A DNA stretch of 64,000 bases from Sthenelais limicola (lineage: Eukaryota; Annelida; Polychaeta; Phyllodocida; Sigalionidae). Below the pieces are notes generated by a model. It did not search any database. It was not told the DNA's origin and was given only the letters and a program-made list of their open reading frames with translations. Of the stretch, positions 1-64,000 are shown in pieces. Location of the stretch: assembly GCA_942159475.1 (NCBI GenBank), contig OW804096.1, positions 134,220,941 to 134,284,940 of the forward strand, given 5' to 3'. The first letter of the stretch is position 1. Each line of letters starts with the position of its first letter. The translations under genes and the position numbers were made by a program.

Positions 1-319
1 TTTAGGTGGTTTACCACTTATAGTCATATAAATCCATGTAACACATTTCGTGACATTGTATTAAATATGTTCTTGCGTTTTGAAGGCCTTCGTATGGAGT
101 ATATTTAGTTAGTTTAAATGTAATTACTCATCCAGAAACATTGCAAACTTTTTTTTTTTTTCAAAAATAAAAATATCAAACATAAAATTTAGAAACACTT
201 CTTAAATGTCCTTCATGTTTATTATCATTGGAATCAGCTTGATCTCCTCTTTTCAAATATGCTGATATCTCAAAATCCATATTTTGCGACTTACGACTTA
301 TTTTCCTAAAACGGATCAC
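1..319 (-). mobile_element. MITE-B copy, cut by window edge
   Basis: The right end reads as the reverse complement of the GTGATCC terminus followed by the family's subterminal AAAATGAGTCATAAGTCGC-like block. The interior (TTTGAAGGCCTTCGTATGGA, the GATATTTTTATTTTTG-like segment) matches the other MITE-B copies. The left terminus lies outside the window. No coding capacity. Confidence 0.8.
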
Positions 320-324
320 AAATG

Positions 325-608
325 AGTCACAAGTCGAGAAATTGGATTTTGAGATATCATCATATTTCAAAAGATGAAATCAAATGATGGTTTACATTAG
401 GACAAGGTAATTAGTACTTCTATATTTGTTTATGCATGAACAAATAGTTATGCTATACAGCTAGTATACTATATTATAGTAACTACTATACGGTCCTGTC
501 TCTATAATAGTTAGCCATATTTCCTGATGGTCACTCACTATAGTCAAGTAATTAGATATACTCCTTAGGGTAATCTCATATATGTATGGATATGCTCTAT
601 ACACAGTC
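325..608 (+). repeat. MITE-B end fragment plus unannotated sequence
   Basis: From about 325 to 430 the sequence again follows the MITE-B interior (GAGTCACAAGTCG, then GATATCATCATATTTCAAAAG), as a second truncated copy abutting the first. From 430 to 608 I see only AT-rich sequence without a recognisable element or gene. Confidence 0.5.
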
Positions 609-842
609 CTCTCAGATTTTCAGAAAATGTACAATTAGCAGCTCTACAGATTCAGGAAATTCTCCTAAATTAGGCTGAAAAATTATGAATACCGGGAATA
701 TCTGAGTATATTTGGTATCACATTGATTTAAAGTATCTGTTCTGCTATGTTAAACTGCATTTTGAAGCTCATTTCTGTCTTAAATGTGGGTATTTGAGAG
801 GATTGGTGAAGGTGAATTGTACATTTTCTGAAAATCTGACCC
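609..842 (+). mobile_element. MITE-A copy (subfamily B)
   Basis: Inverted-repeat element ending in TTTTCTGAAAATCTGACCC, with a slightly eroded left end (CTCTCAG instead of GGGTCAG). The interior belongs to the version with TGAATACCGGG and GAAGCTCATTT. The right flank is ATAT. No open reading frame belongs to the element. Confidence 0.8.
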
Positions 843-1105
843 ATATGTACACCCCCCCCCCACACACACACCCAAACCTTCGCTACAATACTAAAGATCC
901 CAGTTGGCAACCTCTTAGAGGAACACACAGAACAGCGACAACAGTCCCCTTGCCAGTACCTCTGTCACAATATTGAACTCCCTTGGCCCTGCTGAGATGT
1001 GATTACTACTCTTCCTCTGAAGTTCCTCGTGTGGTATTGGTTGGGAAGAAAAGCCTCCTGTAATTCTCAGCTAATACGTCAAACGGAATTGCTCTAAATG
1101 TACTT

Positions 1106-1340
1106 GGGTCAGATTTTCAGAAAATGTACAATTGGCAGCTCTACACATTTAGTAAATTCTGCTAAATTAAGCTGCAATTTGGCCAATACTAGGTAAATTC
1201 GAGTATATTCGGCTTTGCATTGATTCTAGCAATCTGGTTGGTTAGGTTGAACTGTATTTTGAACTTTATTTTCGTCTGAAATTTGAGTTATTTGAGAAGA
1301 TTGGTGAATGTCAATTGTACATTTTCTGGAAATCTGACCC
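1106..1340 (+). mobile_element. MITE-A copy with ACTT target duplication
   Basis: Complete 235-bp copy from GGGTCAGATTTTCAG to CTGGAAATCTGACCC. The four bases ACTT directly precede and follow it, which argues for a 4-bp target-site duplication rather than TA insertion. Interior of the subfamily with TAGGTAAATTCGAGTATATT. Confidence 0.88.
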
Positions 1341-1402
1341 ACTTATTGTTTGTCCAATAGGACTAGTGTTATCACCGTATTGCTGCTTTATTTTGTCATA
1401 TG

Positions 1403-1640
1403 TCACAGAAATTATGTGATATGGCACAGAAAAATGAGTCATAAGTCACAAAATATGAATTTTGACATATCATTATATTTTAAAAGAAGAGATCATATTT
1501 AAAAAGAAAGTTTGCAATATCTCTGGGTGGACATTTTACTAGTAAAATAGGTAAATATACTCTATAGGATGACCTTAGGAATGCATGGATATATTTATCA
1601 GACTGACCTGAAATTTGGTACATGTGTTCATGCTACAAAA
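1403..1640 (+). repeat. MITE-B fragment
   Basis: Divergent and 3'-truncated copy: ATGAGTCATAAGTCACAAAA, GACATATCATTATATTTTAAA and the TTTGCAATATCTCTGGGTGG segment match the MITE-B interior in order. From 1640 to 2255 I see nothing identifiable beyond AT-rich sequence. Confidence 0.5.
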
Positions 1641-2254
1641 GCACTAAGCACTCCAAAATGGATAGGAAAAGAGCAAAAACAAAAAGTATAAAGTCTTTAG
1701 ATGGTGATCGATGTTAATTGATTACCGTATGGAGACATTTAAGAATCTGTTTTAACCTAAAAATGTGAATATTCCCGCGTACATTTTATAAAATTATTCA
1801 CTTTTCATAGGCTTTTCGAAAACATTTCATCATGTGTTGTCAAGACCAGTAACTTCTCAATCAAAAGGAAATAATTCATTCTATATTTTAAAATTAAAAT
1901 TAAAGTAATAAAAATTGGTTTTGATAATAAAATTGGTTTTGATAACAAAAGGTCGATAGAAATACAGAACATTTCGCCAAACTGAGATCTTGTGGAAATC
2001 AATTTGTATCAACTTTGCGACTTTAGACTTTTTCTGGGACACACCAAATTTGATGCGTTCTAATATGGATGATTTTGAGGAATTGAGAACCTGGGCAGTA
2101 ACCCAGCCTTCTCGATCCCCCAGTCCTGCTCAGATTTGGAGATTCACTCTCACAGATTAAAAAAAAAAGTTACAAAACTCCGAAATCTAAAGTCACCATG
2201 TTTTCCACTCAATCTCTTTATTTTTATTTTTTACTCTCTTTCCTCTCTCGGTCT

Positions 2255-2530
2255 GTCTGTCTTTCTCTCTCTCTCTCTTTCTCTCTCTCTCCCTCTCTCC
2301 CTCTCCTCTCTCTCCTCTCCTCTCTCCTCTATCTCTCTCTCCCTCTCTCCCTCTCTCCCTCTCTCCCTCTCTCCCTCTCCCTCTCTCTCCCCCTCTCTCT
2401 CTCCCTCTCTCCCTCTCTCTGTTTCTCTCTCTCTCCCTCTCTCCCTCTCTCTCTCTCCTCTGTCTCCTCTCCTCTCTCCTCTCCCTCTCTCTCCCTCTCT
2501 CTCTCTCTCCCTCTCTGTCCCTCTCTGCCT
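2255..2530. repeat. (CT)n / CTCTCTCC microsatellite tract
   Basis: About 275 bases of almost pure pyrimidine on the + strand made of CT, CCT and CCCTCT units. Long reading frames on both strands here are artefacts of the repeat. The stretch 2531-2900 after it has no feature I can name. Confidence 0.95.
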
Positions 2531-2900
2531 GCAAGACTCATTAAACCTTAATATTGTAAAAAGAAAAAGAAAAAAGGGGACTTCCTGCGTTACTGCGATG
2601 GTTGGAAATTATTGAAGGTCACTGTGGAGGTTTTTACCATGTTCATAATGCTCAAAAAATCAGTTTTCAGATTTTAAGACACTAAATATTGGAGTCAGTG
2701 TAGGAAAGTTATACATGGAATGAAAGCCGTCATCATAGGAATGAAATGAGACTAACATTTTTAAGATCCAATGCATATCGATGATGGCAGGGCAGCAAAT
2801 ATGATATTTAGGCAAAACAGCACACTTGAAAACACTGACCCATGGATGATTATGGTGGTGGTGGAACCAACCCGCCACCCCTATGCCACCCCACCCCTAT

Positions 2901-3304
2901 GTGATCCGTTTTAGGAAAATGAGTTGTAAGTCGCAAAATATGGATTTTGAGATATCATCATATTTGAAAAGAGGAGATCAATGTGATTCCAATGATAGTA
3001 AACACTAGGATATCTCATAAGTATTTCTATAAGTTTGATATTCCTATTTTTGGGGGGAAACAAGTTTACAATGTTTCTGTGTGGATAATTACCAGTAAAG
3101 TAACTAAATATACTCCATACGAAGGCCTTCAAAATGCAAGGATATATCTAATACCATGTCCCGAAATTTGTTACATGGATTCGTGTAACTATATTCATTA
3201 AACCCTACAAAAATCAGAACATCCTAATAACGAAATCTTGTTAAAAAACTATTTGAAAAATATCCATTTTGCGACTTGTGATTCATTTTCCTGAAACACA
3301 TCAC
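2901..3304 (+). mobile_element. MITE-B copy, near complete
   Basis: Starts GTGATCCGTTTTAGGAAAAT and ends with the inverse form CATTTTCCTGAAACACATCAC, giving about 35-bp terminal inverted repeats over a 404-bp element. The flanks are CTAT and ATAT, consistent with a 4-bp AT-rich target. Non-coding. Confidence 0.85.
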
Positions 3305-3420
3305 ATATATGCCATTCCACCACTGGGTTAGACTTCTTTTCCGAAAGGGGGCACTGTCCTCCTGGAATTGGATATATATTAGAATAATTCTTGCATTAAA
3401 GATATATCTACTACAGCAAT

Positions 3421-3773
3421 AGGGGAGTTGCATAACCGCCATTTTAAATCTAGATTCGCATGGAATTATGGGACTAATGGTACAGCATAAAGTCTAAAGA
3501 AAACATCTCATGTTCAGCATGGACTAATTGTCAATGCTCTAATGACAATATCCATGTATTATACATGTTTCCATGACGCAAATCCCCATCTTTCCCATCA
3601 TGCATTTGGTTTTCATAGATCATTTATACAAGTACTGATATTGGTGAAAATATTCATGCAATTTTCGATAAAATGTTGCCATATACTTGTATGTAAGATT
3701 TCATCAAAATCCATCCCATGATGCACTGTAACAGACATGCGCAGTGGCACATGCAAGTCCCCTATTGGTGCTG
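3421..3773 (+). mobile_element. MITE-C copy
   Basis: About 350 bp. Starts AGGGGAGTTGCATAACCGCC and ends GCACATGCAAGTCCCCT, so the terminal 13-15 bases are inverted repeats. The interior carries the family hallmarks (GCCATTTTAAATCTAGATTC, AACATCTCATGTTCAGCATG, GATGCACTGTAACAGACATG). No coding capacity. Confidence 0.85.
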
Positions 3774-4047
3774 CTGGCCCGACTGGTTCTACAATATGGT
3801 GCGAAGTATTACCGGTTTAATCATTTTGTAATGGAATCCAAATGTCACCCTCTCCAATGTGTCTGAAGGGATGCGATATAATCTAGGTGGGAATTGGCTT
3901 CTTTACGCCCTCTGCAGTCTTCCATTACCCTACTTGATACAGTCATCATTTCATCTTCATCAACCGCTAGATTCGGTAAAGACTCTACACAGAAATGTTT
4001 AACATTTTCACAAAAAAATAGCCAGACTTTTGTCACCGATACTATAT

Positions 4048-4385
4048 ACAGGTTAACTAACGAGTTGGTTGAAGGAGCGTGAATATTGCACACATTGCGT
4101 AGCAACGTGTGAAATATTCTAAGCGACTGAAACCAGCGAGTTAGTTGAGTGAAATATTCTAAGCAACTGAAACAAGCGAGTTAGTTAACAGATTTATTAT
4201 GCATGCTATCAATCATGAAAATAGAAAAAAATCAAGTCGTAAATTTGAATCTTACCGGTAATCTTAGTAAAAAAACAAATTGGTTGCCATGACAACCCCA
4301 CATAAATCACTAGTGAAATATGCACTATGCGTAAATCACTCTAGATACATTGTTTTAAGAGCAATGCGTGTATAATAAATCTTGT
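4048..4385 (+). repeat. Dispersed repeat G (plus copy)
   Basis: Roughly 330-bp segment starting with GTTAACTAACGAGTTGGTTG, through ACCGGTAATCTTAGT to AGAGCAATGCGTG. A matching copy lies in opposite orientation at 16143-16423. The type of repeat is not clear; the pair shares no obvious terminal inverted repeat. A shorter relative of its first bases occurs near 25090. Confidence 0.65.
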
Positions 4386-4489
4386 ATAGATAATGCCTTA
4401 AATCTGAATGCATTATGGGAATGATGAAGACTTGACTTGACTTGATCAAATCATCTGTAATAACTGGTTATTTACATTGTTGTTGCATT

Positions 4490-4715
4490 AAGGGTGGTCT
4501 CCACTGGCTGCGGTAAGCTCTGTGGTAAGCTCTGCGGTAAGCCTTGCGATGGTGCTGTGTTGTTGAGGAGTGGCGAGGTCCTGCCTACATCGTTCACTGA
4601 CCATGGAGGCAAGGACCTCGTCATTCCTCACTACCTACAGAACCAGTACAAACCGTCACAAGACTTACCACAGAGATTACCGCAGGGCTTACCGCAGCCA
4701 GTGGAGACCACCCTT
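4490..4715. mobile_element. FB-D foldback element, copy 1
   Basis: Almost palindromic element with ends AAGGGTGGTCTCCACTGGCT and its inverse. Inside each end sits a short array of a 12-bp unit (GCGGTAAGCTCT or inverse): three units on the left, three on the right. The centre (TGGCGAGGTCCTGCCTACAT) also pairs with its partner across the element. Reading frames over this region are by-products of the palindrome. Confidence 0.85.
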
Positions 4716-4945
4716 TATGCTGTTGTACCACCAGGGTGAGAGAGGAAACATGCTAACGGGGTGCACTACCCTACTCTTTACAATCATTAGCAATGGTTCC
4801 TTTACATGCAAAATTCGAAGGAGAAACGAAGGAGAAATGTTTAAAGACATTGTATAGAGTGAGTAAGTGAGATTGGTTGCTTTACACCCTTATCAACACA
4901 TTTAAGATTGTTATATTAAGGGCGGGAGAGCTGAGAGGGAGGCAG

Positions 4946-5091
4946 TTTATGATCTTACCCAGGAATTAGAGAGAGAGAAAAAGGAGAGAGAGAGACAGAA
5001 AAAGAGACAGAAAGGCACTTTATGGTCTTACCCAGGAATAGAAAGAGAGAGGAAGGGAGAGAGAGACAGAAAAAGAGACAGTATAGAGGAG
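4946..5091. repeat. Two-copy tandem repeat, GA-rich
   Basis: Two units of 73 bp, each starting TTTATG(A/G)TCTTACCCAGGAAT and continuing into GAGAGAGA/GACAGAAAAAGAGACAG. Likely slippage in a purine tract. Confidence 0.7.
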
Positions 5092-5409
5092 ATGTGATAT
5101 TATGAAAATCTGATAAGTAATTTTATTATATGTGCATCTCTCTTGAGGGGTGCAATAAGTGGGGTGCAATAAAAATATTCATATAGTATGCATACTATAA
5201 AAGTGTAGTTGTCTAAAAATAGCTCTGACGTTACCTTCTGCACTTCCGCCCTCTCCGCGGAGACCCAAGGCTCTCCGCAGAGACCAAAGGCTGCATGTAA
5301 ACAAATTCACACAGTCGGCTCTGCTTGGACTATCTCTGACACTTGTTTCATGCTTTTTCAGTGATATCTGATGATATTTGATCAAGTTTTATGCCCATAT
5401 AATAAATAT

Positions 5410-5547
5410 AGAATGGAACTTGCCGGCAATAATCGAAAATTTATTGGACTTGATTAGTCCACATAAAGCACTCTGCCTACGGCATCGTGCTTATGCGGAC
5501 GAATCTCGTCCAATAAATTTTCGATTATTGCCGGCTCTTTCCATTCT
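5410..5547. repeat. 138-bp near-perfect hairpin
   Basis: Left arm AGAATGGAACTTGCCGGCAA... pairs with the right arm ending TTGCCGGCTCTTTCCATTCT over about 40 bases. The loop region contains a second inverted pair (GTCCACATAAAGCAC and GTGCTTATGCGGAC), so nearly the whole segment can fold. Probably a small foldback transposon. Nothing shows it is transcribed. Confidence 0.7.
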
Positions 5548-5900
5548 CTCTATATGTGTTTCATATAAATATGTAACAGATGAATGTTGAGATGTAAATA
5601 TTGTTTGGTTATCTTATCAAGGCCATTTTGAAAGAACTGCGTTGGCACAAAAATTCGTAGCCTATTTCCGATTATGTAACTGTATTTGAAATGGAAATAA
5701 AAACATTTATATAACCATAGCCAGCTATACTGATGACCGGCCTTTGGAATACAGTCAGCATGCACTGGGTGGGAGGTTGAATGACGCTGTGGTGTTTGAA
5801 TGGGATTTGAATGAAGAACCTAAACCCCTACCTTGAGCAGGCCAGGGGCTATAACAACAATAAGCAGAGACTAAAACGATTAATAACTTCCATTTCAGGC

Positions 5901-5972
5901 CTGCTGGTGCACTGTTTTTGTATAATCCCTAAGCTTTGCCTCGGGATTATGCACCTGGCAGTGCACCAGCAG
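5901..5972. repeat. 72-bp inverted repeat
   Basis: CTGCTGGTGCACTG at the left is exactly inverted as CAGTGCACCAGCAG at the right. Internal TAATCCCTAAGC / GCCTCGGGATTA also pair. Likely the centre of a small foldback element; GGGGCTATA-type sequence flanks both sides. Confidence 0.65.
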
Positions 5973-6051
5973 CCCCTATATGGTGGTCCTTAGCCCTTAA
6001 TTTGGTTTAGACTTCAATGCCTTAATCATCTAGAGTGGATACAGAGTATAT

Positions 6052-6285
6052 GGGTCAGATTTTCAGAAAATGCACAATCTACAGTTCTACACATCTATCA
6101 AATTCTGCTAAATTAGAGTGAAAAATCATAAATACTGAGTATATCTGAGTGTATTCTGTATTGTATTCATTCAATAAACCTGTCTGGTTATGTTGAACTG
6201 TTTTTTGAACCTGATTTTTGTCTGAACTTTGGTTATTTGAGAGGATTGCTGTAGGTGAATTGTTAATCTTCTGGCGACTTCACCC
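6052..6285 (+). mobile_element. MITE-A copy (subfamily C), mixed termini
   Basis: Left end GGGTCAGATTTTCAGAAAAT, right end of the alternative form CTGGCGACTTCACCC. ATAT precedes and follows the element. The interior is the third subfamily type (CAGTTCTACACATCTATCAA, TTCATTCAATAAACCTG). About 330 bases of unannotated sequence follow before the next copy. Confidence 0.82.
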
Positions 6286-6621
6286 ATATCACTTTAGCCC
6301 CCACCCACCATCGCCCCCCGCCGTCACCCCCACCCCCGCCCTAAGGCCCTGCTACATCGCCCTGGGCAATGATCACAACATGTAATTAATCCCGTAGCAA
6401 TAAGAAAGCCAGAAAATAATGGATTATTCGCTTAATAGTTGCTGACACCAGCAATTAATCTGCACACGTTCGATATTTTCACTTATAGGGGGATATGGAT
6501 TTAAATGGATTTAAGTGGAGTTGAATTGTGCATGAGTTTCACTCTCACAGATGAATTAAGGGACAGTAAATATCCTCTGTATTGACGCCTTCGCCCACGC
6601 CCACCCACATACTATACATAT

Positions 6622-6852
6622 GGGTGAAATCGCCAGAAAATGTACAATTCACCTTCACCAATCCTTTCAAATAACCCAAATTTTAAATAAAGTTCAAAAT
6701 ACAGTTCAACCTAACCAAACAGATTACTAGAATCAATGCAATGCCGAGTGTACTCGAATTTATGTAGTTTTGACTAAATTGCAGCCTAATTTATCAGAAT
6801 TTACTAAATGTGTACAGCTCTGCTAAGTGTACATTTTCTGAAAATCAGACCC
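6622..6852 (-). mobile_element. MITE-A copy with GGGTGAAATCGCCAG end
   Basis: ATAT target duplications on both sides. The left terminus is the alternative GGGTGAAATCGCCAGAAAAT, the right terminus CTGAAAATCAGACCC. The interior reads as subfamily A in reverse orientation. Confidence 0.85.
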
Positions 6853-7123
6853 ATATATACACACTCACTAAATTCATAATCACAGTTAAAGTATTGAATC
6901 AAAATCAGTTGTCTAACACACTCTAAACCCTTTTAAATGGCATGTCATGCATAAGACACTGCCCCGGGTGTGTGGTTTTAAACTGTTTGATTTTGTAAAG
7001 ATTGCTACCATATTTTCCTTTTATTATATCAGATTGTTTTATATGACCTTGATATAACATTGATAGTTTATTCAAACAATAATCTATAATTGTGCGATAT
7101 TTTTTATTACATAATTTGCATGT

Positions 7124-7357
7124 GGGTCAGATTTTTGGAAAATGTACAATTGGCAGCTCTACATATTTAGGGAATTTTGCCAAATTAGGCTGAAAAATTA
7201 GGAATATCGGGTAAATCTGAGTATATTTGGTATCGCATTGATTTCATGTATCAGTTCTGTTATGTTAAACTGTATTTTGAAGCTCATTTTTTGCTTAAAT
7301 GTGGATTATTTGAGAGGAATGGTGAAGACGAATTGTACATTTCTGAAAATGCGACCC
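7124..7357 (+). mobile_element. MITE-A copy (subfamily B)
   Basis: GGGTCAGATTTTTGGAAAAT to CTGAAAATGCGACCC. The interior has the TATCGGGTAAATCTGAGTAT and GAAGCTCATTTTTTGC version. Flanks ATGT and ATAT, one base apart from a perfect 4-bp duplication. Confidence 0.82.
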
Positions 7358-7408
7358 ATATGTATTATTGCGATTTAAATCAGCTTGTACTGTGAATAGT
7401 GTATCAAT

Positions 7409-7742
7409 AGGGGACTTGCATGTCTCACTGCGCATGTCTACAGCAGTGCATGCTGGGATGGAATCTGTTGAAATCTGAAATACAAATATTTGGCAACATT
7501 TTTATCGAAAATGTCAAGAATGTTTTCACCAATATCAGAGCTTGTATAAATGATCTATGAAAATCAAATGCATGATGGGAAAGATGGTGGCTTGTGTTAT
7601 CAAAACATGTATAATACATGGATATTGACATTAGAGCACTGATAAATACCCCTTGCTCAACATGACATGTTTTCTATAGATTTTGTAATGTACCATTAGT
7701 CCCATAATTCAAGATTCAAAATGGCGGCTATGCTAATCCTCT
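7409..7742 (-). mobile_element. MITE-C copy
   Basis: Reverse-oriented relative to the copy at 3421. Starts AGGGGACTTGCATGTCTCAC and ends AAAATGGCGGCTATGCTAAT followed by CCTCT. The interior follows the family consensus. Confidence 0.85.
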
Positions 7743-7870
7743 ATTGCATAATGTCTGGCTGAATTAGAATCATAAAACAAACACATTCATAAGGTCCACT
7801 GCACGAAGCTAGGGTTAATTTGCTTGGGAATTGCTACACGCTATTTATTCTTATGGGAACCCATACCATA

Positions 7871-8132
7871 AAGGGTGGTCTCCACTGGCTGCGGTAAGCT
7901 CTGCCGTAAGCCTTGCGATGGTTTGTGCTGGTTCTGTAGGTGGTTAGGAATGACGAGGTCCTTGCCTACATGGTCAGTGAATGATGTAGGAAGGACCTCG
8001 CCACTCCTCAACAACACAGCACCATCACAAAGTTTACCGCAGAGCTTACCGCAGAGCTTACTGCAGAGCTTACCGCAGAGCTTACCGCAGAGCTTACCGC
8101 AGAGCTTACCACAGCCAGTGGAGACCACCCTT
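7871..8132. mobile_element. FB-D foldback element, copy 2 with expanded array
   Basis: Same ends as the copy at 4490 (AAGGGTGGTCTCCACTGGCT and inverse). The left subterminal array has two 12-bp units, while the right array (about 8030-8114) has seven GCTTACCGCAGA-type units, so the element is asymmetric. The central half-palindrome with GACGAGGTCC and GGACCTCGCC is kept. Confidence 0.87.
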
Positions 8133-8402
8133 AAGGCACTTTCTCAAGGGTCAGAGCAACTCTTGAAAAATATATACTATTGCAATTTGTATTTCAACAT
8201 CCCCCGAAAAAGAAAAAGCAAAACATTGCATATAAATGTATTACTAATTGTGCTAAGGGGTCTTGCAACGATTTAGTAGATTAGAAGACAGAATAAATTA
8301 TCGCACTTTTACTCACGTCACTTCAAACCTCACGTCAAACAACACATCAAAATTGGCAAAGGGAGGAAGAGGCCTTTGTAAACATACTTTAGTTCATTTT
8401 CT

Positions 8403-8494
8403 GTTTTCTGAACTGTATTTTGAGCCTGATTTTCGTCTTAAATTTGGGTTATTTGAGAGGATTGGTGAAGGCCAATTTTCTGAACATTTGACCC
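8403..8494 (+). repeat. MITE-A 3' fragment
   Basis: Starts in the CTGAACTGTATTTTGAGCCT interior and runs to CTGAACATTTGACCC. The left half of the element is missing. Confidence 0.65.
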
Positions 8495-8796
8495 AAATAG
8501 GTGCAATAGGAAGACCTGAGAACACAAATATTGCTACCTCATTTCAATGTATATACATATAAATTCAGAAATAAAAATCTATCTATATATATACATATAT
8601 ACCTTTTTCCAGGGCTATTTGGAAGACCTGTATACTTTACAGATAATACTCCTTTTTCCAGATTTTACTTCATTTCAATTTCTAGCCTGTACTATGTATT
8701 ACACTTTGTAAACGTTTATGGAAATAAAAATCTATTATCATTATTACCTTCGGGATTTGGGAAACATGAGAAATAATGGTATCATTGCCTTTACAG

Positions 8797-9007
8797 ATGC
8801 TGACACCAGCAAGACCGCCACAGCAGAGCAGTTTTAACTTTCCTGGGGGCAACAACGGTAACAGTAACAGCCACAGTAGCAGGCCGGAGAGCTTCCAGGT
8901 TGTCTATGTGCCCCCCATAGACTCTGACACTTCTTCCGGTATGATGGGGGGAGGCCCCGGTCTACCTTTCCAAGCACACCATCCCCAGACATTGACAGTC
9001 AATACCG
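8797..9007 (+). CDS. Probable internal coding exon of a host gene
   Basis: A 211-bp open segment bounded by a good acceptor (TTGCCTTTACAG before it) and a near-consensus donor (CCG|GTAAGTACC after it). The 70 encoded residues are rich in Pro, Ser, Gly and Asn (PARPPQQSSFNFPGGNNGNS, VVYVPPIDSDTSSGMMGGG), a low-complexity, probably disordered tail with no domain I recognise. It uses codons and GC unlike the AT-rich surroundings. It leaves a split codon of phase 1 that joins in frame with the candidate exon at 26888-27000. I infer an internal exon near the 3' end of a + strand gene whose upstream exons are outside the window. Transcript data would decide. Function unknown. Confidence 0.6.
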
Positions 9008-9216
9008 GTAAGTACCTTTATTACACCCCTGTGCTGTTGCTTCCTATACCTTCAGCATTGTATGTCACACTTTGTCAAAGTGGTGCATAACATGTGAGTT
9101 ATGTCACCCTGGGGACATACAACAAGTAGGTCCGCCCAAAACGTAAATTACTTCTTTTATTTTTAATTATTTATATTTTTTATTTATTAATGGGGTGTAA
9201 TAAATATGGAACAAAG

Positions 9217-9340
9217 CTCGGGTGAAGTATGTACACTTGTTAGTGACCTCGGGAGCACAGAAGATCTCGGGCTAACGCCCTCTAACTTCCCGCGCTCCCT
9301 CGGTCAATAACAAGTGTACAGACTTCCCCCTTGCTAGGTT
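9217..9340. repeat. Foldback element
   Basis: Imperfect inverted repeat: GTACACTTGTTAGTGACCTC on the left and GGTCAATAACAAGTGTAC on the right, with further pairing outward (GAAGT/ACTTC) and inward (GGGAGC/GCTCCC). No flanking duplication identified. Confidence 0.6.
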
Positions 9341-9354
9341 CTATCTATATATAT

Positions 9355-9772
9355 GTGATGCCTTTCAGGAAAATGAGTCACTAGTCACAAAAAATGAAAA
9401 ATGGATTTGAGATACCATCTTATTTGAAAAGATGAGATCAAGCCGATCATGATTCCAATGATAGTAAACAGTATGATATCTAATAAGTATTTTTACATTT
9501 TAAGTTTGATATTTTTACTTTTGAAAGAAAAGTTGGCAATATTTCTTGGTGGAAATTTACTAGTGAAGTAGCTAAATATACTCTATAAATGTGACCTTAG
9601 AAATGCATACATATATTTACTGCACTGTCTTGGAAATTGGAATATGTATTCATACATTGCCCAGCTCTAGGCACACTAAAGATGAGAACATTCCTACAAA
9701 GGGATCTTGTGCATAAACACTTTAAAAATATTGATTTTGACGTCTTGTGAGTCATTTCCCTGAAAAACATAC
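9355..9772 (+). mobile_element. MITE-B copy
   Basis: Starts GTGATGCCTTTCAGGAAAAT after ATAT and ends near TCATTTCCCTGAAAAACATAC. The terminal bases of the right end are mutated. The interior matches the family (AAGATGAGATCAAGCCGAT, AACATTCCTACAAAGGGATC). Confidence 0.78.
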
Positions 9773-9782
9773 ATGGCCATAA

Positions 9783-10036
9783 TAGCGGAACTCCACTATA
9801 GGTAAAAAACGGCGCCAACAGGCAAAATTCGTCGCCGACATTTCGGAAAATTCGGAAAATTCGACATGACTAAAAATCCTAGTGGATAAGGGGCTAAAAT
9901 AGGTTGTTGGCAACACATTTATTTGTTGTCAACAATTGCAAAATATCTAACTTGATTAGATATTTCATCGCAAAAAATTCGTCGCAGCCGTTTTTGCCTG
10001 TTGGCGCCGTTTTTTACCTATAGTGGAGTTCCGCTA
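9783..10036. mobile_element. Foldback/MITE with 46-bp inverted repeats, TAA target
   Basis: Ends TAGCGGAACTCCACTATAGG and its inverse, with about 46 bases of near-identical inverted repeat that extends through AAACGGCGCCAACAGGCAAAA. TAA directly precedes and follows, a target duplication typical of PIF/Harbinger-type elements. The centre (about 150 bp) has no reading frame. Arms are almost identical, so the insertion is probably young. Confidence 0.8.
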
Positions 10037-10660
10037 TAATATGAGTACATTATTTTGGTAAAAGAAGAAATGTGCCATAATTGCTGAGAACCCAGTTTAA
10101 CACATACAGTAGGTAATCTGTTTTAACAGACTGTTAGATAATCTGTGCCATCATGTTTTCCATCAGTGATCTCCATTTTATCAATGTCAGCTTTCAGTCC
10201 AACCAGAAAATCAAAGTACAAAGGGACATCTTATTTGAAGAATTTATTCAAAGAATGCAGGATACCGCCCCCAAACCACCCCTGCACCCTCCACCTCACT
10301 TTTTGTTACAATGAAAGCCACTTAGGAGCCAATAAAGTCAATGGATGTAAAATATGGCCATATAAATAACCCCACCGTCATTAAACAGGAATCAGAGCCC
10401 GTTTTATCTCCGGGAACCATAGTATTATTGCAGAGTTATCCTACTCCAAAAATGTTGGCACCGTGTAGATCCATCATTCACATTCGGCGGCCTTAATGGC
10501 ATTAGACCAAGATGAATAGCATCATTATTAACACGTTTTACTCCTCTCTGCCATCTGTAGATTAGGGGAGGATGCTGTAGCTGAAGCTCCTGCTGCTGTT
10601 GCTTTAAATCCCAGATATTTATATCACAATGGTGTTAATGTCCTCTCCACATCTGTTTTA
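10037..10660. other. No gene seen
   Basis: AT-rich sequence with a short reading frame at 10145-10369 that has no recognisable domain or splice context. The last 35 bases (GTGTTAATGTCCTCTCCACA) recur in reverse next to the MITE-A copy at 19803-20037. Confidence 0.5.
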
Positions 10661-10895
10661 GGGTCAGATTTTCAGAATATGTACAATTCGTCTTCACCAA
10701 TCTTCTCAAATAACCCAAATTTCAGACGAAAATAAAGCTCAAAATACAGTTCAACCTAATCAAACAGATTGCTAGAATCAATGCAATGCTGAATATACTC
10801 GAATTTACCTAGTATTGGCCAAATTGCAGCCTAATTTAGCAGAATTTACTAAATGTGTACAGCTGCCAATTGTACATTTTCTGAAAATCTGACCC
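10661..10895 (-). mobile_element. MITE-A copy (subfamily A)
   Basis: GGGTCAGATTTTCAGAATAT to CTGAAAATCTGACCC, interior in reverse orientation. Flanks TTTA and ATCA do not match, unlike many other copies. Confidence 0.85.
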
Positions 10896-10997
10896 ATCAC
10901 CTCCAGCAACATTTATTATCCTTTATTCTTATTCTATTATCAGGTTATCGTGTTGTGATCTAACCCCAAACTCGATATTCATAATTTGAAGATAATT

Positions 10998-11027
10998 GGG
11001 TCAGATTTTCTGAAAATGTACAATTGG
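10998..11027 (+). mobile_element. MITE-A copy, left piece split by the 4.8-kb element
   Basis: Thirty bases (GGGTCAGATTTTCTGAAAAT then GTACAATTGG) that are continued by 15868-16072 after the inserted element. Without one copy of the TGG duplication the MITE-A sequence is continuous. Confidence 0.85.
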
Positions 11028-12389
11028 CACTGGGCGAAAAACCTGCTTTCCCCTGTGCGTAAAGCAGGTCCTTATAGCACGTTATAATCCAAGCTATTAT
11101 CCCATCAGTATTGCGGCTGCTACATGGTACACAGGTACTATTTGCTGCCGAATAGCAGCTCCTTCCCTAATTGTTATCAAAACAATTGCTCTTAACCCTC
11201 TAACAATCCCGGGACGCCGAGTGTGGGGACCCTGAATGTTATGAAAACAATGTTAAAGCAAACAAACCCTATCACCTTATTTGTCTTGAATTGTGCGTGT
11301 TTTGACTCTGTATCCCATAACTGTTTTGTATTGAAAAACCATTATTCTTAAGCAGACGAATCATTCTATCTATTCCCAAGAACGATCCCTGTCTTTAAAT
11401 CATATTCATTGGCTCTGTCCCTTTTTAATTTTTTTTTAGCTACAAATGACAGCTGTTCATCTTTTTTATTTAGAATTTTTATACAGCCAATCTTCGGTAA
11501 AATAACAGTTGATCATAAACGGGCATGCACAGTGTACAAATAAATAGTACGCATGAGCATAATGGGCTCACGGGGGTAATTCAAATTAGAAAAACCATGG
11601 TTTTCCGCCCACTGCTGTGTCTAGCTAGACTACGCATTAATGTAAAAAAAACTACTCAAGAACAAGTTCACTTAGACAAACATAAATCAAGTAAGGTGAA
11701 AAAGGTACAATCAAAGGTATGAATAAAAGTATGTTTAGTTAGGTGGATATGTTTCGGTTGGTTTGGACAGCTTGAAGATACAGCATGCCCTTGGAATGAA
11801 AGTGCCAGTATTCATATTCATCCTCCTATGTTAGATTTGTTAAACAAAAATCAACTTAGTATCAGTTACTATAATACTAATATTTAAAGTATTAGGGTGC
11901 TTGCAATATAATCAGTAGATGTTTGTTTTTTATTTAGTATCAAGCCAGTCCGACACTTGTATTAATATTATTTTTACAGCTGTATATATTGAGAATCGCC
12001 CCGCAGAAATTTTAGTGGGGTCTCCACTCTCAACCCTCAAATGACCCTTAATCTGACTGTGATTTGCAAGAATAAAGGGGATAAATACCTATGGTCAATA
12101 TACACGTTTACATGTAATAATATGGATTACCCCCGTCTCTCTGTGTATATGTAGCTCTTAACTAACAGGGGAAAATGCACATCTATAGGAGTGGACAGTA
12201 AAAGTCTGGCCAGTGGCTACAACTACTACTGCTGCAGTAATTGGGTCAATTCTGAATAAACACGAGAGAGAAAGAGAGAGAGAGAGAGAGTTAGAGGAGG
12301 GATGCGGGATAATACGATTTGGATAGCTTTGTGTGAGAGAGAGAATAAGAGCTGAAGGCTTATTGTTTGCTTAGCATATATTTCAGCAG

Positions 12390-12911
12390 CCGGTTTCTTA
12401 GTCCTTAAACCTGGGTTAAAACATAACTTAAACCCTATAGTTTAAACCCGGGTTTAGTGTCAATAAATAAACCCAGGTTAAAACCGTTTCTTAGTCATTT
12501 TGGGTTTGGGTTTAAGTTCGTGAATTGGGTTTAAGCTAAACTCTGGTTAGTAGCAGGGCTTAGCCTGGGTTCAGCCTGGAAATTAAGTTTGCTAAGACGG
12601 GTAACCTTGTGAGATGGTAGGTATAATGTATATATGATGTATAAAGTACTATCTAAACCTTTATTGCAGAAAATAGATTAAGTAATCATGGAATAAAAAA
12701 TATGGCGTATTTCTACATTGCCCCGACCTTGACCTTGTATCACTAACCCAATCTTTCAGCCACTCTAAACCTGGGTTATGGCACTAATAACCTGGGTTAA
12801 TAAACCCAACCCAAAAAATGACTGTAGAACCGGGGTTTAATGGTTGGGTTAGTAAACACCGGTTTTCTGGGTTTTAGGGTTAAGCATAAACACCACTGAC
12901 TAAGAAACCGG
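12390..12911. mobile_element. Inverted-repeat element nested in the CACTA-like element
   Basis: Ends CCGGTTTCTTAGTC and inverse GACTAAGAAACCGG. The interior is packed with AACCTGGGTT / AACCCAGGTT motifs in both orientations, including an internal copy of the end motif near 12483. Non-coding, about 520 bp. Confidence 0.65.
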
Positions 12912-15764
12912 GTCCCACAGGTGTTGTCCATATCTGTAAGTTGAATGTAAAATGCGGGTAAAAGTAATTTTCAGAGTAGAATATATATACATATTCTACT
13001 CTTGAAATATGAGCAATTCTCCCAAATGGGCAGCATGATTTCAGGAGACCATTTTTTTTTTAGAAAAATAAATCCGTCGAAACTCTACAATTTTTGGTGT
13101 ACATATATACCAGGGAATACCAGCATAATACAGGCGAATATGGGAAGGCTGCCGAACCCTATGCTTCAGATTCCTCAATTTCTGCCTTTTTTCGCTTTAT
13201 TTCGGCCATATCAGACCTCATTCATCAAATGGTGTATTGTAAGATTGAGGTGAGTTACCTAGTAATTCGGCCCACAAAATGAAATGAAGAATTTAGACCT
13301 AGAGAATCATTTTGGCCGGCAAAAGAGGGCCTAGTTGCAACCAAAGTTTTGACTACCTTTTTGAAAAAATATCTGTTTAATCCTATTAGATTACTTGTTT
13401 AATATAGGAGGATATCTTTATCTCTAATAATTATGGCGTAACGGCTACGCTATGGCATAACGGTGACATTGCAACAAAATGTTCCCTGCAATTTAACATC
13501 TGTATTCATTCATATTTATATTTATTAACCAATCCAGGCCAAGATATTTTACATGTTGTAATGCAACTTAAAATATACTAGTTGAAGGAATTATATCTGA
13601 GGTTTTAAAAGGTTTCAGGGATGTTATGAGCTAATAACTTTTCTTTTTATCTAAATATACATGCATATACATCTTCCTTCCAAAAAACAAATGCAATCTA
13701 ATTTCAATCATTACTCTCATTATTAGGGCTGTTTATGTTTGCTAGATATAGTTGCTAGGAGAAAAGCAAGCTAGTGACCGCGGCCGGGTCAGCGCTTCAC
13801 TCACTCACCAGCTACCCTTCCATACACATGCCTTTCTTTTTTTTCATCGTTGTTTCCTCCGGGTGTTTCCTTCTAACACAAAGATATATGTCGTAGAGGT
13901 GACACAAGTATTCCAAAAAAATATTTCCTATGTCGAGATTAGATTAAATAAGTGATTACATAAATATTGTGTTTTATCATAAAAATGAACATGTGTGCAC
14001 ATGTAGAAACTATCGTTTTCAGCAGAAGTAATATATTTTCAGAAGGTGTGTGTATTATATTCAAATTCCATAATTATTACTTATTTTCTGGTCTGAAAAA
14101 GCACTTTAATGGCAATAGTACGCATAAGACTCCTCCTTGATAAAGGGCGTTTGTGGCCCGAAATGTTGGAACCCCAATAAACAAAACCAACACTTCAATG
14201 CCCCACGTCCTGTTTTTTCCTTGAATTCACTCCCTTCGAATTTACTTTGCATAAGAACTTTGAAAGTTTGTTTCCCACAGCTTAGTCTTGGCCGAGAAAT
14301 TCAAATAAAATGGGTATGGTTATCATGTGCTGGACACAGAAAGAGGAGAAAAACAAACCAACTTCATACATCTGTATCCCAGTGCGGGCAGTTTGTGTTT
14401 ATTCAGTAATTGGCTTAGTTCTGACCCAATTACTTCACTGGGGTTCACTGATTTACACCAGCATCTGGACCTTACTTTTAGTTTTAGTCACAGTTCACTG
14501 AATCCCACTGCACTTATGTATCAATGTCGTAATTGGCTTGTAATTTAAAAAGAAAACTTCTACATGATTATTCTTTAAAATTAATAATTGAAGGTTATAC
14601 ACACGTATACATTACTATATTGAGGATATGCATTGATATGCCACTGCACTGTGTACAAATGCGGATACACCATTCAATTGAGGATATATGGGCATCCCCC
14701 AACTGCATATAGCACCATGTTAAAATAGTGTACGACTGGATTGATTAATTGTTTACTGAAATACCTTAAGATCAACTTCAAACACAGGGGAACCAATGTT
14801 TCTCTCCTCACATCAGAATTGGTACATTCAATGTTTTCACACATACATTTGTTAGTTTCTACGCTTGCCATTGTTATACTAATCATCAATTATTAGATGT
14901 CATGCTGACAAACGCATAACCATCAATGCAATTTTTATCATACATTGGTAATTGATTATAAGTAAGGGCTAATGATCTAGATGTGACTGAGAGCGGAGAA
15001 AGAGGGACAGGGAGAGAGAGAGGAGAGAGATATGTGCCTAATCATTTAATTCATCACTCTAAACCCTCTACACACCTCCCCATTCAGCTATATATAGAGC
15101 TCTACCAACAAGCTTCCCAATGTCACATAATGTTTGTGCACACTTTAGAGTCAAACATGTGAACGTTTGCGTGATAATTATGAAAATAAATACAGCGTGA
15201 AACAAAATACAGCGTGAAACAGGTCATAGGCCCAAAGATATATTTGTATGTATTTACCAGCGTGTCTGATAACTGCTTACAGAGATCCACAACCACAAGT
15301 AAATAAGTTAAATATACTTCATTATGACGACCTTTGGAATGAAAGGCATATTGAATATACAATTGTGGAATTTCGTACATGTATTGCTATGCCTAAGTAA
15401 GTTTGTTAAACACTCCACAAATCAAAATATTCCTATAACTTGTTCTTGTGACAAAAACACTTGAAAAATGTTATTTTCCCGACTCATTTTTCTTTAACAC
15501 ATCTCATATGTAACCAATTTCTCTAACAAACATCATGAATTAAAAAGGGGCGAAATAGCAATAATTTATTATGTTAGTAGAATTAATAGCTAGTATTTCC
15601 ACCCACGCTATATGCTATGCTCCCAGGAAAGGGATTACAGATTAATAATCAGTCCCGATGCACCTACATAAAGTGCGTTCCTATTGTTTATTCAACAATC
15701 ACATGGTTGAATACTTAGTAATTAGACACCATGTTCCTGCTATACGGTCCCGTGTAAATGGTAA
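12912..15764. other. CACTA-like element interior, no gene recognised
   Basis: AT-rich, with reading frames up to about 90 codons lacking recognisable motifs. It includes a GATAAAGGGC...GGCCCGAAATG segment at about 14138-14165, a GA-rich run near 14992-15030 and a decayed MITE-B piece at about 15281-15505 ending TTTAACACATCTC. Confidence 0.5.
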
Positions 15765-15867
15765 CCATGTAGCAGCTGCAATACTGATGGGATAATAGCT
15801 TGGATTATAAGGTGCTATAAGGACCTGCTTTACGCACAGGGGAAAGCAGGTTTTTCGCCCAGTGTGG

Positions 15868-16072
15868 CTGCTCTACACATTTAGTAAATCCTGCTAAATT
15901 AGACTGAAAAATGGGCAATACTGGGTATATCTGAGTATATTTGATATTGCATTGAATAAAAGTATCAGTTCAGTTATGTTGAACTGCATTTTGAAGCTCA
16001 TTTTTGTCTTAATGGTGGGTTATTTGAGAAGATTGGTGAAGGCGAATTGTACATTTTCGGAAAATCTGACCC
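15868..16072 (+). mobile_element. MITE-A copy, right piece (subfamily B)
   Basis: Continuation of 10998-11027 after the 4.8-kb insertion. Starts CTGCTCTACACATTTAGTAA and ends TTTCGGAAAATCTGACCC. Interior of the GAAGCTCATTTTTGTC type. Confidence 0.85.
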
Positions 16073-16142
16073 ATTTTCTATCTAAGTGGAAGTGTACCAC
16101 CTTATGGCTGGGCTCCTCCTTTATTGTCCTCCTCAAATAATA

Positions 16143-16423
16143 AAAGATATGACTATTTATTATTTATAAACGCATTGCTCTGAAAACAACATATCTAGAG
16201 TGATTTACGCATAGTGCTTATTTCACTAGTGATTTACATGGGGTTGTCATAGCTTTTTACTAAGATTACCGGTAAAATTCAAATTTATGACTTGATCTTT
16301 TTCTATTTTCATGATTGAAAGCATGAATTATAAATCTGTTAACTAACTCGTTGGTTTCAGTCGCTTAGAATATTCATGCTTCTTCAACCAACTCGTTAGT
16401 TAACCTGTGTTTATACCGGTGTA
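16143..16423 (-). repeat. Dispersed repeat G (minus copy)
   Basis: Reverse complement of the 4048-4385 repeat: ACGCATTGCTCT, GAGTGATTTACGCATAGTGC, AAGATTACCGGTAA, TCTGTTAACTAACTCGTTGG follow in order. Confidence 0.65.
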
Positions 16424-16671
16424 AGAAGTATATGGAAAGTAGACAAAGCGTATGGCATTACATAATATGTGTTTGCTAATACATGTACATACAAGTCTCT
16501 CCTCCTCTCTGTGACTATAAGATCTCTACCAAGATCGTTTAACCAGCCGGGTGATAAATGTGTGCTACTTTTATGATGAGGTAATAAGAGCCAATGGATT
16601 TTTATGAGTGATGCTAAGATGTGGAAGAAGGTTCACTGGCCTGCCGGTCATGTAGTCTTTAATAGGTGGTT

Positions 16672-16800
16672 AGATCCTGAGGTCTAAGGCTCCCGAGGTC
16701 TAAGGCTGAAGTCTAAGACTCCTTACCAAGCCGAGGTGAAGCCGAGGTTTGTTTCCGGGAGCCTTCGACAAAATGAAGGACCTTAACCGAAGGATCTAAT
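16672..16800. repeat. Imperfect foldback
   Basis: GGTTAGATCCTGAGGTCTAA and AGGCTCCCG at the left pair loosely with CGGGAGCCTTC and GACCTTAACCGAAGGATCTAA at the right. The rest of 16424-17183 shows no gene; a short minus-strand frame at 16783-17010 has no support. Confidence 0.45.
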
Positions 16801-17183
16801 GGCTTTAGTCCCCTTTTGTTGGACTGTTACTATCATTAGCAACAATTTAGAAATGATTTCGAAGCAATATGAACCAGTGGAAAGCCATGATTTTGCCGTT
16901 TTAAGCAGTAAATATTGTTTTGTATTTTCGTTGATGTAAGGGGTCGGCCGGAAACGGAAGTCCAACACTAGTACAACTGGTCTGTATGTGTATAACTGTC
17001 CCGGCTGCATAACCAGCTGATTTTTGAGAAAAAATAAAACTTTTCACTTCGTGGTCTTTATATAAATATTAAATGATGCTCTTCTTGGTGAAAAAAAGAT
17101 TATTTCCCAAATTACTAATTTCTGTGAACACCTGAATCCCACTATTTCGCTTTCATCTCTTCATGGTTTATGCACTAGTCAAT

Positions 17184-17510
17184 AGGGGATTTGCATATGC
17201 CACTGCGCATGTCTGTTACAGTGCATGCTGGGATGGATTCTGGTGAAATCTGTCATACAACTATTTGGCAAGATTCCTATCTTAAATTGCAAGAATGTGT
17301 TCACCAATATCATAAATAAATGATCTATGACAACCTAACGCATAATGGAAAAGATGGAGACTTGTGTCATGGAAACATGTATAACATAGATATTGACATT
17401 ACAGCATTGATAAATATTCCATGCTGAACGTTACATGTTTTCTTTAGATTTTACACTGTACATAATTCAATGCAAATCAAGACTCAAAATGGCGGCTATG
17501 CAACTCCCCT
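17184..17510 (-). mobile_element. MITE-C copy
   Basis: Starts AGGGGATTTGCATATGCCAC and ends AATGGCGGCTATGCAACTCC followed by CCT. Full-length copy in reverse orientation. 17511-17854 after it is unannotated. Confidence 0.85.
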
Positions 17511-17854
17511 ATTGACAAGTGCATTACTGGGGTGTGCAGTGAAGCCTCTGGTATGTACCAGACATACAATGGGCACACATCCGGTGCTTGTCCGATTATA
17601 TAATACGAGTGGGCGATAATAGGTAAAACCAGCACAGGAAAAGATTATAAAAGTGGACATTTATGAAGCCATCAAGTGAAGTCCTCCAATTTCTTTTTCA
17701 ACTGACTTTCAAAACTCCAGTCCAGCCTCTATAGTTTGTGTGTGTTGAAATAATATAATAAAATCGAACTTCAAAGTTTAAATCATTATTAGACATGTTC
17801 AGAGAATAGATCATAAGATTCGAAGTCATGACTGGTTTTCCTCATACTGTATAT

Positions 17855-18262
17855 GTGATCCGTTGTAGGAAAATGAATCATATGTCGCAAAATATGGATT
17901 TTGAGATATATATCATATCTGAAAAGAGGAGATCAAGCCGATTCCAATGATAGTAAACACTAGGATGTATTTCTATTATGTATTTCTATATTTTAACGTT
18001 GATATTTTTATTTAAAAAAAATAGTTTGCAATGTTTCTGGATGGGTAATTACCAGTGAAGTAATTCAATATACTCCATACGAAGGCCTTCAAAATGCAAA
18101 GATATATTTAATACAATGTCCGGAAATTCTCACATGGATTCATATGACAATAAGTGCTAAACCCTCTAAAACATTAGAACATTTCAATAAAGAGATCTTG
18201 TAAAAACACTTAGAAAAATATCATTATTTGCGACTTGTGACTCATTTTCCAGTAACACATCA
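17855..18262 (+). mobile_element. MITE-B copy
   Basis: GTGATCCGTTGTAGGAAAAT after ATAT, ending TTTTCCAGTAACACATCAT before ATAT. Full-length with small indels in the interior. Confidence 0.82.
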
Positions 18263-18579
18263 TATATGAGGTATGTTTGCAAAGTCTTTCTTTGTCTGTT
18301 TCGAGATTTGATAAGGTTCATTAACAAACAGGCTCCAAACTGGGAACAGACAGTGTCTGGATGGGGAGATTAGCAATGATGATACATGATAATCCATATT
18401 ATATAATGAAATCATCAAAGCCCTAAGCTTTCTATGGGGAGTAGTTCTGTGATAATGTATTGTAATTATCGATGGAGAGCACAGTGCTGAAAGCGATGTT
18501 TATGTTATGCAGTTGGGTAATAAAATTGATAAAGAGGAGCTGCTAGCTTTATATGCAAGTTCACCCGACTTGATTATAT

Positions 18580-18660
18580 GGGTTGGTTTGTTAGAAAATG
18601 TACAATCGAAAGCTATATACTATTCAGTAAATTTAGGCTGAAAACATTATAAACACTGGA
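18580..18660 (+). repeat. MITE-A 5' fragment
   Basis: Follows ATAT: GGGTTGGTTTGTTAGAAAAT, then CAGTAAATTTAGGCTGAAAA, then diverges. 18263-18579 before it holds no recognisable feature. Confidence 0.5.
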
Positions 18661-19022
18661 CTCTCCCACGACCACCGCTTTTTTTTTAAAAAGCCGCCAC
18701 CGGCTACTCACTAAAATTAGACCAGGCATACCCGTTATCACGGTCCTACGCACATAGTAGAAGAAAAGGGAATAGCTGCTGTCTCTGCCCATGAAATAAA
18801 TGCTCATTCAGCTTTTTCTCAGGTGTGAGAACTACCATATATTAGTAAGCAACGATATTAGCTAGTGATTACTGGAACAATATTGTCTAGAAAAGAAGAT
18901 ATAAGCCCATTTACCACTTTCGATTGGTGTGTTATGATTTGAATCGATCGCGATTGCCGCATTTTAGTTCCGAGACAAGCCGCTCTGGCGCTACCATACG
19001 TCCATGTTTACATGAATGAATG

Positions 19023-19061
19023 TCCCATACACACGACGCCAGTGGCGGTGTGTGTATGGGA
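19023..19061. repeat. Short perfect hairpin
   Basis: TCCCATACACACGACGCC pairs with GGCGGTGTGTGTATGGGA around a short loop. No gene is evident in 18661-19723 around it; a G-run microsatellite lies at about 19565-19600. Confidence 0.55.
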
Positions 19062-19723
19062 TACGAGGGGCAGCTGGGGGGTGGGGTGGTGGGAAGCATT
19101 GAAAATGAGAAAAAAGATTCCATACTTATATGATACAAGTACATAGCCTAAGACACCACAACCAAATTAATCTCGCGGTAATACTCTGGACTAAGAGACC
19201 CCAGTGCCGATCCCTAGAGTCGGACAGACCAACCGAGCAACGCAGATCAGGTCACTTATACAAGAACCTCATGCTCTTACTAAATTACAGACATCAGCCG
19301 CCATTGAACTAAATCATAGACTCCTCCTGTGGACCTCTCTCTTACCCATATGCAGGCACTCACAACATCCTAAAGTAGCTTTGAGTTTAGATGCATTATC
19401 GTGTAAATTGTCTGACATCTGTATAACAATTTCGTTATAACTTCATTATAATTTCATCAGCAGAATCTAGCCTCACTCTCTATGTGATATACACAACCTA
19501 CTTTCCAATGAATCAAGCTTTGGCTGTGCAGAGCTGTGACGTTATCACGGCTATGCGCGAGAGTGGGGGTGGGGGGTGGGGGGGGGGGGGTGGATGGGAA
19601 GGATAAGGCACAGCTATATCAACAATGACAACAGAAACGTTAGCCTAGGAAGCATAGAACTCACACATCTCACTGGTGCCCACACGCTTTTCTAGACTTA
19701 TCTGAGCAGATTTTGGTATTGGA

Positions 19724-19800
19724 TTGATTCAAACACTCAGTTTGGTTATGTTGAATTGAATCTTAAAGCTCATGTTCGTCTTATATGATAATAATAATAC
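19724..19800 (+). repeat. MITE-A interior fragment
   Basis: GGATTGATTCAAACACTCAG, GGTTATGTTGAATTG and AAGCTCATGTTCGTC follow the MITE-A interior order, but neither end is kept. Confidence 0.45.
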
Positions 19801-19802
19801 AT

Positions 19803-20037
19803 AGGTCAGATTTTCAGAAAATGTACAATTGTTAGCTCTACACATTAACTTAATTCTGCTAAATTTGACTGCAATTTGGTCAATACTAGGTAAATTTGAG
19901 AATATTTGGCATTGCCTTGATTCTAGCAATCTATTTGGTTAGGTTGAACTGTATTTTGAACTTTATTTTCGTCTGAAATTTGGGTTATTTGAGAAGATTG
20001 GCGAAGACGAATTGTACATTCTCTGAAAATCTGACCC
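19803..20037 (+). mobile_element. MITE-A copy (subfamily A)
   Basis: AGGTCAGATTTTCAGAAAAT to CTCTGAAAATCTGACCC, complete. Its right-hand flank (ACAGATGTGGAGAGGACATT) is the inverse of the left-hand flank of the copy at 10661. Confidence 0.83.
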
Positions 20038-20071
20038 TAATACAGATGTGGAGAGGACATTAACACCAGTG

Positions 20072-20166
20072 GTTAGGTTGAACTGTATTTTGAACTTTAT
20101 TTTCATCTAAAATTTGGGTTATTTGAGAGGATTAGTGAAGTTGTACATTTTCTGAAAATCTGACCC
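20072..20166 (+). repeat. MITE-A 3' fragment
   Basis: Begins at GGTTAGGTTGAACTGTATTT and runs to the terminus CTGAAAATCTGACCC. Confidence 0.7.
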
Positions 20167-20433
20167 ATATATATAAGCCACCACAGGAAAGGATTTCGGC
20201 CGGTCTCTGAAATATAAACATGGACATTCATAAAGCCCTGTAGCATAAACACCAGACAAAATCCTACAAAATTCTGGTCAAATGACTTTTAGAGGCTTTG
20301 GTAAAGAAATAAATATTGTTGACCGATGTTAACTGAGAGAACAGCTTTAATAGTTTATAGCGAGGTTTCACTGTAGATAATTCACCACATGTTGTTTGCC
20401 CTTTAGCTCCTGACATGACAAATACCAGTATAT

Positions 20434-20668
20434 GGGTCAGATTTTCAGAAAATGTACAATTGGCAGCTGTATACATTTAGTAAATTCTGCTAAATTAGGC
20501 TGCAATTTGGTCAATACTAGGTAAATTCAAATATATTCGGCATTGCATAGATTCTAGCAACCTGTTTGGTTAGGTTGAACTGCATTCTGAACTTTATTTT
20601 CGTTTGAAATTTGGGTTATTTGAGACGATTGGTGAAGTTGAATTGTACATTTTCTGAAAATCTGACCC
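20434..20668 (+). mobile_element. MITE-A copy with ATAT target duplication
   Basis: Complete subfamily A copy, GGGTCAGATTTTCAGAAAAT to CTGAAAATCTGACCC, flanked on each side by ATAT. Very close to the copy at 33678 (shared GATTCTAGCAACCTGTTTGG and GAGACGATTGG). Confidence 0.88.
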
Positions 20669-20824
20669 ATATTTACGTACCGAGTCATGTAATGAACTTA
20701 TTTATTATTTACAAAACAATAAATATGATACAATGAATTCTCTGGGAGGTGTTTTTTAATTGAGTTCATTCATTTTTTCATCTCTAACTTATTTATTTAA
20801 TGACTTAATGAATAGGGAATCGGC

Positions 20825-20944
20825 AATCAATGCAATGCCGAATATACTCGAATGTACCTAGTATTGGCCAAATTGCAGCTTAATTTAGCAGAATTTACGA
20901 AATGTGCAGTGCTGCCAATTGTACATTTTCTGAAAATCTGACCC
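20825..20944 (-). repeat. MITE-A half copy
   Basis: Begins at AATCAATGCAATGCCGAATA and runs to CTGAAAATCTGACCC. The other half is missing. Confidence 0.7.
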
Positions 20945-21313
20945 AAAAAAGGAATTGAGACCAACAGCCTTCGGTCAAATTACCATGGAAAGCAGCTTTA
21001 AACAGAAATGTTGCAGTGAACTCTAGCATTCCTCATTTCAAAAGGTTATATTGATTTTCTCTCCATAATTTAGATTAAAGTATATTTAGTGCTGATTGGA
21101 TAGACCTCATCATGAGAGGCACAATGAAAGAAGGTTGTAAAGCTAATTATAACAGTATTCAGTGATTGTTGGGTCTTATTTCTTCATCAAAAGGCCCATC
21201 TAAGGGTCTAGTATTACAGAGTACTGATTAATATTCGCTATATTTGGAAGTTCCTTTCATGAATGCAAGACAAGAAACATACATAATGTACTTCCAATTG
21301 TGTGAATACCTTA

Positions 21314-21407
21314 CACTCTATATGCGTCTTGTAGGCAGCAGCTTTCCATAGGGTTAACTGTAGCAGGCTTTGTTGTTTATTGCCTACAGAACGCGTATAG
21401 AGTGTAT
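21314..21407. repeat. Inverted repeat, 25-bp arms
   Basis: ACACTCTATATGCGTCTTGT (and AGGCA) at the left is inverted, with three changes, in TGCCTACAGAACGCGTATAG (and AGTGT) at the right. The centre includes AGGGTTAACTGTAGCAGGC. Confidence 0.5.
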
Positions 21408-21659
21408 GTGCTCAAATACCAGCCTGGTTCTAATGAAGCCAGGCTTATCCTTTGTATTGTTATTCAGTCTTGTATTTTGTATTATTTAGTCATATCTAGG
21501 CACTCCTACTATTATACTGTAATATTCATAGCCATAACTATAAAACATCTATCTCAATTCCCCAAACAGGCAGCTCAGGTTCTATAGTGGTAATACAGGA
21601 AGAAGTTGCTATGGTCATAATTAATACTACACTCATTTAGTTATTTAGAAGTTGTGCCT

Positions 21660-21732
21660 GCCTCGATAGCTCAGTGGTTAGAGCATTGGAACGTCAATCC
21701 AAAAGTCCGGGGTTTGGTTCCCCATCAAGGCA
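21660..21732 (+). tRNA. tRNA-like sequence, probably a SINE head or tRNA pseudogene
   Basis: A 73-base tRNA-shaped segment. Acceptor arms pair at six of seven positions, the D arm contains a perfect box A (TAGCTCAGTGG), the anticodon stem TTGGA/TCCAA is intact, and a degraded box B (GGTTTGGTTCC) lies in the T arm. The nominal anticodon is GTC (Asp), but position 33 is C instead of U and the acceptor does not resemble tRNA-Asp. No CCA. I read it as a tRNA-derived SINE head or pseudogene, not a working tRNA. Confidence 0.5.
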
Positions 21733-22008
21733 ATGGCATTTTTCAGCAGGTTCACTACACATCTTTGTTTTGGAAAACCACATGCGATTTCTGCAGAGTT
21801 GGCTTGTGGTTTTGTCACACATGACGATAACATGGATTTACACTCCTTGTGTGTCTGATATGCTACTTCAGAGCAAACACTCGGTGCATTCCATCTAAAT
21901 ATCTGTATCATAAGATCTTAAGATATCTTTTTCAACGTAATTTTATTCAGAAATGTTAATTCCAATATATTGCATATTGATATATTCCTATATATTATGT
22001 TGTCGATT

Positions 22009-22080
22009 TTTCAGTCCAATTTAGCAGAATTTACAAAATATGTTGATCTGGCAATTGTACATTTTCTGAAAATCTGACCC
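22009..22080 (-). repeat. MITE-A end fragment
   Basis: TCCAATTTAGCAGAATTTAC to CTGAAAATCTGACCC, about 70 bases. 21733-22008 before it shows nothing identifiable. Confidence 0.65.
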
Positions 22081-22401
22081 GTGTATTATGTAGTGTATGC
22101 TGACTATATATTTTTAACTGATAGTTATCAATAAAAAAAGATGGATAACACTTTACTGTTCAATGACCACTAACAAACACCTTCAGCTTACATACAACCG
22201 TTTTATTAGGTGGAGTTTATTGAACGAAAGGGACCACATAAGCTTATAAATACCAGTATAGAGAACAGACATTATTCTAACCTCGACTACTATTTGCGGT
22301 AAAACGGTAGTCCGATTGTCCCACCCAAGTGATGACAAAGTAAATGATACGTTACTAAAATACGCAAGCTAACATAGGTGTAGGAACAGGTACTAGCAGC
22401 T

Positions 22402-22653
22402 GGGTCAGATCTTCAGAAAATGTACAATTAGCACATCAAGATATCTTGTAAATTCTGCTAAATTGGATTGCAAAATCATCAACATTATATGTATAAGACT
22501 ATACTTTTATTAAGAGTGTATTTGGTATTGCCTTGATTCAAACAGTCTGTCTGGTTATGTTGAACAGTATTTCGAACCTGATTTTTGTCTAAAATTTGGG
22601 TTATTTGAGAGAATTGGTGAAGGTGAATTGTGCATTTTCTAAAAATCTGACCC
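22402..22653 (+). mobile_element. MITE-A copy (subfamily C)
   Basis: GGGTCAGATCTTCAGAAAAT to CTAAAAATCTGACCC, with a small internal duplication that lengthens it to about 250 bp. Flanks AGCT and AGCA. Confidence 0.8.
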
Positions 22654-22833
22654 AGCAGGTAAATAGATATTGTCTGTGAGGAGAGGCGTCTATTGTTCCC
22701 AGTGAAATGACTGCATGGAAGATACCTGGGACTCTTTTTCACGCCTAACGCTCCTTCTACCTGAACTACTGCAGGTTGGAATTACCTAATATCATGGCTT
22801 GATCACGCACCTTCATCCTGCTGCGCACCAAAA

Positions 22834-22860
22834 GGGTCAGATTGTAAGAAAATGTACAAT
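22834..22860 (+). mobile_element. MITE-A copy, first of three pieces
   Basis: GGGTCAGATTGTAAGAAAAT then GTACAAT; the copy continues at 23208-23361 and 23704-23745 after two MITE-C insertions. Confidence 0.75.
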
Positions 22861-23207
22861 AGGGGATTTGCATAGCCGCCATTTTGAATCTTGATTCGCA
22901 TGGACTTATGGATGTAATGGTATAGTATAGAATCTAAAGAAAACATGTTATGTTTGGCATCGAATAATTATTATCAATGTTCTGATGTCAATATCCATGT
23001 GTAATACATGTTTCCATGACGCAAGTCTTCAATTTTCCCATCATGCATTTGGTTTTCATTGATCATTTATATAAGCTATGATATTGGTGAAAACATTTTT
23101 GCAATTTTTTATAAAACTGTTGCCAAATATGTGTATGTCAGATTTGATCTGAATCGATCCCAGAATGCACTGGGACAGACATGCGCAGTTAGACATGCAA
23201 CTCCCCT
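22861..23207 (+). mobile_element. MITE-C copy nested in MITE-A
   Basis: AGGGGATTTGCATAGCCGCC to AGACATGCAACTCCCCT. AT precedes and follows, and the MITE-A sequence is continuous across it. Confidence 0.85.
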
Positions 23208-23361
23208 ATTGGCAAATCTACACACTTAATCAATCCCACTAAATTAGGCTCAAAAACAATGAATACTATTTATATCTGAATATAGTTAATATTGCCTTGA
23301 TTCAGAAGATTTGTTCAGTTATTTCGAACTGTATTTTGGAGCTCAATTTTGTATCAAATAT
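23208..23361 (+). mobile_element. MITE-A copy, second piece
   Basis: ATTGGCAAATCTACACACTT through TTGGAGCTCAATTTTG, matching the MITE-A interior in order between two MITE-C copies. Confidence 0.7.
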
Positions 23362-23703
23362 GGGAGTTGCATAGCCGCCATTTTGAATCTTGATTCGCAT
23401 GGAATTATGGGACTAGTGGTACAGTCTAAACTCTATAGAAAACATGTCATGTTCAGCATGGACTATTTATCCAATTTCTAATGTCAATATCCATGTGTTA
23501 TACATGTTTTCATGACACAAGTCTCCGTCTTTCCCATCATGCATTTGGTTTACATAGATCATTTATACAGGTGATGATATTGCTGAAAACATTCTTACAA
23601 TTTTCGATAAAAATATTGCTGAATATTTGTATGTCAGATTTGTACAGAATCCATCCCATGATGCACTGCAACAGACATGCGCAGTGGCACATGCAACTCC
23701 CCT
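23362..23703 (+). mobile_element. Second MITE-C copy nested in the same MITE-A
   Basis: GGGAGTTGCATAGCCGCCAT to GCACATGCAACTCCCCT. The copy is close in sequence to the one at 3421. The host MITE-A resumes at GAGGTTATTTGAGAG. Confidence 0.82.
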
Positions 23704-23898
23704 ATTGAGGTTATTTGAGAGTATTTGGGTAGGTGACCTTCTGACGACCAGAAGTATGATGTCCGCTTAAGTTGGGTGCAATTGGTTTTATGCTTTACAA
23801 GAAATTTTATATCTTGTATCTGAGACAACGAATGCTTAAAAATTGATCTCTAGATTTTACCAGATTGTATTGAGTTCGAAAGCTTTACCGATGTACAT

Positions 23899-24133
23899 GG
23901 GTCAGGTCGCCATAAAATGTAGAATTTGCCTTCACCAATCCTCGCAAATAACCCACATTTCAGACAAAAATCAGGTTCAAAATACAGTTCAACATAACCA
24001 GACAGATTTATTGAATGAATACAATACAGAATACACTCAGATATCCTCAGTATTTATCAGTTTTCACTCTAATTTAGCAGAATTTGATAGATGTGTAGAA
24101 CTGTAGATTGTGCATTATCTGAGAATCTGACCC
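23899..24133 (-). mobile_element. MITE-A copy (subfamily C)
   Basis: GGGTCAGGTCGCCATAAAAT to ATCTGAGAATCTGACCC, interior reversed. Flanks ACAT and ATAT. Confidence 0.8.
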
Positions 24134-24634
24134 ATATCCATATATTAAAACATTAAAACTATTCCCTGATTGATTGATCTTGAATATTTTATCGAGCGGC
24201 GTTACTCTCAGTGGTGACAGATTCAAATAAAAAGATATAAAGTACCCGTGTAACCTTATTGAGTTGAACAGATAATATATGTCATTAAACAACACAGACC
24301 CTCCTTTAATTAGATGTTTAAATCTTATTCAATAGGTGGGATAATGATGGTGTAAACATTAAATTACAGATATACAGATCTTTAATTTACTTTAATTCAC
24401 ACCTAAACGCCATGGCAACGATCCCCTCCCCCTCCCAGCCATTACCAGCATGATTCTGATCCCATCTGCTGATCAATATCAGAATCAAAAGATTCTTCAC
24501 ACTGATATCCAGGATAGGAGGAGCCAAGATGCTATCAATGATTGACAGACAACATCCCAATCAATTTAGATTGTTGTTATCTCATCAATCTAAAAAGCAG
24601 TTGTCTTGAAGGGAGGTGGGTGAGAATTAAAATT

Positions 24635-24975
24635 GTGATCCGTTTTAGGAAAATGAGTCATAAGTCGCAAGATCTGGATTTTGGGATATTACAATATTTG
24701 AAAAAAGGAGATCAATGTGATTCCAATGAATGTAAAGACTAGGGTACCTAACATGTATTTCTATATTTTAAGTTTGACATTTTTATTTTTGAAAAAAAAA
24801 AGAAGTTTGCAATGTTTCTGGCTGCGTAAACCAGTAAAGTAACTAAATATACTCCATAAGAATGCTTTCAAATGCAATGATATATTTAATACAACGTCCC
24901 AAAATTTGGTGCATATATTCATATAACTATAACTGCTAGACCCACAGAAAATCAGAACATTTCACTAAAGAGACC
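24635..24975 (+). mobile_element. MITE-B copy, 3' truncated
   Basis: Starts GTGATCCGTTTTAGGAAAAT and follows the consensus through AGAACATTTCACTAAAGAGA, where it stops without the right terminus. 24134-24634 before it shows no gene. Confidence 0.75.
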
Positions 24976-25764
24976 TCAATTGTGCACGTGCTTTCCTAGC
25001 TGCAGCATGTGGTAGAGTGGTCAGTGGTCAGTGGTCAGTTTGCGCAGGAGCAAGTGGAGACCTGCTTATAGAGGTACTAACAACCAACGAGTTGGTTAAA
25101 GAAGCCTGAAAATAAGAACATGAGTCACTCCACCCCCACCCCCTCCCCCCTGCATCCTGCGTCCAGATTCACTCAGTGGGGTGAGTCCTTTTTTGCTTTT
25201 TTTTTTAAAACAAATAAAATCAGAAAAACAGGTTTTCCTTAAACCTGGACATTTTTACCAGGTTTTTTACCAGCCTGCATCTGCATCCACTGGGGGGCTG
25301 CATCCTGCGTCCAGTATAAAAAAAAACCTGCATTTTTTCTTTTATTACAAATATGGCCGTACAATTACATCAAATTCCAAAAAACGCCTGTCCACCACGT
25401 GGATGTTTTCTTGCGTCACCTCTTTTCTACATTAAATCTATGATTAAACTACTAATTATTCTGCGTCCATTTTAATGGGTGCACACCCACACATGAAGTT
25501 ACCTAAGAACAACTGTGGGTCTATCAATCAATCTGATGTGAGATAAAACGTCGGATCACACATGTGCTTTCTCATAACAGAATGCGATGCTGACGTGTTA
25601 ACGAGCATAGTTGTGATATAACATTGTAAAGAAGTTGTTTCATATCAATTCTCTATATATAATAAAGCCTATTATGGACTACCATGACTTACATCATTTC
25701 TCACATTAATATGAATGAATGAATGAAGTCTGTAGACCCTGCTTGAAACTAATGACTTTTCAAT
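24976..25764. other. No gene seen
   Basis: Mixed AT-rich sequence. A segment at 25170-25430 contains GCATCCTGCGTCCAG twice and a T-rich run. I see no splice-bounded coding signal. Confidence 0.45.
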
Positions 25765-26341
25765 AGGGGAGTTGCATGTCTCATAGTCCATGAACCTGGA
25801 CCCTCGCTCCGCAGAGAGTCCATACACCAGCACCCGGCCGTAGTAGCGTGACGTCACGCTGACGTCACGGGCCAGGAATTTTCTGATTGGCTAGCTATTT
25901 TTAGACACGGGTGCGTCTATGTGGCGGCCATTTTTGCTGAAATGCATGATAGGAATTACTAGCGGGTATTCCGTAGTTCCGGCTTGTGTCAGTGAACAGA
26001 CTCACCCTGTGGATAGTGGGTCTGTGCTAGAGACTACATGTCTCATTGCGCATGTCTGTCACAGTGCATGCTGGGACGGATTCAAATCTGACATAAAAAT
26101 ATTTAGTAATTTATAATGGTGTTTGTGGCGACTTGTGACTCATTTCCCTGTAACACATCACAAATGGCCTATAAAAACCAAATGCATGCTGGGAAAGATG
26201 GAGACTTGTAGTATGGAAACATGTATATATTGACATTAAAGCACCAATAAACAATCCATGCTGAAAACGATATGTTGTTTATAGACTACTTATAGTCCCG
26301 ATGTGAATCTAGATTCAAAATGGCGGCTATGCAAATCCCCT
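25765..26341 (-). mobile_element. MITE-C copy interrupted by a 252-bp segment
   Basis: The ends are AGGGGAGTTGCATGTCTCAT and GGCGGCTATGCAAATCCCCT. Inside, 25785-26036 is foreign to the family and is bracketed by a 10-bp direct repeat, CATGTCTCAT (25775-25784 and 26037-26046). A MITE-B end fragment (GCGACTTGTGACTCATTTCC, about 26109-26163) is also embedded. Confidence 0.8.
25785..26036. promoter_or_regulatory. Promoter-like insert: paired CREs, CCAAT, YY1-like motif
   Basis: Two perfect TGACGTCA elements (25849-25856 and 25860-25867) are followed by an inverted CCAAT box (GATTGGCT) and a YY1-type GGCGGCCATTTTTG. This local composition resembles a CpG promoter and differs from the AT-rich MITE around it. 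Whether it drives transcription cannot be told from sequence. Confidence 0.4.
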
Positions 26342-26887
26342 ATTCCTTACCTTTACCTTTCTCTTTACTGAGCGTTTACCGATACTGAATTACCTGACAT
26401 TTAACCTACCTGTCCATCATTATCTGCCACTCACGTCAACAACTGATTATTTTTTTTTTGTCATCTGAAGCTTTCAGTTATTCGTGATGGAATATTTTAT
26501 AACAAGCCTCTTATGCAAAGAAAACTCATCAATCTCTTATCTTTAGCTTGTTTTATTTTTATTTTAACTGTTTAGTTTAGTTTAAGATATGTTTGTTCAG
26601 CAAAATGGCATTACAAGGAGTTCATTGCTTGTCTCAGCTACCAGTCCTGGGTATGACCATAAAGTGCCTTTCTGTCTTTTTCTCTCTGTCTCTCTCTCCC
26701 TTTTTCGCTATCTCTATTTACTGGGTATGTTCATAAACTGCCCCCCTCTCAGCTCTCCCGCCCTTGATATAATCATATTAAATGTGTTGATAAAGCAACC
26801 AATCTCACTCACTTACCCCTGAAATATTCGAAGTGTGTACTAAGAATGCTGCAATCACTGACTTTCCTATTTTGTTGTATTTTTCAG
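26342..26887. other. Intronic sequence upstream of candidate exon
   Basis: No element recognised. It ends in a good polypyrimidine tract and acceptor (TTGTTGTATTTTTCAG) at 26887. A short CT run lies at about 26680-26705. Confidence 0.4.
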
Positions 26888-27000
26888 GACTTCAGGCACC
26901 AACATGTGTCGTCATTCCTCCAACTCCTTCTCCACCTTTAGGGACAGATGAGGACAGCCCCACAATGGAATCACGGCATCATCGGTATCCTAAGAACTAA
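26888..27000 (+). CDS. Probable 3'-terminal coding exon of the same host gene
   Basis: Follows a strong acceptor. Read in the phase left by the exon at 8797-9007 it encodes GLQAPTCVVIPPTPSPPLG, then TDEDSPTMESRHHRYPKN and a TAA stop at 26998-27000. The Pro/Ser-rich, acidic composition continues the style of the first exon, and the PTPSPP run resembles proline-directed kinase sites. The intron between them would be 17.9 kb, filled with transposon debris. A weaker alternative is an internal exon with a donor at CATCG|GTATCC. No family recognised. Confidence 0.55.
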
Positions 27001-27123
27001 AGCCCCCATGTCAATTACTATGATAATAAGATGTACATAGGATGTACATGTGTGTACATGTGGTGAGCACCATAATGTCATTGCAGTGTTAGACAACTTG
27101 GTATTCCTCCGGTACTATTATAT

Positions 27124-27358
27124 GGGTGAGATTTTCAGAAAATGTACAATTGGCAGATGTACACATTCAGTAAATTCTGCTAAATGAGGCTGTAATTTGT
27201 ACAATACTAGGTAAATTCCAGTATATTCTGCTTTGCATTGATTCTAGCAATCGGTTTAGTTAGGTTAAACTGTATTTTGAACTTTATTTTTGTCTGAAAT
27301 TTGGGTTATTTAAGAGGATTGGTGAAGGTAAATTGTACATTTTCTGAAAATCTGACCC
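27124..27358 (+). mobile_element. MITE-A copy with ATAT target duplication
   Basis: GGGTGAGATTTTCAGAAAAT to CTGAAAATCTGACCC, complete, ATAT on both sides. It lies about 120 bases after the candidate stop codon, so it would fall in the 3' UTR if the gene is real. Confidence 0.87.
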
Positions 27359-27458
27359 ATATGTGGCATAACATGAATTTGTTCCATCTTTGGGATGATT
27401 AAGGGCTATAATTACTCACTAAGGCCAGGCATTATAGAGCTACGTGTATAGTTCCCAG

Positions 27459-27830
27459 AGCTAACTATGCATAGTATTCACATTAACGTCACCCCACACA
27501 GTCTGTGGCTATTCTCACTGGCAGCCATACTGCGTGTCTATGCAGAGAGCGGGAGGCACCAGATCGACAGGCTTTCCCGTTTCAATGTTAGATAATGGCG
27601 ATTATACTCTTTATTCCATCATGACACACTAAAAAATGACCATATAACCTATCAGCATACTTTATATTACATTCTCTAAAACTTTTGGGGGTGAAAACGG
27701 CTGGAAAAAGGCATTTTTGAGGCTTGGAGCACACATGTCCACATGTTTACAGGGGTTGACCAACAGTATGGCGAGCCGTGGCGAGTGCCATGACGTCAGT
27801 GAATACTATGTATAATTGCCTTGGGAGGAC
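27459..27830. repeat. Possible foldback element
   Basis: CATAGTATTCAC near 27473-27484 followed by AACGTCAC is inverted as GACGTCAGTGAATACTATG near 27793-27811. The arms are short and imperfect. Between 27831 and 28174 nothing else is clear; AATAAA at about 27886 could serve as a polyadenylation signal. Confidence 0.4.
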
Positions 27831-28174
27831 GTTTTCTTAGTCAATACACATTGCTTACTGGTCAGAGAGGTGTGTAATCGTCCCAAAATAAACTAAACAG
27901 AGACTAAATAGATTAATGACCTTTGCCCCAGGCTTCATCAACAAACAGAGCCCTCTCCTGTCCTCAATGTCAATCATTAAACCTATATAAGTCATGAGGG
28001 TGACACATAATGCAGAACATCCGAATAATGCCCTCAACCAGAGAATTACCGAGTTGTCTAATACGTTTAGTACATTTGGAATGATTCCCACTGAATCTTA
28101 AATATGTTTAGTACACCTTTGGTGTGATTCTGGGATGTTATAAGTACACATAAAGGCCCTCATTGTCCCAAAAT

Positions 28175-28585
28175 GTGATCCGTTTTAGGAAAATGAGTCA
28201 TAAGTCGCAAAATATGCATTTTGAGATATCATTATATTTGAAAAAAGGAGATCAAGGGGATTCCAATGATAGTAAACAATGGGACACCGAATAAGTAATT
28301 CTATATTTTAAGTTTGATATTTTTATTTTTGAAAAAAAAAGTTCAAGGCAATGTTCCTCGATGGGTAATTGCAAGTAAAGTAACTAAATACACTCCATGC
28401 GAAGGCCTTCAAAACGCATGAATATATTTAATATACGGTCCCGAAATTTGCTACATGGATGTATAAGAGTATAAATACTAAATCTTTTAAAAATCAGAAC
28501 ACTCCAATAAAGAGATCTTGTGAAAAAAAACCTTTGAAAAATATTAATTTTGCGACTTATGACTCATTTTCCTGAAACACATCAC
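28175..28585 (+). mobile_element. MITE-B copy with AAAT target duplication
   Basis: GTGATCCGTTTTAGGAAAAT to TTTTCCTGAAACACATCAC, flanked by AAAT on both sides, which supports a 4-bp target duplication not restricted to ATAT. Confidence 0.88.
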
Positions 28586-28779
28586 AAATGGCTTCATAGA
28601 CTAAAGGGTTCTGTGAGAATCATTCTGAAGGTGTACTAAAAGGGTTGTCTTGACAACCGCCACCCGGGCAACTGGCAGCTGGACAACTGCCTCCTAGAAA
28701 ATCGCCTCCAAGGGGTCAGGCTTAGGGCTCTGGCCGAGTTCATTAGTTTTATTGGCGGGGTCCATGGGGTGGTTATCAG

Positions 28780-28989
28780 GTGGCGGTTGTCCAAGAACCA
28801 CTAAAACGTGTACAAGAAGCATTTAATAATGCGCCAGTTGACTGTGACAGTGGACACGGGCCTTTACCATTCCTATTGGAGCTCGAGGAAGGAACTGCAA
28901 AGAGAGCTGTCCTGACATATTATCACCAATACTACCAAAACTATGCTCCAATAATTGGAGAAAATATATTAAGGTATGGCCCCTGTTGA
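28780..28989 (+). CDS. Possible coding fragment of unknown origin
   Basis: The frame encodes a sequence that looks protein-like rather than repeat-like (PLKRVQEAFNNAPVDCDSGH, LPFLLELEEGTAKRAVLTYY, HQYYQNYAPIIGENILR). It has no in-frame ATG start; the frame opens at a GTG codon. AAG|GTATGG at about 28973-28978 would be a fair splice donor, but the upstream side lacks a convincing polypyrimidine acceptor and overlaps an inverted repeat (ACAACCGCCACC near 28653, GGTGGCGGTTGT near 28779). It could be an exon of a second gene or a fragment captured by a foldback element. Function unknown. Confidence 0.25.
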   Translation: MAVVQEPLKRVQEAFNNAPVDCDSGHGPLPFLLELEEGTAKRAVLTYYHQYYQNYAPIIGENILRYGPC

Positions 28990-29182
28990 ACCAATGCAAT
29001 GCAAGTTGGCTAGGGGATACCTCAAGTTACAACAAAATGAACAATTTTCTATTAATCTGACCAAGATGGATCCATTGGCTGCATTCATCAGATATGGATA
29101 AACTACATGTGCATCTTTCTATGTAGTGCTATTGTTATCATTGATATATAAATGTATATGTTTAAAGACTCTGCATACATAT

Positions 29183-29589
29183 GTGATGTGTTTCAGGAAA
29201 ATGAGTCATAAGTCGCAAAAAGGATATTTTTCAAAGTGTTTATTTCATAAGATCACATTATTGGAATGTTCTGATTTTTGGGGTGTTTATCACTTATAGT
29301 TATATCAATCGATGTATCAAATTTCAGTACAATCTATGTAATATATTCTTTCGTTTTAAAGGTCCTCATATAGACTATATTTCGTTACTTTACTGTTTAT
29401 TGACCCCCAGAAATATTGGAAACTGTTTTTTTAAAAACGAAAATATCGAACTTAAAACCTGGAAATACCTATAAGATTATTATACTGTTTACTATCATTG
29501 GAATCGGCTTGATTCCATCTTTTCAAATATGGGGATATCTCAAAATCTATTTTTTGCGACTTATGACTTATTTTCCTGAAACACATCAC
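29183..29589 (-). mobile_element. MITE-B copy with ATAT target duplication
   Basis: GTGATGTGTTTCAGGAAAAT to TTTTCCTGAAACACATCAC, interior reversed, ATAT on both sides. Both ends are of the GTGATGTG type. Confidence 0.87.
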
Positions 29590-30940
29590 ATATATTATGA
29601 TTTGGTTTGATCTTCAAGACTTGGAGATTTTCAACTATCATCCATATCAACTATGTGCGCCTTCCCTATTATTTTATATCAATGGTTGATGGCATACATA
29701 TCTGGCCCGATCAATGTTGTATAGTCCGTGAAATGTTGTATTCTGTATACAAAGCCGGTAACTTTATGCATGGGAAAATGAACCCTAAAACTTGGCCTTT
29801 CTTGCCGGTGTTTCACGAGGCTATCAAACGTATACCTGCTTGAAAATGCAAAATATTTGGATCGGGATCATCATGCATAATTGTTAGTTCATAGGTACAC
29901 CACGATGCTGCGCACAACTGCAAGAAAACTACTGCCTGGAAAACTACCACCTAGAAAACTACTGCCTGGAAAACTACTGCCTGGAAAATTGCCTAGGTCT
30001 TTCTAAAAAAATCCACCAAGCCGATTCCCATGCGATTTTGTGCCGGACTCTTTTCCCCCTAAATTCTGTGAGAATCACATGAGAATCGTCTTGGTAGACT
30101 AGGCCCTTAAGTGTGTGTTGGGGGTGAGGGGAAACATGTCAATTGTTTCTCTATTAGGGAAATTACCAACCAGTAAAACCTGACTGATTTGATTTGATTT
30201 GTAAATTATTTAATTCAGGAAATGAATAACACGAAGTGCTATTTTCATCACAACCTAAGATAGTTTATAAGATATTAAATCATACAATATATAGCATATA
30301 GGTGACAATAGCTTGAAGAGATAATATTAATTTTACAATATCCAAATTATCATTATTTTGGGGGGTTTTGGAATCTTTAATAAAAATACAAGTATAAATT
30401 AATGGCTACCTTTATACATACATATATATGTCCCTAAACATTTCTTTTATTCTAAACCAATTTTAATTACAGGCCTTGATTATATAACCCATGTAGCTAC
30501 TGTCTGTACAGGTGTATAATGTAGCACAATAGTAAAAGTTGGTTATGCAATGATTGTATAATGTTGCGTAATATGATATAACATTTGCTAATAATCCATA
30601 GTATATCATTCAATTTTCGCCCCCACCACTACCTAGAAGCCGTCAAAGAAGCTTCTGGTTTCAGTGCTAAAACGAGGCATTTGTTAAGACAATGGACTCC
30701 TGTCTCGTTATTTTGTTATCAATTAGGAAAATTCTAAAGCCTGCCTGTTGCTAACATCGTTGTAATTCTTCTGATATATAACATTAGTTTATACCTCAAA
30801 TACACACTTTTCTGTAAGCATTGGAGTACGCAGAACCATACTGCGGCACCACCTCCCTAGTACTTGACCATAGCTGGAAGAATGCGCTGCATCCAGATTG
30901 GTTCCAAATTTAAACATTAGGCTGCGGTTAGACTGAATAT
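29590..30940. other. Mostly unannotated, with a short tandem repeat
   Basis: At about 29920-30000 there are five to six 15-bp units of the type AAAACTACTGCCTGG, related to a single unit at about 28685 (AACTGCCTCCTAGAAAA). The 78-codon frame at 29607-29843 has ordinary-looking protein composition but no recognisable domain or splice context. The rest is AT-rich with nothing identifiable. Confidence 0.5.
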
Positions 30941-31352
30941 GTGATGTGTTTCAGGAAATGAGTCATAAGTCGCAAAAAATAGATTTTAAGATACCATTAT
31001 ATTTGAAAAGATGAGATCATGCCGATTCCAATGATAGTAAACAGTCTAATAATCTAATAAGTATTTCTAGATTAAATTTTAAGTTTGATATTTTCGTTTT
31101 TGAAAAAAAAGTTTCCAATATTTCTGGGGGTCATTAAACAGTAAAGTAACTAAATGTAATCCATATGATGACCTTTAAAACGAAAAGATATATATGATAT
31201 ATTGTTCTGAAACTTGATACATCGATTGATATAGCTATAAGTAATAAACCCTCCAAAAAGTAGAACATTCCAATAATGTGATTTTGTGAAAAAAAACACT
31301 TTGAAAAATATCAATTTTGCGACTTATGACTCATTCTCCTGAAACACATCAC
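30941..31352 (+). mobile_element. MITE-B copy with ATAT target duplication
   Basis: GTGATGTGTTTCAGGAAATG to TTCTCCTGAAACACATCAC, ATAT on both sides, full length. Confidence 0.87.
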
Positions 31353-31567
31353 ATATTGGTATTCAGGATAGGGAGAATTGCATAAAAGGTAATGATATGC
31401 TTTAATAGTCCGTATCGTAGGTTATATTTGGGTGGAAATTATTCAAGAGGGTAGTTCTAAAAAGTTGGTGGTTGGTGGTTTCCCTATTTGGTGGTAGTAT
31501 TTCAGATGATCTATCCTAGACACCCCATGACATTGTACATTAACATGTAATGTTAATGGAAACATCC

Positions 31568-31808
31568 GAGTCAGATGGTCAGAAAATGCACAATCAGCAG
31601 ATCAATACATTTTAGTAGATTCTGCTAAATTAGGGCGAAAGATCTAATGATAAATACTATATATATCTGAGTATACTTGGTATTGCATTGACTAGTGTGT
31701 TTGGTTATGTTGAACTTTGATGTAATTTGAAAGTCACTTTTGTTTTGAATTTGGAACATTTGAAAGGATTGGTGAACGGGAATTGTACATTTTCTGACGA
31801 CCCGACCC
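31568..31808 (+). mobile_element. MITE-A copy (diverged)
   Basis: GAGTCAGATGGTCAGAAAAT to TTTTCTGACGACCCGACCC. The interior is recognisable but more mutated than most copies, so probably older. 31809-32298 after it is unannotated. Confidence 0.75.
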
Positions 31809-32298
31809 ATTTAGTCTTAGCATACTTTGCAGAATGTGATTTAAATATATAAAAATGGAAGGGGATTTTGCCACGGTATTGAGAGAGTTGAGAGAGGTCC
31901 AAACAGCAGTATAACTCCCAAGTTCCCAATCTTCAATATTCATGAAGTTTTAGACGTTTTTAACTGGAGATGTCAATGTTTGGCCATTAAACTTTTATGT
32001 ATAATTATGATGTTATTATTCGTCCATACTATCGTCCAATGTTACTCGGTTTGTTTATAAATGGGTAAAGAAATGGTACCTCTTCAGTGGTTGCTTGTGT
32101 CATAAGAGCTTTTACTGTTTTGTGTCTGTATATTAAATCAGGCACATCAACATTCATGTGTCACCAAAGAATTAGGCTAAAGTCGAACACATTCTAACAA
32201 TGCTAACTTTTATGAAACCTAATAAGTACTTCTACTTATTGTATATTTGAAAAGAACTATATCCGATATTTCTGGATGGACAATCGCCAGTTAAACAT

Positions 32299-32581
32299 GT
32301 GATCCGTTTTAGGAAAATGAGTCATAAGTCGTGAAATATGGATTTTGAGATATCACCATATTTGGAAAGATGAGATCAAGGCGATCCAATGATCGTAAAC
32401 ACTAGGACACCTAATAAGTATTTCTATACTTTATTTTTTATTTGTTACATGAAGTCATGTGACTATAAATGTTAAATCCTCTAAGAATTTAGAACATTTC
32501 AATAAAGAGGTCCTGTGGAAAAAAACACTTTGAAAAATATCAATTTTGCAACTTGTGACTCATTTTACTGGAACACATCAC
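32299..32581 (+). mobile_element. MITE-B copy with internal deletion
   Basis: Both ends are present (GTGATCCGTTTTAGGAAAAT and CTGGAACACATCAC), but the middle is shortened to give 283 bp. Confidence 0.8.
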
Positions 32582-32583
32582 AA

Positions 32584-32793
32584 TATCGTACTTAATTACT
32601 CCAGACAATGACCTTAGAAACGCAAAGATATATTCAATACAGTTGAGGAATTTGGTACATGTATTTATACGGCTAAGCGCCCTTAGCAACCATAAAATGT
32701 TAATATTCCAACAAGAATGTCCTGTGAAAAAGAACATATTATGAAAAATACCAGTTTTTCTACTTTGGGCTCATTTTTCCTGTGACACATCAC
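32584..32793 (+). repeat. MITE-B 3' half
   Basis: CGTACTTAATTACTCCAGAC through CATTTTTCCTGTGACACATC; only the right half of the element remains, directly after the preceding copy. Confidence 0.6.
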
Positions 32794-32941
32794 AAATTAT
32801 TTGCCTCCCGTAGAAATCAGTTATTCTAGAAAGAGTTGTATAACAGAATGTGAAAGTAAATCTATTTTTGCATGCTCGGAATCAACTGCTTGACGTATTC
32901 TATTGCACATTGTGAAAACATTTTAATCTTGCCATGTGTTG

Positions 32942-33309
32942 CTATAGTCTGTCTAGAAAGTAGTTGACACGTGATTCCTTTGTCCCTTTAAGGGGAGGGA
33001 AAAGTGGGGGAGTTTTGACTTCAAACCTTTGCTCCTTGAATCGCCGTTTGCGACCAACCATGGCCAAATATACAGCTGCATTGTATTGCCCTGTCTCTGT
33101 TCTATGTGGAGCAGCTGTTGTTTTGCTTAGGTGGAAGGAAGAGCTGATTATACTGGCCCTGTTTCCCCATGGTTGATTGCAATGGGCGACTCGCTGGGCA
33201 AAGGGTTGACAAGTCCTTGTCATAAATAGAAATACAAAATCTCCCACTTTTTCCTCCCCTTAAAGGGCCTAAGGAATCACGTGTCAACTACTTTCTAGAC
33301 AGACTATAG
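32942..33309. mobile_element. 368-bp palindromic element
   Basis: Ends CTATAGTCTGTCTAGAAAGT and inverse, with about 57 bases of near-perfect inverted repeat through GACACGTGATTCCTTTGTCC and GGGGAGG, then looser pairing towards the centre (CCATGGTTG...CAACCATGG). Reading frames on both strands mirror each other because of the palindrome. Superfamily unknown; no clear target duplication. Confidence 0.75.
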
Positions 33310-33677
33310 GTTATAAGGAATTAGCGTTGTACTGATATTATTCATGCTGGAGAAACTCTTCAAAATATATATAACCAGACACAAAATACCTTCCCAGAAA
33401 ACAGTATTGTAACTACAGATATATGTATACTTTTGATGAAATGCACTTCCCCATATAGATAAAAGTTTCATGAAACATGCATTAACCATTGGGTGCTCTC
33501 CTAGCTGAGACAATATACTATGTTCATGTACTATATATAATATTATATCAATTGCAATTGAAGGGTAAATGATATTAGGCCTTTTGCACGGTAAATTGTG
33601 AACTTTCATTGTTCTTTAGCAAAATCATACTTTTGTAGAAGTCTCATTTTATAACTAGTAGCGATCAAAAGCGATAT
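33310..33677. other. No gene seen
   Basis: AT-rich. The 101-codon minus-strand frame at 33304-33609 has no motif or splice support. Confidence 0.4.
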
Positions 33678-33912
33678 GGGTCAGATTTTCAGAAAATGTA
33701 CAATTGGCAGCTGTACACATTTAGTAAGTTTTGCTAAATTAGGCTGCAATTTGGTCAATACTAGGTAAATTCAAGTATATTCGGCATTGCATAGATTCTA
33801 GCAACCTGTTTGGTTAGGTTGAACTGCATTTTGGACTTTATTTTCGTTTGAAATTTGGGTTATTTGAGACGATTGGTGAAGTTGAATTGTACATTTTCTG
33901 AAAATCTGACCC
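33678..33912 (+). mobile_element. MITE-A copy with ATAT target duplication
   Basis: Complete subfamily A copy nearly identical in style to the one at 20434, ATAT on both sides. Confidence 0.88.
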
Positions 33913-34231
33913 ATATAGTAATTTATCGAATAAGTGTTAAACCGTTGCATAAGTGGTATCGATAGCGAATAATAGCTACTTATCGCTATTTGGTCACTAA
34001 ATCTCCGTTAAAATAGTGGAGAAATTGTTTTCCTCCGCTAAATGTTTCATTATCTGGCAGATGTTTTTAAGGATAATACTAAATTCTCTTCATTTCTGGT
34101 TCATCAAATTGGGGTTTAAATTATATAGACACATTGTTCTTATAGGCTCCTGCTGTTGTCACATGACCTCAATGTGATTCAATGAGATTCGTCATGGCAG
34201 TCATGCAGTAGGGAAGGCAAGACGGCAAAAT

Positions 34232-34639
34232 GTGATGTGTTTCAGGAAAATGAGTCATAAGTCGCAAAATTGATATTTTTCAAAGTGTTTTTTTCACAAA
34301 ATCACATTATTGGAATGTTCTGATTTTTGGGGGGTTCATCAATTATACCTATATCAATCGATGTATCAAATTTCAGGACCATCTATGTAGTATATCATTT
34401 AGTTTTAAAGGTCCTCATATGGACTAAATTTAGTTACTTTACTGTTTATTGACCCCCAGAAATATTGAAAACTTTTTTTTTCAAAAACGAAAATATCAAA
34501 CTTAAAACCTGGAAATACTTATGAGATTATTAGACTGTTTACTATCATTGGAATCAGCTTGATCTCATCTTTTAAAATATAATGGTATCTCAAAATCTTT
34601 TTTTTGCGACTTATGACTTGTTTTCCTGAAACACATCAC
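34232..34639 (-). mobile_element. MITE-B copy
   Basis: GTGATGTGTTTCAGGAAAAT to TGTTTTCCTGAAACACATCAC, interior reversed. Flanks AAAT and AACT do not match fully. Confidence 0.85.
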
Positions 34640-34934
34640 AACTAGTTACCGTCACAAAATTATTGACGGTAGAAATGACTGGAATAGCATCAAAATACCT
34701 AGCGATTATATTGCAATGGTTTAACGATCTATCGCTAATTACTCCGCTGATTTTTAATTAGTGATTAGATAATATTCATTACTAGTTATGAAACGAGGCC
34801 CAGAGGAGAGTCTTGATAGGTTGTCCGACATAGGTTCTTTATAATGATTGATAATATAACAATAATAATTATTAAACCGTATAATATTAGCCGCGACAAG
34901 CACACGGTCTGGTGGACCTCTGCCTTTACCAACA

Positions 34935-35169
34935 GGGTCAGATTTTCAGAAAATGTACAATCTACAGTTCTACACATCTATCAAATTTTGCTAAATTAGA
35001 GTGACAAATGATAAATACTAGGTATATCTGCGTATATCCTGTATTCTATTCATTTAATAAATCCGTCTGCTTATGTTGAACTGTATTTTTAACCTAATTT
35101 TATTATCAAATTTGGGTTATTTGAGAGGATTGGTGAGGGTCAATTGCACATTTTCTGACGATCTGACCC
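34935..35169 (+). mobile_element. MITE-A copy with AACA target duplication
   Basis: GGGTCAGATTTTCAGAAAAT to TTTCTGACGATCTGACCC, AACA on both sides. Subfamily C interior. Together with ACTT at 1106 this shows the target need not contain TA. Confidence 0.88.
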
Positions 35170-36329
35170 AACAGGTCTTACAAACCATATAAAAGCTTGA
35201 AAGAATACTTGCCATAAAGTACAATTGTAAAGACGTAAAATTATTGATATCTCATGATTTATTCTGCAATCGGCCTGATGTGGTGATGTTGGTTTATTTC
35301 AATCTTTATGTAACACTTGACTTACAATTGATGCACTTCATGTAGTCATCGTCATTTCACTATTTTCTGCTTTGAAACATATTGAGACATTGGTGGATAT
35401 ACTAAATACATAAAAGTTCTTTTGCGACATGTTCCATTCAAAAAAGCTTATGCTCAGGATTGATACATTCCAAAGTTTTTTTTTTGTTGTTTTTTTTAAA
35501 TATACATTCCAAAGTAGATCTCTCGCGTTCCTGAACTATGCTACAAGAGGTAAAAAAATATGTGGGCAAGACTGTGGAAATAATTAAGATATTATTTCTT
35601 TTTAATTGAATAAAGATATATTGTCTTTCCTTTGCCTATCATAGGGGGAGTAACCCCTTGTTCAATGAGAACGAAATATAACCTCTTCTCTTATCAGTTT
35701 TCTCATATTTTCTGTATTAATTAAATTAATTCAAATTACTGATAGTACACAGATAAAAACAGAAATGTGGCCTTTTCTATAGGCAGCCAGCCAGATGAAA
35801 TGGTTTGTCGGTTTTAGCAAGGGACGCAAAAAAAAACCTGCCTACCATCGGATATTTTTGTACTGAATGTAATGCGCAGTTATACGCATATTCGTATCGT
35901 GAAAACAGACCAAGTAAAACTCAACTGTTTACGCTTGTAGTCTGGCCAATGCAGTGTCCCTGTAAAAAATGGCTGTAAAAATAAACTAAAATTTCATGAA
36001 TGTGAACCGTTTGTATCCAAGTAACATGAATTACTATAGATGATGAGTAATGCACCAGAAATAGGTCTATATTTGTACATTTGTATGGGTGTTATTTGGA
36101 CGTATTGGAAATGTACCAATTCTATGGTCGGAATCGATAATGTCCATGTTAAATGTGGGCGTGACAGTGTTGAATTATGACTCTGAACCTGAAGTTTAAT
36201 GAGCAGGGAAAGAACTGGAAGAGGCCTTTTCTGAGAGGTGTAATGTTCGGTATGTGACATTGAAATAAAAAGAGATACACATGAATAGTTTGAGTTGATC
36301 TATTGTTAATAGGCTAGCCCTTGTCCGTA
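35170..36329. other. No gene seen
   Basis: AT-rich, with T runs near 35480-35500. Short minus-strand frames near 35994-36260 have no support. Confidence 0.45.
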
Positions 36330-36539
36330 AAGGGTCGTCTCCACTGGCTGCAGTAAGCTCTGCGGTAAGCTCTGCGGTGAACCTTACGATGGTGCTGTGT
36401 TGGTGCAGTGGCGAGGACCTGCCTACATGGCCAGTGAACCATATAGGCAGGACTTTGTCATTCCTCTCCACCTACAGAACCAGCACAAACCATCGCAAGG
36501 CTTACCGCAGAGCTTACCGCAGCCAGTGGAGACCACCCT
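36330..36539. mobile_element. FB-D foldback element, copy 3
   Basis: Ends AAGGGTCGTCTCCACTGGCT and inverse. Three 12-bp units on the left and two on the right. The centre has the same half-palindrome as the other copies (GGCGAGGACCTGCCTACATG). Confidence 0.85.
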
Positions 36540-37118
36540 GAAGACTATATTATGTTTAGGTCCCTATTGCAGTCTGCTCCCCATTCACTGATAGTCAGTC
36601 GAGACAGTAGTGACTCTAATTATGTAATTTCGTTGGAATCTTTTGGAGATTAGCAAGGCTATACTATTTTCGGAAAGTTCAGAACATTTGGAATCTTAAA
36701 AACAATGCGAGCATTTGCGCCGAACCATATATATATTGCTAATTATTGGTGTTTTTCGTAAAGAAAAGTGAAAAATATTATGTTAATCAAGAAAAAAATA
36801 TAAATCATACAACATAACAATATTTTCCAGTAATACTATACATTTTTGGAAAGCTCAGAACATTGACAATTATAAAATGGATTTCTACATTTGTACCAAA
36901 CCATATTATTGCGAATTATCAGTTTTTTCGTAATAAGACTTCTATTGCATTCAACTTTAAGTATTACCACACCGTCTGGGGGTGGCTGTAGGAACTGAAC
37001 CTATAGGTGGAAGCCTCATGATATGGTACCTGATTAATGATATAGGTGTAAGCCTCATAACATAGTAAAATGGCCATTAAGCATTATTATAATCATGTAG
37101 CAATTCAAAATAAATCTT

Positions 37119-37281
37119 GTCTAATTAATGGAAATTAGAGCCATTATCTCTGAGCCAATTAAGGTAGCTAATTAAGTCTCAGAACTAATTAAGGTATCAT
37201 GTCTAATTAATGGAAATTAGAGCCATTATCTCTGAGCCAATTAAGGTAGCTAATTAAGTCTCAGAACTAATTAAGGTAGCT
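37119..37281. repeat. 82-bp tandem duplication
   Basis: Two units with the period set by GTCTAATTAATGGAAATTAG recurring at 37119 and 37201. Each contains the AATTAAGG motif three times. The surrounding 36540-37382 is otherwise unannotated. Confidence 0.85.
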
Positions 37282-37382
37282 AAATAAGTTAGCTTTCTTA
37301 CAACTATATTGCACGTTGCCTCACCTAAATCCCAGTTTCATCTAAAATAATATACAGCAGCAGTTGTGTCTGGTCTTTGATT

Positions 37383-37585
37383 AGGAAAAAAAAAATAGGT
37401 GTGTTTCCGATTTACCCCCCCCCCCCCCCCCCCCCCCCCCTCTACCAAGAAAAAACCTTCCCCTACCTAAACATTTTTTTGACCATATCTGATTTTTTGA
37501 AAAACATTTTTGGGATTTTGTGACATAAAAAACTTATAAAAGCAGGAAAACGGGTTTTCAAAAAGTCAAAAAGCACATTTCCCAT
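37383..37585 (-). mobile_element. MITE-E first half, interrupted by the LINE block
   Basis: AAAAATAGGTGTGTTTCCGA, a C-run, CCTTCCCCTACCTAAACATT and GGAAAACGGGTTTTC match the reverse complement of the complete MITE-E at 58841-59199, in order, and stop at CATTTCCCATG. The missing half lies at 51005-51110. The 5-7 base C tract of the family has grown to more than 20. Confidence 0.75.
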
Positions 37586-37884
37586 GTTTGTTTGTCTTAA
37601 GATTTTTATTCAGCAAGACATTAATTGGCGCGAATTTCAAAATGGTAGACCACTTTGCTTACTGCTCCGAGTAATCACATTTCATTCGGAAATATTTCAG
37701 ATTCTGGGTAGAATCATTACCGGATTTTTAGTTTGTGCACTGTAATCAGTGATTCTGCACAACTGGCCATGGAGTTAGGCCTCTTAAATGTGATATTTAT
37801 ATGACTTTGACGATTTTGCTTCTGAACATTTTGAAAGGTGAGCGATATTTGAGGTGATCACCTGTTGGTTACATGTAAACAGTA

Positions 37885-39717
37885 ATGGCTGCCAATAAAG
37901 AAATTGCCGGGACTGCATTCCCGCATAAGCCTGAGTCTAGTAGCACCCCGATATCCAGTAAAAGAACAAGTGAAGTGCTTTCCCCAGTTCTAAATGATGA
38001 CAAGAAGAAGGCCAAGAATGTCATGTCGGACTTAGATGAAATCAACGCGATTAAAGTGCATAGTCAAGGTGTTGACGAAGATCTCGAAACCCTATTTAGT
38101 CGTGCGGATTTACTAACTACCACTTCTGAGGACCAGGGTTTACTTCTACAGAAGATCCTGAAAAACCAAGAACACCTAACAAAGAAAGTGGATCTTCTAC
38201 AACAACAGATGATACATAAAGATGACTTACATGACTTGGCGACCCACGTCTCTAGGGATATGGGAACTCTTGACGAGAAGATCGAGGCACAGGCACGTAA
38301 GTCTAAGTATATGGCGTCTAGTGCACTTAAGACGAAAGATGACATGGAAATATTAAAACAACAGCAGAGGGAAACCTACGTTGTTTTGGAGAACTGTCCG
38401 ATGTTTAATGATGAGCACACCTTCAATCTGGCCAAGCGAATAATCCACACATTGTTTCCCACAGCTTGGGACGGAATCGTTGATCTTGCATACAGGGAAA
38501 TTAAATCCAATAATCGTAGAGGACCCAGTCCTATGGTTATTCGCCTACTACATCGCAGCATGAAGGAACAATTGGTTAGAAGAAGAAATCCCTTTGCCTC
38601 TGATGAAGTATTTCCCCCTGATCAATGGCCGGAGAAGGAGCACATGTTCTTTCATGACTATGATACTGTTGAAACACGTCAAAAGAAGAGTCTAATGAAG
38701 TTATTAGCCACAAATGCCATCGCTGCTGGTGCTGATCGGGAATACACAAAGCCAAAGGGAGATCAAGTGTTAATTGATGGTAATCTTTACAACTCTCGTC
38801 AACTGCACACCTTGGAGGATAAGTTCAGTGTAGAGAGAGTAAAAATCGTAAGAGTCCAGAACGGTCTTGCATTCCAGGGGGAGAAAGCCTATATGTCGAA
38901 CTTCTTTCCCTGTGATTTTCAGTATCAAGACAAATTTTTCATATCGTCTGAACAAGCATTTCAGTTTAAAAAGTGTATCGTTCTAGGTAATACTGATACT
39001 GCCAATGCTATACTTGAGAATGAAGATCCTCGTGAGATTAAATCTTTCGGTGATCACGTTGAAACAGCACCAAAGTGGCGAAGTGTTGAAAAGGAGGTAA
39101 TGTTGGATATTACACGATGCAAGTACTTCCAGAACCATAAGCTAGCAGTAAAATTGTCGAAGACCGGCACTGTACGGCTGATAGAAGCTACCAACAACTC
39201 TTTCTGGGGCGCGGGTTGTTATCTGGGTGACAGGCGCCTGGATGACGATTCATGGACCGGGAAAAATGAACTTGGGAAAATTCTCATGATCGTGAGACAG
39301 GAGATCATTAAGGCCTTGGCTGATGGTACGTTCGATAATCTCCAATGTAAGAAGCTGAGACTGGTATCATCTAAACACGCGGCCACTATGGATAGCACTG
39401 GATTCACCCGACCCAGGGTGTCGACATCGCTTGCTAATGCTCAAGTATCCTCTCCACCCGTTTCTGTGTCCAACAGGTATGCTCCTTTGAACTCTACGAC
39501 GGGTCAGGTAGGAGAAGGCACCTCTAAGACTCCACACCCAACTCTTCAGAAATGTAGTGACAAGTCCCAGCTTTACACCACAGCTGATATTGACATCTCC
39601 GCTCGAACCGCTAACAGGTCTCGTCGTCAGCTGAAGCCTTTACGCTTTGACATTTCTAAGAACATTGCTGACCTATCCGAGTCTGCCATGGATTTAGGCG
39701 ACCCAGAGGACACCTGA
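37885..39717 (+). CDS. LINE ORF1 protein with C-terminal NADAR domain (first element)
   Basis: 610 aa. Residues 1-45 are Ser/Lys-rich and probably disordered. About 60-165 is predicted coiled coil (ILKNQEHLTKKVDLLQQQM). About 165-325 resembles the L1-ORF1p nucleic-acid-binding region (ends DGNLYNSRQLHTLEDKF, the usual 'GKxYxxxxLxxLP' position). About 327-476 is a NADAR/YbiA-like domain: LSNFFP-type start (MSNFFPCDF), SSEQAFQFKK with E356 and K362, W398, the KYFQNHKLA helix, IEAT then WGAG (441-444), and GKNELGKILMIVR (459-471). These are the family's conserved blocks in the right order. The tail (477-610) is low complexity and ends in an acidic LSESAMDLGDPEDT. The protein should coat LINE RNA. 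The NADAR part could hydrolyse ADP-ribose adducts or bind ADP-ribose; that activity is inferred from the family. ATG at 37885 is the first in frame. Confidence 0.85.
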   Translation: MAANKEIAGTAFPHKPESSSTPISSKRTSEVLSPVLNDDKKKAKNVMSDLDEINAIKVHSQGVDEDLETLFSRADLLTTTSEDQGLLLQKILKNQEHLTKKVDLLQQQMIHKDDLHDLATHVSRDMGTLDEKIEAQARKSKYMASSALKTKDDMEILKQQQRETYVVLENCPMFNDEHTFNLAKRIIHTLFPTAWDGIVDLAYREIKSNNRRGPSPMVIRLLHRSMKEQLVRRRNPFASDEVFPPDQWPEKEHMFFHDYDTVETRQKKSLMKLLATNAIAAGADREYTKPKGDQVLIDGNLYNSRQLHTLEDKFSVERVKIVRVQNGLAFQGEKAYMSNFFPCDFQYQDKFFISSEQAFQFKKCIVLGNTDTANAILENEDPREIKSFGDHVETAPKWRSVEKEVMLDITRCKYFQNHKLAVKLSKTGTVRLIEATNNSFWGAGCYLGDRRLDDDSWTGKNELGKILMIVRQEIIKALADGTFDNLQCKKLRLVSSKHAATMDSTGFTRPRVSTSLANAQVSSPPVSVSNRYAPLNSTTGQVGEGTSKTPHPTLQKCSDKSQLYTTADIDISARTANRSRRQLKPLRFDISKNIADLSESAMDLGDPEDT

Positions 39718-40049
39718 GTTTATATCAGTATACTTTTTTCGGTTTCATTACGTACCAAATCAATGTATATCCATTATTCTTAGTTGTTGTTAGCCTGATT
39801 TTGACCAAACATGTGTGATGGCACCCATTTTGAATACCGAACATGGGTTCTGAATGTCGTAAACTACCACTCGAAACGCTGCCTCTATATAATAATGTGA
39901 TGCTTCCAAATTGCGATTTTGTTTATGGTATAGATATGGCCTAAACTATTATCTGTCTATTTTGTGGAAAGTTGTAGTGCATTGGTTTTTCTTTTTGCCA
40001 CGTCCCTGTCGTTGACCTATCGTAACTGGGTTCGTGATATGTAAATACC

Positions 40050-40060
40050 CAAGATGGCGG
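40050..40060 (+). promoter_or_regulatory. YY1-like motif before ORF2 of the first element
   Basis: CAAGATGGCGG, matching the AAGATGGCNGC-type YY1 core, lies in the ORF1-ORF2 spacer about 215 bases before ORF2. See the similar site at 43605 in the second element. Confidence 0.35.
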
Positions 40061-40275
40061 ACCATGTACGTCAACCCTTTCTCCGGTATGTTTTTATTTT
40101 CATAAAGTTGTGTTGCTGTCGTCTCTACCTATTTTTTGCCTACCCGGGATCGTTATTTCTGATACCTTGACCTCAGGCATGCATAATATTTTTGTCTGGG
40201 TTCCCCTGATTGTCTATTTGACTCCTGTTTTTCTTTTTTTTATTGGGCACTTTCACCTTCGACTGATTTCTCACG

Positions 40276-43173
40276 ATGTATTGTCATTCCAACATTGATG
40301 TCTCGACGATGAAAGGGCTAAAGATTGTATACTTTAATGTATGTAGTCTATATCATAAGTTGTATTATCTAAGAAATGAATTTGTAAATGGTCTATACGA
40401 CGTTATTTGCTTTGTTGAAAGCTGGCTGTCAGAGGATATTCCTGACTCTATGTTGCATATCAATGGGTATAACCTGATAAGACAAGATCGTTCCAGTGGT
40501 AAACGTGGTGGTGGCTTAATAGTGTACTATAGAAACACATTTACTGCTACCCTCGAGGACGACCTATGTGTAAACAATAAGGACTGCGAAATACTGTGTT
40601 GTAGGTTGAAAGCTGGTAACAATAAATCAATCTTGTTGTCGGTTATCTATAGACCCCCCAGTGGTTTGGTAGAGAGCTTTTTTACAAGTTTAAATCAGTT
40701 CTTATTGGGTGGTGTGAACAACCGATACCGGAATTCGAACATAATAATAGGTGGTGATGCAAATATAGATCTATTGAAACAAAATGTATCTAATAGACGT
40801 TTTATAAATTTATTGGACTCCTTCGGACTGGTGCAGCACATAACTGACCCCACCCGAATTACGTCTGAGACAGGTACTCTAATTGACTTTATTGCTACTA
40901 ATTGTAAGAACGTTGCTCATACTGGTACTATCAATGAGAATATAAGCGATCATGTCCCCGTATTTGTTGTTCTAAAAAAAGGGAAGTCACGTAGCTCACC
41001 TAGTATCAGTCCCACATTTAACTGTAGAGCAACATCCCGAATGTCCTTTGGTATTATAAACGATCGAGTATCCAACATTTATGAAGACCTATGGACTGAG
41101 CCCGACCTTGATCTCCTCAGTAATAATCTAATAAATGAACTGAAGGAAATTCAGGATGACTTATATCTGGTTGAAACCTTTAAGATTAGAAATGGCCATA
41201 TTGTACATAATAGAGAACTCCGACAGTTAGTCACAAGGAAAAACAGAGTCTTTAAAAAGGCTAGGAAAAGCAAAAATGTTGAAGATTTCAAACTAGCCAG
41301 ATCCCTGCGTATTGAAGTTCAGAGACTGATTGTAAGATTAAAAAGGGATGCTTTAAATAACATATGTCAACGTTTTAGTAGAAACGATAAGAAATTTTGG
41401 TCACACATCTCAAATATATATGGTATTGAGGGTCCCTCCCTAACTTCAATTGAGTGCATCACTGATACTGCGGGTAATACACTGACTGGTCTCGAAGCTG
41501 CTAATTATAGCAATCAGTTTTTTTGTAATATTATGCCGAAATCTTCTGTTGATATTCTCTCGGCGTATGATGAAGACATTGTGGATAATATTGACATGTT
41601 TGAGTGGGATGAGGAAATCGCCAGGAATGAGGTTGTGAAACATCTACAGACTATTGATGCAACCAAGTCAAGTGGAATTCTAGATGTAAACACAACGTTT
41701 TTGAAACTTGCTCTTCTATCTTGTGCCAATAATTTTACATTGCTACTAGATAAAATACGCCGGAGTGGATCCTTTCCTCAATCTTGGAAACTCTCCCTTT
41801 GTACCTTGATACCAAAGAAAAAAAATTCAAGATGTATAAATGATATTAGACCTATTTCAATAGCCCCTATGACTAGCAAGATATTTGAAAAGATCCTATC
41901 CGATAAAATTTCGAGCTATTTATCTGATAGAAATATTCTTGCACCATCCCAGCATGGTTTTAGGGTGGGAAAGAGTGTTGATACTGCTATGTACGAGTTC
42001 ATGAAGATAGTTGTTGAAAATAAGGATAGAAGTTTAGATACCATCGCAACTTATTTCGACTTATCTAAGGCGTTTAATTCTATAAATATTAACATCTTGA
42101 TGTATAAGCTGAAAAGATTGGGTTTTGGTCCTAGAATAATATCTCTGATAAACTCATATTCGATAAACAGAGAACAGATGGTATGTCTTAATGGTAAAAT
42201 GTCTGATAAACTGTCTTTACATGCTGGTGTGGCCCAAGGCAGTATCTTGGGACCCCTGCTGTTTATTTTGTACATTAACGACGTAGCTACTGTAAATTTC
42301 AGCGGAAAAATCATACTTTACGCAGATGATTGTGTGCTCCTGCATTGTATAAGGTCTGATAGAGACTTGGTCCATGTTCAAGAGGATGTAAATAGATTTA
42401 ATACCTGGACAGTGAATAATGGTCTGACAATTAATAGATCCAAGACCAAATTACAGACGTTCTACGGTACAAGGAAAAAAAATCACGATAATTATGTTAT
42501 ATATAATGATGGAGTCCAGATTGATAATGTTCAAAATTTTAGATATCTGGGGTACACTCTCGACAGTGGTTTGACAATGACGAATCATATTAATGGTGTC
42601 TGTTTAAGAGCTAACTTGCTATATAAAAGGCTGGCGCGAATAAGACATTATATTAGTGTTGGTATTGCAGTACTTATATTTAAAACATACATCCTTCCTG
42701 TGCTCGAATCTAGTTCTTTGATTTTGGACCTGGGTAATCAGAAAGATCGAAAGAGACTGCAGATAATACAGAATAATTGTCTTCGCTTATGTATAGGGGT
42801 AAAAACTAGGAATGGTGCTTATAGAATTAGCAATATTAATTTGCACCAGAGAATTGGAATTATCCCGTTATGTTATAGAAGACTGCAGAAATTCTTTAGT
42901 ATATTCCGGATTTGTCACACTTTTGAGGAGAATATCGCCCAGCATGAATATAACATGAGGGAAAATAGGTTGATGGTAGTTCCTTGGCATAAAGAAGCGA
43001 TTCGAAAGAGTTTATTTGGGCGAATTTTAAGTTTCTGGAATGCCCTCCCCAGAGAGATCAAGGTGAATAACGACCAAACCTTTTTTAAAAATCAAATAAG
43101 AAAAATTTGCTCAAATGCTTTTTCGACCAGCTTAAATGTCTGGGAAATTCCAACTCCTGAGAACCTATTGTGA
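40276..43173 (+). CDS. LINE ORF2: EEP endonuclease and reverse transcriptase (first element)
   Basis: 965 aa. The AP-endonuclease-like domain (about 14-235) has N21 in FNVCSL, E48 in FVESWL, YRPPSG (125-130), GGDANID (D161) and SDH (224-226), all expected catalytic positions. The RT domain (about 505-775) has RPISIAPMTSKIFEK, QHGFRVGKSVDTA, motif A FDLSKAFN (D595), motif B GVAQGSILGPLLF (Ala replaces the usual Pro), motif C YADD (682-685) and RYLGYTLD. The C-terminal part has the FWNALPREIK...FKNQIRKI module common in CR1/L2/Jockey-type LINEs. No RNase H. It would nick the target and prime reverse transcription. The frame is fully open, so the element may be active or only recently dead. A second ATG 12 codons downstream (40309) is also possible. 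Confidence 0.93.
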   Translation: MYCHSNIDVSTMKGLKIVYFNVCSLYHKLYYLRNEFVNGLYDVICFVESWLSEDIPDSMLHINGYNLIRQDRSSGKRGGGLIVYYRNTFTATLEDDLCVNNKDCEILCCRLKAGNNKSILLSVIYRPPSGLVESFFTSLNQFLLGGVNNRYRNSNIIIGGDANIDLLKQNVSNRRFINLLDSFGLVQHITDPTRITSETGTLIDFIATNCKNVAHTGTINENISDHVPVFVVLKKGKSRSSPSISPTFNCRATSRMSFGIINDRVSNIYEDLWTEPDLDLLSNNLINELKEIQDDLYLVETFKIRNGHIVHNRELRQLVTRKNRVFKKARKSKNVEDFKLARSLRIEVQRLIVRLKRDALNNICQRFSRNDKKFWSHISNIYGIEGPSLTSIECITDTAGNTLTGLEAANYSNQFFCNIMPKSSVDILSAYDEDIVDNIDMFEWDEEIARNEVVKHLQTIDATKSSGILDVNTTFLKLALLSCANNFTLLLDKIRRSGSFPQSWKLSLCTLIPKKKNSRCINDIRPISIAPMTSKIFEKILSDKISSYLSDRNILAPSQHGFRVGKSVDTAMYEFMKIVVENKDRSLDTIATYFDLSKAFNSININILMYKLKRLGFGPRIISLINSYSINREQMVCLNGKMSDKLSLHAGVAQGSILGPLLFILYINDVATVNFSGKIILYADDCVLLHCIRSDRDLVHVQEDVNRFNTWTVNNGLTINRSKTKLQTFYGTRKKNHDNYVIYNDGVQIDNVQNFRYLGYTLDSGLTMTNHINGVCLRANLLYKRLARIRHYISVGIAVLIFKTYILPVLESSSLILDLGNQKDRKRLQIIQNNCLRLCIGVKTRNGAYRISNINLHQRIGIIPLCYRRLQKFFSIFRICHTFEENIAQHEYNMRENRLMVVPWHKEAIRKSLFGRILSFWNALPREIKVNNDQTFFKNQIRKICSNAFSTSLNVWEIPTPENLL

Positions 43174-43528
43174 GGAAATTCAGTGAGATATGTCTAACTG
43201 TTATATGATGTCTCCCTTGGACGTGTGTATGGCTTTGTGAAATGCCCTTTCAGTCGTGATAGCTCTCCTTATCATATTTCTTTGAAGTCTTATAATGTAT
43301 TTTTCCTTTATTTTGTGTCAGAAACGATGCTATTAGGACTGTTGCAAATAGGATGATGCCCTTGGTGGTGGTTTTTATTGTGTGTGAATCGCAGCGTCAC
43401 TTGCTGTTAATGTCCTACATATCACTAGAACCTTTTTTGCTGTAATTAAACATTTTTATGTAATTTTTTCTCTAAGCAACCAGCTCTGAATGAGAATAGT
43501 GTACATTCTACATAATTTCATCTTGCTG

Positions 43529-43553
43529 AATAAACATCTTTAAAAACAAACAT
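43529..43553 (+). terminator. 3' end and polyadenylation signal of the first LINE
   Basis: AATAAA at 43529-43534 followed by CATCTTTAAAAACAAA. The second LINE ends with the similar GCTCAATAAAATTTCTTTAA, so this short tail motif is shared and is probably the RT recognition end. Confidence 0.6.
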
Positions 43554-43604
43554 TATGCAGAGTATGCACTATTCACAGAAAGGCTGATTTAAATGCAAGA
43601 GATG

Positions 43605-43615
43605 CAAGATGGCCG
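43605..43615 (+). promoter_or_regulatory. YY1-like motif in the second LINE leader
   Basis: CAAGATGGCCG, the same core as the YY1 site at the start of human L1, lies about 50 bases into the second element and 306 bases before ORF1. A related CAACATGGCCG sits in its ORF1-ORF2 spacer near 45960. Confidence 0.4.
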
Positions 43616-43920
43616 ACATACCCGCCAAACGTGAGAATTTTGACTAAGAGCCCTTACCTTCGCTACGAAGTAATCTGTATATAGGTGGGAGTATTTTTTA
43701 TTGTGAAACTGTCCGTAAAGTTCTCCGTCAGCATTATCTGCACGATTTTTGTGTCTCAAACTTGAAGTTCGCACATAATCGCTAAAAAACATCCAAGTGA
43801 GCGATATTCCAAGCATTGTAGTGCTCCATTGTTGTCAGTGCTCCATTGTTGTCAACCACTGTCAGTCTGTCAGACACACAAACACTAAACACAGCCGTCA
43901 CTGCATATGGTAACTCTGTT

Positions 43921-45618
43921 ATGAAGAGAAATGCGGCAGGACCGACTGGTTATTCTCCTGAACTAAAGAAGAATACTGCTCTCTCCACGATGAATCCCAT
44001 TCCTGATGATCCCTGGCTTATTAATCCGGATTTAACAGAAACTGAAGCGATCCGCTCTCTGTGCGTTAATCATAACCAGATCGTCAACGTGGTCGCGGAT
44101 ACTCAACAGCTATGTTCCGAAGTCGCAACTGGGCTCACGGAAGAGATCCTCACCAATAACAGACGTTCTGCAAAAACAACAAGGTTAGAGAACAAGTTAG
44201 CCGAGTTGGAGTATAAAGTTGACCATCTCACCGACCAGTTAAAAAGACAACAAATAATAAACAATGATATGGACACTAAGCTCCGCCAGAACTGTGTCAT
44301 TTTCAATGGTATCCTCTCTAAGAGAGATGAAATTGTGGAAAATAGATGTACCGAAGTGATTAAATTGGTAATCCCTGGATTCAGTGTCAACCAACTTGAT
44401 GAAACGTATAGGATTGTTTCTCATCACAAAGGTCAGGGGCATAGACGGCCAGACCCCATATCAGTCCGCTTCAAATATCTTAAGGACAAAAAGCAGTTTA
44501 TGATGGTGAAGGGTAAACTCTTCGACGCAAAACTATTTCCTCCCAACCAATATCCTGCGCATCGCCACTGGTCCTTCGAAGAAGACATTAACCCCGAGGT
44601 TCGTCGTCACCGCGGTTTAATTCGTCAAATTGCCAAGAAAGCCAACTTAACAAACCTTGACGTTGATGCCAAAGTTAAGGGCGATAAAGTTGTGGTTAAA
44701 GGAAAAACATACGCCCAAGACCAGCTATCCCTTCTGCCGAAATCAGTGCAACCCGAAAATATTAAGGTCCAGAAAGTAGCAGGGGGATTGGCTTATCAAA
44801 GTAGCTTTGCATGGCCATCTAACATGTATCCTTGTGAATTTCAACTTCAACGTGTGCGATTCAGCTCAGTCGAGCACGCATTCGTATACTATAAGGCTTT
44901 GAAGACAGGTAATGACACGGTTGCCAAAAAAGTGAGTCGTATGCGTAACCCGTACGAAATAAAGGAGATAAGTACCAAGATTACTCCCGATAATGAATGG
45001 CTGCGCAAGGAGGAATCCTACATGAAGAGCATTATTCGTGCTAAATTCGACCAAGATAAGGACTTACGAGCTCTACTCTTGTCGACTGGTGATATGAACC
45101 TCATAGAAGCGACACACGACTTGAGATGGGCCAGTGGTGTATACCTAGGTAGTGTTCTCCTCAAGACTGGAGGTTGGTCTGGACTTAACCGTCAAGGCGA
45201 AGTTCTGAAGCAAATAAGAACAGAAATGAGAGAAAAATACAAGCATGAAATGAGCAGTATCACCCCAATGTCACCGCCGCCCCAGCCTATCGAACAAAGC
45301 AAACTCAGCCCTGCCTCCGCCCAAAAGATCAAGTATCCACGGTTCTTCGACCACCACCCTACTCCTGAAGAAAACGCAGCCACAGCTAAAGCCCGTGGAG
45401 AAACAGACGCTAACATGGATGTTGGCGACTCTATTGATATAGATGAAGATGAACCTACTTTACTCGAAGCCGATATTTCCCCACAGAAACCCAGTCATTC
45501 CAGCACACCGGCCCCGCTGTTACTACGCCCCTCAAGACTGCGCACGGAATTAAATACTTCGGCTATCTCTCTGAATGAGTCTATTGACGGACTAAGAAAG
45601 GCCATGACACAAGTGTAA
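43921..45618 (+). CDS. LINE ORF1 protein with NADAR domain (second element)
   Basis: 565 aa from the first in-frame ATG; the frame is open further upstream but only TTG codons occur there. Residues about 55-120 are coiled-coil prone (LENKLAELEYKVDHLTDQLK). About 123-220 is an L1-ORF1p/Transposase_22-like RRM region (NCVIFNGIL, RIVSHHKGQGHRRPDPISVR, MVKGKLFDAKLFPP). About 240-275 gives the classic KGDKVVVKGKTYAQDQLSLLP end of that domain. About 287-437 is NADAR: PSNMYPCEF, FSSVEHAFVYYKAL with the Glu and Lys kept, KFDQDKDLRALLLSTGD, LIEATHDLRW. The two glycine-rich motifs are changed: WASG instead of WGxG, and GLNRQGEVLKQI instead of GKNxLGxxLM. The fold is probably retained but catalysis may be altered. 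The C-terminus (SRLRTELNTSAISLNESIDG) resembles the end of the first element's ORF1. Confidence 0.83.
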   Translation: MKRNAAGPTGYSPELKKNTALSTMNPIPDDPWLINPDLTETEAIRSLCVNHNQIVNVVADTQQLCSEVATGLTEEILTNNRRSAKTTRLENKLAELEYKVDHLTDQLKRQQIINNDMDTKLRQNCVIFNGILSKRDEIVENRCTEVIKLVIPGFSVNQLDETYRIVSHHKGQGHRRPDPISVRFKYLKDKKQFMMVKGKLFDAKLFPPNQYPAHRHWSFEEDINPEVRRHRGLIRQIAKKANLTNLDVDAKVKGDKVVVKGKTYAQDQLSLLPKSVQPENIKVQKVAGGLAYQSSFAWPSNMYPCEFQLQRVRFSSVEHAFVYYKALKTGNDTVAKKVSRMRNPYEIKEISTKITPDNEWLRKEESYMKSIIRAKFDQDKDLRALLLSTGDMNLIEATHDLRWASGVYLGSVLLKTGGWSGLNRQGEVLKQIRTEMREKYKHEMSSITPMSPPPQPIEQSKLSPASAQKIKYPRFFDHHPTPEENAATAKARGETDANMDVGDSIDIDEDEPTLLEADISPQKPSHSSTPAPLLLRPSRLRTELNTSAISLNESIDGLRKAMTQV

Positions 45619-46334
45619 TTATTTGACTTACCCCTTGGACAAGGTAGAACTCCTAAATTTAACCTCCATTGTCTCGTTAAAACTGCTTTAAACCACGCTT
45701 GTTTACATAAACATCGCCACCTTGAACACACGTGGAGCTGACCGGAAGCATGAAACCGGAAGACACTCGGCAGCAAATGCCGTAGGTTGGTAATCGAAAA
45801 AGATCACTGATTATAGGTTTAATTAATACTATCAGGGTTTGATAATTCAACTGATTTCATTATGTATCCTATTTGTACTACAAGCTAACCATACATGTCG
45901 GTTATGCAATTTTACCTAAATACGCTAATTTATTCTCTGCGGCCGGTACCAAAATATCCAACATGGCCGACTAAAGCTCAAGATTATTGAATCGAGGTTA
46001 GTGAATAGAAGTTTTTTGCCTATATCCTTGAAAGTTAGTCTTACCTTGTCATGATATCTTGTATATATGTTCCCTCCCACCACCGCAAAGCAATGTAGTA
46101 AGGATATTGGTCCAAAATTGATGGTTACCGATAAAAACCGACTTTTGTTGTATCTCGCGTTGACTCCTATGTCGCCAAGCCTATCAAGGCTAAACTCGTT
46201 CTTATTCCTATACGTATGGCACCTCTCTGATGTTTTATTGTTGTATGACCCTCTGAAGTCTGAATGTCTTGAAATGTTCCTAACACGTGATAAGGTTTGT
46301 CGAGAAATGATTATATTATCAAATAGTAACCGAA

Positions 46335-49229
46335 ATGGAATCGGTTGATCTTGACTCTGTAACGTCCTTACCTGGTTACGGCTTACTCTCTATCAATGTA
46401 CGCTCTCTTCGAAACAAGGTATCAGAAATAAGCAACACCTTATTGAACAAGTTTACTAAGATACTATGTATGCAGGAGACCTGGTTATCTAGTTCTGATA
46501 ATAACAGTAACCTCATCTCAGACCCTAACTATAATTTATTTCGTGTGGATAGACACTATGATGAAAATCCCGAAGTAACAAAAAAGGGAGGCGGAATTTG
46601 TACATATGTTCATAGAGAATTTGAAGTCGACGATAATTTATTGAATGATAATAACAAATGCTGTAAGGACCTGGAAATACAATGTTTGCTCATTAAGCCA
46701 GGGATGAGGCGTAAGGTTATCGTTATCAATATTTACCGCCCGCCATCTGGCGACAGAAACATGTTTATAGAATATCTAAATGATACTTTGAGAAACATAA
46801 AAACAACTGTAAATGGTACCAATATTATATTGTGTGGGGACATTAATATTAACATGCTAGAAGCACAGAATGATATAGTTGGAAACTTCCAAACTGTGAT
46901 GAGTGATTTTAACCTGTCACCCTTTATAGTCATCCCAACTAGGTACTCAAAAAATTCTAGCTCGCTGATTGATGTAATTTTTTCTGATCACCCGCATATT
47001 AATAATTCTGGTGTAATCGAATATAACATCTCTGACCATTTATGTACATATGTCCAGTTCAAGAAAAGCAGAGAGCCTGTTACTGTAGAGTCCAAGGTTG
47101 GTAGAAAATATCACAAGTTAAATGAAGAGCACCTAGTACGCTTTCTTCAACCCTATACAGAAGATGTAAATAGCTTTGGTAACCGTGGTAATAGTTCCGA
47201 ATACATCTGGTACAACCTAAAAACTTGTATGGAAGGCTACCTAGATAAAAATTGTCCCATCACTGAAACGAAAATCATCAGAAAAGGGAAATTTAAACTG
47301 GGGCACGACCTCATTAAGTTAATTAAAGAAAGAGACAAAAAATTCAAACGAGCTAAAGCCACGGGCTCCAACTCTATCTTAAAAGAAGCCATTGACCTAA
47401 GAAAAATTGTCAGTCGAGGAGTTGAGAGAAAGAAGAGGGAGGAAATTAGATCAGAAATCCAATCTTGCAGTAAGAATAGCAAAAAGTTTTGGAGAAAAGT
47501 TAACACTCTGATAGGTAGAGAAGAGAAATCGCTCCCCTCTAGCTTCAATCATGAAGGAAAAGAGGTTAAAAACAAAGAAGCTAGTAACCTTTTGAACAAA
47601 TACTTCGCCAATTTGGGTATGGCCAAAGAAAGCTCTGAAAAAAGATATACCCCCTACTTAAGAGATGATATTACTTTAACTTGTAGTACGAACATCCAAG
47701 TAAGTGAGGCCTTGGTAAGAAAACACATCAATGGGATTGAAATAACTAAGAATAGTGGTTTTGAATGGATTAATTCCAAAATTTTGAAGCTGTTTTTATT
47801 ATCTCTCGTCCCCCAAATAACTCTTCTTATGAAGACTTGTGTATCATCTTGTAAAATACCAAACGATTGGAAACAGTACGTAATTAAGCCAATACCCAAG
47901 GATGGAGATCTACGATCATTTAATAATTTAAGACCTATTGCCCTTGTGCCGGTTATGTCTAAACTATTCGAAAAAATAATATGCGTCCCTCTTACTAACC
48001 ATATGGAATTTAACAATCTTTTCTCAGATAGTCAAGGCGGTTTCAGACGGAATAAGTCTACGGACACCAGCCTCTTTGATTTCGTAACACCAATTTTTAA
48101 AGGTATGAACGAGGGTAAATGCTCTATTGCCTCTTACTACGACATATCTAAGGCCTTCAATTGCCTAAACCATGATATTCTAGAGGAAAAAATGACATAC
48201 TATAAAATTAACCCTACAATAAGAAGCCTGATCCTTGATTATTTGACAAACAGAAAGCAAAAAACTTGTCTATCAAATGTTACTTCTGACGCACTGCCTA
48301 TCAGCAGGGGGGTACCCCAGGGAAGCCATCTCGGCCCCATCTTATTTTTAATATTTATTAACGACTTACCCAATTGTCTACATGATGTAAATTACCCAGA
48401 TTACACCGTTAACATAACATTATACGCAGATGACACTGCTATAAGTGTAACAGGTACAGATAACACCAAGTGTGCAGAGATAAGTCAGTTAGCTGCAGGT
48501 AAAGTAAACTGCTGGATGAGGGATAACCTGTTGGCGCTAAATGAAAAAAAATGCCTTACCCAAATGATCGGTACAAAAAACAGGTTGAATAAAATAAAAA
48601 AATCGAATCCAATAAAACTCACCATTAATGGGATACAACTTCCGTGTAAGAAAATTGTGACCTATCTAGGGTACAGAGTTGATGAAAATCTATCGTTCGA
48701 TCCTCATTTTACCAGAGTTAAAAACTCTGCGATTTATAAACTAACACAGCTATCTCGTATAAGGAAGTATCTTACAACAAATATGGCCAAGTTAATCGTA
48801 AAAACCCATGTATTATCTTTGCTTCAGTATGGACTATTCTTATTGGGATTATCCCATGGGAAGGTCAGAACGAAACTGCAAAGAATACTAAATCGGGCTA
48901 TAAGATTCATTTTTCCATACGACATAAGAAACACAGAAGAGCTTAGTGGAGTGTGTAAAATCGAAAAGTTAGAAAAAAGAAGCAAAATCTCGTTATTGAG
49001 GATAATGTATAGCAGAAAGAATAAGGTGGTTGATACAAAAATTTGTACAAGAGAAACCAGGCAGCATGATGGCCATGTATTTCATATAGACAAACCAACT
49101 AATGAAAAATATAAGAAAAGCCCGTGCTATCTAGGTCCGCTACTCTGGAATAAATTGAACTGTCACCTTAGGAATGGGAAATGGTCATCTCTTAAGCTAC
49201 ACCTTAAGAAGAATGATTATTGGATGTAA
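46335..49229 (+). CDS. LINE ORF2: EEP endonuclease and reverse transcriptase (second element)
   Basis: 964 aa. The endonuclease domain (about 14-240) has INVRSLRNK, QETWL (E48), GGGICTYV, YRPPSG, CGDININ (D169) and NISDH (233-235). The RT domain (about 505-790) has LRPIALVPVMSKLFEKII, QGGFRRNKSTDTSL, motif A YDISKAFN (D603), motif B GVPQGSHLGPILF, motif C YADD (697-700) and TYLGYRVD. The remainder is a Lys-rich C-terminal region without an RNase H or a CCHC knuckle that I can see. All catalytic residues are present and the frame is open from end to end. Relative to the first element the RT keeps the canonical Pro in motif B. It starts 716 bases after ORF1, an unusually long spacer. Confidence 0.93.
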   Translation: MESVDLDSVTSLPGYGLLSINVRSLRNKVSEISNTLLNKFTKILCMQETWLSSSDNNSNLISDPNYNLFRVDRHYDENPEVTKKGGGICTYVHREFEVDDNLLNDNNKCCKDLEIQCLLIKPGMRRKVIVINIYRPPSGDRNMFIEYLNDTLRNIKTTVNGTNIILCGDININMLEAQNDIVGNFQTVMSDFNLSPFIVIPTRYSKNSSSLIDVIFSDHPHINNSGVIEYNISDHLCTYVQFKKSREPVTVESKVGRKYHKLNEEHLVRFLQPYTEDVNSFGNRGNSSEYIWYNLKTCMEGYLDKNCPITETKIIRKGKFKLGHDLIKLIKERDKKFKRAKATGSNSILKEAIDLRKIVSRGVERKKREEIRSEIQSCSKNSKKFWRKVNTLIGREEKSLPSSFNHEGKEVKNKEASNLLNKYFANLGMAKESSEKRYTPYLRDDITLTCSTNIQVSEALVRKHINGIEITKNSGFEWINSKILKLFLLSLVPQITLLMKTCVSSCKIPNDWKQYVIKPIPKDGDLRSFNNLRPIALVPVMSKLFEKIICVPLTNHMEFNNLFSDSQGGFRRNKSTDTSLFDFVTPIFKGMNEGKCSIASYYDISKAFNCLNHDILEEKMTYYKINPTIRSLILDYLTNRKQKTCLSNVTSDALPISRGVPQGSHLGPILFLIFINDLPNCLHDVNYPDYTVNITLYADDTAISVTGTDNTKCAEISQLAAGKVNCWMRDNLLALNEKKCLTQMIGTKNRLNKIKKSNPIKLTINGIQLPCKKIVTYLGYRVDENLSFDPHFTRVKNSAIYKLTQLSRIRKYLTTNMAKLIVKTHVLSLLQYGLFLLGLSHGKVRTKLQRILNRAIRFIFPYDIRNTEELSGVCKIEKLEKRSKISLLRIMYSRKNKVVDTKICTRETRQHDGHVFHIDKPTNEKYKKSPCYLGPLLWNKLNCHLRNGKWSSLKLHLKKNDYWM

Positions 49230-49642
49230 TAATGGCACAATTGTTCGTGAAGCGAAAGTCAATATGAGTGAAAATTAATTTATCGTAACATCGTCTAAGG
49301 ATGATCAGAAATCTATGAAACTTTGTCGTTTTTATTAGTCATACTAGATGTTGAACTCAACTAATTCTTGCCCTGATGAGAGGTGTCCATAAAAATATAA
49401 TGCAAAAAAATGTAAGCTTGTATATATTTAATCTGATGGTCATGAAAAAGGCCCAGGTATTGATTATTAATAACTGTGATAATAGTCGAAAAATGTTTAA
49501 ATTTAAAAAATCAATCGAAAATTGTGAATTACTCTAGCTACCTTCTTTGTCATTGATATTGCTTTTCACTTGAGTCTGTGAGATTATTAATGTATCTGTC
49601 ATTAAAACCAGCTCAATAAAATTTCTTTAAAAAAAAAAAAAA

Positions 49643-51004
49643 TGCGATAGAAAAAGTTAGAAAATTTTCATAGAAAAATACAGCTATCAATTAGATATAA
49701 CTTATACAGGAATAATAGAGTATACATTTGTCACCAATTTACATGGTAATTCAATAACAATAAAAGTAGAGTAAAAACACACACCCGGGACAGTGTCCTA
49801 TGCACGACAGGCCAAGCTTATTCAGAATCAATTTAAATTATAAAGATATACAAATTTCAGAGAAACCTATAGTCACTGAATAATATATTGCAATAATAAG
49901 CGAGAAACAAAATTCAACTCAATGAGCAGGGAAGATGCTTCATTCCATTAATAATCCAACGACAAATGCTACCACCTGGTGGAGCTATCACAACCTGCTT
50001 CAAACTCAAGCATACTCAGTTCTACCTAGGTCTATGTATATACATGCCGCCACCTGGTGGATATCAATTTTACTACAAGGTACAGTCAGTGTAGTCAGTC
50101 ATTTGCTAACATTAGCCTTTCGGGATGTTTAAAGCCGAAACACTAACTAGAAAACTAGAATATTTTTTTGCAAATAGCAGCAACATTATAGTCTTAAGAG
50201 TATTTGTGCATCATTATAGTGATCGACATCATTATTTACCACCAGAAACATAAGAAAAGACAGTCAGTTTCTCTCTTACAAGGAGGCAGACATATTGGTG
50301 ACCAACAGCGCCACTGGTGGTAATTTATATTTATTGATGACGTCACTGAACCAGTTGGTGTGACTGGTCACTCTACTCGGCATATACATGTAAACAAACA
50401 TTGAACTTACAAGTGCTTAGTTTAAAGCATTGGTAGATGCATAATTATATGATGTATTAACAGTGAGAATATTTGGATATTCATACTTTTATAAAAACAG
50501 ATCACATATACACCTTATTCACCCAAGAGAACCCCGATTTTAGTGTGCAACTCTCCCCTCCTACTACACCAAAACAAAACGCTATAATATAGCGGCGACG
50601 GCAGCTATGTTTTGACACTTTGACTCCTCTCCCCTGCCTTGCCCTAACCCCCAGTAGCTTTAACACCTTCCCCAGCATTTGTTTATAGCATATTCATACT
50701 CGTTGTGCAATGCTCATCATTCATTTATATAGAACAATGGTTCAAATCAATTGAGAAAATATATGAGCACTCAATCAAGGCAGGGGCAAAATAGGGGCAA
50801 AGGCCTGCACCTCGTTGTGAGTTCAGAGGTCACATGACTTACAACAATGGCGGCATCCATACAAGCTGTCTGCTATAATTAATTCCATGTAAAATAGCTC
50901 CCCACTTCTTTAATAGGTGAGAATTACATAAAATACATAGATGAGGTAATTGGATACGATTTCCCAGCCCAGAAAATGTATACATGATTTCCTATGAAGT
51001 TTCA
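49643..51004. other. Sequence between the LINE poly(A) and the MITE-E second half
   Basis: No gene. Three near-palindromic E-box/CTCF-half motifs occur (CCACCTGGTGG at about 49971 and 50049, CGCCACTGGTGG at about 50308). It may be the remains of another inserted element that arrived with the LINEs, since it too lies between the two MITE-E halves. Confidence 0.4.
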
Positions 51005-51110
51005 GCTTTAAACCAACTATTATTAGAAAATGGATTTTTTCAGTTCCTGGGAGGTGGTTTCCTAAAAAAAGTTTTCAGCCAGATAAATCGGAGACACACC
51101 TATTTTTTTT
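51005..51110 (-). mobile_element. MITE-E second half
   Basis: CTTTAAACCAACTATTATTA, CAGTTCCTGGGAGGTGG, GTTTTCAGCCAGATAAATCG and GAGACACACCTATTTTTTTT continue the element that stops near 37585. A 14-base G run follows. Confidence 0.75.
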
Positions 51111-52540
51111 TAGGGGGGGGGGGGGGCTTATCAAGACCCTTTGGAGCCAGACAGTTAAGAATCTCATTTTTATTGCCATGAATTATCTTTCCCATCCTAG
51201 TGAGGGACAGTGGTTGGGGGAACATTCATGTGCAAAGACACCTCCCTTGATATTCCGACCGGGAGGCATTTGACAGCAAGAGTTGAGTTACCGCCCGCAT
51301 AGGGATTGGTTAATAAGAAAATTTGACATTTGATCTAGTAATGAATATATACAGTGTCCTTAAAAAGAAAGTATATAAGGATCTTGTTCTAGCTTAAAAA
51401 TGAGGAGTTTGATCTTATTGTATTTGTGACAAGATACTTAGGTCATGAGATATGAAGAGCTATATAATAATTATATGGTTTACAGTCATAAGATATGGAG
51501 AGATAAATAGGCCTAATATATGGTTTACAGTCATGAGATATTGAGAGATATACATGTTTTTGTAAATCTAACCCATATGGTTTACCAATATTCTCTTTCT
51601 TAGTGCATATATGATGATTGTATCAATGGTTATACTTCCAGATAAGAAAAGATGTGAAGCGATTTATATATGTTTATATTAATTATGTGAGTATATGGTG
51701 AAACCTACTGTTTATAACACAAACGATAAAACCGAAATAAAATTTGATTTAGCATTGTAGAGGCCAAGAGGGCAGGTTAAGGAAATAAAGTCGATTTGCA
51801 AAAAAAAATGAAGAGTTGAATTACCTGTTCTTGTTTGTCCTCCACAATTGAAAATTCTGATTGTCATCTCGGCTGGCTATATATGATCGTCCAGGAAGCG
51901 TGCAGAACTAGGTCTGCATTCGCTTATTTTAGAAATAGAAAGTTATATTTTAATGATTAGTTTGAGTTATTAAGTCAAACAGAGGGACTTTCAAAGATAG
52001 TGTATTTCCCCCATTATATATATAATCATTTTTATTTCAACACATATTATACATATGACGATTTCACATTCAAAATTGTACATATATTGTAATGCATTAA
52101 AATAGGGTGAACACCCTCTAAAACTAGGTTTTCCTGGCGACCCTTAAAATAAAGAAATAATTGCTTCATTAATTCCTTCATAGTGTCTCTGATTGTTCGT
52201 TGTTTCAGCAATTTTTATTCTTATTTATTATTATTATAGTCAATTGAGTCTATCATTGCTCGTATTTCTCTTTTCATGAGTTTTAAAGTTCTTTATATAT
52301 CATCCTCATGTCTTGCTGATGTCTTGATGTCTTCATCTGTGATGACAGTGTACATAAATAAATTCCAGTCAAGCTTATCATTTTAGAATTATATAGTTCA
52401 GTTTTCATTAGTAATAGAAACTTGTTGCAATTTTGCAGTTGAACTGCATTCTCCTCAATCCTCATGAGGATAATGGGGGACTTATGTAAACCTTAATTGT
52501 GATGAATCAATGTAATTGTTTATATGCATGTAGCCTTCTA
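51111..52540. other. No gene seen
   Basis: AT-rich with scattered ATAT runs. A two-copy segment TGGTTTACAGTCA(T) occurs near 51478 and 51523. No domain-bearing frame. Confidence 0.45.
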
Positions 52541-52547
52541 TATTCCC

Positions 52548-52612
52548 CTATAGCCTAGTGGTTAAAGCTTTGGACTTCCAAGCAAGATTGTGAGTTTTAA
52601 TCCCAGAGCAGA
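52548..52612 (+). repeat. tRNA-like SINE head
   Basis: CTATAGCCTAGTGGTTAAAG carries a box A-type D arm, followed by TTGGACTTCCAA and GAGTTTTAATCCC, a decayed box B. It resembles the head of a tRNA-derived SINE more than a functional tRNA. Confidence 0.45.
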
Positions 52613-52916
52613 CAGCCTTTTTACATTTGTTTCATTTTCGAGTCATTTTATTTTTTAATTTCACTAATATCTTCACATCTGGGACTCGGATTTCACACAA
52701 CTCACACATGTAGTTATTGATGGAATTCCCTGTCGATTGGTGAAAGAATTAGAGAGTCTAAGAACGAATTAAGCGAGAAAAGTCTGTTGGATGGGGTTTG
52801 GAGATACATAGGTTCTCTAGCTGTTATAGAGGTATGGGTGGCAGTCATAAGCTTGTGTTAATTTTCGACGAAAATGGTTTTCGCACAGGCCACGATACGT
52901 CCAGATTCTCTCATAT

Positions 52917-53374
52917 CTCCTCTTCTTCCTGCCCCTTCCTTCCCGTTGTCTTCTTCTCCTGCTCAACCACCTCCTGCTGCTGCTGCTGCTCCTGCTCCTG
53001 CTCCTCATCCTCCTCTACCTCCACCTCCTCCTCCACCTCCTCCTCCACCTCCTCCTCCTCCACCCCCTCCACCTCTTCCTCCACCTCCTCCACCTCTTCC
53101 ACCCTTCTCCACCTCCTCCTCTACCTCCTTCCCCTCCTCCTCCTCCTCCACCTCCACCACCTCCTCCACCCTTCTCCACCTCCTCCGCTACCTCCTCCAC
53201 CCTCCTCCACCACCTCCTCCTCCTCCCCCCTCCTCCTCCTCCCCCTCCTTCCCCTCCTCCCCCTCCACCACCTCCTCCACCTCTTCCACCCTTCTCCACC
53301 TCCTCCTCCACCTCCTCCACATCCACCACCTCCTCCACCTCCTCCACATCCACCACCTCCTCCACCTCTTCCAG
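52917..53374. repeat. CCT/CCA-rich polypyrimidine tract
   Basis: About 460 bases of CCTCCA, CCTCCT and CTTCCACC units. The long frames on both strands here are low-complexity poly-Ser/Pro or poly-Glu/Gly artefacts. Confidence 0.93.
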
Positions 53375-53555
53375 TCCTACTCTTCAGCCAGTCAATCTGG
53401 TGCTCATGTTTTTGGTCAGGTGGGATCTTGGAAAATGCTCGTTTTGACTTGTGCCCCATGAAGTGACCATTCTGAAAATCCACAAACAGGGCAGGATGTT
53501 TCTCTTCTAGTGTTGCTATCACGGCGATGGATGGGCAAGCTTTGTGCATATATAT

Positions 53556-53790
53556 GGGTGAAATCGCCAGAAAATGTACAATTTGTCTTCAGCAATCCTC
53601 TCAAATAACACAAATTCCAGACAATAATGGTGTTTAAAATTCAGTTTAACACAACCAAACCGACTATTGGAATCAAGGCAATACCAAATATACTCAGATA
53701 TACCTAGTTTTGAAGATTTGTCAGTCTAATTTAGCAGAAGTTACTAAATGTGTTAATCTGCCAATTGTGCATTTTCTGAAAATCTGACCC
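53556..53790 (-). mobile_element. MITE-A copy with ATAT target duplication
   Basis: Left end GGGTGAAATCGCCAGAAAAT, right end CTGAAAATCTGACCC, ATAT on both sides. It shares the alternative left terminus with the copy at 6622. 53791-54354 after it has no recognised feature. Confidence 0.87.
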
Positions 53791-54354
53791 ATATAGTGGG
53801 TGTGATCAAGAGCAAATACCCATGGCTTGAGATAATCAAGGGCCTCCATGTAAAGGGAGAAATTTGATGAGCGACAGGACTTGACAAACTGGAAAAAAGT
53901 ATGACTTGAAATGAGAACCCAAATTTTAAGTTGTAATTGTAATAGTTTTATTTCCTAATTAATCATTTACATCGTGATAGGAAAAAGGACATTTTCCTAA
54001 ACCTTCTGTGAAGACACGATTATTCCAGGTTGTCCTCAGTGGTGGATGAGAAAGGAGGATAATAATAGTTTGTCTTTTTTTTTTATTTATTTATTTATTT
54101 TTTAAGACAGTACATCCATTTCATGACCTCGCGGTGAGGCGATTTTATGGCCACCTGCCTTACAAAATATACAATTTTTACATATTCGTAATAAATTTGA
54201 TATCTTATTTCATTTTTACATAAACAGTCAAAGGTAGAACTTTATTGTTTTTACAAATAAAGTTGATTAGTCTATTCAGTCATTTTCAGTTGGTCGAGGG
54301 GGGCGAAGAAGATCTTAGAAGATCCAGCTCCATAGATAATATGATCTACCTAAT

Positions 54355-54588
54355 GGGTCAGATTTTAAGAAAATGCCCAATTGGCAGCTCTACACATTTA
54401 GTAAATTCTGCTAAATTAGGCTGCAATCTGGCCAATACTAGGTAAATTCGAGAATATTCAGCATCGCATTGATTCTAGCAATCTGTTTGGCTAGGTTGAA
54501 CTGTATTTTGAACTTTATTTTCGTCTGAAATTTGGGTTATTTGAGAAGATTGGCGAAGTTAAATTGTACATTTCTGAAAATCTGACCC
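54355..54588 (+). mobile_element. MITE-A copy (subfamily A)
   Basis: GGGTCAGATTTTAAGAAAAT to TTTCTGAAAATCTGACCC. Flanks TAAT and ATAT. 54589-55190 after it shows no gene. Confidence 0.85.
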
Positions 54589-55215
54589 ATATACATTTTT
54601 AATACATTTACAGTTTTCTTCCAAATGTACATTGATACATTTGCTGAATGACTTCCGGTCCTCTGTCTGGTGGGCAGCAGTTTCAAGGGAGTTCCAATAT
54701 TTTACAGATTTTTAAGTGAAAGAGTTAAATATTTTCGTGAATTTTGGCGATCTCATACATGTTCGTTATTGGCTAAATATTTTCCTATTGCCCTGAGATG
54801 CTACCATACCAAAGGAGGCATGATGACTTGAAGTCTAAAGTTGCTAAGCCCACCTCCCCTACCCAACTATGACCTAACAACATGAAACTGCAGCCGTAGA
54901 GGTATCAACTAAAATCTAGCTGTCAGGATGTTAGTGGAGTATAACTACTGCCTATACTGACCTAGGACCACACATTTAAGGTTAGGTTTAGGGTTATAGT
55001 TAGCATCAGTATCCATCCATGTACTCCATTCCACTTCAAAGAACACATGAAAATACAGTGCGTAATGGTAACAATGCTCTATTAACATCCTGGCAGCTAG
55101 TATATATTTATCCTAGACTTGCAGTTGAGTCCCTATTCCCCAGCATTGGCTTGGACGGACTCCCATGACTGAAGAGTACAGTCCTGAATTCCAGGTGTAC
55201 TCTTTGGGCATTCTG

Positions 55216-55395
55216 AGCGGACTCTTTAATGAAAGAGTCCGCTCCTAAGAGTCCTCTCAGATGCCTGAGTTCGCTCAGGTATCTATTGCAAATAATTTTG
55301 AACTAGGATTGGCCTGGATTCGAACCCAGGACCTCTCACATAAGTATAGGCTGGCAAGTAGAGTTGAAGGCTCTACCCACTCGGCCACAGAGGCT
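55216..55395 (-). repeat. tRNA-derived SINE-like repeat
   Basis: On the minus strand from 55395 the sequence reads GCCTCTGTGGCCGAGTGGGT with a perfect box A (TGGCCGAGTGG), and at 55316-55326 a perfect box B (GGTTCGAATCC) inside a closed T arm. The acceptor arms do not pair, so it is not a working tRNA. Downstream, a perfect hairpin (GAGCGGACTCTTT / AAAGAGTCCGCTC, 55216-55246) may belong to the body. Likely pol III-transcribed SINE origin. Confidence 0.55.
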
Positions 55396-55445
55396 CAGAT
55401 AGGATCTGCTGTATATAGCATAGTATGATTCCTGAAATAGAAAAT

Positions 55446-55640
55446 GTGATGTGTCACAGGAAAATGAGTCACGCGGAGTCCAATGATTGTAAACAGTGGG
55501 GAGAAGTAGATCTTATTCAACTAGTTGGAATTGTTTATAATGGATTACACTTATATTTTGACAAAACGGTAATCCATGTAGAGAGATTTACATGCATCCC
55601 TTACAATTTCTTGAATTTTGTAACCCCCATAAAAGTCCCG
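55446..55640 (+). repeat. MITE-B fragment
   Basis: GTGATGTGTCACAGGAAAAT, GAGTCA, then a jump to TCCAATGATTGTAAACAGT and a decayed interior; the right end is missing. Confidence 0.5.
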
Positions 55641-55944
55641 CCCATACATTAGCAATGTCAGAAAATGGCAATATAAGCTCACACCAACCCTCCAATTCTT
55701 TGTTTAGAATTTAAGAGTTGTAGTAGAAAAATATGTACAAAATCGTAAACTTGTACTTAAAATTATACACCAAACCCATTGGCTATAGTGTGTGAGGTTC
55801 ATTCACTATAAGCCATGTATCAGTGAAAGTGAGGAAATGTACATCTCAAAGCAATACTGATCATGGATCGGGTAGTTCTGGTAGGGTGGTTGGGTGGTAG
55901 GGGGGATTTGGTAACCATGCACAATCATAACAAACAATTGAAGT

Positions 55945-56068
55945 TGTAGGATAAGCATGCTAGAGTACTCGCAGTTGTACTCTTAGTGAATAGGAAATGT
56001 CCGCGGCCTGACGGCCTTGGACATTTCCTATTCACTAAGAGTACAGCTTCTCGTACTCTATCCTACAC
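55945..56068. repeat. Foldback with perfect 26-bp arms
   Basis: GTACTCTTAGTGAATAGGAA (and ATGTCC) at 55977-56002 is exactly inverted at 56019-56044 around a 16-base GC-rich loop. Looser pairing extends outward (GTAGGATA... / ...TATCCTAC). A young foldback or a structured locus. Confidence 0.7.
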
Positions 56069-56427
56069 ATAGACGCTTCCAACGCTCTGACTTGTCTTCA
56101 CGCTCTGGTCTCAGCCATGTTCACATTGGATTTCATATTTAATATATTGTTATCAATATATATTTTATTCTTGTACCAAGTACCACCAAGGAGGCGACAT
56201 TCCCTGCTCAAAATGGTTGAAAAACATCCAAATTCTCCGTGTATTTCTGCGTATTTTGACAAAAGTAAATTCAGTAAAAATAAAGAAACACTGGAAATAT
56301 TAAAGTGTAATACCTCCAGGGGGTTGTTGCGGGGGTTTGCTTGGACGCTCTCTTTATTACCCCCTCTCCAACCCCTCAAACACCCCCTCCCCCGACCTTC
56401 ACCCCTCTACCCTCCCAACTGTTTTAG

Positions 56428-57320
<893 letters not shown>

Positions 57321-57606
57321 TACTAAACCGTCCCTCACTGGGGGGGAAATGTACATAAACCTCACAATAACAAACCCAATATTGGCAGTCAGCCAACTCT
57401 AGTTCCCCCGCGCACCACTACGCGGGGCTAGAGACGCTATAATTGCACTGCCCCCTACCTGTCAATCCACGCACTAACAAAGCTAATCATGTGATCCTCA
57501 GAAGGAGACGATCAGACAGCGCCTGGCGGAAAGTAGAAGAACTACTTGTATTTCTCCAGTGGGCCTTCAATCATGGAAGAGTATGGTAGAGAGGTAGAGA
57601 TGGAGG

Positions 57607-57806
57607 NNNNNNNNNNNNNNNNNNNNNNNNNNNNNNNNNNNNNNNNNNNNNNNNNNNNNNNNNNNNNNNNNNNNNNNNNNNNNNNNNNNNNNNNNNNNNN
57701 NNNNNNNNNNNNNNNNNNNNNNNNNNNNNNNNNNNNNNNNNNNNNNNNNNNNNNNNNNNNNNNNNNNNNNNNNNNNNNNNNNNNNNNNNNNNNNNNNNNN
57801 NNNNNN
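57607..57806. other. Assembly gap (200 N)
   Basis: Exactly 200 N, the form of a scaffold gap of set or estimated size. Frames that run through it are meaningless. Confidence 0.99.
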
Positions 57807-58840
57807 CTGTTGTTTGCTCAGCAGATGGCACCACTTGTTGTATCCCATGATACCTTGCTGTTTTCCCACTTCTGCTACCGGTACTTCACGTCAGATGTGA
57901 AAATTAATGAAATAAGTGATGACTTTTGTGTTAGATCTATAACTATGCATTACACATGGTACTTCTTGTTTGAATGAAGTCAAAATAATCATGTTAGAAA
58001 GTTCCCCCTATCTCTACCTCAGTGCCGTCTAACAGACAGTATGGGAGACGCAGAGAAAAGTAGATTATTTCTACATCTTATCTCCCTCACTCTCTCCTTC
58101 ACTCAAAGTTTCACTTTCAAATTATACATATTTTACATTTCATCATTCACTCTCCTCCTCCTCACCACATGTATGCGGTCTATAACTATATCTGTCTTTC
58201 CCAAGGTCACTTTCACAAGGTCACTCTATCCTCCCATGGCGACACACAGACAGAGGCGCAGAAAGCCTCAAAGCCTTTAAAATATTTTTCATTCTCTCAA
58301 AACTGGCTGAATGAAACTGAGGCTGCCTCGTTTTCAACTTCTCAAAGCTGGAAGAGAGAGAAAGAGACAAAAGACGACGCATGCGCATTGAAAGGAGCGT
58401 CGTGCGCTAGAGAAAAGCCTTGTGTCTCTTGCCCAAGTCTCGTCCCATCTCCCGCTGGTGCGATCTCGCGTTACACTGCGGGGTTCCACGAGATTCTTTC
58501 TGGTGTGATTGTGTGAGGGCGAGGGAGAGGTAGAGAAGGCAGAGAAAGCTTCTAACATGCTTCGTGAGATATCAATTCATACCGCTCTCCATAAAGGGCG
58601 GTAAAAAACGACAAAACGGCGTGCAGCTGGTTGCCATAACAATACCGAACCAGCCCGAGTGCACCCGAGTGATTCCGATTACACACGAAGAAAGCGGAAG
58701 CTTGGTGTGCGCACGCGCACCATCAACAAGGCATGCGCAATGAGGACTTGATCACGCGCCCGGCAATGACTGAGACATGGTGATACCACAATTTTAAATT
58801 TCATGGACAACTTGGCGTATTCTCGCCGCGCATTCAACTA

Positions 58841-59199
58841 AGGCCAAAAAAAAATATAGGTGTGTTTCCGATTTATCTGGCTGAAAACTAGGTAGGGGGG
58901 GGGTGGTAACTTTTTTTTTTTTTTTATTTATTTTTTTTTAAAACCACCTCCCAGGAACTGAAAAAAATGTCTATTTCATAACAATAGTTGTTTTAAACAT
59001 GGGAAATGTGCTTTTTTCACAGTTTCGGGTTAGGAAAACCCGTTTTCCTGCTATTATAAGCTTTTTTTGTCAAAAAATCTAAAAAAAGTAAGATATGAAG
59101 GGTAAAAAATCTGATATGGTGAAAAAAAAATTAGGTAGGGTAAGGTTTTTCTAGGTAGGGGGGGTAAATCGGAAACACACCTATTATTTTTCTTGGCCT
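58841..59199 (+). mobile_element. MITE-E, complete copy with TAA target
   Basis: Ends AGGCCAAAAAAAAATATAGG and inverse, with inverted TAGGTGTGTTTCCGATTTA at both sides. TAA flanks on each side would fit a PIF/Harbinger-type target. Interior T- and A-rich with GGGTTAGGAAAACCCG. It is the reference for the split copy at 37383/51110. Confidence 0.78.
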
Positions 59200-59379
59200 A
59201 ATGTAGTGTGAACATCAAACGCGCCAAATATGGCGGCGGCGGCGGCGGAATGTCGTCTGCTCGTTACCCTGACAACCGTCACACATTAGGCCAGTCATGT
59301 GACCAGCCCGCGCATGCGTGTGGCGCATGGTGTGAGAATATGTATTGTTATTATACCATGGCGGAATATTGGGAGCAGG

Positions 59380-59425
59380 GAGGAGGAGGAGAGGAGGAGG
59401 AGGAGAGGAGGGGGAGGAGGAATCA
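59380..59425. repeat. GGA-rich microsatellite
   Basis: Run of GGAGGAGGAGAGGAGG units. 59471-60015 after it is CT- and AT-rich sequence with no gene seen. Confidence 0.8.
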
Positions 59426-60017
59426 ATTTGTACAAAAAGTGAGCAGGCTTTGTCCCGCGAGGTGTAATTTTTAAATTCTTGTGTTGGCTGTGTGTTATCT
59501 ATAGCCTCGTTCTCTGTCTCTTTTCTCTTATCTCAGCGCCTCTGTATCATTCCTTTCACTCGCTACCACCTCTCTGTCTCTCTCCTCCATCCCCTATCTC
59601 CTGTTTTCCCTCTACCACAACCCTATGTGCTCGTTTCCCCAAGTCTCCCGCTTACATTTATTCCTACAATAAAAACTTTATATGAAGCAAGGAACGGCTA
59701 AGCAATAAACATGTTAATCCCCTAAGTTAACCTCAGGTTATAATAGCCTGTCAATATTAGTGTTCTTGGTAAAACCCGTAGGCCTATATTAAATACCTTG
59801 CTACTGGCTATAAGCAGATGTATTTATTCTAATAACTCACTTAATTATTTTGCCCCATTAGTGGCGAGATATTCCTTATTCTATTTATTATATTATATTC
59901 ATCTTATTCTATTCTAATCTATCTTAATCTGTTCTTTTATGATATAATCTATTCTTTTCTAATCTATTGTATTTTATTATGAAGCCTGACCATGCCTGCC
60001 TGCAGGTTCTCCACATT

Positions 60018-60100
60018 AACCCCCCCCCCCCCCCCCACCCCCCCCTCTGCCCCCCTCCCCCCCCCCTCCCCCCCCCTCACCTCCCCCCCCCCCCCCCCAC
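60018..60100. repeat. Poly(C)-rich tract
   Basis: Runs of up to 16 C interrupted by A or T. Prone to assembly error. Confidence 0.9.
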
Positions 60101-60143
60101 CGTGTCTACCATTAAATCTCTCTCCTCCACGTTAACCCTCCCC

Positions 60144-60158
60144 CTACCAGGTGGCGCC
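60144..60158 (+). promoter_or_regulatory. CTCF-like motif
   Basis: CCTACCAGGTGGCGCC closely matches the vertebrate/insect CTCF core (CCANNAGGTGGCGC). Related but weaker matches lie at about 60934-60946 (minus strand), 61988-62000 and 63894-63908 (minus strand). Confidence 0.3.
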
Positions 60159-60304
60159 TCAGCCTCAACAGTTCAGCCATAGAGGGAGCTGTACCCAGCC
60201 AAGTCTCGTCATTTATTCACACGTGACCTCTGGACGTTAGAACGCGAGACTTGATGAATTAACGCCAAGGACGGAGAGTTGATGAATTAACAAAATGGTG
60301 GCTG

Positions 60305-60870
60305 TGACGGGGAGGGGGAGAGGAGGGAGGGGGGAGGAAGGGGAGAGGAATATATGGAGGAGGTGGAGGAGGAAGAGGTGGTGGAAAGGGAGGAGGAGGA
60401 GATCGGGGAGGGGGGAATATAAAGAGGAGATCGGGGAGTGGGGAATATAAAGAGGAGATCGGGGAGGGGGGAATATAAAGAGGAGATCGGGGAGGGGGAA
60501 ATATAAAGAGGAGATCGGGGAGGGGGAAATATAAAGAGGAGATCGGGGAGGGGGCAATATGAAGAGGAGATCGTGGAGGGGGAGGAGGAGGAAGAACAGA
60601 TGGAGGGAGGGGGCGGAGAGGGAGTTGGAGGAGGAAGAGGAGGAGAACATGTGGAAGAGGTGGTGGAGGAGGAAATGGAGGAGGAGGAGGTAGAGGTGGA
60701 GAAAGGAGAAGGAAGAGTTGGGGAGGAAGGGGACGAGGAAGGAATGAAGGAGGAGGAGGAGGAGGAGGAGGAAGGAAGAAGGTCGTGGTGGAGAAAGGGG
60801 AGAAGAAGGAGGTGGTGGAGGACGGAGAAGGAGGAGGAAGGAAAGAAAAGGAGGAGGAACAGGTAGAGGA
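60305..60870. repeat. Purine-rich tract with 28-bp minisatellite
   Basis: About 560 bases of GGA/GAGG. Inside it, 60396-60582 holds six and a half units of 28 bp starting GAGGAGATCGGGGAGGGGGG and ending AATATAAA, with few differences between units. Frames on both strands are artefacts. Confidence 0.92.
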
Positions 60871-61042
60871 AGAGGAGATTATGGCCTGCGTCTACAATTG
60901 TAAAACTGAGTCAACTTGATCATGCTACTGTACCGTAGCGCCACCACTCACTCACTGAGTGTACTACTCACACAGGGACTATATTTCAGGCGCAGGGATT
61001 TATGGCCGGGTAGGAACACGCCCGGGTACTATATTCCTTACA

Positions 61043-61137
61043 TCACGTCATCAATATTACTCCGCCGGGAGCGGAAGTGAAGTATTATGATACGTTTATC
61101 ATGACGTCTAGATGGATGACGTTGTTTCCTGACGTTT
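61043..61137. promoter_or_regulatory. Cluster of four CRE-like motifs
   Basis: TCACGTCA (61043-61050), ATGACGTCTA (61101-61110), TGACGTTG (61117-61124) and TGACGTTT (61130-61137), with an ETS-like GAGCGGAAGTGA between the first two. No transcript start can be assigned. Confidence 0.35.
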
Positions 61138-61387
61138 GTCATACTATAGGCAGAGGGAGCTGTGAGTGGGAGAGGGGACGGGCGGGGGGCGGGTGGGGGG
61201 GGGGGGGAGTGAATGCAGAAATATCCACTATGATAGAGTGTTGGGACCAAAGGGACTGACCATTGTCCACTTAATTACCTGTTGTCTTGTAATTATCAGT
61301 GGTCAATAAGTGGTTTCAATGTCCGAACCTGCTGCCCCTCACACAGACGCCCCATACTCCACCCCACAGTCACACATAACCATTATA

Positions 61388-61617
61388 GGGGTCAGATATT
61401 CAGAAAATGTACAATTGGCAGCTGTACAAATTTAGTAAATTCTGCTAAATTAGGCTGGAAAAGGGAGAGTACCGGGTATATCTGAGTATATTTGGGATCG
61501 CATTGATTTAAAGTATCAGTTCTGTTATGTTAAACTGCATTTTGAAGCTCATTTTTGTCTTAACTGTGGGCGTTTTGAGAGGATTGGTGAAGGCGAATTG
61601 TACATTTTCTGAAAATT
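61388..61617 (+). mobile_element. MITE-A copy lacking its last bases
   Basis: GGGTCAGATATTCAGAAAAT to GTACATTTTCTGAAAAT, after which the expected CTGACCC is replaced by TGATTTC. Subfamily B interior. Confidence 0.82.
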
Positions 61618-61658
61618 GATTTCATGAGGTTATTTCAAGTGTATTATGAGGGTTGAGT

Positions 61659-61733
61659 CCATGGTATAAGGGCCAGAGCCCCTCCATGGTATAAGGGTCA
61701 GAGCCCCTCCATGGTATAAGGGCCAGAGCCCCC
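61659..61733. repeat. Three-copy 25-bp tandem repeat
   Basis: Units start at 61659, 61684 and 61709 with CCATGGTATAAGGG(C/T)CAGAG then CCCCT. A C-run follows. 61740-62310 is C- and T-rich with no gene seen. Confidence 0.9.
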
Positions 61734-62314
61734 CCCCCCCACCCCCACTCCATGAATGTGTCCCTGTTCTCCATCTTAATACATCAGCTGTTACCCCTGT
61801 CTGCCTCCCTCCCTCCTCCTGTCCTCTTTTTACATTAAGTAGCAGGGATTAATTCGCTCTTCTAGCCTCCGCCCTTGCCCCCTCCCCCCTCCGTCTTCCT
61901 CCTCCCCGACCACGACCATTTATAAACAAATAATTTATAGACACTGTCGCCCGACCTGAATCTAACCTATAATTATCCTCTCTGCTACCAGAGGGGGCTT
62001 AAGTCAATACGTCAATCAGATTTCCTGGTATTATCGCTCAGGCGGGGGGAGCCATTGTGCGTCATTTGTCAGCAATCAGACAATCTGGCTCTTCTCCCTA
62101 CCCCCCTCCCTCCCTCCCTCCCCTCCCTCCCTCCATCCTAGTCCTTCGTCATGCCAAGTTCGTTCCGTATACCCACAAATTACACTTTTACTCGCTCCAT
62201 CTTTTCTCCCCTGCTTCTGTTTTTGTCTTCTGCGGTGCTGATATATCGCTCTCCCCCTTTCTTATTCCTCTATAACCCTCCGCTTCTTTCCTCCCCCTCC
62301 TTTCTAACTTTCTT

Positions 62315-62357
62315 TCCCTCTTCCTCCTCCTCCTCCTCCTCCTCCTCCTCCTCCTCC
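62315..62357. repeat. (TCC)n microsatellite
   Basis: About twelve TCC units. Confidence 0.9.
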
Positions 62358-62377
62358 AATTCCAATGACTTTTCTAT

Positions 62378-62476
62378 GAGGCCAAACAAATAATAGATGT
62401 GTTTCCGATTTATCTGGCTGGTAAACTAGTTAAGGGAGGGGGTGGGGGTGGGGGGAGGGTTGGTAACTTTTTTTCC
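62378..62476 (+). mobile_element. MITE-E 5' fragment between 16-bp direct repeats
   Basis: GGCCAAACAAATAATAGATG, GTGTTTCCGATTTATCTGGC and a G-rich run match the start of MITE-E, stopping at AACTTTTTTTCCC. CCAATGACTTTTCTAT occurs exactly at 62362-62377 and 62477-62492. Confidence 0.7.
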
Positions 62477-62492
62477 CCAATGACTTTTCTAT

Positions 62493-63400
62493 AAGGATAT
62501 TCAAGCATTATTAAGAGTTGTTATCTTAGTGTTTGTTCCTAACTGTAGAATACTGACGGAGACAGACGCTAAGCTGAAGGACGCTCTGACCACAGCATCA
62601 GGCTCTTCCCATATAGACCCCCCCCCCGCTGTAATCCACGTCGACTAATCGCATTAAGACCCAGGGATATAATGTAATTATTTATTTTAATCCTCTTTAA
62701 TTGTTAGTGTTACCGTATGGCTCCATCCCCTGCACAGACATACAGACAGACAGGATTTCTGTGTGTGTGTGAGGTCTTATACACGGATAATTATATATAA
62801 ATTTCTAAATGACCTTACCTGAATTAAAAAAGCCTAGTGGTTATTTCTATTTTAAAATTGGTAGGACAACAAAAGTCAATTTTAAACCTAGACCCTTCCC
62901 ACTCTATCCCCTCTGCCTCCCTCCCCTTTTTATTTTTTTATTTTTGCAAAACGACTTTATTACTGAACTTAGAAAACATTTTAACCAGGTTACATCGAGC
63001 TCAATTGAAACAACAATTGCATGATATAAAAAACATAGTAATATCTCCTTTTCTTCTTCTTGGTAACCGTACAGCAATGTTAATATTTTTTTTGACTTTT
63101 TTTTTCAATTCAAAACCTACCTTTGGCCTCTACAATGTTCAAACAATTTTTATTTTGTTTTATCTTTTGTCTTCTAACCTGGGTTTCCCCATATACGCAC
63201 ATAATGAATATAAACAGATAAATATAGATAGATTAACCTATTTCTTATCTGGAATCATAAATCACTCATTCATATGCACTAAGAAACCGAATATTACTGA
63301 ACCATGTATTATCCCTCTTTCCATACCTAATCATTGAGGTAACTTGTCGCACAAAATAAACCTGATCAATAGTGATTTATAGCCTCCTTCCCTTTCTCTC
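62493..63400. other. No gene seen
   Basis: AT-rich. The 166-codon frame at 62837-63337 reads through A/T-rich low-complexity sequence, lacks motifs and overlaps another frame; not supported as a gene. Confidence 0.5.
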
Positions 63401-63429
63401 CCCACCCGAGCTGTCTTTTTATCACCCTC

Positions 63430-63530
63430 CCTTTCTCTCTCTCTCTCTCTCCTCTCCCCTCTCTCCCTTTCTTTTCTCCCTTTCTCTTCTCCTTTTCCTC
63501 TCCCTTCTCCCCTGCACTTTCTCTTTACTC
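63430..63530. repeat. CT-rich tract
   Basis: CTCTCTCT and CCCTTTCTCTTCTCC units. 63531-64000 after it has no gene; GC rises over the last 120 bases (TGCATTGTGGGAG at about 63951), perhaps entering another regulatory region. Confidence 0.85.
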
Positions 63531-64000
63531 CTGTATTATACTTCATTAATTTGATAGCTTGAAATTTCAAAATTAAACTTTCCAATATGTTCCAAGCATT
63601 CATGTTTCTTTGTTTTTTAAAACAAATTTCATTTAAGATCAACATGAAATAAATACATTGGAAAGTAAATCAGGGAAGCAGAATCTCAGTAATGTAGAGA
63701 ATTATTTACAAGTAATATTTTTACAAGTACAATATTATTACAAGTCATGTTTAAGTCCGTGTGCTCGCCCATATATAAAGCCGCCATTTATCATCCGTAC
63801 GTTTTGTCACCAGACAAATCTCTCCCTCTCACACAGGCTCATGGGTAATTATCACGTGACAGAATCCTTGCTCGTGATTGGCCAGTCGTGAAACAGCGCC
63901 ACCCCTCGTTAGTCACTGGAAGCGTCATCCGGGACCTTGAGGCAGAGCGAGGTGCATTGTGGGAGGAGGGTGGGCGATAAATCAGGAAATGCTGACACGG

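Follow-up and report, generated by a model that had tools for sequence, protein, structure and literature searches.

The locus raises the question of why two neighbouring LINE retrotransposons of the annelid Sthenelais limicola carry a NADAR (YbiA-like) domain in ORF1: whether the domain is genuine and part of the elements, whether it was gained once or twice, and what it could do there. The window analysed, 64,000 nucleotides in length (C3:134220941-134284940, within a 1.13-Gb assembly), contained the two LINEs, E1 and E2, with E2 arranged head-to-tail behind E1 on the same strand (Table 1).

Structure of the two elements

Both ORF1s were found where the preliminary description had placed them, and each was followed by an ORF2 (965 and 964 aa in E1 and E2) with apurinic-type endonuclease and reverse transcriptase (RT), the arrangement of a two-ORF LINE. 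The described span, 37885..45618, holds both ORF1s as claimed and also takes in the whole E1 ORF2. Identity between E1 and E2 was 31% over 315 residues in ORF1 and 30.5% over 909 residues in ORF2, consistent with the earlier view that the two LINEs are distantly related.

Table 1. Positions of the E1 and E2 features within the window
Feature	Position	Strand	Remarks
LINE E1, full-length copy	37624..43553	+	5' end from E1-type copies; 3' tail common to relics
E1 ORF1, 610 aa: coiled-coil-like N-terminus, RRM-CTD region, NADAR, variable tail	37885..39717	+	
E1 NADAR domain, residues 333-474	38881..39306	+	
E1 ORF2: endonuclease and reverse transcriptase	40276..43173	+	RVT_1 E 1.4e-32, Exo_endo_phos_2 E 7.7e-07
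LINE E2	43556..49642	+	ends inferred; tail similarity (family D10)
E2 ORF1, 590 aa from TTG: RRM-CTD as in L1 ORF1p, NADAR, variable tail	43846..45618	+	
E2 NADAR domain, residues 321-462	44806..45231	+	
E2 ORF2: endonuclease and reverse transcriptase	46335..49229	+	RVT_1 E 3.8e-29, Exo_endo_phos E 8.8e-10

The 5' end of E1 was set at about 37624 because the match started at 37623-37628 in 13 of the 14 other E1-type copies, the exception being L048 (37913). Its 3' tail, common to relics at 37584-37623 (minus strand) and 7749-7783 (plus strand), ends near 43553, and E2 begins shortly after. The first in-frame ATG of E2 ORF1, counted by eye, is at 43921, and the 3' A-run of E2 occupies 49629-49642. 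A MITE-like repeat is split around the pair, with one part at 37386-37589 and the other at 51007-51111; an intact copy of it was seen at 58847-59191.

The NADAR domain, first proposed from its motifs, was confirmed by profile search of both ORF1s. Pfam NADAR (PF08719, YbiA branch; curated cut-off 35.1 bits) matched E1 at E 5.4e-29 (102 bits) and E2 at E 2.7e-24 (86.7 bits), and NCBIfam TIGR02464 gave 97.6 bits for E1 and 75.7 bits for E2, the latter barely over its cut-off of 73.7. By sequence alone, the nearest PDB relatives were 8bau (Phytophthora NADAR) and 2b3w (YbiA), and in the structural comparison with YbiA that had been proposed, the domain of both elements is predicted to adopt the YbiA fold. 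A chance match or misread domain was rejected on these scores, the PDB relatives and the fold.

Both ORF1s contained RRM then CTD, as in L1 ORF1p, and then NADAR, in agreement with the described layout; contrary to what had been stated, NADAR is not the C-terminal end, since a variable tail of 136 (E1) and 128 (E2) residues follows. By a home-made test, E1 ORF1 had a coiled-coil heptad signal (10 of 300 shuffles reached its score) and E2 ORF1 had none beyond chance (131 of 300).

Copies in the genome, conservation and probable common descent

The genome search with the NADAR profile gave at least 150 places over the cut-off (the best 150 of 5561 candidates were scored and all passed), two of which had an internal stop. 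With E1 ORF1 as query, at least 73 genomic matches were found including E1 itself, at 46-100% identity, a lower bound with 72 of 5420 candidates scored, so that E1 has dispersed copies. Four other matches had 97-99% identity (two over most of the query, two partial).

Twenty NADAR loci were fetched, chosen by eye among the best 150 so as to cover a range of frame lengths (382-827 aa). An ORF2 frame related to that of E1/E2 lay on the same strand, 588-1990 bp downstream, in all 20; it formed one frame within the stretch in 14 of them. Among 19 further places, the start of ORF2 fell within the stretch in all 14 E1-type copies (L046-L059) and in L020, and for L018 the evidence was a 133-residue RT piece only. 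In total, 36 of the 39 NADAR places examined have a related ORF2 behind them. No ORF2 was seen within the 3.4-kb stretches of L022 and L061, which are pieces of L027-type ORF1 (97.5 and 97.6% identity), and L060 is a free-standing genomic NADAR outside any LINE. Other LINE copies with the domain, whose absence the preliminary description had counted against itself, thus exist in the genome. A host gene lying beside a LINE was rejected, because each ORF1 is one frame and ORF2 stands behind so many of the other places. The recurrence in almost all further copies examined suggests that the elements use NADAR.

Across 22 ORF1s (the 20 fetched, E1 and E2), NADAR was the best-conserved part, with a mean identity of 42.5%, followed by CTD (35.3%), RRM (27.7%), N-terminus (22.9%) and tail (20.0%), the RRM and N-terminus means being drawn from fewer comparable pairs. 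For dN/dS, 14 rows were compared with E1 (L045 is E1 itself, and L059 was left out with a frame below 560 aa); 3 of the other 13 comparisons yielded a usable NADAR ratio, and 9 had saturated dS. In the comparison with the close copy L046, NADAR had dN 0.009, dS 0.110 and a ratio of 0.08, and the ratios elsewhere were 0.06 (RRM-CTD), 0.37 (coil) and 0.32 (tail). The NADAR ratio against L048 and L049 was 0.02 at a dS of 2.8, near saturation, and L047 had no NADAR change and a tail ratio of 0.8. Between the E1 and E2 NADARs, codons differed at position 2 in 64 of 142 and at position 3 in 98 of 142 (p 7e-5), as expected under protein-level constraint. These comparisons give signs of purifying selection on NADAR in these LINEs. 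The earlier proposal of retention by selection gains support from low ratios in the three pairs that could be used (dS was near saturation in two) and from NADAR being the most conserved part.

The E1-E2 ORF1 alignment was gap-free from the late CTD across the joint and through the whole NADAR, a sign of one fusion; on the evidence of this joint, two separate gains by E1 and E2 were judged unlikely. NADAR and RT distances of 21 rows correlated at 0.951 (0 of 5000 permutations), a value inflated by close copies. The midpoint-rooted NADAR and RT trees, from which L033 was left out (RT piece too short), had the same 9/12 split with support of 99/98 for RT and 88/92 for NADAR, and the placement of E2 in them is unsure because long branches meet, E1 and E2 among them. 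From the gap-free joint and the matching trees, NADAR was most likely gained once, before the LINE group radiated, so that the common ancestral origin suggested earlier is the likelier history.

A caution on the single origin is that the E1 and E2 NADARs (35.2% identity) were no closer to each other than to phage NADAR L008 (40.0% for E1, 36.0% for E2). A small NADAR tree with viral rows settled neither way, an E1/E2 clade not being rejected (p-AU 0.327, likelihood 1.06 lower), and a first RT tree, in which holding E1 and E2 together bettered the likelihood by 7.87 (p-AU 0.69), shows no clade. When 12 chosen from 22 NADAR-LINE RTs were compared with 20 database RTs chosen from 120 listed of 5983, there were two label changes, one clade of the 12 appeared in 36% of bootstrap trees and was not rejected (p-AU 0.414); the 20 database elements, taken for their RT, may or may not have NADAR in ORF1. 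E1 ORF1 had no match among the scored candidates of the protein database searches, the viral collection gave no LINE relative (NADAR queries returned viral NADARs only), and the genome collection searched with the NADAR domain gave no confirmed relative.

Active site and possible function

Residue names follow the 8bau paper (PMC11543638), whose 13 named residues fit the 8bau chain with an offset of 2, counted by eye. E43, K75, W89, E125, W133 and the G and N of the GxN motif were invariant in all 22 LINE copies. The 20 fetched among these were taken from the top of the NADAR ranking, which favours canonical residues; NADAR score played no part in the choice of E1, E2 and the E1-type copies. 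Catalytic E43 and K50 and the YbiA-branch E125 are E, K and E in both E1 and E2. K50 was K in 12 copies and R in 10, and all ten of the latter have K at R93. D130 was D in 19 copies and N in three including E1. R79, which contacts pyrophosphate in 8bau (PMC11543638), was basic in none of the 22, while 9 of 11 viral NADARs have a basic residue (R or K) at this position (of 14 loci, L005, L012 and L014 were left out as near-duplicates or partial). R93 was basic in 13 LINE copies and 9 of the 11 viral NADARs; both E1 and E2 have E there. Nine listed positions were identical in all 15 E1-subfamily rows (E1 counted twice). These residues show a catalytic core that is kept and pyrophosphate contacts that have shifted, and with R79 lost the substrate may not be plain ADP-ribosyl-guanine.

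We give an even chance to the reading that E1 and E2, both with open ORFs, belong to a large LINE group whose type II (L1-like) ORF1 has a C-terminal NADAR hydrolase, most likely gained once, that erases host ADP-ribosylation on the LINE ribonucleoprotein (RNP). ORF1p would coat the LINE RNA through RRM-CTD, so that many NADAR copies would be held on the RNP. There they would hydrolyse the N-glycosidic bond that ties ADP-ribose to its target, most likely a guanine of the RNA or cDNA and less likely an RNP protein. This ADP-ribose would be put on by host ADP-ribosyltransferases to block reverse transcription, and the LINE would bring its own eraser, like some RNA viruses with macrodomains or NADARs in polyproteins. 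We infer such cleaning of the LINE RNP or cDNA from guanine-acting NADARs (those tested in PMC11543638 and PMC11125620 strip ADP-ribose from guanine), from clam CARP-1 (guanine-N2 ADP-ribosylation of DNA in six clams; PMC11209040), from viral NADARs (in polyproteins of some RNA viruses, proposed to undo host ADP-ribosylation; PMC9503650) and from the restriction of human L1 by PARP13/ZAP (PMC4441479); the clam link to the host of these LINEs is an analogy only. These LINEs perhaps use NADAR against a host defence. That a whole LINE radiation bears a nucleic-acid de-ADP-ribosylase on its ORF1 coat is a tentative possibility. Against the eraser reading stand the non-basic R79, E at R93 in E1 and E2, N at D130 in E1, the selection of the 20 fetched loci by NADAR score, the E1 and E2 NADARs being no closer to each other than to L008, and the free-standing L060.

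The kept catalytic core with the R79 pyrophosphate contact lost in every copy would also suit an active N-glycosidase or hydrolase with another substrate, such as NAD-derived RNA caps, products of RNA processing or small ADP-ribose signals in host immunity; soluble derivatives or RNA by-products have been put forward as targets of viral NADARs (PMC9503650), and nematode SNA-3 ties NADAR to RNA processing (PMC9303266). We consider this somewhat unlikely, however, as four E. coli-type NADARs acted on guanosine-ADPr (PMC11125620), macromolecular targets are favoured for animal RNA viruses (PMC9503650), and the location on an RNP coat protein would better suit a macromolecular substrate. A non-enzymatic NADAR that only binds nucleic acid or ADP-ribosylated partners within the ORF1 particle would agree with the contact residues that differ from 8bau (R79, R93, and D130 in E1) and with R at K50 in 10 copies, but the seven invariant positions, E43 and E125 among them, make binding alone a poor explanation, and we regard it as unlikely. 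Since LINEs pick up and swap ORF1 modules (PMC4120745), a functionless domain captured by chance in few copies might be imagined; it is hardly credible given at least 150 scored places over the cut-off, ORF2 behind nearly all examined places, better conservation than in the rest of ORF1 and the low dN/dS noted above.

If a whole LINE radiation does bear such a de-ADP-ribosylase, the host would defend its genome by ADP-ribosylating the RNA or cDNA of retroelements, for example through CARP-1-like guanine transferases, an arms race that we have not seen described. The NADAR domain in these LINEs also points to ADP-ribosylation as a possible defence layer against retrotransposons. Animal NADAR roles are mostly obscure, the nematode trans-splicing protein being one studied case (PMC9303266), and a NADAR tied to a many-copy selfish element under selection would offer a direct genetic readout (retrotransposition).

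Relation to known NADAR proteins and LINEs

The open-licence full text on NADAR or YbiA in retroelements gave only PMC12477816 (2025) among the matches listed. It mentions in passing, under the Tx1 name, NADAR in ORF1 of several Crassostrea gigas LINEs, and also in Gypsy Pol of the brown alga Ectocarpus, likewise a retroelement carrying NADAR, and calls the role unclear. Within this literature and these matches, the earlier statement that NADAR has no described role in LINE biology stands; the layout is not wholly new, as the oyster Tx1 LINEs share an ORF1 with a YbiA-type NADAR domain. E1 and E2 are set apart, as far as the oyster elements are described there, by the 965-aa ORF2 with an RT far from that of human L1, the RRM-CTD-NADAR order, many copies, and the selection and co-inheritance tests, and they may or may not belong to the same group. 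What is added to prior knowledge is the combination of NADAR with a type II ORF1, the copy number, a likely single origin and a retained active site.

Type II LINE ORF1s (L1 ORF1p; CR1, L2, R1; PMC4120745) have the same RRM then CTD, with a coiled-coil signal here in E1 only; unlike them, E1 and E2 add a C-terminal enzyme domain. PHD and esterase are listed as LINE ORF1 modules in PMC4120745, and NADAR adds a further one. Viral NADARs and DarT1-NADAR antitoxins (PMC9503650, PMC11543638) resemble the E1/E2 domain in catalytic core and predicted fold and, if the LINE domain is an eraser, in that a genetic parasite or toxin-antitoxin pair bears one. They stand alone or form part of viral polyproteins, whereas the domain of E1 and E2 is built into a LINE coat protein.

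The E1 RT matched human L1 with 41-46 bits only, and the E2 RT gave no L1 match at E 0.01. Both ORF2 proteins are shorter than human L1 ORF2p (1275 aa), and they may lie closer to CR1/L2/Jockey-type elements. In an RT tree of sequences chosen by likeness to E1, the human L1 fragment was located on a very long branch.

Residues at K50 and R93

Among the NADAR places elsewhere in the genome (L025-L044), every copy in which K50 is replaced by R has K at the position of R93 (10/10; both positions are named after the paper on 8bau, a Phytophthora NADAR), a pairing that is possibly a compensating change in the phosphate site.

A free-standing NADAR frame

At another NADAR place, L060 (G000:C1:94853754-94856779), a free-standing NADAR frame of 162 aa was located at 1495-1980 on the minus strand (Pfam E 3e-31). 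No LINE ORF2 was found in this stretch, and a 223-aa frame downstream of the NADAR frame had no Pfam match. Through the genome NADAR profile search, two places resembling L060 were revealed at C1 positions 89380390 and 66983187, with frames likewise of 162 aa. These three places possibly belong to another repeat that carries NADAR, or to a family of host genes.

Surroundings of the two LINEs

The block containing the two LINEs, E1 and E2, splits a MITE-like repeat, of which an intact copy also exists in the window; the inverted ends of this repeat are about 29-35 bp. The only Rfam match above the gathering score within the 64,000-nt window was a tRNA gene.

Features located in the window
Feature	Window position	Basis
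tRNA-Asp (GTC) gene	21660-21732	Rfam match over gathering score
MITE-like repeat, split halves	37386-37589 and 51007-51111	
MITE-like repeat, intact copy	58847-59191	

An inverted piece of E1-type 3' tail (window 37584-37623) adjoins the 5' end of E1; it may have arisen by 5' inversion when the element inserted, or it may derive from an earlier copy. By eye, the 12-mer GTGAGCGATATT was spotted in both 5' UTRs (window 37840 in E1 and 43797 in E2), in each case slightly upstream of ORF1.
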